A DNA stretch of 64,000 nucleotides from Methanobacteriota archaeon (lineage in GTDB: Archaea > Halobacteriota > Methanomicrobia > Methanomicrobiales > Methanoculleaceae). The position numbers and the translations under genes were made by a program. The notes under the pieces were generated by a model, which saw only the letters and a list, made by a program, of their open reading frames with translations, did not search any database and was not told where the DNA came from. The stretch is from contig JAENYE010000003.1 in the NCBI GenBank assembly GCA_016841955.1, positions 250,497 through 314,496 of the forward strand, read 5' to 3'. This document shows positions 1-64,000 of this stretch, piece by piece; within the stretch, counting starts at the first letter, position 1, and the number at the start of each line of letters is the position of its first letter.

Positions 1-2
1 GG

Positions 3-1280
3 GAAGTCCTCATCCATGCGGTCTCCTGCACCCCGCTCCGGCGGCTCGCGCCGGAGTTCAGGCAGGACCTCATGCGGGCGGATATCCCGATAGGCAGGAT
101 CCTCTGCCGCCACCGGATAGAGTCGCGCCGGGAGATCACCGATGCCCGCGTCATCCGCGCCGGTACGGACCTGGCCCGGACGTTCAACGTCCACCGGTGC
201 GAACCGATGCTCTCCCGGAAATACCGGATCATCCACCACGAGGAGCCGCTGATCGCCATCGAGGAGGTCTTCCCCTGCACGGCGTTTGCGGACGAGATCA
301 GGGTGCTGGTCGATGCCCCGTCACGGATCCACATAACCCTGCTCGATATGAACGGCGCCTCGGGCAGGGTGGACGGCGGGGTCGGGGTCACCCTCGACGA
401 GCCCGGGTGCGTCCTGGATGCGCGGAAAGGTACGGGGATCGAGGTGCGCGGCGGCGACGAGGAAGCCCGCCGCAGGGTTGCCGAAGCGGCCCGCGTGGTG
501 ACGGAAGGGCTCGGACTGCCGGGAGGTGCGGAGATCGCCCTCCATACCACCGCACGGCAGCATGCCGGGCTCGGGAGCGGGACGCAGATTGCGCTCGCCA
601 CGGCCGCCGCCCTCTGCCGGCTCTACGACCGGGACGTCCGGGTATCCGACCTTGCGAGGGTCGTCGGCCGCGGCGGGACCTCCGGCATCGGCACGGCGGC
701 GTTCGAGCAGGGCGGGTTCATCCTGGACGGCGGACACCGGTTCGGAACTCCCGGGGCCAAACAGGATTTCCGTCCGTCGGCGGCATCGAGGGGCATCACG
801 CCGCCGCCGGTTCTCGCCCGGCACAGTTTCCCGGATGACTGGCGCATCCTGCTTGTGACGCCGAACACCGGTGCTGGGGCGCACGGGGAAGGAGAGGTCG
901 ATATCTTCCGCACGCACTGCCCGGTGCCGCTCGATGAGGTGCGGGAGCTCTGCCACGAGGTGCTCATGCGGATGATCCCGGGCCTTGTCGAGCACGACCT
1001 CGACCTCTTCGGCTCGGCGATCAATAGGACACAAGCCCTCGGGTTCAAGAAGGTCGAGGTGGCCATGCAGCACCCGGTCGTTCCCTCGCTCCTCGAGGCG
1101 ACGGTGCAGGCCGGCGCCGCCGGTGCGGGCCTGAGTTCGTTCGGGCCGACGGTCTACGCCGTCGGGGATTCCGGGATGGCGGATGTGGCCCGGGCGGCGA
1201 CGGAGATCCTGGGTGACCGGGAAGGGTCGGTGCTCCTGACGCAGGCGAGGAACTGCGGGGCGATCGTGCGGACAGAGTGA
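3..1280 (+). CDS. Chorismate-lyase-like domain fused to beta-RFAP synthase (5' end outside window)
   Basis: The reading frame is open to the first bases of the window, so the N-terminus is missing and the first ATG (72) is internal. Up to about base 290 the protein resembles the Rv2949c-like chorismate pyruvate-lyase family (DUF98): it has IPIGRILCRHRIESRREI and later YRIIHHEEPLIAIEEVFPC. From about base 295 it becomes a GHMP-fold beta-ribofuranosylaminobenzene 5'-phosphate synthase, starting IRVLVDAPSRIHITLLDMNG, with the glycine-rich loop HAGLGSGTQIALA. Beta-RFAP synthase joins PRPP to 4-hydroxybenzoate or p-aminobenzoate with loss of CO2 and PPi, the first committed step of methanopterin synthesis. 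A lyase domain making 4-hydroxybenzoate from chorismate would supply that substrate; this coupling is inferred. The gene stands alone on its 3' side. Confidence 0.88.
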   Translation, partial: EVLIHAVSCTPLRRLAPEFRQDLMRADIPIGRILCRHRIESRREITDARVIRAGTDLARTFNVHRCEPMLSRKYRIIHHEEPLIAIEEVFPCTAFADEIRVLVDAPSRIHITLLDMNGASGRVDGGVGVTLDEPGCVLDARKGTGIEVRGGDEEARRRVAEAARVVTEGLGLPGGAEIALHTTARQHAGLGSGTQIALATAAALCRLYDRDVRVSDLARVVGRGGTSGIGTAAFEQGGFILDGGHRFGTPGAKQDFRPSAASRGITPPPVLARHSFPDDWRILLVTPNTGAGAHGEGEVDIFRTHCPVPLDEVRELCHEVLMRMIPGLVEHDLDLFGSAINRTQALGFKKVEVAMQHPVVPSLLEATVQAGAAGAGLSSFGPTVYAVGDSGMADVARAATEILGDREGSVLLTQARNCGAIVRTE

Positions 1281-1390
1281 CGCCTCGCCCGGCCGCATTT
1301 CATAAGAACAGGTCAAGTATCCAGCATTTCCAGCCCTGGCGGCAGGAACAGGCTTCGTTTTGACACTGTAGAACCTGCTACATTCCGCCC

Positions 1391-1417
1391 CCGATATATT
1401 TTAATAGTTTTATAATA
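1391..1417 (+). promoter_or_regulatory. AT-rich promoter region before the GT2 gene
   Basis: This run, which includes GATATATTTTAATAG, is very A+T-rich against a GC-rich background. It contains TATA-like boxes in the 310-base gap between the RFAP synthase gene and the glycosyltransferase at 1594. It could drive that gene with a leader of about 150 bases. The exact box cannot be fixed by eye. Confidence 0.4.
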
Positions 1418-1593
1418 CTGCAGGCATGGATGCTCGCCAGCACTGCTGATCCCCGATCCGCAGGCAGGAGCCACACCGGGATTTGTTTGAGGCAAAGACC
1501 GGCCGGTTTCTGCAATCCAACCAGAGCACCCGCATCAATCCGGGGAATGCCCTGAAGTACCTCGTAGAGGGATCTAAAAAATCGAGGGATGAG

Positions 1594-2598
1594 ATGGTGT
1601 TATCTGGTGTTTCAGTCGTTATCCCTCTCTACAACAAAGGTCCCTACATCGCCCGTGCCTTAAACTCGGTCCTCGCCCAGACCGTCCGGGACTTCGAGGT
1701 GATCGTGGTGGACGACGGTTCCACCGACGACGGGGCGGAGGTCGTCAGGGGGTTTGCCGACCCCCGGATCCGGCTGATCCGGCAGGAGAACCGGGGGGTG
1801 TCGGCGGCGAGAAACAGGGGGATTGAGGCGGCCCGGGGGGAACTGGTTGCGTTCCTGGATGCTGACGATGAATGGATGCCGGGGCATCTTGAAGCCCTGT
1901 TGAGACTGCGGGACAAGTACCCTCGCGCCGGGGCATACGGGACAGCCTACCTTTTAAAAGAGAAGGATTCGGCGCCCCAGGGCCCACGATTCAGTGCCGA
2001 CATACCCCCGGAACCATGGGAAGGCTTGCTCCCCAACTATTACAGGGACGCCATCCGTGGCACCCCACCGATCTCGTCGTCGATAGTTGCCGTCCCAAAA
2101 TGTATCTTACATGAGATGGGAGGGTTCGATACCGGTGCATGGTACGGGGAGGATGTGGACCTATGGGGACGAATTGCTCTGAAGTATCCTATCGCTTTCT
2201 GCTGGGACGGCATGGGGATCTATCATAAAGAAGCTGCAAATAGGGCATGTAATAAGAAAGAGCCGATCCGAGAGCATATCTTCGTGACCTCCGCGCGAAG
2301 TGCACTGCAGGCCGGAGAGGTGCCGCCGGAGTTGAAAGAAGATCTGCTGGAATATGTCGCATCCAGGCAGATCCAGATCGCATGCCGTAATTTGGAGGCA
2401 GGCAGGCCCGATCTCGCAAGGAACAATTTAAAAGGTTGTAAGACACGGCGCCTATGGAGATCTAAGTATTCGGCCCTGTTCAGAACGTATATTCCTTCCG
2501 GGGCATATCTTGCGTTACGTAACTGGAGATCGAAAATAAAAGGGATATCGGCAATGAAACCGGGGTTTAAAACTCAAGATAGCGGTGCCCCCAAATAA
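1594..2598 (+). CDS. Glycosyltransferase family 2
   Basis: The 334-residue protein begins with a GT-A fold: VSVVIPLYNKGPYIARALNS, then VVDDGSTDDGAEV (nucleotide-sugar binding) and the metal-binding AFLDADDEW (DxD). Enzymes of this kind transfer a sugar from a nucleotide donor to a glycan or lipid carrier at the inner face of the membrane. I chose the ATG at 1594 because it follows a purine-rich GAGGGATGAG and sits directly before the conserved first strand. An in-frame TTG at 1483 would add 37 residues with no family similarity. The C-terminal third is basic and lacks obvious membrane helices. Donor and acceptor cannot be told from sequence. It is the first gene of the surface-glycan region. 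Confidence 0.85.
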   Translation: MVLSGVSVVIPLYNKGPYIARALNSVLAQTVRDFEVIVVDDGSTDDGAEVVRGFADPRIRLIRQENRGVSAARNRGIEAARGELVAFLDADDEWMPGHLEALLRLRDKYPRAGAYGTAYLLKEKDSAPQGPRFSADIPPEPWEGLLPNYYRDAIRGTPPISSSIVAVPKCILHEMGGFDTGAWYGEDVDLWGRIALKYPIAFCWDGMGIYHKEAANRACNKKEPIREHIFVTSARSALQAGEVPPELKEDLLEYVASRQIQIACRNLEAGRPDLARNNLKGCKTRRLWRSKYSALFRTYIPSGAYLALRNWRSKIKGISAMKPGFKTQDSGAPK

Positions 2599-3039
2599 GC
2601 GGGGCGCCGCCCAACGGCGTTATGGGTATTCAGGGACATTTTTGCGAATAGGTCTTCCGGATCCACTCCCGCAGGTCACCCGATACAACGAAGAAACAGA
2701 CGTGCTTGTCCCTCCCGGACCTATGCTTCAGATCGACCCAAAACCGGCTACTTTCCAACCCGTATGCTCAGAACGGCATTCCTTCCGCTCATCCGGGGGC
2801 TCTCCAAAAAAAAAACGGCGGATACAGTTGCCCGGGCTCATGCAGAACATTGTCACCGGTGTTCTGGAACCGGGGGCAGTCGTGCGGGAAAGGGCCGGCA
2901 GGCGTTACGGCGTTCCGGACGCGGGGCAAAAGACCGCTGTAATGCGCCCCGACCGTCTGACGCCGCTCCGGTCGAAGATCCTCCGCCATGACCCGGTATC
3001 CGTTTGCTGTGAAAAGGGGAGGGGGACAGCCAAGAGATC
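2599..3039. other. Intergenic region between convergent GT2 genes
   Basis: About 440 bases lie between the ends of two convergent glycosyltransferase genes. A weak open frame runs through it on the plus strand, but its translation is rich in Pro, Arg and Ser and resembles no family I know. An A9 run near 2808-2816 is the only notable low-complexity tract. Confidence 0.5.
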
Positions 3040-4152
3040 TCAGTACTCCGGAAGATCTTCCGGATCACGCAGACAACGGTGACCGGGATCATGACCTTCT
3101 GTCACTTCGTCGAACTGAACTTCACCTGTCACGGTATGCAATGGTGAAGACTCCTGTCTGAAGGATGGGCTCGATCTCGGGTTCTTCGACGCGCCCATAA
3201 TCTCTACCAGGGCATTGAGAATCAGACCGGATGAGATCAGGAGCATTCCCATGACGAGGGTGAGAGCGCTGACCATCGAGAGCGCAAATGGAAATTTTGC
3301 TGTAATGTAGTAATCCGAAAAGGCCATGAACCCCGCAAAAACTCCGGATGTGGTTAATAATAGTCCGGGCATGCCGAAGAACCAGATCGGTTTTTTACAA
3401 CTGGCGAATTTAACGATCGCATTGAGAACAGATAATCCATGAATCAGCGGATTTTGTGATGAAGAATTCTCAATATCGTAACGGACCCGGATCGGTTCCT
3501 CCGCAACTTTAAGATTGTGAGCGCCGATCTGAATGAGAATCTCGGAACCTGCCGACATATCGTTGCCGCCGAGTTGAATCGTTTGGATCGCTCGTTTCCC
3601 GTATGCCCGGAATCCACTCTGTGAATCAGTAATAGTCAGATCACTTGCATATTGTGTAGCAGTATCAAGGACTTTCATCCCGACCTTCCGATAGGCCGGG
3701 ATGTCTCCACTTGCGCCCTTGATGAACCGGGAGCCTATAACAACATCGTTCCCCTCGCGAAGTTTCCTCAGGAGGCTTTCGATGTCCCTGGGATCGTGCT
3801 GACCATCAGAATCCATGATGACAAGCTCGTCTGCCTCGATCTTCCGTGCCGTGTTGAAGATCGTCTGGAGAGCCCCGCCATAGCCCCGATTGACCTCATG
3901 CTGTACGACGAGGGCACCAAGTGCCCTGGCGATCGGTACCGTGTCGTCTTTAGATCCATCATCGACCACGAGGACGATATCGGCATACTGCCGGGCCCCC
4001 ATAACAGTCTTGGCAATATAGCCTTCTTCATTGTAGGCCGGCATGGCCACAACAGTGCGGATGGAAGAGAGTTTCGCCGGAGTACCGGCAGGGTCTTGTG
4101 GCTGAAAACGATTTCGCTCAACGGTCCAAGCGGGTGCAGGCGATGAACTCAT
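3040..4152 (-). CDS. GT2 glycosyltransferase, dolichol-phosphate sugar synthase type, with C-terminal membrane helices
   Basis: The 370-residue protein has the DPM1/GtrB-like GT2 domain: TVVAMPAYNEEGYIAKTV near residue 33, VVDDGSKDDT, and the metal motif IMDSDGQHDP. Two hydrophobic segments follow at about residues 260-325 (WFFGMPGLLLTTSGVFAGF and a second containing LTLVMGMLLISSGLIL). This layout is typical of enzymes that charge a polyprenyl phosphate with a hexose for protein N-glycosylation or surface polysaccharide. The ATG at 4152 is preceded by AAGGAGG at 8 bases, a strong ribosome site. The last 40 residues are polar and unconserved-looking. It is transcribed away from the beta-helix genes, toward the GT2 gene at 1594. 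Confidence 0.88.
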   Translation of the reverse strand: MSSSPAPAWTVERNRFQPQDPAGTPAKLSSIRTVVAMPAYNEEGYIAKTVMGARQYADIVLVVDDGSKDDTVPIARALGALVVQHEVNRGYGGALQTIFNTARKIEADELVIMDSDGQHDPRDIESLLRKLREGNDVVIGSRFIKGASGDIPAYRKVGMKVLDTATQYASDLTITDSQSGFRAYGKRAIQTIQLGGNDMSAGSEILIQIGAHNLKVAEEPIRVRYDIENSSSQNPLIHGLSVLNAIVKFASCKKPIWFFGMPGLLLTTSGVFAGFMAFSDYYITAKFPFALSMVSALTLVMGMLLISSGLILNALVEIMGASKNPRSSPSFRQESSPLHTVTGEVQFDEVTEGHDPGHRCLRDPEDLPEY

Positions 4153-5309
4153 CGGAAAGCCTCCTTAAAACAGGGTTGATCACCGGTCAGGTGTACCGGG
4201 AATAGAAGACCGTAGTGGGGGGGCATATCCGGTCCTCTATGTTGTATCCGTGTATGGGGAGTACCTCGAGGGTAAAAACGACCGTCACCCTGAATAATAC
4301 CCCTCATTCGCTCCTGTGAACTGCTTCTTAAAGAGCATCTGCAGCCAATGTGTTCGTGATTGGAGGGGCAACTCTCTTTGAAGGTTCCCTTGCAATTAGA
4401 GGCAGAGTTGACATCAATCGACGTTAAGCGATACATAATAAGCAGCCCCCCCAGCATGCTACTGTATAGTATTGAGCCGTTTTCTCAAGTTTACCAAATC
4501 TCGGAAATTGGTACCCTCATGCATAACCATTGCTTTGAACAGGTATTCCATCAATCCCTTGACGGTAGAAGCCATACGGTTTCATGCATATATACCTTTT
4601 GGAGGATAGAACGATCCTGAAAGCCCCGCTGTCCACCCAAATCAAGGGTTGGCCAAAGACAATGGAGCGATCATCGCATTCGGGGAATAGGGCAGGCACT
4701 ACTGCAAGATCAATGACCATTACAGATTATATACGGATATCCCGGATGGAAAAGCAAGACGAAGCAACCGGAGGAGATGCTTATTCATGCGGTATCCCAC
4801 GCATCGATCAAAGCTGATACCGTAGTTCAGAGTGCCTATCAGGCAGTTCTCTCCTCTTTCTGCACCTTTGCTTCCAGGCAACCGCCAGATACTGCCACCA
4901 AACCTCCTGTAACAAAGGCACTCCCCCCCGAACTGCCGCACCATCCGGGGAGGATCCTTCACTCATCAGGTGTGGCCCGGATATCCGGAAGGGCATATGG
5001 CAAGGGAAAATGGGTAATGATTGCCCGTATTCCGGATATACGTTAAATAAAAAGCCCTATCGATGAAAAACCGCATTTGGGGTATCAGATCACCGAAAAA
5101 GCAATATGGTTACAGTAAACCACATCGCCCAAATGAATATATAAACATTTCCCAAACTGAATCCTCTAAGAGAATAAAGGATTATCCCAAAAACTAGGAA
5201 ATTATCCATCCATATCAAGATATATAAGACATAAACCACGATATCAATAAAGAATGAAATAAATAGAAGGGGCAAAGAACGTAATACTGAGGGACTACCC
5301 TCGACGAAT
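4153..5309. other. Long AT-richer intergenic region
   Basis: About 1.15 kb has no convincing gene. Short open frames on both strands have unstructured translations and no ribosome sites. The stretch from about 5050 to 5290 is strongly A+T-rich and holds several TATA-like boxes (for example AATATATAAAC near 5140 and GATATATAAG near 5220). It probably contains the promoter and a leader of up to about 200 bases for the secreted protein gene at 5359. TATA-like boxes also occur near 4587 and 4727. Confidence 0.5.
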
Positions 5310-5338
5310 CCTCTGGAGGCAGATGCAGCCTCCAGAGG
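5310..5338 (+). promoter_or_regulatory. Perfect 11-bp stem-loop just upstream of a translation start
   Basis: CCTCTGGAGGC (5310-5320) and GCCTCCAGAGG (5328-5338) are exact inverse complements around a 7-base loop. The stem ends 7 bases before the AAGGAG ribosome site (5346-5351) and 20 bases before the ATG of the secreted beta-helix protein gene. In RNA it would form a very stable hairpin next to the ribosome site. It could modulate translation, stabilise the mRNA or pause transcription. No U-run follows it directly, so a simple terminator is less likely. Confidence 0.6.
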
Positions 5339-5358
5339 GAATTCTAAGGAGATGATGC

Positions 5359-7734
5359 ATGAAAAAAACCCAATTTCTGGTACTGACATTGTCCGTGATG
5401 CTTGCTATGGTCGCACCAGCACTGGCAGCCCAGGACCAGGAGACCTCCCAGGGTTCGTATGATGTCGTCGTATACATCGACGGTACGACGATCCTTGCGG
5501 AAAACGGTAACGGCCAGATTATCAGCGACGGAACAGCAGGAATCGATGACAGTAAAGTCATACAGGCCGCAGTGAAGGCTGTCAGCAACGGCACCGTGGT
5601 CATTCAGGCCGGAACCTATGCCCTGAACAGTCCCATCGAAGTCGGGGTATCCAATCCTACCTCAACCCCGACACCTACGCCGACTCCCTCCGGGAAGCCG
5701 GACCTTGTGGTGACTGATATCTCCTGGAAACCGCCAAACCCGGAGATCGGGAGTGCAGTGACGCTGAAAGCCACGATCAAGAACCAGGGTGACGCCCCCA
5801 CGCCTGCGGGCACAAAGCACGGTGTCCTCTTCATGTTCGATGACGGGGCCGCCGGGTCCGGTGTCTGGTCCGACACCTACACCGCGTCGATTGCTCCGGG
5901 TGCATGGGTTACGCTGACCGCGAACGGCGGCTCGGCCGGTGCAACCTGGACGGCCGTCGAGGGCACCCACACCGTGAAGGCCACCGTGGACGATGTCAAC
6001 CGGATCGCCGAAAGCGACGAGACGAACAACGTCCGCACCGAGAAGATCACAGTCTCGAAGGCCGCATCGACACCCACCCCGACTCAGACACCGACTCCCA
6101 CGCCAACTGAAGATCCTTCCGACGTGCAGGAGCCCTACAAGGCCCATGCGGTGCCCGGTCGGATCAACTTTGTTGACTTCGACTTCGGAGGCGAAGACGT
6201 TGCGTATCACGATACCGAGACAGGCAACCAGGGCGGCTATTCGTACCGCACCGACAACGCCGACGTGGATATCGGTGAGCGAAGCGGCGTCAACGTGCCG
6301 GTCGTCTCCCACACCTACGCCGAGGAATGGATCACATTCTCCGGAGTACAGGTAGCCGAATCGGGCACCTATGCTGCCACGTTCTACACCAGCACTACAG
6401 AAGACGGGAAGTCCTTCTCGGTTCTGGTAGACGGGACGCAGGTCGCTACGGTCAATGCCCCGAATACCGGCAGCTGGTATACGTTTGCTCCCACCACGGT
6501 GCAGATACCACTCACCGGCGGTGAGCACACGGTGCAGATAGCCATGGATACCGGGTGGGTCGACATGGCGTACGTCGAGTTTGCAACTGCAGCACCGACG
6601 CCCACGCCCACAGCGACGCCGACCGTGACGCCGACGCCCACTGCAACGGCGACACCAAGGCCGACCCAGACTCCGGTACCGACACCCAGCGATGATGTTT
6701 ACGGAGCGGATGCAAACCCGACCGGAAACCCCATCGGTGGAGGTAACGGCTATAACGACATCATCAGCCGGGACGACCCCCGTGTGAAGTTCATCGTCGA
6801 CACGCGGAGCGAGCTCCTCTCGGCCCTGCAGAGCGCACGCTCCGGGGATGTCGTTTACATTGAAGGCAACGCAAACATCGACATGAGCGGCTACTTCAAC
6901 GTCCGGGTACCGGCCGGGGTGACCGTTGCAAGCAATCGGGGTGAGGATGGAGCTGCAGGAGGACGGATCTTCCAGACCAGGCTCACCAATGACAATCGCC
7001 CCTCCGAGTACTGGCCGCCCTTATTCAAGCCCTCCGGGGCAGGGACGAGGTTCACCGGTCTGCGTATTGAAGGACCGGATAAGACCACGAGCGCTCCGGA
7101 TTTAAGATGCGGGATCCAGACCAACTACCAGATGGAAGTGGACAACTGTGAGATCTGGGGCTGGAGCGGTGCCGGGATTGCTGTCTACGGCACCGGAGGT
7201 GGGTCCGACATGAAGAGCGGCGGGTACTTCCACCACAACAACATCCACCACTGCCAGAGATCTGGTATCGGGTATGGTATCGTTGTGGCCAATGGCGCAG
7301 TATCCCTGATCGAAGCTAACTACTTCGACTACTGTCGGCATGCCATCGCCGGTGACGGACACGTCGAGAACGGGTATGAAGTGCGATACAACGTGTTCGG
7401 CTACAACTTCCCGGAGAGCAACAATGCCCACAGGATCGACATGCACGGAGTCAGCACGGCATCCGGGAATGTCGCCGGCGACAGGCTGATCATCCATCAC
7501 AACACGTTCGAAGCCATCAGCACGACCGATTACTGTATTGCCATCCGTGGGATCCCCAGAACAGGGGCATACATCGACCACAACTGGATCAAGTACACCG
7601 GCGATCCGATCGGACGAACCGGCGTTACCACCAGCCAGCTCAACACACGCATGTACATCGGTGAGAACAAGGGGCCGAATGGGCAGACCCTGTCAACCCT
7701 TAGCCAGCGTATCATTTCGACCAGTCTGTCGTAA
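5359..7734 (+). CDS. Secreted modular protein: CARDB + CBM6-like domain + pectate-lyase-like beta-helix
   Basis: The 791-residue precursor opens with a cleavable signal peptide (MKKTQFLVLTLSVMLAMVAP, then ALA-A). Residues 30-95 resemble the first coils of a pectate-lyase superfamily helix (DDSKVIQAAVKAVSNGTVVI), cut short. A Thr/Pro linker leads to a CARDB domain (about 111-232; KPDLVVTDISW, RIAESDETNNV). A second linker precedes a CBM6-like jelly roll (about 262-408; FVDFDFGGEDVAYHDTETGN, SFSVLVDGTQVATVNAP). A third linker leads to a right-handed beta-helix of pectate-lyase type (about 450-791; GDVVYIEGNANIDMSGY, HHNNIHHCQ, GDGHVENGYEVRYNVFGYN). The protein probably binds and perhaps cleaves an acidic polysaccharide outside the cell. 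Lyase activity is not proven. The start has AAGGAG at 7 bases. Its 3' end is duplicated in the next gene. Confidence 0.85.
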   Translation: MKKTQFLVLTLSVMLAMVAPALAAQDQETSQGSYDVVVYIDGTTILAENGNGQIISDGTAGIDDSKVIQAAVKAVSNGTVVIQAGTYALNSPIEVGVSNPTSTPTPTPTPSGKPDLVVTDISWKPPNPEIGSAVTLKATIKNQGDAPTPAGTKHGVLFMFDDGAAGSGVWSDTYTASIAPGAWVTLTANGGSAGATWTAVEGTHTVKATVDDVNRIAESDETNNVRTEKITVSKAASTPTPTQTPTPTPTEDPSDVQEPYKAHAVPGRINFVDFDFGGEDVAYHDTETGNQGGYSYRTDNADVDIGERSGVNVPVVSHTYAEEWITFSGVQVAESGTYAATFYTSTTEDGKSFSVLVDGTQVATVNAPNTGSWYTFAPTTVQIPLTGGEHTVQIAMDTGWVDMAYVEFATAAPTPTPTATPTVTPTPTATATPRPTQTPVPTPSDDVYGADANPTGNPIGGGNGYNDIISRDDPRVKFIVDTRSELLSALQSARSGDVVYIEGNANIDMSGYFNVRVPAGVTVASNRGEDGAAGGRIFQTRLTNDNRPSEYWPPLFKPSGAGTRFTGLRIEGPDKTTSAPDLRCGIQTNYQMEVDNCEIWGWSGAGIAVYGTGGGSDMKSGGYFHHNNIHHCQRSGIGYGIVVANGAVSLIEANYFDYCRHAIAGDGHVENGYEVRYNVFGYNFPESNNAHRIDMHGVSTASGNVAGDRLIIHHNTFEAISTTDYCIAIRGIPRTGAYIDHNWIKYTGDPIGRTGVTTSQLNTRMYIGENKGPNGQTLSTLSQRIISTSLS

Positions 7735-7751
7735 CTCCACTCATCTTTTTT
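7363..7751 (+). repeat. Direct repeat, copy 1 (389 bases identical to 9338-9726)
   Basis: By direct reading this segment is base-for-base identical to 9338-9726. It covers the last third of the beta-helix domain, the stop codon and the T-run beyond it. Weaker but clear similarity continues about 45 bases further, past the stop. Identity that includes non-coding bases indicates recent duplication or gene conversion, not protein-level selection. Confidence 0.93.
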
Positions 7752-7752
7752 T
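7746..7752 (+). terminator. Oligo-T terminator after the first beta-helix gene
   Basis: A T7 run begins 11 bases after the stop codon. Archaeal RNA polymerase commonly stops at such oligo-T tracts. The paralogue has a T6 run at the matching place (9721-9726). Confidence 0.55.
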
Positions 7753-7936
7753 GTCGTGTCGCGGTCCGGAACCCGCACCCATCCATGCGCCAGTAACAGG
7801 CATAGCGTGAGGAACAGCATCCATAGCGGAACACTTTCTCGCAAACCCTCATAGTATCTTGGCCTTGACATTTGTCCGACCACAAGCCCCAGGGCAAAAA
7901 TGTTTTTCACAACAGAGGGTATAAGGCACAAGATGG

Positions 7937-9709
7937 ATGCATCACAAAGAAGCTGTCCTCGTTCTGACCCTGTTCAGCATAGCACTGCTCACCCAGTTAG
8001 CGGTAGGAGATTATCATCACGCATCTGTGAAGAGCGGAGAACGCGGAACCCTGGAGTCGAGAAACTTTCCTTTTAATCTCTTCGATGCTCGAGAAAATAT
8101 ACTACTCACGGATATTGGGGAGCGGTTCAGCGACGCATCGCTTTTTTTTGGACCAGCAGAGACAGGCATCGTGAATTTCTTCTCTCCCCCACCCTTCAGG
8201 GCCAACCCAGCATTGATATCTCAAGCGCTCACCCAACAGCCGGCCTTTGGAGCTGAATCAAATCCCACCGGCAGTTCCATCGGCGGGGGCTATGCCTATC
8301 ATGATATAGTCACACCGACAGATTCAGCGGTGAACTATACTGTCACAACCGCAGATGAGTTGCTCACTGCCCTTCAGAGCGCAGGGCAAGGAGATGTGGT
8401 ATACATCGATGAAATGGCTAACATCAATCTTACAGACACCCCCGAAGTTGTCATCCCTGCCGGCGTGACTCTTGCCAGCAACAGGGGGGCCAGAAGTACG
8501 GTTGGATCGGCAGTGTATTCATTTAACATCGGTAAACAGGGAGATTATGTCCTCTGGGGTCTTGCATCTGCACCCCAGGAGAACGGCAAATCCTTCTGGG
8601 TTTCAGTGGATGGAGAGGAGAGTCGGCATTGGAACCTCGAAAGGGGTTCAAATTGGAGCTGGAATCGGGAAGGAAGCCACAACCTGTCTTCCGGACAACA
8701 CACCCTAGTCATCCGGTGGCGGGAGAATGAATCGAAACTCGACAGACTCTTCATTACAGCAGATTCAGGCCTTGTCCCTGACGCTGCCATAAAAGAACAC
8801 GCAGAAGGGGACCGCATCTGGTTGGAAGCGGAATCTGGTGTAACATCATCTCCAATGAGGAAGATTTCAGACCCTACGGCATCGGGCGGAATGTGTATCT
8901 CAGTCCTCGAAAGCTCCCGCATGGATGAAACTCCAATTTCCCCCGGCGGGAGAATTTTTCTGATGAGAGCGAACAACTCACGTTATCCGACCGCGCTCAT
9001 CGCAGGCGGGGAGAATATCAGGATCACGGGGATCCGTCTGGAAGGGCCGGACATAACAACCGAGAGTGTGAATCCACCGGCTCTTGGGATCTATGCCTCC
9101 TATCGGATGGAAGTGGACAACTGTGAGATCTGGGGCTGGAGCGGTGCAGGAATTGGGGTATATCGCACAGGAGGCGGGTCCGACATGAAGAGCGGCGGGT
9201 ACTTCCACCACAACAATATCCACCACTGCCAGATGAACGGTCTCGGATATGGCATCATTGTGGCCAATGGTTCGGTATCCCTGATCGAAGCGAACTACTT
9301 CGACTATTGTCGGCATGCCATCGCCGGTGACGGGCATGTCGAGAACGGGTATGAAGTGCGATACAACGTGTTCGGCTACAACTTCCCGGAGAGCAACAAT
9401 GCCCACAGGATCGACATGCACGGAGTCAGCACGGCATCCGGGAATGTCGCCGGCGACAGGCTGATCATCCATCACAACACGTTCGAAGCCATCAGCACGA
9501 CCGATTACTGTATTGCCATCCGTGGGATCCCCAGAACAGGGGCATACATCGACCACAACTGGATCAAGTACACCGGCGATCCGATCGGACGAACCGGCGT
9601 TACCACCAGCCAGCTCAACACACGCATGTACATCGGTGAGAACAAGGGGCCGAATGGGCAGACCCTGTCAACCCTTAGCCAGCGTATCATTTCGACCAGT
9701 CTGTCGTAA
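7937..9709 (+). CDS. Secreted pectate-lyase-like beta-helix protein with an inserted, apparently permuted CBM-like domain
   Basis: The 590-residue precursor has a signal peptide (VLVLTLFSIALLTQLAVG). Its core matches the lyase-like half of the upstream gene: GDVVYIDEMANINLTDTPEV, VTLASNRG at 177-184, then GGRIFLMRANNSRYP from 337 to the end. Between residues 185 and 336, where the paralogue has only a few residues, lies a jelly-roll-like domain. It begins with motifs that usually come late in CBM6/CBM35 domains (VYSFNIGKQGDYVLW, SFWVSVDGEE, HTLVIRWRENESKLDRLFIT). It ends with motifs that usually come first (IWLEAESGV, ISDPTASGGMCISV). It is probably exported and binds a polysaccharide. The start ATG at 7937 has only a weak ribosome site. 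Confidence 0.82.
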   Translation: MHHKEAVLVLTLFSIALLTQLAVGDYHHASVKSGERGTLESRNFPFNLFDARENILLTDIGERFSDASLFFGPAETGIVNFFSPPPFRANPALISQALTQQPAFGAESNPTGSSIGGGYAYHDIVTPTDSAVNYTVTTADELLTALQSAGQGDVVYIDEMANINLTDTPEVVIPAGVTLASNRGARSTVGSAVYSFNIGKQGDYVLWGLASAPQENGKSFWVSVDGEESRHWNLERGSNWSWNREGSHNLSSGQHTLVIRWRENESKLDRLFITADSGLVPDAAIKEHAEGDRIWLEAESGVTSSPMRKISDPTASGGMCISVLESSRMDETPISPGGRIFLMRANNSRYPTALIAGGENIRITGIRLEGPDITTESVNPPALGIYASYRMEVDNCEIWGWSGAGIGVYRTGGGSDMKSGGYFHHNNIHHCQMNGLGYGIIVANGSVSLIEANYFDYCRHAIAGDGHVENGYEVRYNVFGYNFPESNNAHRIDMHGVSTASGNVAGDRLIIHHNTFEAISTTDYCIAIRGIPRTGAYIDHNWIKYTGDPIGRTGVTTSQLNTRMYIGENKGPNGQTLSTLSQRIISTSLS

Positions 9710-9726
9710 CTCCACTCATCTTTTTT
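9338..9726 (+). repeat. Direct repeat, copy 2 (389 bases identical to 7363-7751)
   Basis: This is the second copy of the identical segment, 1975 bases downstream of the first in the same orientation. The only length difference at its edge is one T in the terminator run (T6 here, T7 in copy 1). Recombination between the copies would delete or duplicate one gene's worth of DNA. Confidence 0.93.
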
Positions 9727-9952
9727 GTCGTGTCGCGGTTCGGAACCCGCACCCGTCCATGCGCCAGTGACAGGAGCGCAGTGAGCACTCACTCTTAGGC
9801 CGTTCCATCCGGTGTGAATGGATAAAAGCCGGTGTGTTGCAAGATGAACTCTGTCGCCCAACACTTTGCGCCGCAGAACCGGCATACTGACAATGGATAA
9901 AAGGACCGGTGACGACTCAAACTATATATAGAGCAGGTGAAATGGTCTGTCG

Positions 9953-11176
9953 ATGAATGTCATCGTCCTAGACGAACACCCTCCAGAAGACGGGCGAGTT
10001 GGTCGGCACATAAGATATCTACTGCAGAATACCGAGCACGTCTTTCGCCTGCATTTCAGCCTCTTCGATCCTACCCTGGAGTCAGGTCACTTCTCCCTCT
10101 ACGGCGAGAAAGGTTTCAGGATCTGCCCCCCATCCTCCCATATGCGTCCGTTGAACTTCTGTGTATTCAATACGAAATATCTCCTCCCCTTCTGCTTTTA
10201 TTCCAGGATAAAATGGACACTGAAAGAACTGGATGTGAATCTAACTGCCCCGGCGGTACTACACGTCCACGATCCCTGTCTCCTGAAGGTTGCAACTATG
10301 ATGAAGAGAAAACTTTTCCGGAGCGCAAGGATTGTGTACGATAGACACGAGTTCTACGAAGTATTCAATAAGAAAACTCAATTGCCCACTCTAACACTCC
10401 ACAGATTTTACGAACTTTTAGCAGAGGATGCGGTCGACGGGGTCGCTCATGCCAGTTTGGGAGGAAAATCCGATCCTAGATCGCTCTTTCCAAGGGCAAA
10501 ACACGCCCATATTCCAAATTTTCCTCTTGCTGATACATACAATGAGGCACATATTCGTGAGAAGGTCCTCTTGTCTGAGAATAACTCTACGATCAATCTT
10601 CTTTATATCGGCTCTCTCAACCCACATGACCGGGACGTCCGGCTCATGCTGAAGATCGCCTCAGATATACTGGCCCACATCCCAAAGACCACATTCTTCA
10701 TCGGCGGACCATCCTATGGTCACGATGAAGAGTTACAGCAGATGATGATACCATTGCAGGAAGAATACGGCGCACGGTTCCGCTTCCATCTTGGATACGT
10801 GACCAGAAGTATGACCCAGAAATTCACTGAGAACTGTCACATTGGTCTTCACTTTATTAATCCGGAGACCACGTACTGGATCGAGGGTTCCTCAAACAAG
10901 ATTTACGAGTATCTCCGTTGCGGTGCAATTCCAGTAGTGCGAGCATCCGTGGAGTCATCCGAGAGTCTTTCTTCATGCTCCCTCCTGTTTGACCGGCATA
11001 CTCCCAAAGAGAAGATCATTTCGGACATTCGACAACTAATCAGCGATCAGGACAGATGCAGGAGAATGATGAGAGAGGCACTCTCTCTTAGCACTCAATT
11101 CACATTTAACGCTGTAGGTCCAAATTACCTCAAACTGTACGATCAGATCTGGAACAGTCACCTGCCGCCTCAGTAA
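9953..11176 (+). CDS. Glycosyltransferase, family 4-like (GT-B fold)
   Basis: This 407-residue soluble protein has a GT-B layout. The N-terminal half contains LHVHDPCLLKVATMMKR and YDRHEFYEVF (acceptor domain). The C-terminal half has the donor-side strands INLLYIGSLN and TTFFIGGP, and the nucleotide-sugar motif IEGSSNKIYEYLRCGAIPVV, where the acidic residue of KIYEYL sits in the usual ExxxxxE position. The final segment (FNAVGPNYLKLYDQIW) is typical of GT4 C-termini. The N-terminus (MNVIVLDEHPPEDGRVGRHI) starts directly with the first strand. A TATA-like ACTATATATAGAG near 9920-9932 lies about 25-30 bases before the ATG and suggests a leaderless or short-leader transcript. Substrates are unknown. 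Confidence 0.82.
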   Translation: MNVIVLDEHPPEDGRVGRHIRYLLQNTEHVFRLHFSLFDPTLESGHFSLYGEKGFRICPPSSHMRPLNFCVFNTKYLLPFCFYSRIKWTLKELDVNLTAPAVLHVHDPCLLKVATMMKRKLFRSARIVYDRHEFYEVFNKKTQLPTLTLHRFYELLAEDAVDGVAHASLGGKSDPRSLFPRAKHAHIPNFPLADTYNEAHIREKVLLSENNSTINLLYIGSLNPHDRDVRLMLKIASDILAHIPKTTFFIGGPSYGHDEELQQMMIPLQEEYGARFRFHLGYVTRSMTQKFTENCHIGLHFINPETTYWIEGSSNKIYEYLRCGAIPVVRASVESSESLSSCSLLFDRHTPKEKIISDIRQLISDQDRCRRMMREALSLSTQFTFNAVGPNYLKLYDQIWNSHLPPQ

Positions 11177-11638
11177 TTCCCGCATAAAACCCACTCAAAA
11201 AGTCCAGATAACTGATAAAGGCAATATTCAGGGCACGCATGATCGTCAGGTATTGTTAGAGAGCCATATCACAACTGCAGCCAGTGCTGGTTTTGCAAAC
11301 TTCAAGTCTGCAGTGTGCAGAAGGACCCTCATATCACTGCCAGAACCCGCTCGTTTTAATTCCATAGGTGCGTCACCTGGCCTCAAGAATTGCCGCAACA
11401 CCCGCGCCTGCAGTTATGGCGTGCACCGGTCCCGGTCCATTGCAGATGACCTGAACGATCCGCTTTGGCTCTAACGATTTCACATCCGTTCAGAAACACA
11501 CAGAATTGCACATTAAGTGCAAGCAGCATTTGCGACCCGGGCAGCCTTTTTCCAGGATCGGCCTGCAAGCCTTCGATAAGGGGGGAAGAGACCTTGCACA
11601 TCATGACTTCGGTTGCTGGCACAGCGCCACGCACATCT
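11177..11638. other. Intergenic region between convergent genes
   Basis: About 460 bases separate the GT4 gene from the end of the PHP gene on the other strand. Short open frames exist on both strands, but none has a ribosome site or a translation I recognise. No repeat or RNA gene is visible. Confidence 0.45.
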
Positions 11639-12256
11639 TTAAACCGTTGAAAGGTCTTCTACGGTGTGAACATCCGATCCCCGAACAATAGGCACGCAAT
11701 AGCGAGCGGCAAGCTCGATCCAAAGGTCTTCCGGGACCGCATACTTCCTGTTGCTTTCAAGAGCAATATCCCTTTTTGCCATTTCTTTTAGGATCGCGAC
11801 AATTTCGCTCTCCATGAGTGCCAGATTGAAACGGTTTAAAAAAGCGCCAGGATGAGCCCAGGTATTCACATGCGCGCTCCGAAAACAGGCGATCAGAGAG
11901 TGGATGTAGAGTTTAATATCGCAGGGAAACGCGTGAAAAGATACAATTGGATAGTCCACCTCCCGCAAGATCCATTCCGGGACGTTCAACCCCCCCCCAG
12001 GGAGAATGCCGGCCTCACACCCGGACAGTATGATGAGATCAAATGTATCCCGGGCTTCTTCGATATCGGCAAGAAAGGCGTTGAAGTCGTAATCGAGATC
12101 CCTTCGAACATGTTCGGTAAACGCGATAAGCGGCACACCCAGATCCGTTGCCTTCTGGCAGTACTCCTCGATCGTATTATGTCCGTCGGTGTACCGCGTA
12201 TGGATATGCCATTCTCCGACCCCGAGAAGTTCCCGATACCGCTTCCATGTCTTCAT
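11639..12256 (-). CDS. PHP-domain metal-dependent phosphoesterase/hydrolase
   Basis: The 205-residue protein is a compact PHP domain. The metal-ligand motifs appear in order: HIH at residues 17-19, FTEH, CEAG, SFHA, WAHPGAF and GSDVH near the C-terminus. PHP proteins hydrolyse phosphate esters such as histidinol phosphate or act on other phosphorylated small molecules with a multinuclear metal centre. I place the start at the ATG at 12256 because it overlaps the stop of the upstream ATP-grasp gene as ATGA, and the conserved HIH follows soon after. An upstream start would add 23 unlike residues. It is the last gene of a three-gene unit (PIG-L, ATP-grasp, PHP) and its substrate is presumably the product of the other two. 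Confidence 0.87.
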   Translation of the reverse strand: MKTWKRYRELLGVGEWHIHTRYTDGHNTIEEYCQKATDLGVPLIAFTEHVRRDLDYDFNAFLADIEEARDTFDLIILSGCEAGILPGGGLNVPEWILREVDYPIVSFHAFPCDIKLYIHSLIACFRSAHVNTWAHPGAFLNRFNLALMESEIVAILKEMAKRDIALESNRKYAVPEDLWIELAARYCVPIVRGSDVHTVEDLSTV

Positions 12257-13311
12257 AGAATTCCAGTTTGTTTCCCCTGCCGCACACCAAGTCCTCCCCA
12301 GTACCGCAGGATCCAGGTATCCCATCGGATCTCAAAATCAGGTACCTCTTCTCCGAGCGCCAGTTTTACTGCACCATAAATGATGTTTGCTCCGGAAAAC
12401 GTGGACAGCACCATGGTTCCCTGCACCCGGGGATTGGACTCGAGCAGTTTTGGCACGTTGTTCTGATCGCACTTGAACTGAAAGCCAAAGGCATATTTCA
12501 GCCCGATGTTCCTGGTGAGTGCCGTCGAATGATCGATGAGATCCCGGCGCTCCTCCGTCACTCCGGAGAAGGTAATTCCAGAAAGGATTCGTTCCCGCCT
12601 TCTTGGCACGGCGACGAACGTATCCGGACCATTGAGGAGATCCACGGTGTACTCCGGGCCGGGAAGATACTCCATGACCAGCAGATCCGGAAAAGAATCT
12701 CCGATGACACCCATAAGGGCGCTCATCGGCATCAGGACGGTGGTTGGTTTCTCAGCATAGAACTGCTCCCGCAGATTGACCCTTTCATCAATGATTCTGA
12801 AACCTCTCATTCCATTTGAGACAGGGGGCTTTACGACCACCCTCTCCTCCGGCCATCCCAACCTCTCCGCAGACTTCTGCAGGTCCTCCGCAGTGTTGAC
12901 GCAGAGAGATTCCGGGCAGGGAATGCCAATCGCTGCCGCCTGGCGCAGGAGCCGCTGCTTGTTGTTTGCCGTCTCGATTGGCCTGCTTCCGGAGACGGCG
13001 ACTGCCGTCCCGATCCCGGCGAACTCCCCCGCATGCTCGGCCAGCACCGGTAACTCAGCGGTGTTCTGCGGGATCACGACGTCAACGTGCTCTATAGCGC
13101 AGATTTTTTGCAGATCCGTGAGATAACTCTCCTCCGTCGGCCGGGCAATCCGGTAAAACTTGTCGCACAGACATCTGCCTACTGCGTTCCGGTTTATGTC
13201 TGTACCAATGGTTCTGATCTGCCGTTGATCAAAGTTATTCTTCAGGGAGTGGAGGGTCCCACCGATCCCCGGGGCTCCCGATCCAGTGACCAGTACGGTC
13301 AGAGCACCCAT
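12253..13311 (-). CDS. ATP-grasp protein, carbamoyl-phosphate-synthase-like ligase
   Basis: This 352-residue protein starts with a Rossmann-like pre-ATP-grasp domain (LTVLVTGSGAPGIGGTLHSL). The ATP-grasp fold follows: NNKQRLLRQAAAIGIPCPES, the lysine-containing VVVKPPVSNGMRG, the ADP-binding LLVMEYLPGPEYTVDLL, and the Mg-binding KLLESNPRVQGT. This family activates a carboxylate as acyl phosphate and couples it to an amine or thiol. The order is like CPSase/PylC-type ligases. The start has GAGGTGG at 5 bases, and the gene overlaps the PIG-L gene by 13 bases and the PHP gene by 4, so translation of all three is probably coupled. With a deacetylase upstream, a likely but unproven job is to add an acyl or amino-acid group to a freed amino sugar. 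Confidence 0.87.
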   Translation of the reverse strand: MGALTVLVTGSGAPGIGGTLHSLKNNFDQRQIRTIGTDINRNAVGRCLCDKFYRIARPTEESYLTDLQKICAIEHVDVVIPQNTAELPVLAEHAGEFAGIGTAVAVSGSRPIETANNKQRLLRQAAAIGIPCPESLCVNTAEDLQKSAERLGWPEERVVVKPPVSNGMRGFRIIDERVNLREQFYAEKPTTVLMPMSALMGVIGDSFPDLLVMEYLPGPEYTVDLLNGPDTFVAVPRRRERILSGITFSGVTEERRDLIDHSTALTRNIGLKYAFGFQFKCDQNNVPKLLESNPRVQGTMVLSTFSGANIIYGAVKLALGEEVPDFEIRWDTWILRYWGGLGVRQGKQTGIL

Positions 13312-13928
13312 CGAACCACCTCGAATGCCTCCGCATACTCAGCATTACACTGGACGCCCCGCGTCTTGGCAAGGCCATAGATATACTCCTCGGAAAAATA
13401 ATTTTTCTTGTTCATGAGCTGGGATTTATAGTGCTGCAACACTTCGCATTTTTTTACGAGGTGTGATCTCTGCAGTTTTACGAACAGTTGCGTGTCAAAC
13501 GTCACGTGATTCCAGGGGAGTTCGTACGAGATGATGCTTGCTGCAGATTTAAAGGCCCGAATCATCTCGTGTGCGACCACCTGATGGTCCTGATGATAAT
13601 CGTTTTTGGAGGGGCCTATGACAAGATCGGGTCGAAACTGATCCTTGATACGTATTAACTCTTCCAGGATCTCCTGCCTGTGCCGATCCAGGTTTCTCAC
13701 CTGATAATTGAAGACTCTCGATTGCCCGTTTTCCAGCTGGTAACTGGCTAGCACGTCCCTAAACTCGTTCAACAGGCTATCCTTGGGCAAGGGAGCTGGC
13801 AGGGACTCCTCAGCCGTTGAGAATACCACCCAGAAAACCTCATGCCCTTCCTGCAGAAACTTTGTCACCCCTCCCCCGCACCCCAGCTCGACATCATCGG
13901 TGTGAGGTGACAACAGCAGTATCTTCAT
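13299..13928 (-). CDS. PIG-L/LmbE family de-N-acetylase
   Basis: The 209-residue protein opens with MKILLLSPHTDDVELGCGGG, the zinc-binding PHPDDxxxGxGG motif with Thr for the second Pro. The third ligand region is YHQDHQVVAHEMIRAF. PIG-L enzymes remove acetyl groups from N-acetylglucosamine-type sugars on lipids or small conjugates. Family size and order are normal. The ATG at 13928 follows GGGAGGCAC at a good distance. It is the first gene of the minus-strand triad. Sitting in a glycan locus, its substrate is probably a GlcNAc-containing lipid or nucleotide sugar; this is inference. Confidence 0.88.
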   Translation of the reverse strand: MKILLLSPHTDDVELGCGGGVTKFLQEGHEVFWVVFSTAEESLPAPLPKDSLLNEFRDVLASYQLENGQSRVFNYQVRNLDRHRQEILEELIRIKDQFRPDLVIGPSKNDYHQDHQVVAHEMIRAFKSAASIISYELPWNHVTFDTQLFVKLQRSHLVKKCEVLQHYKSQLMNKKNYFSEEYIYGLAKTRGVQCNAEYAEAFEVVRWVL

Positions 13929-14230
13929 TCGAGTGCCTCCCGTTCCTGCTCCAGAGTGCTGTATTGACTTATCCTCGGGTCCTCCTGGGCATTCGTGTCT
14001 ACCCAGATGAACTCGGATCGGATCCGCGGTCCAGCGCTAAATGACCTGCGTAAGGTGTATATAAATCTATGCACGTCGGATCATTGCCTCATCAACTTCC
14101 TCCCCCATATCTCTGCGGCGCACTCCCGGTCATCTGAACACTGCCACCCGAGCACCGACCTACCCGGGTGACATTTATTATGTTTGACTGCTGAAGGCGC
14201 CACCATCTAAAGAGAGGAACAGGGTCTGGA
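13929..14230. other. Divergent promoter region
   Basis: About 300 bases separate the PIG-L gene (minus) from the membrane glycosyltransferase-like gene (plus). A TATA-like GTGTATATAAATC lies near 14055-14067, and another A+T-rich patch (TTTATTATG) near 14174. Either could serve one of the two directions. Confidence 0.45.
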
Positions 14231-16144
14231 ATGAAGATTCAGCTACTGGAGAAAACGGCCTGTTTTTTTCCATATCTGGTGTTGTTTGCCTACATCGTAG
14301 GGGCAATCTCCTGCTACGTGCTCGACATGATAGGCTACCTGATCAACGGTTCAATTATGGCAATACCAGTATTCATCGCATCTGTTGCATTCGTTCTCAT
14401 TAAAAAAAACGATATCAACCTCTTAACAAAGGTGACGTTATTCCCCTATTCCTCTTCGATGTCCGTAACGCTTTTTTTACTAGCCTATACGTTTTCCATC
14501 CTGCTCCTCTTCGCTGTCCCGGTCGAACCAAAATTGAGCCTTGCAGCGGTGCTTATCCCGTATGCTATAATATTCATCCAGATTTTATCCCGGAGGATAC
14601 TTCCTGCGGCTGTGCTCTTTGAGATCATGCTCATCCTTGCAGTCACGATCTATAGTTATACACTCCGGTCAGCCCTGTACTTCGGGGCTACGGATATAAT
14701 GCAACATATCCATATGTCCACCGTGACCTCCCTGTCAGGGCATGTTCTCTCGGGAGAACTCGGCGATTACGCCCACTTCCCCCTGTATCATATATTTATG
14801 GCCCTCTCCTCAAACATTCTGGGTCTGGACATCCAGACCGCTCTGTTCATCACCACCTGCCTGATCTACATCACAACAGTATTACTCCTGTATCTCCTGG
14901 TCAATGGCATCTTCCAAAACGAACAGATCTCCCTTATGATCGTTCTCGTATACGCTATGAATGCCGATGTTATATACTACGGCACATACATGGTGACCAG
15001 AACCCTGGCCTATGTCGGATTTCTTATCCTCCTATATCTGCTCTACTCCCTGGCAAACCCAAAGACTAACCCAAAACACGCCGTCGCGAGGCCCACGGCA
15101 CAGAGATTTTGTGTTGTGATCACATCGGTCTTCATCCTGCTGGCCCACCAGATCTCCACCCCGATGATCATTGCCATGCTCGGGCTTCTCTTTGGCCTCG
15201 AACTGTTCATCCGTGATAGAAGGCATGTAAACCTGACTTTCTTGATGGTACTCATCACCTTATTTGCCTGTTACTGGACCTTCACTGCCTATTCCTTTGT
15301 CGAGCAGATACTTCCACGCGCCAATCTGGCGCTGTATCAGAATATGATCTTATCCAAGGTGGTAAATCTGGGTCTCAGTTTTCTAGTGGACAACCTCGAT
15401 ACGTTGCTTGTTGTGTTTTTTGGGGTGATTGGGATGCTTTATCTCATATGGAAGCAGCAACCAAGATCCTCAATAATATTCGGGATGTTCGGACTGATAG
15501 CAATCCTCCTGAACGTTCCGAACGTCCTTTCCGTGGTATTCCAGTTCATGCAAATACTCCGAATCGACAGGTTTGCAATTTTGTTTCTGCCGTTTCTTGC
15601 CATAGTCGTGGGTGTTGGGATATACATCCTCATCAGACATCTCTCTACCATGAATGTGCCGTTAAAACTGGTTGGGACGCTGCTGATTGCTCTGGTTGTT
15701 CTCTACGGCATCGGTTCCCTGGGGCTTGTCAAGCATGAGCCGTCCTACCAACGATACTCCTTCGAACAGGATGAGATGACCGGATTCAATCACGTACTGG
15801 AGACGGTACCCAGTGACTCTTCCCTGTTCTCGGATTACTATACGAGCCGATTCTTCACCAGACAGAGGAGTTACGAGCCGGAAAGCTCGGGGTTGCCTTA
15901 TTACACCCTTCACTGGATGCAGGATAACCTGACGGTATCGGGAGAGAGCGGATACATCGTTATCCCGTATGAGCAGTTCCGAAAAGGCGGGTTACTCTAC
16001 GGGAAGGGTGACGAATTTGATCCGGAGAATTATCAGCCTTACCTCCCGACAGAGGAAAACGTCCGGTATATCGCGCTTCAACTTTCCTCTAAGGATAAAA
16101 TTTACTCGAATGAGGGCATCGATCTATATCGCTTCATGCGCTGA
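14231..16144 (+). CDS. Polytopic membrane protein, probable GT39/oligosaccharyltransferase-like (GT-C) enzyme
   Basis: The 637-residue protein has about 13 hydrophobic segments from residue 12 to 520 and a C-terminal soluble domain of about 120 residues. After the first helices, FGATDIMQHIHMSTV carries an acidic pair in the loop where GT-C enzymes hold their catalytic Asp. HFPLYHIFMALSSNIL and YYGTYMVTRTLAYVGFLI resemble oligosaccharyltransferase-like archaeal proteins. The tail (LETVPSDSSLFSDYYTSRFF, VRYIALQLSSKD) resembles the outer domain of such enzymes. GT-C enzymes use polyprenyl-linked sugars on the outer face of the membrane. A Wzy-type polymerase is the main alternative. A related arrangement occurs in the 735-residue protein at 35666. 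Confidence 0.68.
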   Translation: MKIQLLEKTACFFPYLVLFAYIVGAISCYVLDMIGYLINGSIMAIPVFIASVAFVLIKKNDINLLTKVTLFPYSSSMSVTLFLLAYTFSILLLFAVPVEPKLSLAAVLIPYAIIFIQILSRRILPAAVLFEIMLILAVTIYSYTLRSALYFGATDIMQHIHMSTVTSLSGHVLSGELGDYAHFPLYHIFMALSSNILGLDIQTALFITTCLIYITTVLLLYLLVNGIFQNEQISLMIVLVYAMNADVIYYGTYMVTRTLAYVGFLILLYLLYSLANPKTNPKHAVARPTAQRFCVVITSVFILLAHQISTPMIIAMLGLLFGLELFIRDRRHVNLTFLMVLITLFACYWTFTAYSFVEQILPRANLALYQNMILSKVVNLGLSFLVDNLDTLLVVFFGVIGMLYLIWKQQPRSSIIFGMFGLIAILLNVPNVLSVVFQFMQILRIDRFAILFLPFLAIVVGVGIYILIRHLSTMNVPLKLVGTLLIALVVLYGIGSLGLVKHEPSYQRYSFEQDEMTGFNHVLETVPSDSSLFSDYYTSRFFTRQRSYEPESSGLPYYTLHWMQDNLTVSGESGYIVIPYEQFRKGGLLYGKGDEFDPENYQPYLPTEENVRYIALQLSSKDKIYSNEGIDLYRFMR

Positions 16145-16644
16145 AGTATGCAGAAGAGACGCGTCTTTTCGATTTTCTCAACGCACCTGTCAAGCCGCAA
16201 TCCAGATCTAGCATCGATGCATCATTGCCCAGAGATTTTCAAGACAGGGAGCCGGACGCCGCCGGGGCATCAGTCCTTACTATACAGGGCAACCTATGCA
16301 AAAAGCCGGTCACCCCATTCGGGCGCATTCCGTAATGGCAGATTGCTCATCACGAAAAAGGCTACGCTTAACCCTGTTCCATAACTCTCTATCCGGAAGG
16401 CTCAAAAAAATTGAACCTACGGACATCCCACGCCCTGCTTCGCCGGAAGACATAGAAAAACCAACCGGAGAATAGACCCGCTTTGGAGAGCAAGGGGCCC
16501 GCTTCCGCGTAAAAGCGCACCCTGCGAAAGGTATATATCCTCCTGCCAATATGCCAATGTAATCCAATGGATGCCTCCCCGACATTATGTGGTCTCTTCG
16601 CATTACATCGCGGTGAAATTGCGGTTTTATGAGGTGAAGGAGAA
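16145..16644. other. Intergenic region with a TATA-like box
   Basis: About 500 bases contain no supported gene. A TATA-like AGGTATATATCC near 16538-16549 may drive the GT2 gene at 16645 with a leader of roughly 80 bases. Short open frames here have no recognisable product. Confidence 0.45.
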
Positions 16645-17844
16645 ATGATATTATTGTGGCTCTTTGTAATCATCGGCGTGTCAGCGTTGTTGATCTGGCA
16701 GTTTGTAGGATATCCCCTGTTAATGGCAACCATTGCTCTTCGGGCAAAACCCAAGGCAATGGATTATACATATCAGCCGTTTGTCTCGATCTTGGTTCCT
16801 ACATATAACGAAGAGACCGTTATTGCAAAGCGAATAGAGAACCTTTTGAATCTTAATTATCCCGGGAATAAATACGAGATCATTGTGGTTGATTCCGGTT
16901 CTCTCGACAGAACCGTCAGCATCGCGCAAGATCTCCTGCAAAGTTATGGGAATCATAATCCGTCGGTGAAAGTCATTCAGGAAAGGGAGAGGCGTGGGAA
17001 AGCGTCCGCGATCAACTTCGGGAAGAGGGCTGCAAGAGGAGATTTCGTCTTGGTGACAGATGCGAATGCGACCTTTGACCCGAACGTACTCCGAGAAATC
17101 ATGCCGCATTTTAAGGATCCAGAAGTAGGCGCCGTCGGGGGAAAATACTGTGTTGCAAATCCAGAAGATTCTCTTGGGGCCTCTACCTCGTTTTACTGGG
17201 ATCTTGAGTACATGATGCGGGTCGGTGAGTCTGCGCTGGACTCGGCATGTACCTTCCACGGGGAGATCAACGCATGGAGGAAGGATCTCGTCGATGCTGA
17301 TGTCCAGATGCTTACTGAAGATTTAGACATGTGTCTCTCCATCAAAGAAAAAGGCTATAAAATTGTTTACGAGCCCGACGCGATCGTATACGAACCCGCT
17401 CCCACTACATCGAAGGATCAGATCAAACAAAGGAAGCGGACGAGCATCGGGACAATCCAGATTCTGTTTAAACATGGAAAATTCCTGATATCCGCGAAAG
17501 ACTGGTATGGGAGATTAATATTCCCCTCGCATAAGGCACTGACCATGGTTTCTCCCTTCATGCTCCTAACTATCCCAATTCTCTATCTGGCCATAGGGGA
17601 TCTTCAGGTTGCACTGGTTCACTGTATCTTCACCTTAGCTCTCTCTGCAGGTCTTTTTGCTGCACTTCTTCTTGTGAGAACCCGGTTGCTCGGGAAGAAA
17701 GATGAAACATCTTTCTCGCTGGCTTCAATTCCCAAAATTGTACACTATGTATTGTTGAACGAATATCTCATACTCTTAGCCTGGAAGGATTTTCTCTTTG
17801 GGAGGTACTCAGTCCTATGGGAAAAAGCAACGACAACTCGTTGA
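16645..17844 (+). CDS. Membrane GT2 glycosyltransferase, processive-synthase-like
   Basis: This 399-residue protein has one N-terminal membrane segment (residues 4-28) and a GT2 domain like those of cellulose or hyaluronan synthases: VSILVPTYNEETVIAKRI, EIIVVDSGSLDRT, the metal site VTDANATFDP, MLTEDLDMCLSIKEKG (acceptor-side acidic motif) and QRKRTSIGTIQ (counterpart of QxxRW). Two or more helices follow at about residues 295-350. It probably extends or starts a glycan chain on a lipid carrier. The ATG has AAGGAGA 3-4 bases upstream inside GAGGTGAAGGAG. The usual VDDGS is VDSGS here. The 3' end overlaps a decayed second GT2 reading frame. Confidence 0.87.
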   Translation: MILLWLFVIIGVSALLIWQFVGYPLLMATIALRAKPKAMDYTYQPFVSILVPTYNEETVIAKRIENLLNLNYPGNKYEIIVVDSGSLDRTVSIAQDLLQSYGNHNPSVKVIQERERRGKASAINFGKRAARGDFVLVTDANATFDPNVLREIMPHFKDPEVGAVGGKYCVANPEDSLGASTSFYWDLEYMMRVGESALDSACTFHGEINAWRKDLVDADVQMLTEDLDMCLSIKEKGYKIVYEPDAIVYEPAPTTSKDQIKQRKRTSIGTIQILFKHGKFLISAKDWYGRLIFPSHKALTMVSPFMLLTIPILYLAIGDLQVALVHCIFTLALSAGLFAALLLVRTRLLGKKDETSFSLASIPKIVHYVLLNEYLILLAWKDFLFGRYSVLWEKATTTR

Positions 17845-17899
17845 AGGTTTCGATACCGATACCGGCCTCAAATCCGGCACCACCACATCCCGGGATTAC

Positions 17900-18278
17900 G
17901 AAATCCATTCTTGATGAGGCATACCAAAACAGGAGATCACCATGTGCCGGGAGTATCGGCAAAGGGCTCTGGAAGGAGTCCATTGCCCTTGATACCTCCC
18001 CTGGAAGCGCCAACGCGGCCCAGGACAGGACGCTCAAGGGAAAGAGGATCGTCAAGAGCACCAGCGGATGCTACTGCATCCGCTGGAAAAGGGCTATCGT
18101 AGCAGCCGGGGGGGTTGACGCCCGTCTCCCCATCAACGAGGACACCGAACTGAACTCACGGCTCCAGCAGCTCGACGCGCTCGTATACACGCCGGAAGCC
18201 ATCGCCCACCACCATACCCGTGGGGCCTTTCTTAGGGCAGGTGTCCTCCGCATTCGAGTTTTGAAAAGGCACACTTGA
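17900..18278 (+). pseudogene. Remnant of a second GT2 glycosyltransferase (C-terminal part)
   Basis: An open frame covers these bases without the N-terminal catalytic half of a GT2 enzyme. The translation still shows the family's C-terminal landmarks: RAIVAAGGVDARLPINEDTE (like the usual GGFDERLP-NEDTELN), LVYTPEAIAHHHTRG (like LLYTPDAVVYHHHRG) and a closing basic stretch LRIRVLKRHT. Everything before about residue 50 of the frame is unlike GT2 (no VSVVIP strand, no DxD). It therefore looks like the eroded 3' part of a gene whose 5' part was lost. The open frame starts inside the end of the intact GT2 gene. Confidence 0.72.
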
Positions 18279-18564
18279 AACCATCCCGGGGACGGTTACA
18301 CGATGAGAATCTATCTTCCGAACCTTCCATGTTTTTCTCGTTTCGAGAGGAGCGCACGATGGCAGGAACAGAAACAGGTAACCAGAAATCTCAACGGAAT
18401 CCATCTAACGGGGATAGGGCCATTCACAGTAGTACTTCTTGAATTCGTGCTTCGGGAGTGCAAGGGCGAGCCAATATCATACCCTCGAAGGGTTTCCCAT
18501 CCCCCTGTTCCAAAACGGTCTATCGGCCAAATTTCCGGTCAATATCCAATAAACGAACAGTTTA

Positions 18565-18780
18565 TTGAATGTAATCATCCTCGCCATCCGGTCGGAGATC
18601 ACTAAGATGTCCCCGATCATCCGAGCGTGTGATGCCCGGGGTGAAGATCGCTTCATCCATCACACCGAACTGCACCATGCCCATGAGATGAACCGGACTT
18701 TCTTTGAGGATCTTGACCTCAGCCGGAGTAAAACCTCGTATTTCCGGGATCGGAGTTGGCACAATTCAGACATGGACCCT
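18565..18780 (+). pseudogene. N-terminal remnant of a UDP-GlcNAc 2-epimerase (WecB-like)
   Basis: The translation reads IILAIRSEITKMSPIIRACD, then HHTELHHAHEMNRTFFEDLD. Intact non-hydrolysing UDP-N-acetylglucosamine 2-epimerases have -LGTRPEIIKMSPVIRAC- and -HTGQHYSYEMD-VFFE-L- at the same spacing. The substrate loops GTRPE and TGQH have become AIRSE and TELH. After about 60 codons the similarity seems to continue in another frame (GIGVGTIQ, as in -LGIGSGTQ-) and then stops. The gene is short of some 300 codons. It is a dead fragment upstream of the GT4 gene and shows that the locus once encoded a ManNAc-type sugar pathway. Confidence 0.75.
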
Positions 18781-18827
18781 TGCCCCTGCGGCATACCATC
18801 GGTTCAGGCACCAAGGACGTGAGATCC

Positions 18828-19946
18828 GTGAAAATTGTCTTGCTCCGGTCTAATCCCATCGATCCTGATGTAAGGCTAGAGAAAGAAGCGAAAACATTGA
18901 CAGACGCGGGTCATGATGTGACGTTGCTTGGATGGCAAAGATTCGGTGATGCACCGGTTCAAGAGAAACGGCACCATTATACCGTTAGACGCCTGAAATT
19001 CAGAGCACCCGTTGAAAAAAGGGTAATCCTATATTTACCCATCTGGTGGGTCCTTGCGTTCTTCTGGTTGCTAAAGGAAGATTGGGATGTTGTCCATGCT
19101 GCAGATCTCGACACATACGTCCCTGCCATCATTGCAGCCAAACTTAAGGGAAAGCAACTGGTCTACGATATCTTTGACTTTTATGCCGATCTGGTGATGT
19201 TGCCTCCACATGTCAGGCACTGTGTGGCGGCGTTTGATATTTACTTAATGAGATTTGCAGACGCAGTTATTGTAGTGGATCCCAGCCGATTGAGGCAGAT
19301 CGGAAAAGACGGGGATTCCAGTATCAACATCATTTATAATTCCCCCGAGGATTCCCTGACCTCATCAATGACGGATCTGCGGAAAGAACAGTGGAATTCG
19401 TTTAAGATCTTCTATGCCGGAATACTGGGAGAAGGTAGAGACTTCGAATCGGTTATCCACGCAGCAAAAGAGATTGGGGATGTTCTGGTCGAATTTGCCG
19501 GATTTGGATACTATGCAGAGTATTTACGATCTATAAGCGAACAAGAGTCCCATGTCGCGTTCGTCGGAACAATTCCTTATAATGATGTCATTTTGAGGAC
19601 GCTACAGTCAGATTTGCTGTTCGCTCTCTACGATCCCAGTGTCCCAAATAATCGCTATGCTAGCCCCAACAAGTTATTTGAAGCGATGATGTGCGGGAAA
19701 CCGATCCTGATAAGTGACGGGACAGCAATGGCTGAGATTGTGAGGGAAGAAGACTGTGGCTTTGTCGTGCCGTATGGGGACCCTGGCGCGATCAAGCATG
19801 CAATCCTTACGCTCAAAGAAAATCCTTCCCTGTGCAGGCGCCTTGGCAAGAATGGCCGGGAAGCCTATGAGAAAAAGTACAACTGGGGCATCATGGAGGA
19901 GCGGTTGCTGAAGGTTTATGAAGGCTTACAGAGAAATAAGCCCTAG
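18828..19946 (+). CDS. Glycosyltransferase family 4
   Basis: The 372-residue protein has a GT-B fold. The N-terminal domain begins VKIVLLRSNPIDPDVRLEKE and includes WDVVHAADLDTYVPAIIAA and YDIFDFYADLV. The C-terminal domain has FKIFYAGILGEGRDF, the donor-binding ASPNKLFEAMMCGKPILISD (E-x7-E type) and CGFVVPYGDPGAI. I choose GTG at 18828 as start: AAGGA lies 10 bases upstream and the first strand follows at once. An in-frame TTG at 18756 would add 24 unlike residues derived from the WecB remnant. It is likely a sugar transferase acting on the cytoplasmic face of the membrane. The gene is A+T-richer than the housekeeping genes at the right of the window. Confidence 0.85.
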   Translation: MKIVLLRSNPIDPDVRLEKEAKTLTDAGHDVTLLGWQRFGDAPVQEKRHHYTVRRLKFRAPVEKRVILYLPIWWVLAFFWLLKEDWDVVHAADLDTYVPAIIAAKLKGKQLVYDIFDFYADLVMLPPHVRHCVAAFDIYLMRFADAVIVVDPSRLRQIGKDGDSSINIIYNSPEDSLTSSMTDLRKEQWNSFKIFYAGILGEGRDFESVIHAAKEIGDVLVEFAGFGYYAEYLRSISEQESHVAFVGTIPYNDVILRTLQSDLLFALYDPSVPNNRYASPNKLFEAMMCGKPILISDGTAMAEIVREEDCGFVVPYGDPGAIKHAILTLKENPSLCRRLGKNGREAYEKKYNWGIMEERLLKVYEGLQRNKP

Positions 19947-20114
19947 AATAGTTCTTCTCCGGTACGGGGTATTATCGGGATCTGCCGATCCAAAGAAGAT
20001 TTGCTCAGAAGATCATTTCATGTAGGATCCTACCTTTGAATCGAATGACCAGATGTTTTCGACACAGCACCTTGATGGTAAGTATTATGCCGGTATCCGG
20101 TAAGGTGCCACCAT

Positions 20115-20369
20115 ATGGCATACACCATTGAAGCATTGCCAGAGAAGAATATTCAACTGGGGCAAAATTTTAACTGCCAATCCAGGAGAGGAAAACCAAT
20201 TCACAGTGTTACACTGAAGATCATAAAAGATGTACTAAAACTGAAATCAAGGCATTTTCTCGTCTTTGAAGGACAGGAGATTGTTGGCAGATGTCCGTTT
20301 GCCGAAGAATCAATGAGACATTTCCGGGGCGCCGAGGGGTACGATTCTTCAACCGGCGAGGTGTCCTGA
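20115..20369 (+). pseudogene. Truncated FemAB-like N-terminal fragment
   Basis: The 84-codon frame translates to MAYTIEALPEKNIQL at the start and HFLVFEGQEIVGRCPF near residue 50. This aligns with the N-terminus of the FemAB-like protein at 23119 (MGYSIQELSEENAG and YWMVLSGQKVVGIFPL), with the same spacing. The rest of the roughly 340-residue fold is missing and the DEF/FFHS-W core is degraded. Its stop codon touches the ATG of the next, intact FemAB-like gene. It may now act only as a translated leader, or it may be a dead gene fragment left after a recombination. Confidence 0.68.
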
Positions 20370-21368
20370 ATGGGAAAAGTAGAAGTGAGAAGACTGGAGG
20401 ACAATGAATTATCTGCATGGGACGAGTTAGTCGCCGGGTCCGACCAGGGAACAATTTTCCATACGAGCGACTGGTTACTCAAGACTGCTTCATCCCTGAA
20501 TCTGACACTGCTCATACTTGGGTGCTACGAAGACGAGGGATTGATCGGGGGCTGCCCCCTTCTCCTGTCAAACCAATATAATTTGCTTAAAATCGCTTCT
20601 TCTACAGTAGAGTTAACCTCCTACGGGGGGATGGTGATAGCCAACATAGAGAGTACAAAACGAAGAGAAAGAGAATTACATAACAATAAAGTCATTGCAG
20701 CCGTTCGTGAATGTATTGTTCAGCAGAGATTTGACTATGTGAACCTGGTAAATTCCCCGGGATTGCAAGATATTCGGGCGTTCACCCAGAATGGATGGGA
20801 TTCAAAGGTGTACTATACCTATATACTCCCAATCAGCGGGGATATATTTGACTGGATCTCAAAAAATGCACGAAGGAGTGTTCGTAAAGCCCAAAAACTT
20901 GGTATGTATGCAACACAGCATTTCGACACCGAGATGTACTGGGATCTCACCGTTGAGACCTTCAGTAAACACAACTCCCGGCCGTCCTCTTCTAAAGAGC
21001 ATCTCGTGAATATGTTACATATGATCAAGGATAAGGGCATGGGCGAGATGTGGGTCGCCAGGACTTCTTCAGGAGAGATTGCTGCGGCGGAAGTCATCCT
21101 TAGAGATTCGAAGAATGTGCATCGTTGGTCTGCTGCCTCTTCGGAAGAGCATCTGAATTCGGGGGCTACTTCACTTCTACTCTGTGAAATATTCAATGAC
21201 ATAAAGAATCGCAATTATACATCGATCAATTTGATGGCAGGAAACTTCGCGCATCTGAGTGCTTTCATAACAAGTTTCAATCCCAATCTTGTCCCTTACT
21301 ACGGTGTCGAACTTCATAACAACAAGTATAAACTTCTAAAAGGGCTGAAAACGAGATTGACCCGATAG
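20370..21368 (+). CDS. FemAB-like (GNAT-fold) aminoacyl/acyltransferase
   Basis: This 332-residue protein resembles FemAB/lipid II:glycine glycyltransferase-type proteins: AWDELVAGSDQGTIFHTSDW at the start, ISKNARRSVRKAQKLGM in the middle (the conserved basic helix), and a second GNAT-like half with MWVARTSSGEIAAAEVIL and VHRWSAASSEEHLNSGATSL. Bacterial relatives use aminoacyl-tRNA to add amino acids to peptidoglycan precursors. Methanomicrobiales have no murein, so here the acceptor is probably an amino sugar of a surface polysaccharide or a glycolipid; this is inference. The ATG follows directly on the stop of the truncated fragment upstream, with no clear ribosome site of its own. A paralogue lies at 23119. 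Confidence 0.83.
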   Translation: MGKVEVRRLEDNELSAWDELVAGSDQGTIFHTSDWLLKTASSLNLTLLILGCYEDEGLIGGCPLLLSNQYNLLKIASSTVELTSYGGMVIANIESTKRRERELHNNKVIAAVRECIVQQRFDYVNLVNSPGLQDIRAFTQNGWDSKVYYTYILPISGDIFDWISKNARRSVRKAQKLGMYATQHFDTEMYWDLTVETFSKHNSRPSSSKEHLVNMLHMIKDKGMGEMWVARTSSGEIAAAEVILRDSKNVHRWSAASSEEHLNSGATSLLLCEIFNDIKNRNYTSINLMAGNFAHLSAFITSFNPNLVPYYGVELHNNKYKLLKGLKTRLTR

Positions 21369-21696
21369 ATTTGTCTAAATGAGAACATCACAATTGTATG
21401 TAATCCCCTTCGGCGCGTCTGACCGAGTGAACTCGAAGAGACAATCATTGCCGTGATACTCAAGATCGTCGCAGCCATGCACCCGTTTGGGCTTCGGTGA
21501 GACGGGGAATTTGGGGTCGAGCCCTCAACCCGGTTTCACAGTCGTTTTAGGATGAGCCCGGTGTATGGTGTACATCCTTTTTCGCTCGTCGAGGGATGTT
21601 TCCTGCCGTGTTCGGCAAAAGAGGGTGGCCTTGCCGCACCCATCCACCATGGGCAGAGACGGTCACCAATCTGAAGTGCAGAAGCAGTGGAAGAAG
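21369..21696. other. Intergenic region between convergent genes
   Basis: About 330 bases lie between the FemAB-like gene and the end of the cysteine-rich protein gene on the other strand. No gene, RNA or repeat is apparent. Confidence 0.45.
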
Positions 21697-22275
21697 TCAG
21701 AGATCAGTCCGTTTCAGCCAGGCTTCCCTCCAGAAAAGCAAGCAGGACCTGTCACACCCATGGTGCCTCTTCCCATCACAGTAGACTCCTTCGAGAAAGA
21801 CGGTCGGACTTTTTAATATCCTGACCTCACCGTTAGATTCAAGGGTGATTGAACGGACTTTTTTAAACACCCGACATTTCTTTCCGCAAAAGTCTTCCAT
21901 CTCAGGCATGAAAAGCAGGCCTTTATACTTACCGTTTTCATCAAGCGTGGCGCGGATCTCATCTAAAGACCGGACCTGGACATACTCACCAGGTTGCAGA
22001 TCGAGTACCTCATTCACAGGCATAACTCCTTTTTGGACAATGGTTGGTCGATCTCTGTTGCAACCAGCGTTACCTGCATCGTTACCCGCAGGTGAAATCA
22101 CCGGCCGAACCTGCCGCCACAATGGAACGACATACGGGACCTGCTTAACAACAGGCACCAAAGGAGCCTTGATCGACTCATTCCACAACTTCTGCGTTAG
22201 AAACTCGTACGATGGCCGCGTAAATCCGTATACCTCCTGAGCCATGAAGGTACAGGGTGTTGCCTGGTTGTCCAT
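21697..22275 (-). CDS. Conserved cysteine-rich protein of unknown function (glycan-locus associated)
   Basis: The 192-residue protein has a variable N-terminal half and a distinctive C-terminal domain: GEYVQVRSLDEIRATLDENG, LLFMPEMEDFCGKKCRVFKK, then FLEGVYCDGKRHHGCDRSC and LLFWREAWLKR. I recall the pattern MPEM-x-C...CDG-x-H-GC-x3-C-x-FW-EAWL from unannotated proteins in bacterial and archaeal polysaccharide loci. Five or six conserved Cys and the His suggest a metal or iron-sulfur site. There is no signal peptide or membrane segment. The function is not known to me. It stands alone on the minus strand between two FemAB-like genes. Confidence 0.72.
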   Translation of the reverse strand: MDNQATPCTFMAQEVYGFTRPSYEFLTQKLWNESIKAPLVPVVKQVPYVVPLWRQVRPVISPAGNDAGNAGCNRDRPTIVQKGVMPVNEVLDLQPGEYVQVRSLDEIRATLDENGKYKGLLFMPEMEDFCGKKCRVFKKVRSITLESNGEVRILKSPTVFLEGVYCDGKRHHGCDRSCLLFWREAWLKRTDL

Positions 22276-23118
22276 AATTACCCCCTTACTTTTTACCGAC
22301 AGACCAACTTTCAGATACCTCTTGACCAGCAGTTACCCATCCGAGTATATCTATTGCAGTCATCAGGGATTCTGTCATTACGCATTAGATGATACCTTAG
22401 AGCGCTGCAAGATTCAACCATACACTCATTACCCCCCTCTCGATCGTATGACAGGCACAGGCTCCTGATGTGCCAAGTGTCACGACATTATATCATATAA
22501 ACATTTTGTCGGGGGCATGGATTCCCATACAGAGAGACGAGCATAGATCCCGGGAGCTTGTCTATAGCGTCAGGTGCAAAACTGCAGGTTAACGTAACCA
22601 TAGGGAGGCGATCTCCAGCAGATGCACGGCTTACTGATCTTGCACTGAAGTCGGGTGCAGATGAACGGTGCACTTTTCCAGGAGCACCCGACCAACGCTC
22701 CGGGACTTCTCGGGGATAGGCGAGGTCTCGTCCGATAGAGAGGATACACGGACAGGCAGGATATCTGAACTGAAATACCAGATCAGCTGGAATTAGGGCA
22801 GAGATTCGCCTGAATACGTTGTTGAAAGAATCTGCACAGTCCAATTTCAGCCGAATAAAAACAGCAGCCATCCGAAAAGGGGTTCGGTGAAATATAGTAT
22901 CAGCAACTCAAGAAAGCGTCATTCACGAGTTGCAGAGCAGTACGGAGGCGATGCCCGGCGCAGGAGAACCAGCAAAGATTATCCTGGCCCGATTATGACG
23001 TACACTGAAGAAGATCCGGATACACCCAACGAGGGGATTAAATTCATCACTATTGATTACTACCCACGATGCGCTGAATAGAGAGTCTTTTTTATACGTG
23101 GAAAAGCAAGGAGCCTCC
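22276..23118. other. Long gene-free stretch
   Basis: About 840 bases hold no supported gene. Short frames on both strands (for example 22488-22871 minus and 22887-23081 plus) have no family resemblance. The last part contains the AAGGAG ribosome site (23108-23113) of the next gene. No repeat or RNA gene was recognised. Confidence 0.45.
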
Positions 23119-24150
23119 ATGGGCTATTCCATACAAGAACTGTCGGAGGAAAACGCAGGGGCCTGGGACGAGTTTAACAAACGATGCCCCGAAGGAACAT
23201 TTTTCCATAGTATAAAGTGGAAGAAATTACTGGAGAACGCACTCAACATCGACTTGAAGTACTGGATGGTCCTGAGCGGACAGAAAGTAGTCGGCATCTT
23301 TCCATTAAAATGTCGCTCAAAAGTTCTTTTAAAGGGCCTGGATGCAATCCCCCATTCAGAATTCAACAGCATCCTGCTGGATGACGATTTCAATCTTCAG
23401 GATCTGAATGAGATACTCGCCCAGTTCGCGTCAAACTACTCGTTTATTTCCCTCAATATGAATAAACAGACACTGTTGGACCATATAGAATACAATCATT
23501 ATCCATCCGATAATGTGGGGAATATGATATTGAACCTGAAACAGAAACCGCCGGACAGCATCTGGGAAAATTTCCCCGCTAGGAAAGGACAGAGAAAATT
23601 TATTCGCAGATTCGACGAGAAGGGGTTCGAAGTCCATGAAATCCGTCAAGAGAGGGAAATGAGAACATTTCATCAGTACTACGCCGAAAACCTTCGACGC
23701 ATAAACGCAGACATTCTGCCACTCACTTTTTTCCAGAAGCTTCTGGAAACATTCTCACAGGATGAGATGCGTGTAACACTAATATCGAAAGGGGATATCT
23801 ACGCGGGGGGCTTGCTCACTCTCATGCATCCAGCCGGCAAAACAGCATACTTCCAGTATCTCTCGCTGAATAGAAGCCTCCCCAATACATACCACCCCAC
23901 CTATTTCCTCTTCTGGGAGGGGCTTAATTGGGCGTGGGACAATGGATACGAAAAGGTATCCTTTGGCCGGCAAAAGATGGACCCCAACAATGCACGTTTT
24001 CGAATAAAAACAGATTTTGGTGCGGGATACGTGCCGATTCATTCAAGGATTGTTCTGCTCTCGAAAACAGCGTCGTTACTCTACCGGGTCAAAAAATACA
24101 CCCTGGATGCCCGGCATGAACGGAACTCCTCCACAATCAGAGGCTCCTGA
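23119..24150 (+). CDS. FemAB-like (GNAT-fold) aminoacyl/acyltransferase, second copy
   Basis: The 343-residue protein starts MGYSIQELSEENAGAWDEFN and has FFHSIKWKKLLENAL, YWMVLSGQKVVGIFPL, the basic helix ARKGQRKFIRRFDEKGF, and the second GNAT half with IYAGGLLTLMHPAGKTAYFQ and LFWEGLNWAWDNGYEKVSFG. I chose the ATG at 23119 because AAGGAG lies 5 bases upstream and the fragment at 20115 aligns from the same residue. An upstream in-frame start would add 22 unlike residues. It probably adds an acyl or aminoacyl group to an amino sugar of an exported glycan. It is only distantly similar to the FemAB-like protein at 20370, so the two may act on different positions. Confidence 0.85.
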   Translation: MGYSIQELSEENAGAWDEFNKRCPEGTFFHSIKWKKLLENALNIDLKYWMVLSGQKVVGIFPLKCRSKVLLKGLDAIPHSEFNSILLDDDFNLQDLNEILAQFASNYSFISLNMNKQTLLDHIEYNHYPSDNVGNMILNLKQKPPDSIWENFPARKGQRKFIRRFDEKGFEVHEIRQEREMRTFHQYYAENLRRINADILPLTFFQKLLETFSQDEMRVTLISKGDIYAGGLLTLMHPAGKTAYFQYLSLNRSLPNTYHPTYFLFWEGLNWAWDNGYEKVSFGRQKMDPNNARFRIKTDFGAGYVPIHSRIVLLSKTASLLYRVKKYTLDARHERNSSTIRGS

Positions 24151-24682
24151 ATGTCCTGATAAGAAACAGCGACACGCAAAAGCGGTGAACCAAACATTTT
24201 GGGACACCGGTCTCCAGTTCCGTCCAGAGCACGGTTCTCCGGACAGGCAACTGTTGACCCAAAGACCAAAGTCGTTCGAAAACCCTCTACCGGTAAGGGG
24301 CTGACCTCCTAACCACCCATGCGATAATAGCGGGGCAGAAGCCGCACGTCGCCATCAGGCACCTTGTGCGGATCCGCCTCCCCGATACGGTGCAGACGGG
24401 TACGTCGACCGAGAGAGAACAACACCTCCCCGATACTTTATCAGGAGATCGATTTGAAAACGGAAATAGAAGCCGGAGAACGGTTTTCGTCAAGTGAGCC
24501 CGTAACCCGCAAGGACTTGATGATCGTTTTGGGCTGTGCTCATCGGCAGAGAGAAGATCGAAGATTGGACTCGGGACATAATGTCAAAGGCATTTTACAA
24601 TATCTTTTCGTTTTAGAGAGTAAAGGGGGAAAAGCATAATATCTCCCGCTCCAAGTATGCGGGAGGGGGCCGGCTGCAGAGA
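24151..24682. other. Intergenic region before the deacetylase gene
   Basis: About 530 bases contain no convincing gene or RNA. Two overlapping short frames (24364-24639 plus; 24287-24493 minus) have random-looking translations. Confidence 0.45.
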
Positions 24683-25717
24683 ATGGATCTGCTCAAGCAG
24701 GACAGTGAGATCTGGGAGTTGTTTACCAGGGAGGAAGAGTATGATGGGTGCAGTCGTGACCGGTACGACCGGTTCCCTTACTACAGGAGTCGCCACCGGG
24801 ACATATCCGTGCCCCGGGCATCACAGGTGCTGATAGAGAAGGGCTATTATTGCGAATACCCGGAATCACAGCCTTTTGCAATCTGCCTGACACATGATAT
24901 TGACACCGTGTACAAACCCTTCCACTCCAAGGGTTTTGAGATCCTAAGTGCGCTGAAGAACGGAGATCTCGCCCATGCCAGCCGCATCGTTCCACAACTG
25001 CACTCGAAGAAACGTCCGGAATGGAACTTCAACGAGATCGCCGATCTCGAAGAATCCTACGGGGCATGCTCCAGTTTCTATTTCCTGGCCCTTGAAGATG
25101 GGGACAGGAACTACGCATACGCGATCGAGGATCTGGAGCAGGAGATGTGCACACTCCGGGACGGGGGATGGGAGATCGGCCTGCACGGGGGGTGCGACGC
25201 CTACCGTGACCTTGAGCAGCTGCAGAGAGAGAAGCGGCACCTAGAAAAGGTTCTGAATCAGACAGTAAACGGATATCGGAACCATTTTCTCAAGTTCCGG
25301 GTACCGGACACCTGGGAACTGCTGGAGCAAGCGGGGTTTCGGTACGACACCACCCTCGGATACCCGGACTGCACCGGGTTTCGGAACGGGATGTGCCACC
25401 CGTTCCGGCCGTTCAACATAAATACCAACCAGGAAATGGAGATCCTGGAGATCCCGCTCGCAATAATGGACAGGACACTGCTCTCATACATGCGGTTGAG
25501 CATGGAGCAGGCCTGGACTCAGACAGAGCGCCTTCTCGATGCTGTCGAACGGCATAACGGTGTGCTCGCCATCCTCTGGCATAACACATTCATGACCGGT
25601 ACGTCGCTTCAGTTCTACCGGAAGATCCTGGATTATGGTCATGAGAAGGGCGCCTGGATGACAAGCTGCAAAGAGATTGAGACGTGGTGGCAGAAGGGCG
25701 GAATGCAGCCCCCTTGA
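24683..25717 (+). CDS. Polysaccharide deacetylase-like protein (NodB fold)
   Basis: The 344-residue protein has the catalytic-site landmarks of carbohydrate esterase family 4: ICLTHDID at about residue 70 (catalytic Asp and metal Asp), WEIGLHGGCDAYRD (His of H-x3-D-like motif), YRNHFLKFRVPDTWELLEQA (the RxPxxxx motif) and ILWHNTFM near the end (catalytic His). Such enzymes remove N- or O-acetyl groups from sugars. There is no signal peptide, so it may act inside the cell on a lipid-linked precursor, as related proteins do in capsule loci. With FemAB-like proteins next door, a deacetylate-then-acylate path on an amino sugar is plausible. The ribosome site is weak. Confidence 0.84.
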   Translation: MDLLKQDSEIWELFTREEEYDGCSRDRYDRFPYYRSRHRDISVPRASQVLIEKGYYCEYPESQPFAICLTHDIDTVYKPFHSKGFEILSALKNGDLAHASRIVPQLHSKKRPEWNFNEIADLEESYGACSSFYFLALEDGDRNYAYAIEDLEQEMCTLRDGGWEIGLHGGCDAYRDLEQLQREKRHLEKVLNQTVNGYRNHFLKFRVPDTWELLEQAGFRYDTTLGYPDCTGFRNGMCHPFRPFNINTNQEMEILEIPLAIMDRTLLSYMRLSMEQAWTQTERLLDAVERHNGVLAILWHNTFMTGTSLQFYRKILDYGHEKGAWMTSCKEIETWWQKGGMQPP

Positions 25718-25816
25718 CTCTATGAGGAGCCTGGCCTTAACACCCCCGGGCGCCCTTCACCCGATGATCCCCGGCAACCCCTCCGATTGATCCCGGGACA
25801 ATTTTCACCAATCCCG

Positions 25817-27307
25817 TTATCGAAAGAGACCTAACCGCTCCATCCAATCGATGTGCTTTGGGGGAATCGAACCCTGGATCATCCCCATGAGTTCGCTACG
25901 AAGCAGGGGGTCTGTAAAGAAGATCACGAGGTAGTAGGCAACCGCGGTTATTCCTGCGATCCCAAACAGGAGTGGGAGCGAGAGCCCTGAGTACACCCCG
26001 AGCACAAGGGGGAGGGAGACGATGCCGCTTAGCAGCAGATGCCGGGTCAGACTGAGCATGCTGCCCCGGTATCCGGCCCCGGACTCCCGCATGAGGTAGA
26101 CGCTCTTCGACCCCCATATGAGCATGCCGCCAATGGAGAAGAGAGCGAGGGTTAAGAGGGGGTTGCCGGAGGTGCCACCGACATAGAAGACAAGTACCCA
26201 TGTGCACAGTGTCACGAACTCGAAAAAGGAAAGAACCCTCTGTTTCTCAAGCACACTAAACAGGGTTGTAATCGGTGAGACGATAAAAACTGCGAAGAGC
26301 CAGGGGGCGAGGATTCTTGCATAGGTGCCGGCGGTAAGCCAGTTTGCCCCAAAGACAAAGGTAAAGAGATCCTCGGCAAGGATGATAAAGATGATAAAAG
26401 GGAAGATACCGACGGCGATGAGCCGCGTATGGACCTCCTGGACGACGGTCTTCACACCCCCGGTTTGATTCATCTCCTCGCTCGCTTTCTGGTAAAACAC
26501 CTGTGAGATGGCCGTCCCCACCATCGCCATCGGCATCTTTACCGCCATTATAGCAAGGGCATAGTAGCCGAGAATGGTGGAGTTGAAGAAGTAGGCGAGC
26601 ATGAAGGCAGGCAGTTCCCAGGACATGCTGTTTGCAAGGGCTCCGGGATTCCCGTAGATCGGGAACTCTTTGTACCGGACGGCAAGCTCTTTCATCCGTT
26701 CCGTCGTAACAGTTTTTAAGAGTCCAACATCCTCTTTTAACCCCCGGAACATGAAGACGTTGGCAAGGGCCAGCCCCATCACTGAACCGAGAATAAGTCC
26801 CAGGGGAGAAGTCATGAACAGCCCACTTCCAATCTGAAACATCCGTGTTGAGACTGAATTCATAACAATACCCCTGGAGAGGATGCCGTACTTCACCTTC
26901 CGGGAGAGCCATCCATTCAGGAGCATGAAGAGACTGCTAAAGATGACGAAGATCGGGAGCCATATGAGATAATCAGCAATCATCGGTGTTTCGAAGACCG
27001 CTCCGAACCAATCTGCAAACCTGATGATAACGGCGCCGGTTACAGCAGAGGTGCCCAGTATACAGACTATACATAGTATGAAGACGTTCATAGAGTCTTC
27101 ATCCTTCTCCGGCAGCATGATGACGTAATTGTAGGAGAGAGAGGAGATGACCACGAGCACCGCGGCAATGGAGAGGAAGAGCTGGGCAACCCCGAAGAAT
27201 TCCGGCGAGTAAATTCGTGTAACAACTGGAATGAGGATAATGCCAGTCATCTGGGCGATCATGGTGCCCGTCGTCAGTTTGAAAAGATTGCTGATGAAGC
27301 TCGCCAT
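25817..27307 (-). CDS. Oligosaccharide flippase (Wzx/MOP superfamily)
   Basis: This 496-residue protein has about 13-14 membrane helices across its whole length. It starts FISNLFKLTTGTMIAQMTGI, typical of polysaccharide-export MATE-like flippases, followed by IPVVTRIYSPEFFGVAQLFL, the conserved helix-turn region. Flippases of this group move lipid-linked oligosaccharides from the cytoplasmic to the outer membrane face. It ends with an amphipathic tail (PPKHIDWMERLGLFR). It is convergent with the deacetylase gene and probably exports the glycan made by the surrounding genes. A second flippase, at 37912, is not closely similar. Confidence 0.88.
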   Translation of the reverse strand: MASFISNLFKLTTGTMIAQMTGIILIPVVTRIYSPEFFGVAQLFLSIAAVLVVISSLSYNYVIMLPEKDEDSMNVFILCIVCILGTSAVTGAVIIRFADWFGAVFETPMIADYLIWLPIFVIFSSLFMLLNGWLSRKVKYGILSRGIVMNSVSTRMFQIGSGLFMTSPLGLILGSVMGLALANVFMFRGLKEDVGLLKTVTTERMKELAVRYKEFPIYGNPGALANSMSWELPAFMLAYFFNSTILGYYALAIMAVKMPMAMVGTAISQVFYQKASEEMNQTGGVKTVVQEVHTRLIAVGIFPFIIFIILAEDLFTFVFGANWLTAGTYARILAPWLFAVFIVSPITTLFSVLEKQRVLSFFEFVTLCTWVLVFYVGGTSGNPLLTLALFSIGGMLIWGSKSVYLMRESGAGYRGSMLSLTRHLLLSGIVSLPLVLGVYSGLSLPLLFGIAGITAVAYYLVIFFTDPLLRSELMGMIQGSIPPKHIDWMERLGLFR

Positions 27308-27774
27308 AGAACCATCCAGTATCCTACGCCCGAAGACGATGATCGATGATATATGTTTTGCTCGATCATCGATGGATCGGCATAGAGCATTGCTGACGTT
27401 TTACGCTACCGGTTCGTTTTGATCAGGCAGCAGATAATCGCAAACGGCTGAAAGCAAGCTGCCGAATGCTGACCATCGCACCTGCCGGTTCCCCAAGGCA
27501 CCCGGAAACTTCATCGGAAAGCAGTTATCCTCCTCCGGAGGTCGCACAGTCGTGATGCGCATTACCAGTCACTGAAATACGAGGTGAACGCTGTCCCGCT
27601 TCCCGGTGCCCCAACCTGTTGCGGTGCCCGGGAATAAGAGAGGGTTGCAACGTGGGTGAGAGGATGCGATACGCATAGCGGGGCCACCCTCAAACCCGCA
27701 GACCATCCCGGGGATCTGCTCAGGTCACCGAAGGAAATATATGCAATACGCACGAGTTCAGGCATGTTACAGCG
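27308..27774. other. Divergent intergenic region
   Basis: About 470 bases separate the flippase gene (minus) from a small membrane protein gene (plus). A TATA-like AAATATATGC near 27736 lies about 35 bases before the ATG at 27775. Other short frames are not supported. Confidence 0.45.
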
Positions 27775-28041
27775 ATGCATAAAAAAGAGGTTGCGTCAAT
27801 CGCTCTAATGGTCTGGATGCTCACCGTGAGCAACCTTATGGGTGTACCCTACGATTCGGACTTAAAATTTTTCATAGCTGTCACTCTTGTGGGATTCTTC
27901 ATTATCGTCTACCTAATCCACCCGGTGTTCTCAAAACCGGCGTACATCCGCAACGTCTACCGCATGGGAATAGTTTGTACGGCGCTTTTCGGTCTGATCA
28001 TTTTCCTGAGAGTACTGGAGCTGATCGAATACTTGAGTTGA
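27775..28041 (+). CDS. Small membrane protein, unknown function
   Basis: The 88-residue protein is almost entirely hydrophobic and has three predicted membrane segments: about residues 6-24 (SIALMVWMLTVSNLMG), 31-52 (FFIAVTLVGFFIIVYLIHPV) and 65-83 (GIVCTALFGLIIFLRVL). I do not recognise the family. A TATA-like box about 35 bases upstream and the gene 49 bases downstream on the same strand suggest a two-gene unit of membrane proteins. Confidence 0.58.
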   Translation: MHKKEVASIALMVWMLTVSNLMGVPYDSDLKFFIAVTLVGFFIIVYLIHPVFSKPAYIRNVYRMGIVCTALFGLIIFLRVLELIEYLS

Positions 28042-28089
28042 CCAGCGTGCAAGGGATGTTCCACTCCCTATCCGACAGATTCCGCTTGG

Positions 28090-28920
28090 ATGATAGGCAT
28101 GAAAATGAACGGGTATAACCACTACAGAATCGGCTCATACTTCCTTATCGGCTTTGCACCTCTGCTCATCCTTGCAGCCTTGCTCACGGATCCGCAAGGG
28201 TACCTGCAAAGCCCCTTCCTCATGCTGAGCGCGACCAGCTTCATCGGGGGAGGATTCCTATTCGCTCTCAGCGCAGAAAAATCCATAGATGCATGGCTTG
28301 CCGGCCGGCTCTCCATGCAGGGCATCCCCACCCTGTGCCACATCATCCGTGACCTGGGCGGCTACGGAGCCGCGGTCTTTCTTCCGCCGGAGAGCGAAGA
28401 CGGGAGAATCATGCAGTTCGTTCCAACCCGGCCCAACCGCAGACCCTTCCTGCGAGACGGAGGAGGATTAGCGTATCACGACAGGAACACAGGAACTCTG
28501 AGCCCTCCTCTGGCAGGCCCCCTCCTCGATGATCTGAAGCGTGACAATGACCTCATCCTTCCCCAGGATTACAGCCTGTTGATGGGGGCAATCCGGGAGG
28601 TGTGTGAGGATCTCCTTTCGGTCGCCGACCGGGTGGACGTTTGGAGGGAGGGCGACACGGTGACCTTTGACCTGCACAACTATCTGCTACTCTCCGGCTG
28701 TATTTCTCTCCGGGAGGCGTCCCCGGAGTTCTGCGCCCTCTGCCCCTGCTCGATCTGCAGCCTGATCGCGTGCATGATCGCGGAGGGGCTCAAGTGTGAG
28801 GTTAGCCTGGACCGAGTGGCCCTGGACGATACCAGTCGCTCACCCAGTATGAGAATTCATTATATCCTTAGGACAGGAACCGACATACCGGACCAAAGGG
28901 ATCCGACCGGGCCAATGTGA
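28090..28920 (+). CDS. Membrane-anchored protein of unknown function with a CxLCPCSIC motif
   Basis: The 276-residue protein has two N-terminal membrane segments (about residues 13-34 and 43-63). A soluble C-terminal domain of about 200 residues follows. It contains DRVDVWREGDTVTFDLHNYL and then EFCALCPCSICSLIACMIAE, a cluster of five cysteines that could bind metal or form disulfides. I do not know the family. The order of membrane hairpin then a DLHNYL...CPCSIC domain is reminiscent of unannotated euryarchaeal proteins. ATGs at 28090 and 28099 are both possible starts. Confidence 0.65.
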   Translation: MIGMKMNGYNHYRIGSYFLIGFAPLLILAALLTDPQGYLQSPFLMLSATSFIGGGFLFALSAEKSIDAWLAGRLSMQGIPTLCHIIRDLGGYGAAVFLPPESEDGRIMQFVPTRPNRRPFLRDGGGLAYHDRNTGTLSPPLAGPLLDDLKRDNDLILPQDYSLLMGAIREVCEDLLSVADRVDVWREGDTVTFDLHNYLLLSGCISLREASPEFCALCPCSICSLIACMIAEGLKCEVSLDRVALDDTSRSPSMRIHYILRTGTDIPDQRDPTGPM

Positions 28921-29756
28921 GCATCCATCACCACCTCACGCTACAAAGGCAGCGCCAGGATCTTCCCTCTTCAAGACCGTTGCGGCCGGGGAGCCCCGCG
29001 AACGGGGTCGTGGGAGGAATCGGTCACCTTTCGCCCGCAGGGCATGGGTATATGCATTGGGGCCACCATGGGCGTAGCCTCATGCTTTATCGTTCCCACG
29101 GCGCTGTTACAGAAAGCCAGGCAGACAAAGGTCCAGAGGTTACCCTAAACCTGCGCAAAGCCGCACCGGCATCACAGTGATCCGGATGCTCTGCCGGCAG
29201 GTTGTGACCGCAGCGACCCGTTCACTATTGATGGCGACCGTACCGGCGTGGCGTCTTCATGAAAACGACGGTTATGGTTACCCGAAGAAGAAGACAGCCA
29301 GATTCGGGGCAAAGGGACGCAAAACGGTGCCTGGAGCATGAGTGCTCTCCCCGTGGGACAGCGGCATCAGTCCCCTGCTTCATCACCGGTCAGTGGGGGT
29401 AACTCTCATCATCTGCCGCCTGACGGTCCAGGTATCTACTCGACGTAAAGGCAGTTAATGGTTCGGGCGACGCGGGTTCCGGCGCCACTCGGTGGCCCAC
29501 CCGGAGAGCCGGAGTCCCCGGAACCACCGTATGCGCCGGGGTCGCTTGCCGGTGGCCGTAATCGGGGCAAAATATATATTGTCACACTACCTGTCTGGAA
29601 CTCAACGCTTCGAGGGAGGGAAGTCGGAATTCCAGATCATCCGTACATGAAGGTTTTTCTCGCGGGCGGCGATAGAGCTCCATCACCGCGACTTAAGAGA
29701 GTCGGAGCCTGCAGGTCGATGATGAAGACGAGCGAAGAGTCTGCCGGGGGAGGAGT
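28921..29756. other. Long intergenic region with weak hairpins and a TATA box
   Basis: About 835 bases contain no supported gene. A short GC hairpin (CCCCG-CGAA-CGGGG, 28994-29007) and GGGGCAAAGGGACGCAAAACGG near 29317-29338 hint at RNA structure but match no class I can confirm. AAATATATATTG near 29569 is a good TATA box for the CapA/GT4 unit and would give a leader of about 160-180 bases. A short frame beginning MKVFLAGGDRA at 29647 is too brief to call. Confidence 0.4.
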
Positions 29757-30824
29757 ATGACATCGATGCGGTTGCGGGCCGTCGGGGACGTGCTGCTCTG
29801 GATCAGGAACGGTAATGAACCGTTTGCCCAGGTCCAGCACGAACTCCGGCAGAAAGACCTGCTCTTCGGGAACCTGGAGACGGTCCTCTCCGAGAGCGGC
29901 ACCGAGAGCAGGAAACGCTGGGTCAATACAACCCCGCCGGAGGCAGGTGAGTTCCTCAAAGGCGCCGGGTTCGATATCCTCAGCATGGCAAACAACCACA
30001 CGCTCGACATGGGGCGGGAGGGGTTCGAGAAGACCCTCGAAGGTCTGGAAACCCGTGGCATAGCCTACATCGGAGGGGCACGGGGTGACGACCCCCCGGG
30101 AGGGGTGGTCGTCGAGCACAACGGGATCCGGCTTGGCTTCCTCGGTTATACGAGCGGGAGGTTCCGGTCACCGCCGGGCGTCACGGTGTCCAGACTGAAG
30201 AAGAAGGCTATCATCAACGACATCAGGGCACTCAAGGACCGGTGCGACCATATCGTCGTCTCCCTGCACTGGGGGATCGAGAACACCTACTATCCCTCCC
30301 CCGACCAGGTCAGACTCGCCCATAGCCTCATCGATGCGGGGGCGACCCTGGTTCTCGGGCACCACTCACATACCATCCAGGGGCTGGAACGGTATAAGGA
30401 CGGCCTGATCGCCTACTCCCTCGGGAACTTCCAGTTCGATACCGAGATCTTCAAGGAGAAGATCAACAGCACCATGATCCTCTCGGTAGACTTCGACCGG
30501 CACGGCATCCGGGACTACACGGTCATTCCCTGCGTCATCAACAGTGACTTCCAGCCCGAGGTGGCGGAAGGGCGGACCCGGGAACTGGTGCAGCGCTGGA
30601 TCATGAGGTGTTCGGACAGGGTCCAGAACGGGGGAGTCACCCGGCAGTGGTGGTTCGAGGAGATTGGCGAGGATTACCTGGTGTACAACCTGGAGAGTTA
30701 CCGCTACCGGATCCGGCAGCACGGGCTCGCGCCCCTGGTCGAATGCGGGGTCTGGTTGATGACGCCGTTCTGCCTGAACTGCTATGCGGGTGTGATCCGG
30801 AAACGGCTGAGACACGGGATATAG
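29757..30824 (+). CDS. CapA-like metallophosphatase-fold protein (poly-gamma-glutamate/capsule synthesis type)
   Basis: The 355-residue protein shows the CapA/PgsA calcineurin-like fold: LRAVGDVLLWI (first metal motif), LLFGNLETVLS, SMANNHTLDMGREGF, VSLHWGIENTYYPSPDQ, VLGHHSHTIQGLERY and YSLGNFQFDTE. Family members act in export or anchoring of anionic capsules. The precise reaction is uncertain. A GGGGGAGGAG tract ends only one or two bases before the ATG at 29757 and 10 bases before the in-frame ATG at 29766, so the second ATG may be the true start. There is no N-terminal anchor; hydrophobic residues near the C-terminus (GVWLMTPFCLNCYAGVI) may dip into the membrane. It forms a unit with the GT4 gene 10 bases downstream. 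Confidence 0.85.
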   Translation: MTSMRLRAVGDVLLWIRNGNEPFAQVQHELRQKDLLFGNLETVLSESGTESRKRWVNTTPPEAGEFLKGAGFDILSMANNHTLDMGREGFEKTLEGLETRGIAYIGGARGDDPPGGVVVEHNGIRLGFLGYTSGRFRSPPGVTVSRLKKKAIINDIRALKDRCDHIVVSLHWGIENTYYPSPDQVRLAHSLIDAGATLVLGHHSHTIQGLERYKDGLIAYSLGNFQFDTEIFKEKINSTMILSVDFDRHGIRDYTVIPCVINSDFQPEVAEGRTRELVQRWIMRCSDRVQNGGVTRQWWFEEIGEDYLVYNLESYRYRIRQHGLAPLVECGVWLMTPFCLNCYAGVIRKRLRHGI

Positions 30825-30834
30825 GAGGACGTGC

Positions 30835-32070
30835 ATGAAGATATTACAGGTCACCCCGTTCTTCAAACCGCTCTGGGAGTCGGGTGGGGTGGCACGGGTA
30901 GCATACGACATCTCTCATAGCCTTCATAAGAACGGACACGACGTCACGGTCTATACGACGAACAGGAGCATCTATCCAAACGACCTGCCGACGAACCGCC
31001 CGACCCCCGTCGACGGGATGAATGTTTATTACTTTGAGAATTTACGAAGATACGCCCGGGGCGCGATCCTGCCGGTGATGCCTTACCGTATGCCGGCGGT
31101 CGCGAGAAGGGAGATCGCGCAGTTCGATGTGATCCACATCCACGACCACCGCACCATGCTCACCGTCATCGCCTCGCACTACGCGAGGAAGTACGGCGTA
31201 CCCTATGTGCTCCAGGCGCACGGGGCGCTCCCGCAGGATACGGGGTCCAGGCGGATGAAGCGGTTGTTCGACCAGTTCTGGTCGAAGAAGGTGATCCTCG
31301 GCGCCGCAGGGGTGATCGCGCTCAACGAGACGGAGGCTGAGTGCTATCGCGATCTGGGCGTCGCCGAAGAGCGGATCGGGATCATCCCGAACGGCATCGA
31401 TCTCGCCGAGTACCCCGACCTCCCGGCCCACGGCAGGTTCCGTGCAGCGTGGGGCATCGACGACGCCACGAAGGTCGTGCTCTACCTCGGACGGCTCGAC
31501 CCGACGAAGGGGATCGACCTTCTGATCCGCTCGTTTGCAGGGGTCGCACGGGAGTTCGACGACGCCGTTCTCATGCTGGTGGGAGGGGACATGGGCCACA
31601 ACGACGAGTTCAGGCAGCGGGTCCGGTCGCTCGGCCTCGACGACCGGGTGATCTTCACGGGGTTCGTGAGCAATGAGGACAAGATGGCTGCGTACACCGA
31701 CGCCGACGTCTTCGTGACGCCGAGTTTCACCGGGTTCCCGGTCACGTTCCTCGAAGCATGCCTCTGCGGAACGCCCATCGTGACGACGGGCCAGGGGGAC
31801 CTGCTCGGATGGCTCGACAACACCGCCGGGTTCAATACCGGATACACGCCGGAGGCGCTCGCCGACGCCATCGATCGCCTGCTCGCCGACGACGCCTTAC
31901 GGGCCAGGTTCGGGGAGCAGGCAAAGGAGCTCGTCCGGACCACGTACAACTGGCGGGCAATCGTCCACGAGATCGAGACCTTCTACGCGAAAGTTGCCGG
32001 CATCCCGGAAGGGAACGCACTGGTGGGGTTCTCAAGAGGGGCGACCCCGGAGGCTCCGGATACTTTTTGA
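30835..32070 (+). CDS. Glycosyltransferase family 4
   Basis: The 411-residue protein is a classic GT4 enzyme: MKILQVTPFFKPLWESGGVA with the glycine loop, FDVIHIHDHRTMLTV, VLQAHGALP, IPNGIDLAEYP, VVLYLGRLDPTKGIDLLI, and the donor site PSFTGFPVTFLEACLCGTPI (E-x7-E type). The ATG at 30835 has GGAGG 7 bases upstream. The CapA-like gene ends 10 bases before it, so the two are probably co-transcribed. The sequence is GC-rich, unlike the GT genes at 10-20 kb. Donor and acceptor are unknown. Confidence 0.9.
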   Translation: MKILQVTPFFKPLWESGGVARVAYDISHSLHKNGHDVTVYTTNRSIYPNDLPTNRPTPVDGMNVYYFENLRRYARGAILPVMPYRMPAVARREIAQFDVIHIHDHRTMLTVIASHYARKYGVPYVLQAHGALPQDTGSRRMKRLFDQFWSKKVILGAAGVIALNETEAECYRDLGVAEERIGIIPNGIDLAEYPDLPAHGRFRAAWGIDDATKVVLYLGRLDPTKGIDLLIRSFAGVAREFDDAVLMLVGGDMGHNDEFRQRVRSLGLDDRVIFTGFVSNEDKMAAYTDADVFVTPSFTGFPVTFLEACLCGTPIVTTGQGDLLGWLDNTAGFNTGYTPEALADAIDRLLADDALRARFGEQAKELVRTTYNWRAIVHEIETFYAKVAGIPEGNALVGFSRGATPEAPDTF

Positions 32071-32086
32071 GGTGCACCCGGCCGGA

Positions 32087-32230
32087 GGCGGGTGCATGAG
32101 AAACTCGGAGAGTTTCGATGGTGCTGACCCGCCGTTCCGCCGGAATCGCACAGCGAAGGCCTGCGGCCTTCTCGAACTCCGGACGTTCCGTCCGTCGTTA
32201 CTCGCACCTAACGGTGCTCATGCACCCGCC
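32087..32230. repeat. 144-nt structured element: 14-bp inverted repeat enclosing several hairpins
   Basis: GGCGGGTGCATGAG (32087-32100) and CTCATGCACCCGCC (32217-32230) are perfect inverse complements. Between them lie further perfect arms: AAACTC/GAGTTT (32101-32115), GAAGGCC/GGCCTTC with a 3-base loop (32155-32171), and GCACC/GGTGC (32204-32217). Just outside, GCACCCG/CGGGTGC (32222-32244) offers an alternative pairing. A 17-base direct repeat (32127-32143 and 32224-32240) spans the edge. The element begins 17 bases after the GT4 stop codon. It may be a small RNA, a 3'-UTR structure or a MITE-like repeat. Confidence 0.6.
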
Positions 32231-32250
32231 GTTCCGCCGGGTGCAAAACC

Positions 32251-32285
32251 AAAAAAGATTGGGGTCGGGCCCGGACCGGGCCCGA
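32251..32285 (-). terminator. Hairpin plus oligo-T terminator for the beta-helix gene
   Basis: Read on the minus strand, 15 bases past the stop of the gene at 32300, a 10-bp inverted repeat (TCGGGCCCGG/CCGGGCCCGA, 32265-32285) with a one-base centre is followed within 8 bases by T6 (32256-32251). Confidence 0.65.
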
Positions 32286-32299
32286 TAGTATCGGCTGGT

Positions 32300-33757
32300 T
32301 TACTCGCCGGCAGGCGCAACCTTCATGCCCGCAGTCTGGACATTCTCTCCGCCTTCGACCAGGAATGCCTTTGCAGAGTCGGAGGTTACCTCTCCTGTGT
32401 ACTGGACGTTCTGGTTGTTTTTCGCCCAGACCAGCGTCTCGACCAGGTCTCCGGAGGCGTGGATGTCCACTTCGGCGTTGCCGAACTGGCCGTTCGTGCC
32501 GCCGAGGCTTGCACCCTTGCCGTCGATCCCGGCCGGGTTCACGAGCTCGAAGTTCCTGATCTGAATGTTGCTCGCAAGATCGACCTGGAGGCCGTAGCCG
32601 TGCGAGTCGGTGCTCGTGCAGTTCTCCAGCACCAGGGCGGGATCGGTCGAGCGGCACGGGATGCTGTAATAGCCGGCCGGCTTCCGGTAGGTGTAGTCGG
32701 TCTTCCCGGCACCGGTGTCCTTATCGACACAGTCGTAGAGCTTGCCGCCGTTCGTCGCATAGAACCCATACAGGGAGTTGCTCTCCGCGGTGCAGTTCTT
32801 GAACGTCACGTCGCAGTTTGGGGCGTAGTAGCCGCACCCGAAGTAGTGGGTCGACATGTCGCTCTGCTTGTAGGACACCGTCGGGTAGGGTTTCTGTCCG
32901 TTGTTGCGGCTCACGCAGTTCTCGAGGACCGCGTCCGTCACCGTGGGGTCGAACTCGAAGTGGAACCCGGACTCCAGGTTGCCCTCCGCAAGACAGTTCG
33001 TCACCCGGAGGCCTTCCATGTCGTTGAGTTCCGCAAAGTCGAACCCGGTGATCCAGGGATTGAACGCGCCTTCGCTCCCGCAGTTGATCGCAGCGCAGTT
33101 CTCGTAGCGGACGTCTTTGATCACCTTGTTGGACGATCCCCAGGCGTTGTGGAGGAAACCGTAGGTCCCGGTATCCACGGCCTTGCAGTTGACGAACTCG
33201 ATGTCCTCGAGGGTCGGCGCATAGACGGCCGGATCGTGAATCAGGAGGTAGACCGCCTGGATGCTTGCATCCGCAGTTCCCGTGACGTTGTGGATCTTCG
33301 CGTGGCTTGCCCGGACGGTCATCACGCCGAGCCACTTGACGCCGCTGCTGTAGCCGGTCCCCTCGATGTGGAACCCGTCCAGCGTGATGGACTCCTGGTC
33401 GACGCTGATGCGCCCGTCGTTGGTGAACACAAGGTTCGTCGCTTCCGGACCCTGGCCCTTGAGCGTCGTGCCTGCCGCCGGCGCGATGACACCGGCACAG
33501 TTGAACGTACCTTCGGTCAGGACGACCGTACCGCCGTCCGGCAGTGCGGCGAGCGCCGCCTGGATCTCGGCCTGGTCGTCGACTCCATCACAGACATAGT
33601 CTGCCTGGTTCTTCGACAGTTCGGTGCAATCGTTTGCAGCCACGGTGAGCGTGGCCGGAGTTGCAGACTCGGCCGCACTTACCGGAGAGAATGCCGGGAT
33701 AAGGCAGCACGCCAGAAGTACTGCAGCCAGTCCTAGTATATTTCGCCTGTCTGTCAT
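32300..33757 (-). CDS. Secreted right-handed beta-helix protein (paralogue A)
   Basis: The 485-residue precursor has a signal peptide (LGLAAVLLACCLIPAF, cleaved near VSA-A). After ADYVCDGVDDQAEIQAALAA, the usual first coil of pectate-lyase superfamily helices, come some 14 irregular beta-helix coils. They include HNVTGTADASIQAVYLLIHD, TYGFLHNAWGSSNKVIKDV, ENCAAINCG, FNPWITGFDFAELND and LESGFHFEFDP. There is no membrane anchor or CTERM signal at the end (APAGE). It is presumably exported and may bind or cleave a polysaccharide, or form part of the cell surface. It has strong DNA similarity to the genes at 39428, 42473 and 44399. A ribosome site AGAGAGG lies upstream of the ATG. Confidence 0.83.
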   Translation of the reverse strand: MTDRRNILGLAAVLLACCLIPAFSPVSAAESATPATLTVAANDCTELSKNQADYVCDGVDDQAEIQAALAALPDGGTVVLTEGTFNCAGVIAPAAGTTLKGQGPEATNLVFTNDGRISVDQESITLDGFHIEGTGYSSGVKWLGVMTVRASHAKIHNVTGTADASIQAVYLLIHDPAVYAPTLEDIEFVNCKAVDTGTYGFLHNAWGSSNKVIKDVRYENCAAINCGSEGAFNPWITGFDFAELNDMEGLRVTNCLAEGNLESGFHFEFDPTVTDAVLENCVSRNNGQKPYPTVSYKQSDMSTHYFGCGYYAPNCDVTFKNCTAESNSLYGFYATNGGKLYDCVDKDTGAGKTDYTYRKPAGYYSIPCRSTDPALVLENCTSTDSHGYGLQVDLASNIQIRNFELVNPAGIDGKGASLGGTNGQFGNAEVDIHASGDLVETLVWAKNNQNVQYTGEVTSDSAKAFLVEGGENVQTAGMKVAPAGE

Positions 33758-34301
33758 GCCATTCAGCCTCTCTGTGAGGTATCACTACCGTCTTTTAATC
33801 GCAATATAAATATTTTATTCAAAAAATAAAATTTCAGAAATCATTTATTCCCGGATATGAGCCGTCAACATGCAGTTAGTCCGGGAAAAAGCGTGATATA
33901 TCGGATATCGATTTGTGCAAAAACATATTATATAATTATCAAAATTAAAATCAAAAGTTATAAGTATTCGCGCCTTCCTTCGCCGATCGGCCGGAACGAC
34001 CTTTCCTGAAACGCTTTCATGCAGAGCGAATGTGGATTCGGCTCCATGCGCCGGTACGCCACGGGGGCTCCGGCCCTCACAACCAGGCAGCGGTATGAAA
34101 CGACGCAGGCACCATCCCGCCGGCCCGGATCCGGGGTCAGAAGGCGCGGATGCCGCAGGGAGGGGGACGGAAAATGCCCGAAGAGGAGACGCCGGCAGGG
34201 AGGGATCTGCCGGACTCATACGCTCCTGTCCGTCGTCATCGGACCGAATGGCGTTCCCCGGCGCAATGTCTATATAGGGTCTCCTCACAGAGAGTGCCCC
34301 T
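33758..34301. other. Divergent promoter region, strongly AT-rich on its left half
   Basis: From 33780 to about 33970 the DNA is very A+T-rich (for example ATCGCAATATAAATATTTTA at 33799) and must hold the promoter of the beta-helix gene on the minus strand with a leader. On the right, CTATATAGGG at about 34269-34278 lies about 26-32 bases before the ATG at 34302, so the GT4 transcript is probably leaderless. The middle is GC-rich and holds no recognised gene. Confidence 0.55.
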
Positions 34302-35477
34302 ATGCGAGTGGCATGCCTGACCTTCTGGTTCTACGACTACACCATTCAGATGGCAAACGAACTTGCCCGGCATACCGATGTGCTGCTGCTGCTCCCTGAC
34401 TACAGGTCGGAGGAGTACCTGGAGAGCATCGACCCGAAGGTGAAAGTCCACATCTTCGGCTACTCCAGGTACGCCGGGAGGTTCGGTCCGTCGTGCTACC
34501 CGATGCTCCGGGAGATCGTCGCCGCAATCAACGGCTTTGCCCCCGACGTCGTTCACTTCCAGGTGAACAACCCCATGCTCTGCCCGCTCCTCCCCATGCT
34601 CCGGGGGTATCCGCTGGTGGCGACGTTTCATGACATTGAGCCGCACCCCGGCGAAGACCGCCTCCTGGATATAGGCTCGCTGCTCTACCGGCTCACCCTC
34701 TTCGTATCAAGGGTCCTGCCCGACGGGATCTTCGTTCACGGGAAAGCGCTCCGGGATATCCTGGTGGAGAACTACCGCATCCCGGGGCGGAAGGTGCACG
34801 TCATCCCGATCGGCGAGCACGAAGTGGCGCCGTTCGTGAAGTTCGAGCAGGTTGGTATGGAGCCAGACGGCCTCCGTGTCCTCTTCTTCGGCCGCATCCA
34901 CCGCTACAAAGGGCTCGATTACCTGATCCAGGCAGAACCGCTCATCACCCGGGAAGTCCCGGACGCCCGGATCGTCATCGCCGGGACGGGCGAGGACTTC
35001 GGCAGGTACGAGGAGGCGATGGCAGGCCGGGACGCATTCGAGGTCCACAACTACAGGATACCCTACGAAGAGGGCGCCCGGCTCTTCCAGCAGGCGAGCG
35101 TCGTGGCGCTCCCGTATGTCGAAGCATCACAGAGCGGCGTCATACCGACCGCATACGGGTTCCGGCGGCCGGTAGTGGTCACGGACGTGGGGAGCCTGCC
35201 GGAGGTCGTCGATGACGGGAAAACCGGATACGTCGTGCCCCCCCGCGACCCGGCCGCGCTCGCCGGCGTGATCGTGAGCCTGCTGAAGGATCCGGCCGCG
35301 TGCCGGCGCATGGGAGAGCAGGGCTACACAAAACTGAAGACGGACATGGCCTGGTCCACGATTGCACGATCGCTCCTCGCGGTCTATAGCGAGCTGGCAT
35401 CCACTCCGGGGAAGGGAAAAACCCATGCGGACGAGGCCTTCGTCGAGACGGCCCCCGCCGCCGGGAAAGAGCGATGA
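34302..35477 (+). CDS. Glycosyltransferase family 4
   Basis: The 391-residue protein has the GT4 pattern: MRVACLTFWFYDYTIQMANE (helix-loop at the acceptor side), FAPDVVHFQVNNPML, LVATFHDIEPHPGEDRLLD, HVIPIGEHEVAPF, LRVLFFGRIHRYKGLDYLI, and PYVEASQSGVIPTAYGFRRP for nucleotide-sugar binding. It lacks a ribosome site, but a TATA box sits 26-32 bases upstream of the ATG, which fits leaderless initiation. Its last 20 residues are low-complexity. It precedes the DUF2206-like gene on the same strand by 190 bases. The substrates are unknown. Confidence 0.88.
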   Translation: MRVACLTFWFYDYTIQMANELARHTDVLLLLPDYRSEEYLESIDPKVKVHIFGYSRYAGRFGPSCYPMLREIVAAINGFAPDVVHFQVNNPMLCPLLPMLRGYPLVATFHDIEPHPGEDRLLDIGSLLYRLTLFVSRVLPDGIFVHGKALRDILVENYRIPGRKVHVIPIGEHEVAPFVKFEQVGMEPDGLRVLFFGRIHRYKGLDYLIQAEPLITREVPDARIVIAGTGEDFGRYEEAMAGRDAFEVHNYRIPYEEGARLFQQASVVALPYVEASQSGVIPTAYGFRRPVVVTDVGSLPEVVDDGKTGYVVPPRDPAALAGVIVSLLKDPAACRRMGEQGYTKLKTDMAWSTIARSLLAVYSELASTPGKGKTHADEAFVETAPAAGKER

Positions 35478-35665
35478 CCTCCCGGCCGGAACACCTGCAC
35501 GGGGACGGGGCCGTTCCCGCAAAAAGGCCCGGCCTGACGCAACACATTAATAGGTTGACCGGAGAGTAGGTGCATCGATGCGGCAGGCGGCCTGCCAGGT
35601 GCCACCGAAGGGAAAGGATACGTTGTCAATGCACATAGCCGACCAGAGGCAGAACAAGGGATACA

Positions 35666-37873
35666 ATGCACCTGCTCAACCCGTTCCGGATGAACGACTG
35701 GGATAACAAGACATTTTTCCGGGTATTCCAGGCGATCCAGCTCGTCTTCGTCGGGGTAGTCTGCCTCGGCCTCGTCGGGTATCACATACCGATCGCACGA
35801 GAGGCCCTGGCCTTTCTTTACCTCACCTTCCTGCCCGGGATGCTCGTGCTGAAGGCACTCAGGCTTCATGACCTCGGCACGATCGAGACGGTGCTCTACT
35901 CCGTCGGGCTGAGCCTTGCGGTCCTCATGCTTACCGGCCTTGCCGCCGACATCGCCTACCCGCTGCTCGGGTATGCACAACCGTTCTCGTTTGCGATCCT
36001 CTTTATTACGGTCGTCGCCGTCGTGCAGGTTCTGCTCTTCCTCGCACTTACCAGGGACCGGAGGCACGCCGGCGCGAGCCCAAAGATAGACATTCCTCCC
36101 TCCCCGGCAGTACCGCTCCTGATGCTGTTTCCGTTCATCGCGATCATCGGGACGTACATACGCGACGATTACCACATGGTCACGCTCCTCTTCCTGCTCC
36201 TCGTCCTGATAGCGATCGTCGGCCTCGCCGTCGGGTTTGACCGTCTCATCCCGGCTTCCTGTTATCCGCTCGCGATCTACACCATCGCGCTCTCGCTCCT
36301 CTACCATACCTCGCTGATATCGGAGTATGTCTGGGGCTACGATATCCACCACGAGCTCCACCTCGCAAACAGCGTGCTGATACCGGGGCTCTGGGACATG
36401 ACCCTCCCGTACAACACGAACGGGATGCTCTCCGTCGTCGCGCTCGTCCCCATCTACTCGCTCATCTCCGATCTGGACCCCGTCTGGGTCTTCAAGATCC
36501 TCTACCCTCTCCTCTTCGCGCTCGTGCCGCTCGGGCTCTACCGGGCGGTCGAGAAACAGACGGACGCGAAGATCGGGTTCCTCTCGATCTTCTTCTTCTT
36601 CTCGTTCTTCACGTTCTATACGGAGATGATCTCTCTCGCCCGCCAGCAGATCGCGGAACTCTTTCTCGCGCTGACAATCCTCGTTATGATCGACAAGACC
36701 ATGGACCGCAACAGGCAGGCGTTCTTCATGGTCACCTTCGCCTTTGCCATGATCGTATCGCATTACGGCCTCTCGTACATCTACTTCTTCTCGCTCGTTC
36801 CGGCATGGCTGCTGCTCGTCATTCCCGAGCGCCTGCATTCCTGGCTGCCGAAGCGGCTCACCCGAAGCCCGGGCTTCCTGAAGCCCGACCTGATCGCTCC
36901 GTCGGGGACCGACGGGGGGGTGCCGATCAGGACGCTCGTCCTCCCCTACATCCTCATCTTTGCCGCCCTCGCCTACCTCTGGTACTCGACGGTGGCCGAG
37001 GGCACGGCGCTTGCTACCGTCACCGGCATCGGGGACAAGATATGGAGTACCCTCTTTACGAACTCCTTCGACCCGGCAACCACCCAGGGGATGCATATCC
37101 TCACCAGCCAGTCGACGACACCCCTGCACGGCCTGGCAAAGGTCGTCCATATCGCCACCCAGGGGCTCATCGCAGTGGGACTGCTTGCAACCCTCTTGAA
37201 GCGCGAGCGGTGGCGCATCGAGCCCGAATACCTTGCAGTCTCGCTCGTCTTCCTCCTCATCAACGTAGCCGGCATCGTCGTCCCGTTCTTCGCAAGCTCG
37301 CTCAACACCAGCCGGCTCTACCACATCACCCTGATCTTCCTTGCCCCGTTCGCGATCATCGGCGGCATAGCGCTCTACGAGGCGGTAATCGGGAGGATAC
37401 GCGCGATCAGGGTCGCTCCCTTCATGGGAACGGCTTATCAGGCGTTATCGGCATTCTTCGTTATCTTCTTCCTTTTCAACAGCGGGCTCCTCTACCAGGT
37501 CGTGAACGACAGCCCTACATCGATGGCACTCGAGACTACCGGGGACAAACCGGTCTTCAACGGCAAAGAGGTGCAGGGAGCCAGATGGATCTTCTCGGAA
37601 GGAAACGAGCGCCCCATCTACGTCGACGGCACACGCTGGTGGCTCCTGCAGGGGTTCGACCCGGACCGTCAGCGATACATTCCGGCAAATGCGTCGCTCG
37701 TGGAGCCCAACACCTACCTCTACTTCGGCACGTACAACCTTGTCCGGGACAGCGTCCGGCTCGAGGCGCAGGCGCACGCGGTCACTACGGCAGCCTATAC
37801 CGATGCAGGGTGGTTCACCCGGAACCAGCATAAGGTCTATGACAACGCCGGTTCCGCCATCTACTACCGGTGA
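35666..37873 (+). CDS. DUF2206-like polytopic membrane protein, probable GT-C type glycosyltransferase
   Basis: The 735-residue protein has about 14-16 membrane helices, then a C-terminal outer domain of some 130 residues ending YDNAGSAIYYR. After the first six helices, YVWGYDIHHELHLANSVLI carries an acidic/His cluster at the place where GT-C enzymes keep the catalytic acidic residue. HYGLSYIYFFSLVPAWLLLV is a later conserved helix. The pattern is like DUF2206 proteins of Methanomicrobia, which occur in surface-polysaccharide loci. I infer a sugar transferase or polymerase acting on polyprenyl-linked glycan outside the membrane. A 7-bp inverted repeat (GGCAGGC/GCCTGCC, 35582-35596) lies upstream. 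Confidence 0.75.
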   Translation: MHLLNPFRMNDWDNKTFFRVFQAIQLVFVGVVCLGLVGYHIPIAREALAFLYLTFLPGMLVLKALRLHDLGTIETVLYSVGLSLAVLMLTGLAADIAYPLLGYAQPFSFAILFITVVAVVQVLLFLALTRDRRHAGASPKIDIPPSPAVPLLMLFPFIAIIGTYIRDDYHMVTLLFLLLVLIAIVGLAVGFDRLIPASCYPLAIYTIALSLLYHTSLISEYVWGYDIHHELHLANSVLIPGLWDMTLPYNTNGMLSVVALVPIYSLISDLDPVWVFKILYPLLFALVPLGLYRAVEKQTDAKIGFLSIFFFFSFFTFYTEMISLARQQIAELFLALTILVMIDKTMDRNRQAFFMVTFAFAMIVSHYGLSYIYFFSLVPAWLLLVIPERLHSWLPKRLTRSPGFLKPDLIAPSGTDGGVPIRTLVLPYILIFAALAYLWYSTVAEGTALATVTGIGDKIWSTLFTNSFDPATTQGMHILTSQSTTPLHGLAKVVHIATQGLIAVGLLATLLKRERWRIEPEYLAVSLVFLLINVAGIVVPFFASSLNTSRLYHITLIFLAPFAIIGGIALYEAVIGRIRAIRVAPFMGTAYQALSAFFVIFFLFNSGLLYQVVNDSPTSMALETTGDKPVFNGKEVQGARWIFSEGNERPIYVDGTRWWLLQGFDPDRQRYIPANASLVEPNTYLYFGTYNLVRDSVRLEAQAHAVTTAAYTDAGWFTRNQHKVYDNAGSAIYYR

Positions 37874-37911
37874 AGAGCGGGCGGTGGCCCCTGTAGCAAC
37901 GCCCAAAACGG

Positions 37912-39153
37912 TTATAGCCACCCTTTCTTCTTCAGGACGATGCCGACGAGGAGCGTTCCTGCCACATACGTGGCGAGCCACGCATACCCCATGCCGATGA
38001 GGCCGAACCGGTTCATCAGGGCATAACCGAGCCCGAGCAGGGCAACGCTGATGAAACCGCTGAGGATGATGAGGCTCCGGATATCGTTTCTGACTTTTGC
38101 GATGGATATGAAGGTCTGGCAGACGGAGACGAACAGGGCAGATAGTGCGAGCACCCGGAGCAGGGCCATCCCTTCGACGTAGTCCTTGCCGATCAGGTTG
38201 AGGATCTGCTCCCCGAAGAGGGAGAGCCCGATGATCGCAGGTATGAGCAGGGCGAACATGCTCGCGAGCGTCCGGAGCACGCTCTTCTTCATCTCCCCAC
38301 CGTGGCTTCCCTCGACAAAGAGCGAGGTCGTGAACGCGTACGGGATCATGAAGAGGATCGAGACGATTGCATAGGTGATGTAGTAGTTGGCGGTGCTCTC
38401 CGCCCCCAGCACGTGGAGCACCATGATCGGGATGACCATGTTCGGCGCGGACATCAGTATCCCGGCGATGTACGCACCGGCAGAGAACTGCCATGCCTCC
38501 CGCAGGAAGACCCGGTCCACACACGGTGCCGGCCACACGGAGCACCGGGCGATGAGGGCGAGGGCGAGGATGAGCCCGAGGACGAACGAGAGGCCGAAAG
38601 CGCTGAAGATGCCCGTCGCTCCGAGGAATACCAGGGGGACGAGGAAGAGGATCCTCGTCCCGTAGAGCAGGTTCAGGGTGAAGTAGTGCTCGGACTTCCG
38701 CAGGGCGTTGAACGCACCCTCGAGAACCCAGGTGCTGGAGTAGGCCCCGAGGATGATGAGGTAGAGCGGTGCGATCGACCTGACGATCACGAGTTCGGGA
38801 GATACGGCGCCCACCACGGCGATGAAGATCAGCCCCGCACCGAGCGCCACCGTTGTCGGGACGAGGATGGCGGTTCCGAGCACCCTGTTCTTGTCGCGCT
38901 GGGGAAAGAACCGGATCACCGACTGGTCCAGGCCGAGCCGGGAGATGAGGATGAGGAGCCCCATGGACGACATCAGCGCGGTTGCGATACCCACGTCGGC
39001 CTGTGAGTAGAACCGGGCTGCAATCATCCAGAAAAAGAACCCAAACCCCGCAGCGGCGAACGATGACGCCATGATGAAGAACGAATTCCGGATAAGCGGC
39101 TCCTGCAGGTGCTGCCTGACCTCGCTGAAGTTTTTAGGGAGTGCTACTGCCAT
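37912..39153 (-). CDS. Oligosaccharide flippase (MOP superfamily), second copy
   Basis: The 413-residue protein has about 12 membrane helices. It opens IRNSFFIMASSFAAAGFGFF, FWMIAARFYSQADVGIATAL, the signature region of polysaccharide-export flippases. It should flip a lipid-linked glycan made by the neighbouring GT4 and DUF2206-like genes. I prefer the ATG at 39153 over the GTG at 39177: CTATATA on the minus strand lies 26-32 bases before 39153, which fits a leaderless message. It is convergent with the DUF2206-like gene, only 38 bases apart. Confidence 0.87.
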   Translation of the reverse strand: MAVALPKNFSEVRQHLQEPLIRNSFFIMASSFAAAGFGFFFWMIAARFYSQADVGIATALMSSMGLLILISRLGLDQSVIRFFPQRDKNRVLGTAILVPTTVALGAGLIFIAVVGAVSPELVIVRSIAPLYLIILGAYSSTWVLEGAFNALRKSEHYFTLNLLYGTRILFLVPLVFLGATGIFSAFGLSFVLGLILALALIARCSVWPAPCVDRVFLREAWQFSAGAYIAGILMSAPNMVIPIMVLHVLGAESTANYYITYAIVSILFMIPYAFTTSLFVEGSHGGEMKKSVLRTLASMFALLIPAIIGLSLFGEQILNLIGKDYVEGMALLRVLALSALFVSVCQTFISIAKVRNDIRSLIILSGFISVALLGLGYALMNRFGLIGMGYAWLATYVAGTLLVGIVLKKKGWL

Positions 39154-39427
39154 TCGGTCGCCAGTATCGGGTAGCACCTATATAGATGTATCCACCGCTC
39201 CGACCCTCCCGGAGTTGCAGGGCCGGCGTGAGAAATTCTTCCGGGCAGTACTGCCCGGCACGGCCCACGGTGGTGTTCGCCGGACACGGGAGGAATTCTC
39301 GGTAGAGGGTTTCTCGAAGGAAATCTTCGAAACAGGGTTTCTACAGGCCATACCGCCGGAATGCAGGATGGCGGAGGTTAAAATAAAGAGGGAGGGAGGC
39401 GAATTGCCGCGACTCCCGGTACAGACA
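39154..39427. other. Intergenic region with palindromes and a promoter
   Basis: This 270-base gap separates the flippase gene from the end of the dockerin-bearing beta-helix gene. It contains the 18-base perfect palindrome CCGGGCAGTACTGCCCGG (39241-39258), a 6-bp hairpin TCGAAG-N5-CTTCGA (39314-39330) and the flippase TATA box at 39179-39185. These structures may form the 3' end of the beta-helix mRNA. Confidence 0.55.
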
Positions 39428-41998
39428 TTACAGGGAAGACGTCCTGCCGAAGAAGAAGTCGGCAAGCTCGGCAACATCTTTCCAGTCCACGGTGCCGTTT
39501 CCATCGATATCGGCAGCATCATCGGACTGGGTGGTTCCCTGCGCCATCCCGGCGGCGATCGTCACGTCGGCCCAGTCAACGTTGCCGTCTCCGTTAAGGT
39601 CTCCCCTGACGGGAGCAGGCTGGGTTCCGGCGACGATCTCTTTGCTCATAACGTTGTTCGCTTCGTTGCTCTCGGCGATCCGGTTGACATCGTCCACGTT
39701 GGCCTTCACGGTGTGGGTGCCCTCGATGGCCTTCCAGGTTGCACCGGAAGAGCCGCCGTTCGCGGTCAGGGTGACCGATGCACCCGCGGCGATAGCCGTG
39801 GTGTAGGTGTCGGACCAGACTCCAGGACCGGCAGCCCCGTCATCGAACGTGAAGAGGACGCCGTGCTTTGTGCCCGCAGGCGTGGGGGCGGTCCCCTGAT
39901 TTTTGATCGTGGCAGAGAGGGTCACCGCGCTCCCGGTAGCCGGGCTTGCCGGTGCCCAGGAGATGTCGGTCACCACAAGGTCCGGCTTCCCGGAGGGAGC
40001 CGGCGTGGTGGGGGTAGGGGTCGGGGTAGACCCCGACACGGTCTTTGCGACCGCAATCTGTTCGCTCTTGACGTTGTTCGCTTCGTTGCTCTCGGCGATC
40101 CGGTTGACGTCGTCCACGTTGGCCTTCACGGTGTGGGTGCCCTCGACAGCCTTCCAGGTTGCACCAGCCGAGCCGCCGTTCGCGGTCAGCGTAACCCACT
40201 CACCCGGAGCAATCGATGCGGTGTGGGTATCGGACCAGACGCCGGACCCGGCGGCCCCGTCATCGAACGTGAAGAGGACGCCGTGCTTCGCGCCCGCAGG
40301 CGTGGGGGCGTCACCCTGGTTCTTGATCGTGGCCTTCAGCGTCACCGCGCTCCCGGTAGCCGGGCTTGCCGGCGCCCAGGAGATGTCGGTCACCACGAGG
40401 TCAGGCTTCCCTGAGGAAGCCGGCGGAGTGGTGGGGGTCGGGGTCGGCGTCGGTACCGGCGACCCGGTGGACGTCACCTTCACGTTCTGGAGGGTCACTT
40501 GACCGGCCGGAACCGTGCTCACGATGGTCACACCGGAGGAGCCGGCCGGGAGGGTCTTGGAGACGATCTCCATGTCCTTCACGAGGACGTTCCGCGTGCC
40601 GTAGCCCTCGATCACGAACGGCTTTGCGGCATCGGAGACGATCTGCCCGGAGAAGACGGTGTTCTCGTTCTCCTTCGCCCAGACCAGCGTCTCCACACGG
40701 TTGCCCGATGCGTAGATGCTCACCTCGGCGTTGTCGAACTGGCCGTTCGTGCCGCCGAGGCTCGAACCCTTGCCGTTGTACCCGATCGGATCGACCAGGT
40801 GGAAGTTCCGGATCTTCACGTTGTTCGCGAGGTCGACCTGGAGGCCGTAGCCGTTCGAGTTGATGCTCGTGCAGTTCTCCAGCACCAGGGCGGGGTTGAC
40901 CGAGCGGCTCGGGATACTGTAGTAGCCAGCGGGCACCCGGTAGGAGAAGTCGGTCCTCCCGGTACCGGTGTCTCTCTCAACGCAGTTGTAGAGTTTGCCG
41001 CCGTTCGTCGTATAGAACCCGTTCATGGAGTTGCCCTCTGCGATGCAGTTGATGAACGTCGCGTCGCAGTTCGGCGCGTAGTAGCCGCACCCGAAGTAGT
41101 GCGTCGACATGTCGTTCGGGTTGTAGGCCTTTGTCGGGAAAGCTTTCTGCCCGTTGTTCCGGCTCACGCAGTTCTCGAGGACCGCATTCGTCACCTTCGG
41201 GTCGAACTCGAAGTGGAACCCGGACTCCAGGTTGCCTTCCGCGAGGCAGTCGGTCACCCGGAGGCCGTCCATGTCGTTGAGCTCCGCAAAGTCGAACCCG
41301 GTGATCCAGGGGTTGAACGCCCCGTACTTGCCGCAGTTGATCGCGGCGCAGTTCTCGTAGCGGACGTTCTTGATCACCATGTTCGTCGAACCCCAGGCGT
41401 TGTGCAGGAACCCGTAGGTCCCGGTGTCCACGGCCTTGCAGTTGACGAACTCGACATCCTGCAGGGTGGGGGCGTATACTGTCGGATCGTGAATCAGGAG
41501 GTAGACCGCCTGGATGCTTGCATCCGCGGTGCCCGTGACGTTGTGGATCTTCGCGTGGCTTGCCCGGACGGTCATCACGCCGAGCCACTTGACGCCGCTG
41601 CTGTAACCGGTTCCCTTGATGTGGAACCCGTCCAGAGTCACGTACTCGCGGTCGACGTTGATCCGTCCATCGCGGGTGAACACGAGGTTTGTCTCCGATT
41701 CACCTTCCCCCATGAGAGTGGAGCCTGCTTTGGGAGCAATGATTCCCGCACAGTTGTATGTTCCGCTGGTGAGGAGGACAACACCGCCGGATGAGGGCAG
41801 GGCGTTCAGTGCTGCCTGGATCTCCACATGGTCGTTGACCCCGTCACAGACGTAGGCAGCCGATGCCTTATCGGCCGCACTGCTGTCGCTTGCCGCGACA
41901 ATCGTGTTGGGAGTCGCTTCGAGCGCCCCGACAATCGGGACGAGCCCGACGATCAGGAACGCTACGATTAGAAGCTTCGTTGTCCGTCTATCTCGCAT
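39428..41998 (-). CDS. Secreted beta-helix protein with two CARDB domains and a dockerin (paralogue B)
   Basis: The 856-residue precursor has a signal peptide (LLIVAFLIVGLVPIVG). Residues about 30-475 are a right-handed beta-helix very like the protein at 32300. A Thr/Pro linker leads to two CARDB domains (about 530-650 and 665-785), both with KPDLVVTDISWAPASP and RIAESNEANNV. The C-terminus is a type I dockerin with two calcium loops, DLNGDGNVDWADV and DIDGNGTVDWKDV. Dockerins bind cohesins, but no cohesin lies in this window. It may be part of an extracellular complex or surface layer. I place the start at ATG 41998 because GAGGTGAG lies 3 bases upstream; an earlier in-frame ATG (42025) lacks one. 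Its CARDB coding DNA matches that at 5.7-6.05 kb in inverted orientation. Confidence 0.87.
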   Translation of the reverse strand: MRDRRTTKLLIVAFLIVGLVPIVGALEATPNTIVAASDSSAADKASAAYVCDGVNDHVEIQAALNALPSSGGVVLLTSGTYNCAGIIAPKAGSTLMGEGESETNLVFTRDGRINVDREYVTLDGFHIKGTGYSSGVKWLGVMTVRASHAKIHNVTGTADASIQAVYLLIHDPTVYAPTLQDVEFVNCKAVDTGTYGFLHNAWGSTNMVIKNVRYENCAAINCGKYGAFNPWITGFDFAELNDMDGLRVTDCLAEGNLESGFHFEFDPKVTNAVLENCVSRNNGQKAFPTKAYNPNDMSTHYFGCGYYAPNCDATFINCIAEGNSMNGFYTTNGGKLYNCVERDTGTGRTDFSYRVPAGYYSIPSRSVNPALVLENCTSINSNGYGLQVDLANNVKIRNFHLVDPIGYNGKGSSLGGTNGQFDNAEVSIYASGNRVETLVWAKENENTVFSGQIVSDAAKPFVIEGYGTRNVLVKDMEIVSKTLPAGSSGVTIVSTVPAGQVTLQNVKVTSTGSPVPTPTPTPTTPPASSGKPDLVVTDISWAPASPATGSAVTLKATIKNQGDAPTPAGAKHGVLFTFDDGAAGSGVWSDTHTASIAPGEWVTLTANGGSAGATWKAVEGTHTVKANVDDVNRIAESNEANNVKSEQIAVAKTVSGSTPTPTPTTPAPSGKPDLVVTDISWAPASPATGSAVTLSATIKNQGTAPTPAGTKHGVLFTFDDGAAGPGVWSDTYTTAIAAGASVTLTANGGSSGATWKAIEGTHTVKANVDDVNRIAESNEANNVMSKEIVAGTQPAPVRGDLNGDGNVDWADVTIAAGMAQGTTQSDDAADIDGNGTVDWKDVAELADFFFGRTSSL

Positions 41999-42472
41999 TA
42001 TCTCACCTCTTGGGAGATACTGCATTATCTGATGACCGTAATTTAAAATGTTTTTTAAATTGATTGGACGATCTAGATTATTTTAAATCACAAAAGAGCA
42101 ACTTATTTCAGTGATAATCGTTTGTTTTTGTTATTTCCAAAACTCGCGGGTAAAGAGAAATAAATAAATACAGGATTAAACTTTAGCGCATGTGACCCTG
42201 TGAATACCCGCCCTGACCGGAGGCCCGGGCGGGTATTCCGGAAGGGTGAACGGACCCCGAATACAGAATATAATCCAATAAATTTTATAAAAATCCCGAG
42301 AATTCAAAGATCTCCATCCTCAACCAACCGCGACGGCAGCCACCCCCCCGCCGCACCCCGGCCGCAACGGGATCAGCCGGAGAAGAACGTCACTCATCCG
42401 ATTTTGGGCCGGATTCGGCGACACGCCGCCCGCCAGGGCATCCGTCAGGATACCGGGGCCACGCAGGTGCCG
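41999..42472. other. AT-rich promoter region and 3' spacer
   Basis: The right-hand gene (42473) ends here and the beta-helix gene (41998) starts here, both on the minus strand. Bases 42030-42190 are very A+T-rich, with several TATA-like boxes, and probably hold the promoter of the dockerin-bearing protein. No gene is supported. Confidence 0.5.
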
Positions 42473-44128
42473 TCACGGCACCCCGGAGGTGACCGCCACG
42501 TTCTCAAAAGTCACCGCTCCGGCGGGCACCGTGTTTGTGAGGATCACACCGTTGGTGAACGGCGCGAGGCTTGCGGAGACGATCTCCATATCCTTGATCC
42601 GGACGTTTTTAGTGCGATCGCCCTCGATCACGAACGGTTTTGCCGTGTCCGAGACAATACGGCCAGAGTATTCGACATTTTCGTTATTCCTCGCCCATAT
42701 CAGCGTTTCAGCCCGGTCGCCCGAAGCATAGATATTCACCACGGAATTGGCGAGCGGTCCCCCCTGCGATCCTCCGAGGTTTGTCGCCTTTCCATCGATC
42801 CCTGCCGGGTTCTCCAGGCGGAAGTTCTTAATCCAGACGTCGCTTGCGAGGTCGATATTGAGGCCGTAGCCGTGCGAATCGATGCTCGAGCAGTTCTCGA
42901 GCACCAGGGACGGGGCTATCGACCGGGTCGGAGCAGCGTAGAACGATGCCGGCTGGATGATCTGGTAATCGGTCTTTCCGGCGCCGACGTTTCGGTCGAC
43001 GCAACTGTAGAGCTTGCCGCCGTTGGTGGCGTAGAACCCGTGCCGGCTGTTCCCCTCAGAGTAACAGCTGATGAAGGTGATGTCGCCCCTGGGGGCGTAG
43101 TAACCGCACCCGAAGTAGTGCGTCGAGGTATCGTCCTCCCGGTAGGACTTCACCGGGTAGGCTTTCTGCCCGTTATTCTTGCTGATGCAGTTCTCGAGGA
43201 TGCAGTCCCGCTTCTCGGGGTCCCACTCGAAGTGGAACCCGGACTCCAGGTTGCCTTCGGCGAGGCAGTTCGTCACGCGGAGGCCCTCGATGTCGTTCTG
43301 CTCCGCAAAGTCGAACCCGGTCACCCAGGGGTTGAACGCCCCGTACCTGCCGCAGTTGATCGCGGCGCAGTTCTCGTAGCGGATGTCCCTGATCGTCGTG
43401 TTCGTCGTTCCCCAGGCGTTGTGGAGGAAGCCGTAGGTCCCGGTGTCCACGGCCTTGCAGTTGACGAACTCGACGTCCTCAAGGGTCGGCGCATAGACGT
43501 CCGGGTCGTGCAGCAGGAGGAAGACCGCCTGGGTGCTCGCATCGGCGGTCCCCTCGACGGCCAGGACCTTCGCGTGGCTCGCATAGATAGTGACGACGCC
43601 GAGCCAGGGATCGGTCCCGGTCTTCGGGTATCCGGTGCCCCGGACGTGGAAGTTATAGAGCGTGACGGATTCGCTGGAGACGTGGAGCCGCCCGTTCCGG
43701 CTGAACTCGAGGAACGTCGCGTTGGGCCCCTCCCCGCGAAGCATGGAGTTCGCACAGGGGTAGATGCTCCCGGCGCAATCGAACGTGCCTTCGGAGAGAG
43801 CGACCGTGCCGCCCGACGACGGCAGCGCATCGAACGCCTCCTGGATGTCGTGTTGATCGTCGGTACCGTCACAGATGTAGTCTGCCTGTGCCTTCGCCAC
43901 AGGGCTGCTGTCGCTTGCGGCGACTACGACCGTCGGCCCGGGGACCTCCGGGGGCACTACCGGTGTCGTGGGAATCGGGGTGATCGGCGGGGGCGGAGGG
44001 GGCGGGGGCACCGGGACCGGCGGGTAAAAGTGGATGACCAGCACGACGGCGCCGATCACCGTCAGTATGATCGCGATGGCGATGAGGATGTGTCTGCCTC
44101 TGGCCCCCAGATGTAGTCTTGCCGACAT
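42473..44128 (-). CDS. Membrane-anchored beta-helix protein with polyproline stalk (paralogue C)
   Basis: The 551-residue protein has one N-terminal membrane helix (about residues 12-33; HILIAIAIILTVIGAVVLVI) without a clear cleavage site. A polyproline stalk follows (PPVPVPPPPPPPPITPIP). The beta-helix domain starts at ADYICDGTDDQHDIQEAFDA and shares TYGFLHNAWGTTNTTIRDIR and LESGFHFEWDPEKRD with its paralogues. It should be displayed outside the cell on a rigid stalk. No catalytic site could be assigned. Bases 43271-43454 are identical to part of the next gene. The gap to that gene (44129-44398) shows nothing else. Confidence 0.83.
   Translation of the reverse strand: MSARLHLGARGRHILIAIAIILTVIGAVVLVIHFYPPVPVPPPPPPPPITPIPTTPVVPPEVPGPTVVVAASDSSPVAKAQADYICDGTDDQHDIQEAFDALPSSGGTVALSEGTFDCAGSIYPCANSMLRGEGPNATFLEFSRNGRLHVSSESVTLYNFHVRGTGYPKTGTDPWLGVVTIYASHAKVLAVEGTADASTQAVFLLLHDPDVYAPTLEDVEFVNCKAVDTGTYGFLHNAWGTTNTTIRDIRYENCAAINCGRYGAFNPWVTGFDFAEQNDIEGLRVTNCLAEGNLESGFHFEWDPEKRDCILENCISKNNGQKAYPVKSYREDDTSTHYFGCGYYAPRGDITFISCYSEGNSRHGFYATNGGKLYSCVDRNVGAGKTDYQIIQPASFYAAPTRSIAPSLVLENCSSIDSHGYGLNIDLASDVWIKNFRLENPAGIDGKATNLGGSQGGPLANSVVNIYASGDRAETLIWARNNENVEYSGRIVSDTAKPFVIEGDRTKNVRIKDMEIVSASLAPFTNGVILTNTVPAGAVTFENVAVTSGVP
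43271..43454 (-). repeat. 184-base identical segment shared by paralogues C and D
   Basis: Reading base by base, 43271-43454 equals 45134-45317 without a difference, while flanking parts of the same genes differ often. All codon third positions match too, which indicates gene conversion or very recent duplication of this patch. Confidence 0.9.
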
Positions 44129-44398
44129 GGGACTATGACCTGTCCGTTACTTTTTCGACGTCGCCAGGGTATTCATTGGACCGTCAGGACACGGGATCGA
44201 GAGAGCCCGCAAAGCCTTCTGCCCGGCTCATACCCCTATGGCACAGAAGTACCATTTAAGGATTTACCTGACCCGCTGCCACCGAAGGGTCCGGCTCGGA
44301 AGCCGGGGGAGGCAACGGCAGGGTTTGCGTCCCGGGACAGGTAAAGATTCCAAACGTGCTGGTTTTCAGCACAGGGGCATCCCGGATACCCCCGATCC

Positions 44399-45940
44399 CT
44401 ATGCCGTGCTGCTGGCCGGCAGCACCTCCAGATCGGTCAGGTCCGCACCGCCCGGCAGGGTCCACTCGACCACCACCGGCCGGGCGGCATCGGAGACGAC
44501 CCGCCCGGAATACGTGACGTTTCTGTTGTTCACGATGTACACCAGTGTCTGCGGACGGTCTCCCGATGCGGCAAGGTCGATGGTCGAGTTGGAGACGCCC
44601 GCATCGATCGTCGAGTTCACCGGGAGTTCGCCGGAGGGGCACCCCAGTATCGCCCCGATACCGTCGATGCCTGCCGGATTGACCATGGTGAAGTCCCTGA
44701 TGAGCGCGTTATTCGTGCCGCAGACGAAGAGGGCCCAACCGTTCGAATCGAGACTCCGGCAGTGGTCCATCACGACGGAAGGGTTCTCCGAGACAGGCAG
44801 AGACTGGAGGATACAGTAAGAAATGGGTTTTGCGCTGGCCGAAACACGCCCGGTGCCGCTCTCGGTACAGTTGTAGAGGAGCATGCCGTCCGGGTTGATG
44901 ACGAAGAACCCGAACGCACCGTTCCCCTCGGCCCGGCAGTCTACCAGGGATACCTGCCCTCCCGGGAGGTAGAAGCCCGACCCGAAGAAGTCCGGGTCGC
45001 CCAGCAGATAGTCCTCGGGACAGGGTTTCTGCCCGTTGTCCCTGCTCGAGCAGTTGATAAAGACGCAGTCCCGCTTCGCCGGGTTCCACTCGAAATGGAA
45101 CCCGGACTCCAGGCTGCCTTCGGCGAGGCAGTCCGTCACGCGGAGGCCCTCGATGTCGTTCTGCTCCGCAAAGTCGAACCCGGTCACCCAGGGGTTGAAC
45201 GCCCCGTACCTGCCGCAGTTGATCGCGGCGCAGTTCTCGTAGCGGATGTCCCTGATCGTCGTGTTCGTCGTTCCCCAGGCGTTGTGGAGGAAGCCGTAGG
45301 TCCCGGTGTCCACGGCCCGGCAGTTGACGAACTCCACGTCTTCGAGGATGGGGGCGTAGATGTTCGGGTTGTGGAGCAGGAGGAAGACCGCCTGGATGCT
45401 CGCGTCGGCGGTACCCGTGACGTTGTGGACCCGGGTGCCGCTCGCATAGACGGTAAGCACGCCAAGCCACTGGCTGAGATCGAGGGTCGTATTCGTACTC
45501 GCATTCACGTAGCCGGACCCCGCGATATGAAACCCGTCCAGGGTAACGTGCTCCTCCGAGACGTTGAGCATCCCGTTCCGGCTGAACTCGAGAGACGTTT
45601 TTTCCGGACCCTGGCCCTTGAGCGTCGCTCCCGCCGCCGGGGCGATGCTCCCCGAACAGTTGAACGTGCCCTCTGAGAGAACGACCGTGCCGCCGTCCGG
45701 CAGTGCGGCGAGCGCCGCCTGGATCTCGGCCTGGTCGTCGAGACCGTCACAGGTGTAGTTCGCCTGTGCCTTCGCCACAGGGCTGCTGTCGCCTGCCGCC
45801 ACAACGAGCGACGCCACAGGTGCTGCAGCAACACCCTGGACAAGCAGGAAGCTGATAACCACGCCGACCAGCAGGTCCGTGCCGGTCGGGCGTGTGCGGG
45901 GCGGGTCTGCCGGTTTTTCATGCAGGCGGGTAGTCATCAC
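44399..45940 (-). CDS. Secreted beta-helix protein (paralogue D)
   Basis: The 513-residue protein has an N-terminal positive region and a hydrophobic signal (residues 23-41; LLVGVVISFLLVQGVAA). A beta-helix follows, starting ANYTCDGLDDQAEIQAALAA, with coils NVTGTADASIQAVFLLLHN, TYGFLHNAWGTTNTTIRDIR, GFDFAEQNDIEGLRVTDCLA and LESGFHFEWNPAKRD. The C-terminal coils differ from the paralogues (LLYNCTESGTGRVSASAK). It is presumably exported. The ATG at 45940 has GAGGAG 5 bases upstream. It is separated from paralogue C by 270 bases and transcribed in the same direction. Its substrate is unknown. Confidence 0.83.
   Translation of the reverse strand: MMTTRLHEKPADPPRTRPTGTDLLVGVVISFLLVQGVAAAPVASLVVAAGDSSPVAKAQANYTCDGLDDQAEIQAALAALPDGGTVVLSEGTFNCSGSIAPAAGATLKGQGPEKTSLEFSRNGMLNVSEEHVTLDGFHIAGSGYVNASTNTTLDLSQWLGVLTVYASGTRVHNVTGTADASIQAVFLLLHNPNIYAPILEDVEFVNCRAVDTGTYGFLHNAWGTTNTTIRDIRYENCAAINCGRYGAFNPWVTGFDFAEQNDIEGLRVTDCLAEGSLESGFHFEWNPAKRDCVFINCSSRDNGQKPCPEDYLLGDPDFFGSGFYLPGGQVSLVDCRAEGNGAFGFFVINPDGMLLYNCTESGTGRVSASAKPISYCILQSLPVSENPSVVMDHCRSLDSNGWALFVCGTNNALIRDFTMVNPAGIDGIGAILGCPSGELPVNSTIDAGVSNSTIDLAASGDRPQTLVYIVNNRNVTYSGRVVSDAARPVVVEWTLPGGADLTDLEVLPASSTA
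45134..45317 (-). repeat. 184-base identical segment, second copy
   Basis: This is the partner of 43271-43454, 1863 bases away in direct orientation. It encodes the coils between VTDCLAE and CRAVDTGTYG in the protein. Confidence 0.9.
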
Positions 45941-46245
45941 GCTCCTCGGGCATACCTATCTGGAACTCCACCCCTCGTATAGTTACAGGGATATAAAAAT
46001 CAATGGGAGAGGAAATGGCCATATACCCGCGAGGCTCCAGGTTTCAGACAAAACGTGCACCAGACCGCACGGGAACCGGCCCGGATACCCGGGATAAACC
46101 CCCGCATCTCCCGGACCGACAATTGGGGGCCGGGGCCGCTCTCAATGCAGGAGGCGGAGAAACATGGCCGGGCCGGCCGAATAGCGAGGGGATGCGGGTC
46201 GCCGGTGGAATTGTATATAATGGAATACAATATTTACTGGAATAT
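45941..46245. other. Divergent promoter region
   Basis: The 305 bases between paralogue D (minus) and the zinc-finger protein gene (plus) hold a clear TATA box TTGTATATAATGG at 46211-46223. It sits about 26-32 bases before the ATG at 46246 and fits a leaderless start. On the other side GATATAAAAATC near 45990 may serve paralogue D. An in-frame extension of the plus-strand gene through this region has a random-looking translation and is rejected. Confidence 0.6.
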
Positions 46246-46851
46246 ATGTCCAGCAAGAAGGAAGTCACCATCGGGATCACCATCAACCTCGAGAACTATG
46301 AAAACCTCCGCCTCGAGGTCGAGGGCGATGTAGAGACCCGTGAGGATGTGGACGACCTTATCACGTTCCTCGACGGGATCCTTGCCCGGCTCGGGCGCGG
46401 CGATCCGGCGACCGCCGAGCGCGTGGATGCATACCGGCGGCGCGTTCTCGCGACCCGGCCTGCAAAGCCGCAGGCACCGGCCCGGGAGGAGAAGACTGCC
46501 GCGCCGGCGCCACCGGCAGCCCCGGTGACGGAACCGGCACACCGGGAGGAAGAGAAAGCCTGCCCTTCGCCCGACGTCATCGAGAGAGCGATCCCGGCTG
46601 CGCCGGAGCACCCGGAGCCGCCCCGGATTCCCAAACCACCCGCAAAACCTGAGGAGAAGGTTCCGGCACAGCCGGAGGCGGCCCCGGAACAGGCCCCACC
46701 GGTGCAGGAACCGGTCACGGCAAAGCCGCCCGCCGCCCCGGCGGAGGATGTCTGCGAGATGTGTGGAGCAGAAGTGACAAAATCACAGGCAAAGCTCTCT
46801 CAGCTCTTCATGAACAAAACCCTCTGCAAGAAGTGCATGGAACAGCCGTAA
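46246..46851 (+). CDS. Protein with C-terminal zinc finger and Pro/Ala-rich linker, next to orc1/cdc6
   Basis: The 201-residue protein has three parts. Residues 1-70 form a predicted alpha/beta domain (KKEVTIGITINLENYENLRL, DVDDLITFLDGILARLGRGD). A long disordered linker rich in Pro, Ala and Glu follows (about 75-165). The C-terminus is a small zinc finger, CEMCGAEVTKSQAKLSQL ending in CKKCMEQP. The two CxxC pairs are 24 residues apart and fit a treble-clef or ribbon. I do not know the family's function. The layout suggests a DNA- or protein-binding role. The start is fixed by the TATA box upstream. The initiator gene follows after 74 bases with its own promoter. Confidence 0.73.
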   Translation: MSSKKEVTIGITINLENYENLRLEVEGDVETREDVDDLITFLDGILARLGRGDPATAERVDAYRRRVLATRPAKPQAPAREEKTAAPAPPAAPVTEPAHREEEKACPSPDVIERAIPAAPEHPEPPRIPKPPAKPEEKVPAQPEAAPEQAPPVQEPVTAKPPAAPAEDVCEMCGAEVTKSQAKLSQLFMNKTLCKKCMEQP

Positions 46852-46925
46852 GTCCTGCAGGGTCCGCGCGATGAAGGAAAAGCAACCTGGAGGATATAAA
46901 TACTACTGTACCCGAGGATTGTATA

Positions 46926-48068
46926 ATGAAGAAGAACCTGCTCATGTGGGACGAGACGCTTTTTCGGGACCCTGAAGTCTTCGAGATCGACTACGTCCCC
47001 GAGCAGTTCAACCACCGTGACGCCCAGATCACGGAGCTCGCGTTCCAGGTCAAGCCGGGCATGCGGGGAGCGAGGCCGCTCAACACCATCTGCCGGGGCC
47101 TCCCGGGGACGGGGAAGACGACGAGCGTCAGGAAAGTCCTCGCCGAGATCGAGGAGGCCACGAAGAAACTCGTCCCCGTCTACATCAACTGCCAGATCGA
47201 CAACACCAAGTTCGCTATCTTCTCGCAGATCTACCGCCGGGTCACCGGGCACCCGCCGCCGGCGTCAGGCACGTCGTTCAAGCAGGTCTTCGACGCCATA
47301 GCCCGGGTCCTGCAGCGGGAGGAGCAGGTGCTCCTTGTGGCGCTCGACGACGCAAACTACCTTCTCTACGAGAACGAGATCAACCAGGTGCTCTATCCGC
47401 TGCTGCGCTCCCACGAGGCCTACCCGGGCGTCCGGATCGGCGTGATTGCCATCGTCAGCGACATGTCCGTCACCCTGCAGAGCGAGGTGGACGCCCGGGT
47501 GGCATCGGTCTTCCGACCCACCGAGATCTACTTCCCTCCCTACTCGGAGGAGGAGGTTCACGGCATTCTGGAGGAGCGGGTCCTGCAGGGGCTCTACCCG
47601 AACGTCCTCCGGCCCGATACGCTGGACCTCGTGGTGGAGCAGACGATGAAGAGCGGCGACCTCCGCGTCGGCATCGACCTCCTCAAGCGTGCGGCCCTGA
47701 ACGCCGAGAAGGGGGCACGCCGCTCCGTCGAGCGGGAGGACGTCTGCAAGGCGTACGAGGTTTCCCGCTATCTGCACCTCGCGTTCTCGCTTCGGGCGCT
47801 CAAGGCGGAGGAGCGGGAGGTGTTAGCCGGGATCGCGGAGATGTCGGCCCGCGACGACCGGGAGATGAACGCCGGCGACGTCTACCGTTTCGTCAAAGAG
47901 CAGGTGGGAGTCAGCTACACCAAGTATTACGAGATGATCCAGAAGTTTGATTCGATGCGGCTCTTGAACCTCCACTACCGCCAGGGGAGGGGGCGGACCC
48001 GGCTGATCAGTCTCCGTTACGACCCCGGACGCGTGCTGGAGCACCTGCGGCCGGAGCAGACGATTTGA
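46926..48068 (+). CDS. Orc1/Cdc6-type replication initiator
   Basis: The 380-residue AAA+ protein has Walker A GLPGTGKTTSVRKVL at about residues 58-72, Walker B VLLVALDDANYLL at about 136-148, the sensor region GVIAIVSDMS, and the sensor-2 area SGDLRVGIDLLKRAA. A C-terminal winged helix follows (residues about 300-375; VSYTKYYEMIQKFDSMRLL). These proteins bind origin boxes and load the MCM helicase. The Walker B has DD instead of DE, as in several archaeal paralogues. TATA (GATATAAATAC, 46893-46903) lies about 25-33 bases before the ATG, which suggests a leaderless mRNA. I saw no clear set of origin recognition boxes near the gene, so this need not be the main origin-linked copy. Confidence 0.9.
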   Translation: MKKNLLMWDETLFRDPEVFEIDYVPEQFNHRDAQITELAFQVKPGMRGARPLNTICRGLPGTGKTTSVRKVLAEIEEATKKLVPVYINCQIDNTKFAIFSQIYRRVTGHPPPASGTSFKQVFDAIARVLQREEQVLLVALDDANYLLYENEINQVLYPLLRSHEAYPGVRIGVIAIVSDMSVTLQSEVDARVASVFRPTEIYFPPYSEEEVHGILEERVLQGLYPNVLRPDTLDLVVEQTMKSGDLRVGIDLLKRAALNAEKGARRSVEREDVCKAYEVSRYLHLAFSLRALKAEEREVLAGIAEMSARDDREMNAGDVYRFVKEQVGVSYTKYYEMIQKFDSMRLLNLHYRQGRGRTRLISLRYDPGRVLEHLRPEQTI

Positions 48069-48117
48069 TAATCCTTATCTGTTCCCCCACCGTTTGTATT
48101 CTGATGAGGTTTTCCAC

Positions 48118-49065
48118 ATGCTCAGCGTGAACGAACTGGCACTGGATATTTTTGAGGAGCTCTTCGAATACGCCGAGGAACTTCATGCCGTCCCGCACGA
48201 GCTCGACAACGGCGCACGCATCGTTGACTGCGGCGTCAGTACGACCGGCGGGTACCTGACGGGAAGACGGTTCACCGAGATCTGCATGGGCGGGCTCGGC
48301 GAGGTCGACATCACCATGGGCCGGATCAGGGACATCCCGATCCCGTTCATCGAGGTCAGCACCGATTTCCCGTCCATTGCATGCCTCGGCGCCCAGAAGG
48401 CGGGTTGGACGGTCAGCGTCAACAAGTACTTCGCCATGGGCAGCGGCCCCGCACGGGCGCTCTCCTTAAAGCCCAAGCACACCTACGAGGTCATCGACTA
48501 CGAGGATGAATTCGATTACGCGGTCATCTGCCTCGAGAGCGACCACCTCCCGAACGCCGGCGTGATGGAGAATATCGCCGAAGCCTGCAACGTGGACGTG
48601 GCGAACACCTGCGCGGTCGTCGCCCCCACGGCATCGCTCGTCGGCTCGATCCAGGTCGCGGGCCGTTGCGTCGAGACCGCGATCTACAAGCTGAACGAAC
48701 TCGGATTCGACACGAGGAAGATCACCGCGGGTATCGGCCACGCCCCGATCGCCCCCGTCAAGAAGGACGGCACGAAGGCGATGGGCTGCACCAACGACGC
48801 CACGATCTACCACGGCAGCATCATGCTGACGATGAACGCCCCGGAGATCAAGGACTACCTGGATCGGATCCCGAGCAACAAGTCCAAGGGGTACGGAAAA
48901 CCGTTCTACGATATCTTCAAGGAAGCCAACTTCGACTTCTACCAGATCGACACCTCGCTCTTCTCCCCGGCCGAGGTGGTCATCAACGAGCTCTCCGAGG
49001 GTGCCGTCTACCACGTGGGAGCCGTCAACCCCGAAGTGACGCTGAAGTCCTTCGGGTTTATCTGA
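48118..49065 (+). CDS. mch: Methenyltetrahydromethanopterin cyclohydrolase
   Basis: The 315-residue protein matches Mch along its length: SVNELALDIFEELFEYAEEL, DCGVSTTGGYLTGRRFTEIC, MGGLGEVDITMGR, FPSIACLGAQKAGWTV, KYFAMGSGPARALSLKPK, and NDATIYHGSIMLTM. It interconverts N5-formyl- and N5,N10-methenyl-tetrahydromethanopterin in CO2 reduction to methane, in the cytoplasm. The ATG at 48118 has GAGGT 7 bases upstream and gives the family's usual length of about 316. An in-frame start at 48094 would add 8 residues. It is a single-gene unit with a T7 terminator just after the stop. Together with RFAP synthase it marks the organism as a methanogen. Confidence 0.96.
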   Translation: MLSVNELALDIFEELFEYAEELHAVPHELDNGARIVDCGVSTTGGYLTGRRFTEICMGGLGEVDITMGRIRDIPIPFIEVSTDFPSIACLGAQKAGWTVSVNKYFAMGSGPARALSLKPKHTYEVIDYEDEFDYAVICLESDHLPNAGVMENIAEACNVDVANTCAVVAPTASLVGSIQVAGRCVETAIYKLNELGFDTRKITAGIGHAPIAPVKKDGTKAMGCTNDATIYHGSIMLTMNAPEIKDYLDRIPSNKSKGYGKPFYDIFKEANFDFYQIDTSLFSPAEVVINELSEGAVYHVGAVNPEVTLKSFGFI

Positions 49066-49069
49066 ACTC

Positions 49070-49076
49070 TTTTTTT
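49070..49076 (+). terminator. T7 terminator after mch
   Basis: An uninterrupted T7 run begins 5 bases after the mch stop codon. The next 290 bases up to the tRNA hold no supported gene. Confidence 0.6.
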
Positions 49077-49368
49077 GCAAGACCCCTTCGATGGTCGGTC
49101 CCGGCAGGCTCCCTTCCCGGAGATTCCGATGAGCGTGCGGGTGAGTGCGAACCAAGAAGGGCGGGGTGAGAGATCCCGTGAAGGGCGATAGGGGCCGGTT
49201 TGCGGTGGCGGACCGGGAGGTTCCCCGGTCCCGGGGAGCCGGACACCTGCCCGGGGATATACGATGCGGTTCTCCGGAACCTCTTTTCGAGGAGTGCTTC
49301 GAGCCCCGGAATTCCCGGCAGACAACACGTTTATCCGTCACGGTGCAAAACACTATAAGGCATCCGCG

Positions 49369-49442
49369 GGGCTTGTGGTCTAGCTGGTTATGACGTCGCC
49401 CTTACACGGCGAAGATCGCCGGTTCGAATCCGGCCAGGCCCA
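49369..49442 (+). tRNA. tRNA-Val (anticodon TAC)
   Basis: The 74 bases fold as a tRNA. The acceptor GGGCTTG pairs with CAGGCCC (one G-T wobble), the anticodon stem TCGCC/GGCGA encloses CTTACAC (anticodon TAC, reading GTA), and the T-arm is GCCGG-TTCGAAT-CCGGC. The discriminator base is A and CCA is not encoded. No intron is present. Confidence 0.95.
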
Positions 49443-49633
49443 TTGCAGTACGGCACTGCAGGCGGCGTCGCTCCCCTACCTGCCCTCTTCTTCGTCCCGG
49501 ACTACCCACCAACAGCGACAGGCGGCATTGCCGGCACTCCCGCGCAAGCGGGAGGAATGCGTACGGCTGCAGGAGAATTTCGAAGATCGAAACCTATATA
49601 ATACAGGTCGTTTAACCACCGTCGCGGTGTACC

Positions 49634-49843
49634 ATGAAGTTAAGTGCAAGAAACCAACTCCCGGGAAAAGTAACGAAGATTGAGACAGGGATGGTCACCG
49701 CAGAGGTCGTCATCGAGCTGGACGGCGGCGGGGAGCTCATCGCGGTCATCACGAAAAAGTCCGTGGAGAACCTCGGGATTGCCGTCGGCAAGAAAGTCTA
49801 CGCCGTGGTCAAGTCGACCGAGGTCATGGTCGCCATCGACTGA
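49634..49843 (+). CDS. Molbindin (Mop/TOBE-domain molybdate-binding protein)
   Basis: The 69-residue protein is one TOBE (Mop) domain: MKLSARNQLPGKVTKIETGM, TAEVVIELDGGGELIAVITK and NLGIAVGKKVYAVVKSTEVM. Molbindins assemble into hexamers that store molybdate or tungstate in the cytoplasm, or sense it. TATA (CTATATAATAC, 49594-49604) lies about 35 bases upstream, giving a very short leader. A hairpin and T6 follow the stop. The molybdate importer modABC lies 10 kb to the right and its ATPase lacks a TOBE domain, so this protein may complement that system. Such metal is needed by nitrogenase and by formylmethanofuran and formate dehydrogenases. Confidence 0.92.
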   Translation: MKLSARNQLPGKVTKIETGMVTAEVVIELDGGGELIAVITKKSVENLGIAVGKKVYAVVKSTEVMVAID

Positions 49844-49861
49844 GAAAAACTCATCTTTTTT
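49841..49861 (+). terminator. Hairpin/T6 terminator after molbindin
   Basis: TGAG (49841-49844, including the stop codon) pairs with CTCA (49850-49853), followed by T6 (49856-49861). Confidence 0.55.
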
Positions 49862-49913
49862 ACCCCCGCGGCAGGCAGCAACGCATAAATACGCCGGCAA
49901 CCGTTTTGCCGAC

Positions 49914-50456
49914 ATGCCCCCGCGGGAACGCCGAGATACCGGCACCATGGTACAGGAATACTCCCCCCTGCTGATCGCAGTCCTCATCTGCGTCGTGCTC
50001 ACCGGCACCATCATCGTCTACGGCCTCCTCATGGACTGGGGCCCACCGCCTCCAAAACAGCCTACCCCGCCTCCGGCCCCGACCGCAACGCCGGGAACAC
50101 CGGTCACGACGGGGGCTCCGGTGCCGACCGCTCCCCGCTCGTTCTCCATCAGCGTCACGCCCGGAACTGCCACGGCCCGGCCCGGCGATACGGTCAGGTT
50201 CACCCTCATGGTACACCCCGAAGGCGGCTTTGCCGCACCTGTCGAGGTCAAGGTCTTCGCTACGGCGCTCGGGGGCGTGTTCCGCGACAACCATGACCTC
50301 GGCACGGTCACCCCACCCTACCCGCCGCTCACGTACGAGGTCGTGGCGCCCGACCTCCCGCCCCTCGTCTCCACCGCAACCGTGGACGCCACGGTGACGG
50401 CAACCGGAGGGGGGATCGTGCGGACAGAGCGGGTGCAACTGGTCATCCTGCGATAA
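49914..50456 (+). CDS. Membrane-anchored protein with an extracellular Ig-like/beta-sandwich domain
   Basis: The 180-residue protein has one N-terminal membrane helix (YSPLLIAVLICVVLTGTIIV) and a Pro/Thr-rich stalk (PPPPKQPTPPPAPTATPGTP). A beta-sandwich-like domain of about 110 residues follows (FSISVTPGTATARPGDTVRF, VEVKVFATALGGVF, VDATVTATGGGIVRTERVQL). The domain looks Ig-like or bacterial-Ig-like and is probably displayed outside the cell. I chose the ATG at 49914 because CATAAATACG lies about 26 bases upstream (leaderless). An in-frame ATG at 49947 is the alternative. The function is unknown. Confidence 0.75.
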   Translation: MPPRERRDTGTMVQEYSPLLIAVLICVVLTGTIIVYGLLMDWGPPPPKQPTPPPAPTATPGTPVTTGAPVPTAPRSFSISVTPGTATARPGDTVRFTLMVHPEGGFAAPVEVKVFATALGGVFRDNHDLGTVTPPYPPLTYEVVAPDLPPLVSTATVDATVTATGGGIVRTERVQLVILR

Positions 50457-50990
50457 ACGCCGGCACGGTATACCGACCGGCACGGCCTTTGCAGGCGGAT
50501 CCCGGGATGTTCCGGGCCATATCCCCGCGATCATGCCCCCGCATTCCGGATGCCCCGGCGCGATCTCCCGAAATTGTCCTCGAATCCCTGAAGATCTTCC
50601 AAATTGAAGGGCATTTCCGAGCGCTCCGCACGGCCGGCAGGACGGTTTCAGGGGTCGGCTGACATTACGGGCGATCGAGAGAATCTCTATGATCTGGAGA
50701 GATTATCGCAAACCCCTTGATTTCCACTGGAGATCCAGGCGCACCCCCTGTAGTGGCCCGGAGGGACCGGGACGCTGCCTTCACCGGCAGTTCCTGATAC
50801 CGGCAAACGCCGTATCTCCCCCAGAAGCAATCGCAATTAGACGGTGCCGGGGGAGCGAACCGCCGCGGCTCCGGGCGTTACGGTGATGAGAACATGACGG
50901 TATGCCGTATGAACGCTGCAAAATACCTTCATTGAGCGCCAGAGGATGAAGGCCGGGAGAAGTAAGAGGGATTTTGCAGGCAAAGAGAAG
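50457..50990. other. Intergenic region between convergent genes
   Basis: About 530 bases lie between the ends of the Ig-like protein gene and the SET gene on the other strand. Short frames on both strands are shadows or random. No RNA gene or repeat was recognised. Confidence 0.45.
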
Positions 50991-51416
50991 TTACCCCTCT
51001 TCCTCCACCGCATCGAACCAGACAGGGTCGGGGCAGTCGGGCCGGCCGCCGTAGTTGATGGTGATCTCCTCGTCTCTCCGGATGGCACGGTGCGCAGAGA
51101 TACGGATCTCGCCCCGGAGAACGTCGCAGACGTGGTCCGCGTTCGCGTGGTAGGAATGGTTGTAGAGCGACCCGTAGCCCAGCGCCACTGCGGCGAGCTC
51201 CCCCCATCCGAAGTAGTAGTCGAAGAGGCCCGTCTTATCAAGGAGTTCCTGCTCGCCCGCTCCCCCGAGCACGATCACCGGGCAGACCTCGATCACCTCG
51301 CCGGCCGCGAGATCCCTGCGGGCGAACACGCCCCGCCCACGGCTATCCGTCGAACCGACATACACGGTCTTTGGAGGGCAGACGACCCTCCCCGTCTCCA
51401 CAGCAGTATCGGTCAT
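50991..51416 (-). CDS. SET-domain protein lysine methyltransferase
   Basis: The 141-residue protein is a near-minimal SET domain: SRGRGVFARRDLAAGEVIEV (SAM-binding start), LALGYGSLYNHSYHANADHV-type segment (GYGSLYNHSYHANADH, with NHS near the active site), and IRRDEEITINYGGRPDCPDP (the ELTxxYG-like motif and pseudoknot). SET enzymes transfer methyl groups from SAM to lysine. In archaea a few act on chromatin proteins such as MC1. It lacks pre- and post-SET zinc clusters. The start at ATG 51416 follows from the domain boundary. A longer open frame upstream is antisense to the ABC gene. It is divergent from the ABC exporter. Confidence 0.86.
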   Translation of the reverse strand: MTDTAVETGRVVCPPKTVYVGSTDSRGRGVFARRDLAAGEVIEVCPVIVLGGAGEQELLDKTGLFDYYFGWGELAAVALGYGSLYNHSYHANADHVCDVLRGEIRISAHRAIRRDEEITINYGGRPDCPDPVWFDAVEEEG

Positions 51417-51629
51417 GGTATCGCTGCAACTTACAGTGGTGGGCTCTGTCCGGGCAAAAAGGATACGACAGGATGCCCGACCAGACGGAAATTCCGGCCG
51501 GATCCTCCGGAAAAGGCGGCATGCAGCCGCCTGCGCGGAGGAAGGGGTCCGCCCCTCCCGGAGCGGGACGGGCAAGCGAAAGAATGTTGTATTCGCACGA
51601 CCCCACTGACTCATCAGGAGGAACAAACA

Positions 51630-52541
51630 ATCGGAGATGTCATCGTAGCACGCGACCTGGAGAAGCGGTTCGAGGACCTCGTCGCGGTCGACCTTATCGC
51701 CTTCCGGGTCAGGGAAGGAGAGGTATTCGGGTTTCTCGGACCGAACGGGGCGGGGAAAACGACGACCATGAAGATGATCCAGTGCGTCTCCCCAAAGACC
51801 GGCGGCACCCTGGAGGTCCTCGGCATGGACGTGGAGACCCACCAGCGGGAGATCAAGAGCCATCTCGGCGTGGTGCCGCAGGAGACCAACCTCGACCCGG
51901 ATTTTTCAACCTACCGGAACCTGCTGGTCTACGCCCGCTACTTCGGCATCCCGCAGCGGGAAGCGGAGAAGCGGGCGGAAGAACTTCTCGCGTTCATGCA
52001 ACTCGAGGAGAAACGGGACGTCCTGATCGACAAACTCTCGGGCGGAATGAAACGGCGGCTGATCATCGCCCGGGCCCTGATCAACACGCCGGAGCTGCTC
52101 ATCCTCGACGAGCCCACCATCGGGCTCGACCCTCAGGCGCGGCACCTGATCTGGGAGAAACTCCGGAGCCTCCAGGCCGAAGGAAACACCCTCGTCCTCA
52201 CCACGCACTACCTCGAAGAAGCGGAACGTCTCTGCGACCGGCTGGTGATCATGGATCACGGGAAGATCCTCGTCGAGGGCACCCCGGCAGACCTCATCCG
52301 GGAGCATGCCGGAAGCGACATCGTCGAGGTCGAGCGGACGCCGAAGGTGATCGCCCGCCTCGACGAGCTCGGCGTGAACTACGATCTCGCCGGTGATGTG
52401 CTCCAGATATTCACGGACCGTCCCCACGACGTGGCACGCGAACTGCTCGAGGTCTGCCGGCACGAGGCGGCGGTGACGGTTCGCCCGGCAACCCTCGAGG
52501 ACGTCTTTCTGCGGCTGACCGGCCGGAGCCTGCGGGAGTGA
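51630..52541 (+). CDS. ABC-2 type exporter, ATP-binding protein (apparent ATC start codon)
   Basis: The 303-residue ATPase has Walker A LGPNGAGKTTTMKM at about 37-50, Q-loop VVPQETNLDPDFS, signature LSGGMKRRLIIARAL, Walker B LLILDEPTIGLDPQ and H-loop LTTHYLEEAERLCD. A C-terminal DUF4162-like tail follows. It powers the permease encoded 7 bases downstream and belongs to the NodI/CcmA-like group. The start is odd: AGGAGG (51616-51621) lies exactly 8 bases before an ATC codon (51630), and no in-frame ATG, GTG or TTG lies between the last 30 codons upstream and the Walker A motif. Conserved sequence starts at once (DVIVARDLEKRF). Either ATC is used, or an ATG-to-ATC change or sequencing error has occurred. 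Confidence 0.88.
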   Translation: MGDVIVARDLEKRFEDLVAVDLIAFRVREGEVFGFLGPNGAGKTTTMKMIQCVSPKTGGTLEVLGMDVETHQREIKSHLGVVPQETNLDPDFSTYRNLLVYARYFGIPQREAEKRAEELLAFMQLEEKRDVLIDKLSGGMKRRLIIARALINTPELLILDEPTIGLDPQARHLIWEKLRSLQAEGNTLVLTTHYLEEAERLCDRLVIMDHGKILVEGTPADLIREHAGSDIVEVERTPKVIARLDELGVNYDLAGDVLQIFTDRPHDVARELLEVCRHEAAVTVRPATLEDVFLRLTGRSLRE

Positions 52542-52548
52542 TCGAGCG

Positions 52549-53316
52549 ATGGTCGATATTACCGGCAGGGTGCAGAGCGTCTGGCGGAGGAACTGGGACG
52601 CCTTCCTCAGGACCTACCGGGTAAACTTCATCCCGCCCTTCGTCGAGCCGGTCCTCTACCTCCTGGCCCTGGGGTTCGGGCTCGGGACGTATATCGAGTC
52701 GGTCGACGGGATACCCTATCCAGTCTTCATCGCACCGGCCCTCGTCTCGATATCGGTGATGTACTCGTCCTTCTTCGAGTGCACCTACTCGTCGTTCGTC
52801 CGGATGTACTACCAGAAGACGTTCGACGCGATCATCGCGACACCGGTCAGCATCGACGAAGTGATCGCCGGGGAGATGCTCTGGGGCGCCACCCGGGGGA
52901 TGATCTACGCGGCGCTGATGCTCCCGGTGCTCCTCCTCTTCGGCGTCGTGGCCATGCCGTCCTCCCTGCTCCTCATCCCCTTCGCGTACCTTGCCGGTCT
53001 CCTCTTTGCAGGCATCGCGATGTGCTTCACGGCGATAACGCCGAGCATCGACGCGCTGAACTATCCATCGTTTCTCTTCATCACCCCGATGTTCCTCTTC
53101 TCGGGGACGTTCTTCCCCCTCGACCTGCTTCCGCAGCCGATCCAGTACTTCGCCCTAGCCGCCCTCCCGCTCACGCACGTCGTCGCCATCAACCGGGCTA
53201 TCACGCTCTCGGCTTTTTCGCCGACGAACCTCCTCAACCTCGCCTGGATCGCGGTGGCGACCATATTCTTCTTCGTCCTCGCCATCAGGCTGATGCGAAG
53301 GCGGCTTATCGTGTGA
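52549..53316 (+). CDS. ABC-2 type exporter, permease
   Basis: The 255-residue protein has six membrane helices and the ABC-2 pattern: WRRNWDAFLRTYRVNFIPPF at the N-terminus (amphipathic connector), GLGTYIESVDGIPYPVFIAP and YSSFFECTYSSFVRMYYQKT, then ATPVSIDEVIAGEMLW (coupling loop). Late helices FLFITPMFLFSGTFFPLDLL resemble NodJ-type polysaccharide/drug exporters. It pairs with the ATPase just upstream (7-base gap), so they are surely co-transcribed. The substrate could be a glycan, lipid or drug and is not defined by the sequence. Confidence 0.9.
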   Translation: MVDITGRVQSVWRRNWDAFLRTYRVNFIPPFVEPVLYLLALGFGLGTYIESVDGIPYPVFIAPALVSISVMYSSFFECTYSSFVRMYYQKTFDAIIATPVSIDEVIAGEMLWGATRGMIYAALMLPVLLLFGVVAMPSSLLLIPFAYLAGLLFAGIAMCFTAITPSIDALNYPSFLFITPMFLFSGTFFPLDLLPQPIQYFALAALPLTHVVAINRAITLSAFSPTNLLNLAWIAVATIFFFVLAIRLMRRRLIV

Positions 53317-53388
53317 CCGGTCCGTGGAGCAGAAGGCGCGTACAGCCGGCGCTATGGGCAATACGACCGGGAAGCGCACCCTGCGTGC

Positions 53389-53395
53389 AAAAAAA
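53389..53395 (-). terminator. Oligo-T terminator of the zinc-ribbon genes
   Basis: On the minus strand a T7 run begins 3 bases past the stop codon of the gene at 53398. Confidence 0.5.
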
Positions 53396-53397
53396 GG

Positions 53398-53574
53398 TTA
53401 GAATCTGGGTTTTCTGTACTTCGGAAGGCAGTCACGGCAGTAGACAGGCCTGCCCTCGGTCGGCTTGAAAGGAACTTCACACTCTTTGCCGCAGTCGGAA
53501 CAGACTGCCTTGTGGAACTCGCGGGGACGGTCCTGGAACGATCTGGGGCCCCTGCGCGGATATCTCTCTTCCAT
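53398..53574 (-). CDS. CxxC-x17-CxxC zinc-ribbon protein (copy 1)
   Basis: The 58-residue protein starts MEERYPRRGPRSFQDRPREF and has a zinc ribbon with CSDC, then 17 residues (containing VPFKPTEGRPVY), then CRDC. It ends PKYRKPRF. This matches the small CxxC-x17-CxxC family, presumably a zinc- and nucleic-acid-binding protein given the basic flanks. The start at 53574 is chosen to match the paralogue. An in-frame ATG at 53589 would add 5 residues. Its near-twin lies 42 bases upstream on the same strand. Confidence 0.85.
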   Translation of the reverse strand: MEERYPRRGPRSFQDRPREFHKAVCSDCGKECEVPFKPTEGRPVYCRDCLPKYRKPRF

Positions 53575-53616
53575 CGGAATTTCACTCACTTTTGAAACTT
53601 TATTCGCACGAACGAC

Positions 53617-53793
53617 TCAATACCGGGGTTTCCTGTGCTTCGGGAGGCAGTCGAGGCAGTAGATCGGCCGACCCTCCGTTGGCTTGAAAGGAACTTCGCA
53701 CTCCTTGCCGCAGTCGGAACAGACTGCCTTATGAAACTCGCGGGGACGGTCCTGGAACGAACGGGGGCCCCTGCGCGGATATCTCTCTTCCAT
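53617..53793 (-). CDS. CxxC-x17-CxxC zinc-ribbon protein (copy 2)
   Basis: Reading the minus strand from the ATG at 53793 gives another 58-residue protein that differs from copy 1 at only four residues near the C-terminus: RPIYCLDCLPKHRKPRY instead of RPVYCRDCLPKYRKPRF. All four cysteines are kept. The coding DNA is also nearly identical, so this is a recent tandem duplication. The two genes likely share a promoter upstream of 53793, where CATATAATAGG lies near 53840. Confidence 0.85.
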   Translation of the reverse strand: MEERYPRRGPRSFQDRPREFHKAVCSDCGKECEVPFKPTEGRPIYCLDCLPKHRKPRY

Positions 53794-54150
53794 TTACTTC
53801 AACCATGCAGATAGTCTGCACATACACAACTACCTGCCTGCATATAATAGGTGCGCCCCACCGATCCCGGGAAAGCAGACCCTGCCCGGACCGCCCGCCT
53901 ACCCCGGCTCCCGCCACGCACCGGACAGTGCACCACCTTGCCTCCCCGGTGCGTGCCCGGGTCTCCGGGGGGGAGAAATACCCCTGCCATGCGGCCGTTT
54001 ACCGCCGCAGTGAGAGCTGTGACACAACGCTTTTATCGATACTATCCTACCGAATGATCATCCAACCATGGCACACGATAACCGACCTCTTTTGCAACAA
54101 GACATAACGCCGGTTTTATCCCGGAAACGGGACCGGGGGAGTGACCCGGC
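53794..54150. other. Divergent promoter region
   Basis: About 360 bases lie between the zinc-ribbon pair (minus) and the methyltransferase/ATP-grasp gene (plus). TATA-like sequences are found near 53838 (either strand) and TTTTATC near 54027 and 54114. No gene is supported. Confidence 0.45.
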
Positions 54151-56142
54151 ATGACCGACGAGATCCACACGGACGATCCCCCCGATAGCAGACGCAAGGG
54201 AAGACGCCGGGACAGGAGGACAATCGGTCCGGTCCCGAACCTTGAAGAGCACGTGAAGTCCGACTGGTGGAGAGGCATCTTCAACCGACTCTACTTAAAG
54301 ACCGACGGCGATGTCGTCGACGACCGGCAGATCACCGAAAGAGAGATCGACCGGATCGCCCGGGTCCTGCACCTCCAGCCTGATGAGAAGATCCTCGACC
54401 TCTGCTGCGGCCAGGGAAGGCACACCCTCGAACTCGTGCGCCGGGGCTACAACGCCGAAGGCCTCGACCAGTCGCACTACCTGATCCAGCGGGCCCGTTC
54501 GACCGCGAAGAAGGAGGGGCTCTCGGTCCGGTTCCGGGAGGGAGACGCACGCCGGCTCCCGTACCGCACCGACGCCTACGATGTCGTCCTCGTCCTCGGG
54601 AACAGCTTCGGTTACTTTGATTCCGTCGAGGAAGACCTGCGGGTCCTCACCGAACTCCGGCGCATCCTCAAACCCTGGGGGCGGGTGCTCCTGGATGTCG
54701 CCGACGGCGAGTACTTAAAAGAGCACTTCCAGGCGAGGTCGTGGGAGTGGATTGATGACGCGATGTTCGTCTGCCGCGAGAGGTCCCTCTCGCTCGACGA
54801 ACAGCGCCTGATATCCCGCGAGGTGATCACCGACGTCGACCGGGGCGTCGTGGCCGACCAGTTTTATGCCGAACGCCTCTACACTCCCGAGGCGCTCCGG
54901 CGGCTCCTGGAACGGGCGGGCTTCTCCGGCATCGCCTTCCACGAGATCGCCACCGAGTCGCAGCGGAACCAGGACCTCGGCATGATGGAGCGCCGCCACA
55001 TCGTCACCGCGGTCGTCAGGAAGGAATGGTCGACGACGAAGGCGAGAGGCCGGGAGAGAGCAAAACACGTCGCGGTGATGCTCGGCGACCCGGCCAAGCC
55101 CGATGCCTTGAAACCCTCCTGCGCCTTCGACGACGACGACTTCTACACCATCGACCAGATGAAGGCGGCCCTCCGGGAACTGCAGGGCTACCGGTTCACC
55201 TTCCTGTGCAAACACGACACGCTGATCCAGGACCTCCCGAGACTGAAGGGAAAGGTGGACTACGTCTTCAACCTCTGCGACGAGGGGTTCAACAACGACC
55301 CGAGGAAAGAACTCCACGTGCCGGCGCTTCTGGAGATGTTCGAGATCCCGTACACGGGGTCCGGGCCGCAGTCGCTTGCATTCTGTTACGACAAATCGCT
55401 CGTGCGCGGCATCGCGAAAGAGATGGGGATCCCGGTGCCCGACGCCTGCTTCATCACCCCGGGCGACCGCACCTACGACGTCGGGATGAAACTCCCGGCG
55501 ATCGTCAAGCCGAACGCAGGCGACTCCTCCTACGGCATCACGCAAAGGAGCATCGCTCACACCATCGAAGAACTCTCCGACGTCATCAACTCTCTGCGGA
55601 CGACGCTCGGGTACGACCGCTCGCTCCTTGTCGAGGAGTTCCTCACGGGAAAAGACATCAGCGTCGGCATCATCGGGAACCCGTCGGGATACAGCACGGT
55701 GCTTCCCATCATCGAGGAGGACTACTCCGCGCTGCCCCCGGAGTTCCCCCGTATCTGCGGCTACGAAGCGAAGTGGCTCCCGGACTCGCCGTACTGGAAG
55801 ATCGTATCGAGGCCGGCGGATCTCCCCGAAGAGACCGAGAAGGTGATCGTGCGGTGCTGCCTCGCCCTCTTCGAGCGCCTCGAGTGCCGCGACTACTGCC
55901 GGTTCGACTGGCGCCTGGACGAGCACGGCAACCCGAAACTCCTCGAGGTCAACCCGAACCCCGGCTGGTGCTGGGACGGCCACCTCGCAAAGATGGCGAA
56001 GTACGCGGGCCTAACGTACGCCGAGATGCTCAGGCGGATCCTCAAAGCCGCGGAGGAGCGGTTCGGTATGGAGCCGGAGAGGGATGCGCGGGAGACCGGG
56101 AAAGAACCCCTCCCGTTCGACCTCACCCGGCAGACGGCCTGA
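54151..56142 (+). CDS. Fusion: SAM-dependent methyltransferase + D-Ala-D-Ala-ligase-like ATP-grasp
   Basis: The 663-residue protein has two enzyme domains. After a basic, disordered start (SRRKGRRRDRRTIG), residues about 35-290 form a class I methyltransferase: ILDLCCGQGRHTLELVRRGY (SAM loop), YDVVLVLGNSFGYFDSVEED and a tail with FHEIATESQRNQD. Residues about 300-640 are an ATP-grasp ligase with DYVFNLCDEGFNNDPRKE, IPYTGSGPQSLAFCYDKSLV, LPAIVKPNAGDSSYGITQRS and LLEVNPNPGWCWDGHLAKMA, close to D-alanine-D-alanine ligases and relatives. The organism should have no murein, so a dipeptide or amino-acid ligation for a cofactor or metabolite is likely. The start has GGGGGAGTGA 6 bases upstream. Substrates are unknown. 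Confidence 0.87.
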   Translation: MTDEIHTDDPPDSRRKGRRRDRRTIGPVPNLEEHVKSDWWRGIFNRLYLKTDGDVVDDRQITEREIDRIARVLHLQPDEKILDLCCGQGRHTLELVRRGYNAEGLDQSHYLIQRARSTAKKEGLSVRFREGDARRLPYRTDAYDVVLVLGNSFGYFDSVEEDLRVLTELRRILKPWGRVLLDVADGEYLKEHFQARSWEWIDDAMFVCRERSLSLDEQRLISREVITDVDRGVVADQFYAERLYTPEALRRLLERAGFSGIAFHEIATESQRNQDLGMMERRHIVTAVVRKEWSTTKARGRERAKHVAVMLGDPAKPDALKPSCAFDDDDFYTIDQMKAALRELQGYRFTFLCKHDTLIQDLPRLKGKVDYVFNLCDEGFNNDPRKELHVPALLEMFEIPYTGSGPQSLAFCYDKSLVRGIAKEMGIPVPDACFITPGDRTYDVGMKLPAIVKPNAGDSSYGITQRSIAHTIEELSDVINSLRTTLGYDRSLLVEEFLTGKDISVGIIGNPSGYSTVLPIIEEDYSALPPEFPRICGYEAKWLPDSPYWKIVSRPADLPEETEKVIVRCCLALFERLECRDYCRFDWRLDEHGNPKLLEVNPNPGWCWDGHLAKMAKYAGLTYAEMLRRILKAAEERFGMEPERDARETGKEPLPFDLTRQTA

Positions 56143-56223
56143 CCCGTCCACTTTTTGCGTGGAGCGGGAATGGTCCGATCCTCGCGAATGCATTTATTCC
56201 CGAAAGGCCATTGTCTCCCGCAG

Positions 56224-57432
56224 ATGGTGGTGCCGGAGAGAGATCCTGCCTTCGCGAGGTACGCCCGGGAGGCCGGGGCGCTCGCAAGAGACGTGGAAGA
56301 CGAGATCGCACGCGAAGAGCAGCGGCAGTCAGCCCTCCTCGCCTGTGACGCCCGGCTCCACGTCACAGGGCTCTTCATCCTCGCCGCGGTCCTCGTGAAC
56401 CTCATCTTCCTGCTCTTCCTCCCCCGATACATGCTCTACTGGATCGCATCGAGCTTCGTCCTCTACATGGTGAATCCCTTCATCCTGATGATCCCGACCG
56501 GGGGCCCAGGGACGGCCCTCCCGGACTGGAAGGCCATCAGGGAGTTCTTCGGGTCTATCCGGGAGAGAGACGGAGTTCCCAATCTGGCGTCCGGAGATGC
56601 GAGGACGTTCTGGAAGGTGCTCTGGGATACCTTCTTCATCAACTGTCAGCCCCTCGCCGCGGGGTTCGGGCTGATATTCGGTATCAACGTCTTCTTCGCA
56701 CTCTTCAGCGGGTACGTAACGGGATCCCTCAAGCCGGGAGCGGCGGCACTGATCGCGCTTCAGTCCCTTGCGATCATCTTCTTCTACGCCGGCATCCTGT
56801 ACGTCAAGCCCTATACAACGAGTTTCTTCCTCTCGCTCGACGGCATGTGGACGAACCTGCAGGAGAAGGTCCGGGCCGGGTGGCGGGCGGCGATGCGGGT
56901 CATCCTCCTCGTCGCCGCCCTGGGGGCCGCGAGCGGGGGTCTCGCCGTATCGGCGATGCTTCTCCCGGGGATGACGTTCTCGACGTTCCTCGCCTCGGTC
57001 GACCTCGCCCTCGGATGGGACCTCCTGCCGCTCGCTCTCATATTCGCCTCGCAGGTCGTCATCGTCCGGTACCTGCAGGGGGCGTACAGCCGGGAACTCT
57101 TCCTGCAGGTGGGCGACTACAAGGTCCACGTCTGGCGGGACGGGATCCTGCGCCGGCTCGCCGCGCTCCCGAGAACCCCGGAGGAGATCCCGACCCCGGG
57201 ACGCCTCGCGGACCTCGTGACGGATCTGTCTCAGATGCACAGCGACTACCGGCGGATGAAAGCATATACCTCGGAATACCACAGCCTCTTCGGCTTCTTC
57301 CCGGTCTACCTCGTACTGCCCGACGTCAGCCTTATCCTTGACCGGAACCGCGATACGCCCCGCAAATCCGGGCAGGAACCCGGCGGCCAGGTGCGTACGG
57401 AACCGGCCGACCGAACCACGGGATATACATGA
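56224..57432 (+). CDS. Polytopic membrane protein of unknown function
   Basis: The 402-residue protein has a charged N-terminus with helical repeats (YAREAGALARDVEDEIAREE), then about six membrane segments (for example GLFILAAVLVNLIFLLFLPR, WIASSFVLYMVNPFILMIPT, FGLIFGINVFFALFSGYV and ALIALQSLAIIFFYAGILYV). It ends in a cytoplasmic tail. I do not recognise the family. The start ATG at 56224 lies about 25 bases after ATGCATTTATTCCC, a TATA-like element, so it is probably leaderless. The gene sits between two unrelated genes. Confidence 0.7.
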   Translation: MVVPERDPAFARYAREAGALARDVEDEIAREEQRQSALLACDARLHVTGLFILAAVLVNLIFLLFLPRYMLYWIASSFVLYMVNPFILMIPTGGPGTALPDWKAIREFFGSIRERDGVPNLASGDARTFWKVLWDTFFINCQPLAAGFGLIFGINVFFALFSGYVTGSLKPGAAALIALQSLAIIFFYAGILYVKPYTTSFFLSLDGMWTNLQEKVRAGWRAAMRVILLVAALGAASGGLAVSAMLLPGMTFSTFLASVDLALGWDLLPLALIFASQVVIVRYLQGAYSRELFLQVGDYKVHVWRDGILRRLAALPRTPEEIPTPGRLADLVTDLSQMHSDYRRMKAYTSEYHSLFGFFPVYLVLPDVSLILDRNRDTPRKSGQEPGGQVRTEPADRTTGYT

Positions 57433-57486
57433 GTGCCGCCGGTACCCATCAGTATATAACATCCTCTGGCGCATAGATCATGTTAT

Positions 57487-58398
57487 ATGGCCGACGAGTA
57501 TCGGACCGCGACGGTCCAGGGCAGGGAGGTCCCCTACGATCCGGAGCAGTTACGCAAGATCAGCGAGCACCCCTGCTACTCCGATAAAGCGTGCCACGCC
57601 TTCGGGCGGTGTCACCTACCCGTCGCTCCGAAGTGCAACATCCAGTGCAATTACTGCATACGGGACTTCGACTGCGTGAACGAGAGCCGGCCGGGTGTGA
57701 CGAGCAGGGTCCTCCGGCCGGAGGAGGGGCTCGATCTCGTCAGGAATGTCGTCAAGGAGTACCCGTTCGTGAAGGTGGTCGGCATCGCGGGGCCGGGCGA
57801 ACCGCTCGCAAACCCCGAGACGTTTGAGGCGCTCAGGCTGGTCCACGAGGAGTTCCCGCACCTGATCATGTGTATCAGCACGAACGGCCTCGCGCTCCCG
57901 GAGTCGATCGAGGAACTGGCGAAGTACGATGTCGGGAACGTTACGGTCACACTCAACGCCGTCGACCCCGCGATCGGGGAGAAGATCTACTCCTGGGTCG
58001 AGTACGACGGGAAGAAGTACCACGGGCGCGAGGCGGCGGAACTCCTGCTCTCCCAGCAGCTGAAAGGGATCGAGATGGCTGTTGCAAAGAAGATGTTCGT
58101 CAAGATAAACACCGTCTACATCCCCGGGATCAACGACGAGCACATCCCCGAGATCGCAAAGAAGGTCGGGGAGATGGGAGCGTTCACCTTCAACGTCATC
58201 CCCCTCATCCCGCAGTACAGGTTCGCCGGGATCACCCCTCCCACCCAGAAGGACAAGCGGGAGATGCAGGACCGGTGCGCCCCGTATATCAAGCAGATGC
58301 GCCACTGCGCACGCTGCCGGGCGGACGCGATCGGGAAACTCGGCCAGGACGTTCAGTCCTGCGTCTACCAGCAGATGAAGGATGAAAAGGCAGAATAA
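57487..58398 (+). CDS. nifB: NifB, nitrogenase cofactor radical SAM protein (short archaeal form)
   Basis: The 303-residue protein has the NifB signature: EHPCYSDKACHAFGRCHLPV, then CNIQCNYC (C50, C54, C57) for the radical-SAM cluster, DFDCVNESRPGVTSRVL, GIAGPGEPLANP and, at the end, CARCRADAIGKLG, which binds a further iron-sulfur cluster. It lacks the NifX-like C-terminal domain found in many bacteria, as usual in methanogens. NifB joins two Fe4S4 units with a carbide and sulfur to make NifB-co, precursor of the FeMo cofactor. TATA (CAGTATATAACA, 57449-57460) lies about 30 bases before the ATG. T6 follows the stop. Nitrogenase structural genes are not in the window; methanogens without nitrogenase can also carry NifB-like proteins. 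Confidence 0.93.
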   Translation: MADEYRTATVQGREVPYDPEQLRKISEHPCYSDKACHAFGRCHLPVAPKCNIQCNYCIRDFDCVNESRPGVTSRVLRPEEGLDLVRNVVKEYPFVKVVGIAGPGEPLANPETFEALRLVHEEFPHLIMCISTNGLALPESIEELAKYDVGNVTVTLNAVDPAIGEKIYSWVEYDGKKYHGREAAELLLSQQLKGIEMAVAKKMFVKINTVYIPGINDEHIPEIAKKVGEMGAFTFNVIPLIPQYRFAGITPPTQKDKREMQDRCAPYIKQMRHCARCRADAIGKLGQDVQSCVYQQMKDEKAE

Positions 58399-58405
58399 CC
58401 GACTC

Positions 58406-58411
58406 TTTTTT
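58406..58411 (+). terminator. T6 terminator after nifB
   Basis: A T6 run starts 8 bases after the nifB stop codon, before the glycosylase gene. Confidence 0.5.
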
Positions 58412-58431
58412 ACCTGCCGGTGCCGCCGGCC

Positions 58432-59286
58432 ATGAAGACGATCGCGCTCCAATCGGACCAGCCGTTCGACCTCGACCGGACACTCTCCTGCGGGCAGGCC
58501 TTCCGCTGGGAGAAGGCGGAGGGGTGGTGGCAGGGCGTCGTCGAAGGCCGGGCCGTCTGGATACGGCAGGATGCAAGCCATCTCACATTTGCCGGGGCGG
58601 ACGCGGGGTTCGTCCGCGACTACTTCCGGCTCGACCAGGACCTTCCCGCCATCCTCGCGTCCATCGACCGCGACCCGACGATCGGCGCCGCGATCCGGGA
58701 GTGCAGGGGTCTGCGTCTCGTCAGGCAACCACCGTGGGAGTGCCTGGTCTCGTATCTCTGCGCCACGAACACGAATATCCCGGCGGTGAAACGGCGGGTC
58801 GCGCTCATGGCTGAGCGCTACGGGAGGCCGATAGACGGACCCTTCGGGAGGACGTATGCGTTCCCGGAGCCGGAGGCGCTCGCGGCGGCTTCCCGGGCGG
58901 ACCTGTGGGACTGCAAACTCGGCTACCGGACGGATTATGTCCGTGAAGCCGCCGATTATGTGGCGGAGCACCCGGACTGGGCGGAGCGGATCGCCGCTCT
59001 TCCCTTCGAGGATGCACGGCAGGCGCTGATGCGCTTTAAGGGCGTCGGGCCGAAGGCGGCGGACTGTGTGCTGCTCTTTGCGTTCGGGTTCTTTGAGGCG
59101 TTCCCGGTGGACGTCTGGATACGCCGGATCGTGGGGGAGACCTACCTCTCCGACCTCGACGGGAGGAGTTGCACCCCGGCGGAGTACGAGCGGATCCGGC
59201 GGTTTGCACGGGACTACTTCGGAGAATATGCCGGGTATGCGCAGGAGTACCTCTACTGCGTGCGGGACGGGAACGGGCAGGAGTGA
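58432..59286 (+). CDS. ogg: 8-oxoguanine DNA glycosylase (OGG1 type)
   Basis: The 284-residue protein has the OGG1 N-terminal domain (FDLDRTLSCGQAFRWEKAEG), the HhH catalytic region MRFKGVGPKAADCVLLFAFG with catalytic Lys208, and FPVDVWIRRI with catalytic Asp227. Between them are CLVSYLCATNTNIPAVKRR and FPEPEALAAAS. It removes 8-oxoguanine from DNA and has lyase activity. The ATG at 58432 is preferred over an in-frame upstream codon 12 bases earlier because the conserved strand starts soon after. It is the OGG1 class and not the AGOG class found in many other archaea. It is convergent with modC, 40 bases apart. Confidence 0.91.
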   Translation: MKTIALQSDQPFDLDRTLSCGQAFRWEKAEGWWQGVVEGRAVWIRQDASHLTFAGADAGFVRDYFRLDQDLPAILASIDRDPTIGAAIRECRGLRLVRQPPWECLVSYLCATNTNIPAVKRRVALMAERYGRPIDGPFGRTYAFPEPEALAAASRADLWDCKLGYRTDYVREAADYVAEHPDWAERIAALPFEDARQALMRFKGVGPKAADCVLLFAFGFFEAFPVDVWIRRIVGETYLSDLDGRSCTPAEYERIRRFARDYFGEYAGYAQEYLYCVRDGNGQE

Positions 59287-59326
59287 AAGAACCGGCAGAG
59301 GACTTCGGGTTGCGCCCCTGAAACCT

Positions 59327-60040
59327 TCACCCCCCGGCAAAACTCGCTATAAACCCGTTCTCCCGCATCCCGAGCACCTCCTCCGGCGTCCCGTCGGCAA
59401 CCACCCTCCCCTCCTCGAGGAGGCAGAGGCGGTCCCCGAGTTCGAGGGCGTCACGGAGGTTGTGGGTGACGACGATGCAGGGGATGCCGGCGTTCCGGAT
59501 CCGGTCGCGGAGCTCTTTCCGCATCGCAGCCTGAGCCCGCATATCGACGGCGGCGAGCGGTTCGTCGAGGAGGAGGAGTTCCGGGTCGAGCACCAGCGCC
59601 CGGGCGAGGGCAACCCGTTGCCGCTGCCCCCCCGAGAGCCGGCCGACGTTGACGTCCGCGAGATCGGAGAGGTGCATCGCGGCGAGCTGCTTCGCCACGG
59701 TGAAGGCAACCTCCGGCCGCGGGACCCTACGGCACCGGAGGCCGAACGCCACGTTCTCGGAGACGGTCATGTGCGGGAAAAGGGCGTAGGACTGGAAGAG
59801 GTGGCCAATGCTCCGGCTCTCGGCAGGGACGTCGATCCGTTCCCCGCTCGAAAAGAGCGTCCTCTCCGCCAGGGTGATCTCGCCGCGGTCGGGCGGGAGG
59901 ATGCCGGAGATCAGGTTCAGCACCGTGGACTTGCCCGCCCCGTTCTCCCCGACCAGGACGAGGGTCTCCCCCCGCCCGACCGAGAGCGTGACGTCGAGGA
60001 CGAAATCCCGGAGTCTTCTAGCGGCATGAACGGAGAGCAT
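59327..60040 (-). CDS. modC: Molybdate/tungstate ABC importer, ATP-binding protein
   Basis: The 237-residue ATPase has Walker A VGENGAGKSTVLNLISG, the Q-loop IGHLFQSYALFPHMTV, signature LSGGQRQRVALARAL, Walker B LLLLDEPLAAVD and the switch His in VVTHNLRDAL. It powers the permease ModB. It ends after the helical domain (NGFIASFAGG) and lacks the C-terminal TOBE/Mop domain of longer ModC proteins, so metal sensing may be left to the stand-alone molbindin at 49634. The ATG at 60040 overlaps the modB stop codon as TGATG. A longer open frame beginning at 60274 lies inside modB and is rejected. Confidence 0.92.
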   Translation of the reverse strand: MLSVHAARRLRDFVLDVTLSVGRGETLVLVGENGAGKSTVLNLISGILPPDRGEITLAERTLFSSGERIDVPAESRSIGHLFQSYALFPHMTVSENVAFGLRCRRVPRPEVAFTVAKQLAAMHLSDLADVNVGRLSGGQRQRVALARALVLDPELLLLDEPLAAVDMRAQAAMRKELRDRIRNAGIPCIVVTHNLRDALELGDRLCLLEEGRVVADGTPEEVLGMRENGFIASFAGG

Positions 60041-60882
60041 CAGAGTCTCCTCCGGGTGACGACCTTCACCACAGCGATCACCGCAAACGATATCGCGACA
60101 AGGATGATCGCGAGGCTGATCGCGGCATCGAGGTCGCCCTGCATGGTCGTATAGATCGCAAGCGGCATCGTCTGGGTCCGGCCCTGGAAGTTCCCGGCAA
60201 ACATGATCGTGGCGCCGAACTCCCCGAGCGCCCGGGCAAACGAGATTATCGCCCCGGAGACGAGCCCGCTCCACGCAAGCGGGACGGTGATCCGGAGGGC
60301 GACGGCCACAGGGGATGCTCCGAGGGTCCGTGCCGCATCCTCGTAGAGGCGGTCGACCGCCTCGAAACTCGCCCTCGCCTGCCGGATGTAGAACGGCGAG
60401 GCGACAAAGACCTGGGCCAGGACCACCGCGACCGTGGTGAAGGCGATGGAGATACCGAACCCGTCGAGGTACTGCCCGACCACGCCCCGGCGGCCGAAAG
60501 CCATCAGCAGTGCTATGCCTGCAACCGCCGGCGGGAGGACGATGGGAAGGTCGGTGAGGGTATCGACAAGCGCCCTGCCCGGGTAGTCGCGCCGGGCGTT
60601 CACCAGGGCAAGCGGCGTCCCGAAGAGGACGACGATCGCCGTGCTCACCGTCGCGGTGACGAGCGAGAGGGAGAGAGCATCGAGCACCACCGGTTCGGCA
60701 AGCGAGCGGAGGAACGCCTCCGGCGATATGCGCAGGAAGAGCGAAGCGACCGGCAGCGTGACGAAGAGGAGGAAGAGCGCGAGAAGGACGGCGATGAGAA
60801 GGGTGAGGGGCGCCCTCCCTAACCGCGTCCGGCTACCATGCCGGAGAACCTCACGCTCCTGCCGAAACCGGGTCGAATCCAT
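60040..60882 (-). CDS. modB: Molybdate/tungstate ABC importer, permease
   Basis: The 280-residue protein has about six membrane helices (starting LLIAVLLALFLLFVTLPVAS) and the EAA loop ALGEFGATIMFAGNFQGRTQ, typical of ModB/WtpB. The central segment DLPIVLPPAVAGIALLMAFG is strongly conserved. It forms the translocation path for MoO4 or WO4 delivered by ModA. The start ATG at 60882 lies 32 bases inside the end of modA, and there is no later Met near the N-terminus, so the overlap is probably real and couples translation. Confidence 0.92.
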   Translation of the reverse strand: MDSTRFRQEREVLRHGSRTRLGRAPLTLLIAVLLALFLLFVTLPVASLFLRISPEAFLRSLAEPVVLDALSLSLVTATVSTAIVVLFGTPLALVNARRDYPGRALVDTLTDLPIVLPPAVAGIALLMAFGRRGVVGQYLDGFGISIAFTTVAVVLAQVFVASPFYIRQARASFEAVDRLYEDAARTLGASPVAVALRITVPLAWSGLVSGAIISFARALGEFGATIMFAGNFQGRTQTMPLAIYTTMQGDLDAAISLAIILVAISFAVIAVVKVVTRRRL

Positions 60883-61678
60883 ATTCCGTCAGGATGGCGC
60901 TGCCGTCCGGACCCCGGACGAATGCTATGAACGACTCTGCCTCAGCCTTTTGCGACGACTCCGCAAGGATGCCGAGGGGATACGTGGCCATGACGTTGTA
61001 CTCAGCCGGGATGTCGATCCGTGTCACTTTATCCAGGTCGTCCTTCGAGACGTCCGACTTATAGACGAACGCCGCATCCGCCTCGCCGAGCGTCAGTTTC
61101 GGCACCACGGAGCTCACCGCCGTCTCCTCGGAGATGACGTTCTTCATCACTGCCTCCCGGTACGCCTCGCCGTACGCGGGATCGGCAGCCAGTCTGTCGA
61201 GCACCTGGCGGGTGTAGGCCCCGAACGGAACGTCTTTGGTACCGATGACGATCTTTATGCCCGGGTTTGCCAGGTCGGCGAGACTGGTGATCGCGGCCGG
61301 ATTGTCGACCGGGACGATCAGGGCCATGCTGTTCCCGAGGAACACCGCCACGGTGTCGTTGTCCATGAACCCGGCGTCCTGGAGGGCCTGCATGTGCTTT
61401 GTGCTCGCGGAGACGAAGACATCGGGACTTGCTCCCTGCTCGATCTGGGTGCGGAGGGCCTGCGAACCGTCGAAAACCAGGTCGACCTTGACGTTTTCGT
61501 TCGCTGCCTCGTAGGCTTTGCCGATATCCGTGAAGGCTCCCGTGAGCGATGCGGCCGTAAAGACGGTCAGGGTTGTCTGCTCGGGGGCCTGCTGGGTGGT
61601 CGTGCATCCGGTAACGAGGAGACCGGCGATGATCAGAAGACTTACTGCAACAAAGGTTGCCGCGGTTGATGCTTTCAT
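60851..61678 (-). CDS. modA: Molybdate/tungstate-binding lipoprotein
   Basis: The 275-residue precursor has a lipoprotein signal with the lipobox LLVTGC (Cys25 lipidated), then a class II binding protein fold: TLTVFTAASLTGAFTDIGKA, DLVFDGSQALRTQIEQGA, SPDVFVSASTKHMQAL, and the VYKSD segment near the ligand site. The first phosphate-like binding elements (TAASL, DGSQ) resemble ModA more than WtpA, but preference for molybdate or tungstate cannot be settled by eye. It begins the modABC operon. An inverted repeat upstream may be its operator. The upstream ribosome site is AAGGTG. Confidence 0.92.
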   Translation of the reverse strand: MKASTAATFVAVSLLIIAGLLVTGCTTTQQAPEQTTLTVFTAASLTGAFTDIGKAYEAANENVKVDLVFDGSQALRTQIEQGASPDVFVSASTKHMQALQDAGFMDNDTVAVFLGNSMALIVPVDNPAAITSLADLANPGIKIVIGTKDVPFGAYTRQVLDRLAADPAYGEAYREAVMKNVISEETAVSSVVPKLTLGEADAAFVYKSDVSKDDLDKVTRIDIPAEYNVMATYPLGILAESSQKAEAESFIAFVRGPDGSAILTEYGFDPVSAGA

Positions 61679-61740
61679 AATGACACCTTGCTCATAGGGG
61701 ATTGCGGCTCGGTATATTTAATTTAGCTTATTTTTAGCTC

Positions 61741-61760
61741 AAATCAAGGATATTTGATTT
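61741..61760 (-). promoter_or_regulatory. Inverted repeat AAATCAA-N6-TTGATTT upstream of modABC
   Basis: AAATCAA (61741-61747) and TTGATTT (61754-61760) are exact inverse complements separated by 6 bases, about 63 bases before the modA start and upstream of a TATA-like TTAAATATA near 61712-61720. A nearby direct repeat of TTAGCT occurs at 61723-61738. The position fits an operator for a metal-dependent regulator. The regulator is unknown and the site does not match the bacterial ModE consensus as I know it. Confidence 0.5.
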
Positions 61761-62067
61761 ACAATCCCGGCAAGTATAAAAACATGTGGTGCTACCGGGA
61801 CACCGACCGGGCGGGTGACCCGATCCACAGGCAGGCTGCCGGTTGCCGGAACGGACGAAAAAAGGAGTTTGAAAAGACTCTTCACGCCTATCGACCACGA
61901 ATGAAATCAGGTCTCCACCCCCCAGCCTGAGGGGCGGCCATACCCGGGATCGGCTCTCTTCCGAAGGGCCCGCCGGGATAGTTCTTACGTAGAATGGCAG
62001 ATCGACGAAGATGCTTCTGCCTCGGCCTGTGACGATTGCGCGCAGGTTGGGTAGTGATAAGTCAAGA
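61761..62067. other. Intergenic region or uncertain ORF after the RHH gene
   Basis: About 300 bases lie between the modA operator and the end of the RHH gene. A minus-strand frame starting with GTG at 62075 overlaps the RHH stop codon by 8 bases and runs to 61734 (113 codons). Its translation (VPDLDLSLPNLRAIVTGRGR at the start) shows no toxin family I recognise and turns Pro/Arg-rich. It may be a remnant of a partner gene of the RHH protein or chance. Confidence 0.35.
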
Positions 62068-62346
62068 TCAGGCACGCCGCCGCTTCACTTCGTCCAGGAG
62101 CTCGCGACGGACGCCCTCGATCCGCTCGTTCACCATCCGGGCGAGGGGTTCTTCCCCAACATCGTATTGCAAAGTCTCCCGGCGCCGCACCTCCTCAAGC
62201 GTCCTTGCCTTCGTCAGTTCCCCGATGACGGACTGGGCCATATTCGAGTACTCGCCGCTGTCGACCTTCTCCTTCAGCCACCGGTAGAGATGACCCGGCA
62301 GCCGCACACCCACCTGCTTGCTTGAGACGTTATCGGGAGACTCCAT
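62068..62346 (-). CDS. Ribbon-helix-helix (CopG-like) DNA-binding protein
   Basis: The 92-residue protein has an RHH domain at about residues 10-42: QVGVRLPGHLYRWLKEKVDS gives the beta-strand and first helix, and GEYSNMAQSVIGELTKA the second. A charged helical tail follows (RTLEEVRRRETLQYDVGEEP, ERIEGVRRELLDEVKRRR). Such proteins dimerise and bind operators; many are antitoxins. A following ORF that overlaps its stop by 8 bases is not a clear toxin. A role as autoregulator, or as regulator of neighbouring genes such as modABC, cannot be told from sequence. Confidence 0.82.
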   Translation of the reverse strand: MESPDNVSSKQVGVRLPGHLYRWLKEKVDSGEYSNMAQSVIGELTKARTLEEVRRRETLQYDVGEEPLARMVNERIEGVRRELLDEVKRRRA

Positions 62347-62581
62347 CTTCCTATTCAGGTATTCCGGCAGGACAATTATATCATACCGTTTTTATTTTTC
62401 CGATAAGATACCTCATGGTATCAATAGGTATCATTAAGCGGTCGGGGCACCCATAAAGGTGCATGAGACAGAGCGGAGTGGTTGACCCGCGCCAGCCGGA
62501 AAGCATACTGAAGGCACGAAAGGGATGGGATAGCACCTTCCCGGAGAGGAACAAACCCGCCGGGAACAGGGGGGCTGGTGA

Positions 62582-62914
62582 GTGCGCGTGTTAGACAGGA
62601 CCCGGAAGACAACGCGCCGATCAGGAGACGCCAGTGATGCCGGAGGGGACGCACCTACTCCCTGCCCATTCTGCGGGTGCCGGGACCACATCAAGGACAT
62701 CATTGCCGCCAACCCGCGGATTCATACTGTCCATCAATGTCTCGAATGCGGCCGCTGGTTTGACGACCTGGGGCCGGCATGCCCCCGGTGCGGCTCCCCG
62801 GGGGAACTCCTGGGGTATGTCGATGCTCCCGGGTGCGGCATGTATACGCAGTACCGCTGCTGTGAATGCGGCCACGGGTTCATAGTGCGAATGAATCGTG
62901 ATGGAGACGCCTGA
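62582..62914 (+). CDS. Multi-zinc-ribbon protein of unknown function
   Basis: This 110-residue frame encodes four CxxC pairs: CPFCGC, CLECGRWFDD, CPRCGSP and CCECGHGF. They fit two zinc ribbons side by side. The N-terminal 25 residues are basic and Gly/Asp-rich. The start is uncertain: GTG at 62582 or 62588 are the only candidates, with GGTG just upstream. I do not know the function; small zinc-ribbon proteins often bind nucleic acid or act as assembly factors. It may be a real gene because the cysteine pattern spans most of its length. Confidence 0.68.
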   Translation: MRVLDRTRKTTRRSGDASDAGGDAPTPCPFCGCRDHIKDIIAANPRIHTVHQCLECGRWFDDLGPACPRCGSPGELLGYVDAPGCGMYTQYRCCECGHGFIVRMNRDGDA

Positions 62915-62992
62915 CAGTCCTGACGGCGCATCGGTCCCGGCCTCTCCGTTTCTTCCCGCTCCGGATCTTGCGCAGGAACTCACGTTGCGGTG

Positions 62993-62998
62993 AAAAAA
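62993..62998 (-). terminator. T6 terminator of the homocysteine hydrolase gene
   Basis: On the minus strand a T6 run lies 11 bases past the stop codon at 63010. Confidence 0.5.
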
Positions 62999-63009
62999 GA
63001 GGGGGGCCT

Positions 63010-64000
63010 TTACGTCCCGATCGTCCAGCTGCTCATGTAGGTCTCCTGCTCGGGCGTCAGCCGGTCAATCGAGAGGCCGAGCGCGGCGAGTTTCAGCCGT
63101 GCCACCTCCTCGTCGATGGCGGACGGGACGTCGTGCACGCCGGGAGCGAGTTCGCGGCCGTGCTTAGCAATGAACTCGGCAGAGAGCGCCTGGACGGCGA
63201 AACTCAGGTCCATGACCTCGACGGGGTGGCCCATGCCTTTGGGCGTCGCAAGGTTCACGAGCCTTCCTTCGGCGAGGACATGGACGGTCTTCCCGTCGAG
63301 CATGTAGGTGTCGATGCCGTCCCGGTGGAGGGTGGAGTCCGCGTGCGACGCGAGCCATTCGACGTCGATCTCCACGTTGAAGTGCCCGGCGTTGGCGAGG
63401 ATGGCCCCGTCCTTCAGGTTCGGGAAGTGCCTCTCCGTGATGATGCTCGTGTTCCCCGTGGTGGTGACGAAGATGTCGCCCAGCGGTGCCGCCTGATCCA
63501 TCGTCATGATATCGAACCCGTCCATGTGCGCCTGCAAGGCCCTCCTGGGATCGACCTCGGTCACGATGACGCGGGCGCCGATGCTCCGTGCCTTCTGTGC
63601 GAGCCCCCGGCCGGAGTAGCCGTAGCCGGCAACGACGAACCGCTTGCCTGCGATGAGGACGTTCGTCGTGATCATGATCGATGCCAGCGAACTCTCCCCG
63701 GTGCCGTGGACGTTGTCGAAGAAGTGCTTCATCGGGGTATCGTTGACGGCGACGACCGGGAACGCGAGCGCCCCGTCCCGCGCCATCGCGCGGAGCCGGT
63801 GGATACCGGTCGTGGTCTCCTCGCACCCGCCGATGACCGAGTCCAGCAACTCCCGCCGTTCGGTGTGGATGCGGTAGATCAGGTCCATGCCGTCATCGAT
63901 GGTGATCGCAGGGCGGGCGTCGAGCACCCGGTCGATGGCCGCGTAGTACTCCTCGACGCTGGCGCCCCGCCGGGCATAGGAGTGAATCCCTTCCCGGGCG
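63010..64000 (-). CDS. ahcY: S-adenosyl/S-inosylhomocysteine hydrolase, archaeal type (5' end outside window)
   Basis: The frame is open through the last base, so the N-terminus is missing. The 330 visible residues hold the NAD-binding domain and C-terminus: GCEETTTGIHRL, FPVVAVNDTPMKHFFDNVHG (catalytic region, Lys and Asp), TGESSLASIMITTNVLIAGK, VVAGYGYSGRGLAQKARSIG (NAD Rossmann loop), VEVMDLSFAVQALS, and the end YMSSWTIGT in place of the KPDHYRY tail of bacterial and eukaryotic SAHH. In methanogens this family can prefer S-inosylhomocysteine. It recycles the product of SAM methyl transfer, including that of the methyltransferase at 54151. A GTG at 63927 is internal, not the start. It is probably one gene of about 400 residues. 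Confidence 0.92.
   Translation of the reverse strand, partial: AREGIHSYARRGASVEEYYAAIDRVLDARPAITIDDGMDLIYRIHTERRELLDSVIGGCEETTTGIHRLRAMARDGALAFPVVAVNDTPMKHFFDNVHGTGESSLASIMITTNVLIAGKRFVVAGYGYSGRGLAQKARSIGARVIVTEVDPRRALQAHMDGFDIMTMDQAAPLGDIFVTTTGNTSIITERHFPNLKDGAILANAGHFNVEIDVEWLASHADSTLHRDGIDTYMLDGKTVHVLAEGRLVNLATPKGMGHPVEVMDLSFAVQALSAEFIAKHGRELAPGVHDVPSAIDEEVARLKLAALGLSIDRLTPEQETYMSSWTIGT

Follow-up and report, generated by a model that had tools for sequence, protein, structure and literature searches.

A secreted right-handed beta-helix protein of 590 amino acids, encoded in the 2.43-Mb genome of a methanogen, very probably carries within one of its turns a single CBM35/CBM6-clan sandwich whose sequence is circularly permuted, the two parts most likely closing round calcium and the sugar-binding face lying beside the groove of the helix. 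The insert appears to be a loop insertion consisting of a permuted domain of CBM35/CBM6 type, because its two parts tile one canonical domain, because its score rises upon rotation, and because invariant calcium ligands are divided between the parts. CBMs with circular permutations and CBM-type domains inserted in other proteins have each been described; here the two occur together in a natural and long-kept form. The features concerned are given below in coordinates of the window, that is, of the whole 64,000-nucleotide stretch of DNA that was analysed.

1483-2598, 3040-4152, 9953-11176 and 13299-13928: glycosyltransferases and PIG-L deacetylase flanking the beta-helix pair
5359-7734, + strand: tandem paralogue with the same beta-helix, insert-free (open reading frame list, profile searches)
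6943-6957: EDGAA, five residues at the insertion site of the paralogue (gap of 5 between helix blocks; sequence)
7937-9709, + strand: 590-residue secreted right-handed beta-helix protein carrying the insert (open reading frame list, open frame; homologues match Pfam Beta_helix)
8246-8488, + strand: N-terminal block of the beta-helix, residues 104-184, ending in VTLASNRG (hmmsearch blocks, alignments)
8489-8944, + strand: insert, residues 185-336, putative circularly permuted CBM35/CBM6-type domain (alignment, helix-block profiles, rotation, tiling, tail shuffles)
8498-8779, + strand: part B, residues 188-281, the C-terminal two thirds of the canonical domain, canonical model positions 43-136 (89.6 bits)
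8741-8743, + strand: codon of D269, predicted structural-calcium ligand from part B (invariance; motif equivalent of Asp137 in BT0996-C)
8780-8815, + strand: linker, residues 282-293, between the former C and N termini (least constrained segment; length varies)
8816-8944, + strand: part A, residues 294-336, the N-terminal third of the canonical domain, model positions 2 to about 42 (profile match, rotation)
8825-8833, + strand: codons of E297-A298-E299, predicted structural-calcium ligands from part A (invariance; motif equivalent of Glu21/Glu23 in BT0996-C)
8945-9706, + strand: C-terminal block of the beta-helix, residues 337-590, resuming at GGRIFLM (helix-block profiles, alignments)
9353-9709, + strand: last 357 bases, with the same DNA sequence as the end of the tandem paralogue at 7734 (100% identity; DNA comparison)

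The host protein begins with a hydrophobic, signal-peptide-like stretch, and the insert of about 150 amino acids lies between the VTLASNRG and GGRIFLM motifs of its helix. The preliminary description had placed the insert at residues 185-336, which stands, although its first nucleotide is 8489 and not 8486 as had been given. The same description had reported only a few residues at the corresponding site of the paralogue, where EDGAA is indeed found, and had noticed that motifs from the end of such a domain come before those from its beginning. This order was confirmed, as SFWVSVDG, W-x-W, HTLVIRWRE and KLDRLFIT precede IWLEAESG and DPTASGG. The paralogue also has a CARDB domain and a canonical-order CBM6-type domain, both N-terminal to its helix.

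The yardstick for domain order was a profile of 137 positions made from six canonical-order domains of other proteins, taken from two genomes of the same family. In native order, part B aligns to positions 43-136 of this model and part A to positions 2 to about 42 in each of the 15 orthologous sequences. Both parts are detected in all of these sequences (56-92 bits for part B and 6-30 bits for part A, with part A E-values of 5e-4 to 2e-11 in single-sequence searches of the 15 orthologues), and together they tile exactly one domain, with no overlap and no gap, in 15 of 15. The permuted order is likewise universal among them, whereas domains of the clan start at the ExE motif and end at xD. When the insert was rotated at every fourth offset and rescored, the scores followed a smooth curve that peaked at offsets 100-108, the predicted cut. 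The rotated insert reached 117.2 bits, compared with 89.6 bits in native order, in one continuous match to positions 2-136 of the model, which amounts to homology over the whole domain to canonical-order members of the CBM35/CBM6 clan. Shuffles of the whole insert scored at most 7.2 bits on the canonical profile, and none of 500 tail-only shuffles equalled the rotated score of the real sequence in any of the 15 cases. The realignment proposed in the preliminary description, in which the tail of the insert is moved to the front, thus favours its reading of a circular permutation, as do the exact tiling, the split calcium ligands and the conservation described below.

The accompanying label, CBM6/CBM35, holds at the level of the clan but not at that of the Pfam families. 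The insert falls short of every CBM family in Pfam, the CBM35/CBM6 entries (PF16990, PF18099, PF03422) included, in native as well as in rotated order, and its best Pfam match is GH115_C, at 17-18 bits against a cut-off of 24.1. Canonical-order relatives in L034 pass the Pfam threshold, with 42.8 bits for CBM_35. A sequence search of the PDB with the rotated single sequence returned no match, and profile searches of the PDB returned weak partial matches only. The permuted domain marks a blind spot of annotation, lying under every Pfam cut-off and yet being a plain relative of known domains once rotated. No CBM60 profile was found among the matches of the insert at E-values up to 10, and a CBM60 identity was ruled out on this ground.

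When 232 genomes of the order were searched, 14 further ones, from Methanoculleus and its relatives, proved to have full-length insert-bearing orthologues, all with this insert and its permuted order. In all, 15 genomes carry the permuted insert as one open frame, among them the isolates M. sediminis S3Fa and Methanoculleus sp. Afa-1, which rules out a frameshift or an assembly artefact. The insert-bearing named records in a scan of GTDB species genomes were M. sediminis, Methanoculleus sp. Afa-1 and several MAGs, and the same scan found insert-free beta-helix homologues in Planctomycetota, Armatimonadota, Bacillota, Chloroflexota, Bacteroidota, Myxococcota, haloarchaea and others. An initial scan of genome contigs with the insert alone gave no match, and no relatives were found in phages and viral contigs. 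Separate profiles for the two helix blocks were used to measure the residues between them in each homologue. This gap is 148-154 residues in every insert-bearing orthologue, compared with 5-25 in the paralogue and in some 65 homologues from bacteria and haloarchaea; no insert was found in the bacterial homologues, where rows marked by split helix matches have gaps of 9-23. A canonical-order domain at the insertion site, which the preliminary description had named as evidence against its reading, was found in none of the homologues with both helix blocks.

The copy in M. chikugoensis (L053:7095-8570, the same as L037:8904-10379) constitutes a natural deletion experiment. It has kept part B and lost part A with the frame open, and the gap between its helix blocks is 110 residues, part A being absent. 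Part B of this copy shows no obvious decay, with a pN/pS of 0.48 against the nearest relative. Part B may thus persist alone, which is a mild argument against its strict dependence on part A.

Whether the two parts form one domain can be approached through the calcium site of the clan. In the solved relative BT0996-C, a structural calcium is held by Glu21, Glu23 and Asp137, near strands 1 and 11 (PMC9843283). By motif, part A supplies their equivalents E297 and E299, and part B supplies D269. The insert thus has the residues of the calcium site of the clan, to which strand 1 gives two Glu and the last strand an Asp, and they are invariant in alignments of both permuted and canonical domains. 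By this correspondence, E297/E299 and D269 are predicted to bind calcium together. Parts B and A are both under purifying selection, with mean pN/pS values of 0.48 and 0.53, respectively, compared with 0.35-0.38 for the helix and 0.80 for the linker, which is the least constrained segment and varies in length among orthologues. An AlphaFold model of residues 97-590 (pTM 0.81) has a confident helix, with pLDDT >90 over most of it, and a fair part B, but places part A at a pLDDT of 40-60; a model of the insert alone has a pTM of 0.60, with part A again weak. The pLDDT of part A is about 35-60 across both models, probably owing to its coverage by just 11 sequences. With part A modelled at this confidence, its packing on part B is deduced from the sequences, which argue strongly for a single closed jelly roll. 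Part B takes a CBM fold in both models. Foldseek aligned each of them with structures of CBM35 and CBM6 over 88-106 of about 130 columns, and such partial coverage is expected of a sequential aligner given a permuted domain.

In the permuted order, the stretch that begins with canonical strand 4 and runs through the final strand comes first, followed by a linker of about 12 residues and then by strands 1-3, which bear the predicted calcium-binding ExE. The new termini fall in the loop that connects canonical strands 3 and 4, and through them the domain sits in a turn of the helix with the coil unbroken. Parts A and B most likely form one fold around the usual structural calcium, with a sugar-binding face next to the groove of the helix, and the secreted protein may hold or scan a surface or extracellular glycan in this way.

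The preliminary description had offered one alternative, namely two broken domains back to back. These would be CBM remnants, the end of one array domain and the start of the next, which might fold separately or not fold. A tandem array is a plausible source, given that a VP tail motif is common to array linkers and the linker of the insert, and the poor placement of part A by AlphaFold and the M. chikugoensis copy without part A also speak for remnants. However, the pieces tile one domain exactly in 15 of 15 sequences, the invariant calcium ligands are divided between them, and part A, at about 45 residues and three strands, has no core of its own and is nevertheless constrained; with both parts under constraint, this alternative is disfavoured and appears improbable. 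A permuted sandwich could also be completed between molecules, part A of one closing part B of another to give an oligomer. The sequences would look alike under such a domain swap and under intramolecular closure, but the linker of about 12 residues joins strands that lie side by side in solved relatives (b1 and b11; PMC9843283), which should make closure within a single chain easy, and a swap is considered very improbable.

A third alternative competes only with the functional part of the favoured explanation and leaves the permutation untouched. The permuted CBM-type fold could be a structural or protein-contact spacer without sugar binding, like laminin LF, an inserted CBM35-type domain with no known ligand and without conservation of the sugar site (PMC5338690). 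The helix family of the host has no assigned enzyme activity. All 29 of 29 homologues match Pfam Beta_helix, the PDB matches of the helix model by Foldseek include GH87 and the alginate lyase 6kfn, and the sequence match to the PL6 enzyme BcAlyPL6 (7dmk) is partial only (E 1e-7); from the Pfam Beta_helix and partial PL6 matches, no characterised enzyme family could be assigned to the helix. Against a spacer stand W240 and W242 of the W-x-W stretch, which are invariant in the alignment of all 15 orthologues. Trp dominates binding region A in CBM35 and CBM6 (PMC9843283), and the two residues are candidates for the equivalent position. A spacer is a real but less favoured possibility, and the permuted insert is a putative sugar binder. 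The neighbourhood is rich in glycan genes, with two family-2 glycosyltransferases, a group-1 glycosyltransferase and the PIG-L deacetylase, and the flanking genes suggest a surface-glycan locus. A secreted beta-helix joined to a sugar-binding-type domain would suit a protein that binds or trims glycan on the cell surface or outside the cell.

The two halves of the helix have different histories. In a tree of the N-terminal block, restricted to archaeal rows, the insert-bearing proteins form one clade (support 94/93), which shows a single origin of the insert-bearing N-terminal half. The tree of the C-terminal block breaks this clade up, and insert-bearing proteins group there with insert-free copies from their own or sister genomes. 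This mixing, together with the 357 identical bases at the 3' end of the gene, indicates gene conversion between the paralogues. The tandem paralogues evolve in concert by such conversion, which was recent in the window, and the trees point to repeated conversion of the C-terminal half in several lineages (G000/G048, G062, G045). Conversion has repeatedly overwritten the C-terminal half without erasing the insert, which stays in one copy only.

A possible donor type is found in two proteins of about 980 amino acids (L033:3378-6323 and L034:4269-7220), in which a different beta-helix is followed by three tandem CBM35-type domains in canonical order. The array domains in these two genomes of the family match Pfam CBM_35, Golvesin_C and GH115_C, and one of the two genomes with the canonical three-domain array, G081, also has the permuted insert. 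The simplest origin would be a piece of a tandem CBM array, running from mid-domain to mid-domain, that was pasted into a turn of the helix. The VP tail, conserved in the canonical domains, persists ahead of the linker of the insert.

CBM6 and CBM35 belong to the galactose-binding-like fold b.18. Canonical CBM35 and CBM6 domains (PDB 2w47 and 2cdp; the L033 and L034 arrays) are relatives of the insert over the whole domain after rotation, share its ExE and D motif and are matched by Foldseek, but they are joined in line, whereas the insert is permuted and placed within a host domain. CBM60 is reportedly a circular permutation of CBM36. CBM60 is an in-line module and is not known to occur as a loop insertion. 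The CBM36/CBM60 pair resembles the insert in natural circular permutation, in calcium dependence and in the kind of fold, and CBM60 differs in that none of its profiles matches the insert at E-values up to 10. Natural circular permutation in a CBM was described by Montanier et al., 2010 (JBC 285:31742), as cited in PMC4725902, and b.18 is among the folds known to contain permutations (PMC12667903). In laminin LF, a CBM35-type sandwich is inserted between LE domains and the host packs as if uninterrupted (PMC5338690). Both LF and the present insert are inserted CBM35-type domains, but the LF paper does not mention permutation, and its host and organisms are others (PMC5338690). A recent survey handles insertion and permutation as separate phenomena (PMC13114784), and no earlier description of a CBM that is both permuted and inserted into a host domain was found in the literature searched, the coverage of which was incomplete.

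A second case emerged from searches of the native-order profile against samples of the phylum of the window and of two bacterial phyla (via L058, Planctomycetota, and L067, Armatimonadota). Nearly all matches in the phylum samples are canonical, as are many of the bacterial part-B matches, which include 55 full-length canonical domains. The matches in L232-L234, which had looked permuted, are ordinary tandem arrangements. In heparinase II/III-like proteins of Armatimonadota (L235-L241; Pfam Hepar_II_III_C), a domain of the same family follows a WLLHS strand, and its first two strands (LEAEAGTLAAPMRVV) are moved to its end. This insert lies at about residues 485-638 of L209-type proteins (e.g., L209:1-2190, + strand), and in the insert-free homologue L242 the heparinase-like host continues on both sides. 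Rotation was significant in four of the seven sequences, the others being degenerate. As in Methanoculleus, the insert belongs to the same clan, is permuted, and is followed by resumption of the host; unlike in Methanoculleus, the cut falls between canonical strands 2 and 3. Because cut point and host both differ, the Armatimonadota permutation is independent. It is conceivable, at somewhat under even odds, that CBM35/CBM6-clan domains repeatedly enter carbohydrate-active hosts by permutation with differing cuts, through pasting of array pieces, so that the two cases represent one route. If true, this would be a general route of permuted CBM insertion that profile annotation misses. The canonical relatives in sister genomes, the intermediate without part A, the insert-free paralogue that exchanges sequence and the second, bacterial case form a comparison set, and domain-into-domain threading thereby becomes testable with natural constructs.

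The helix proteins of L057-L119 belong to a widespread beta-helix family, recognisable by the motifs GVTLASNRG, LIEANxFDYxRHxIAG and IHHNTF and by invariant His, Glu and Asn residues.
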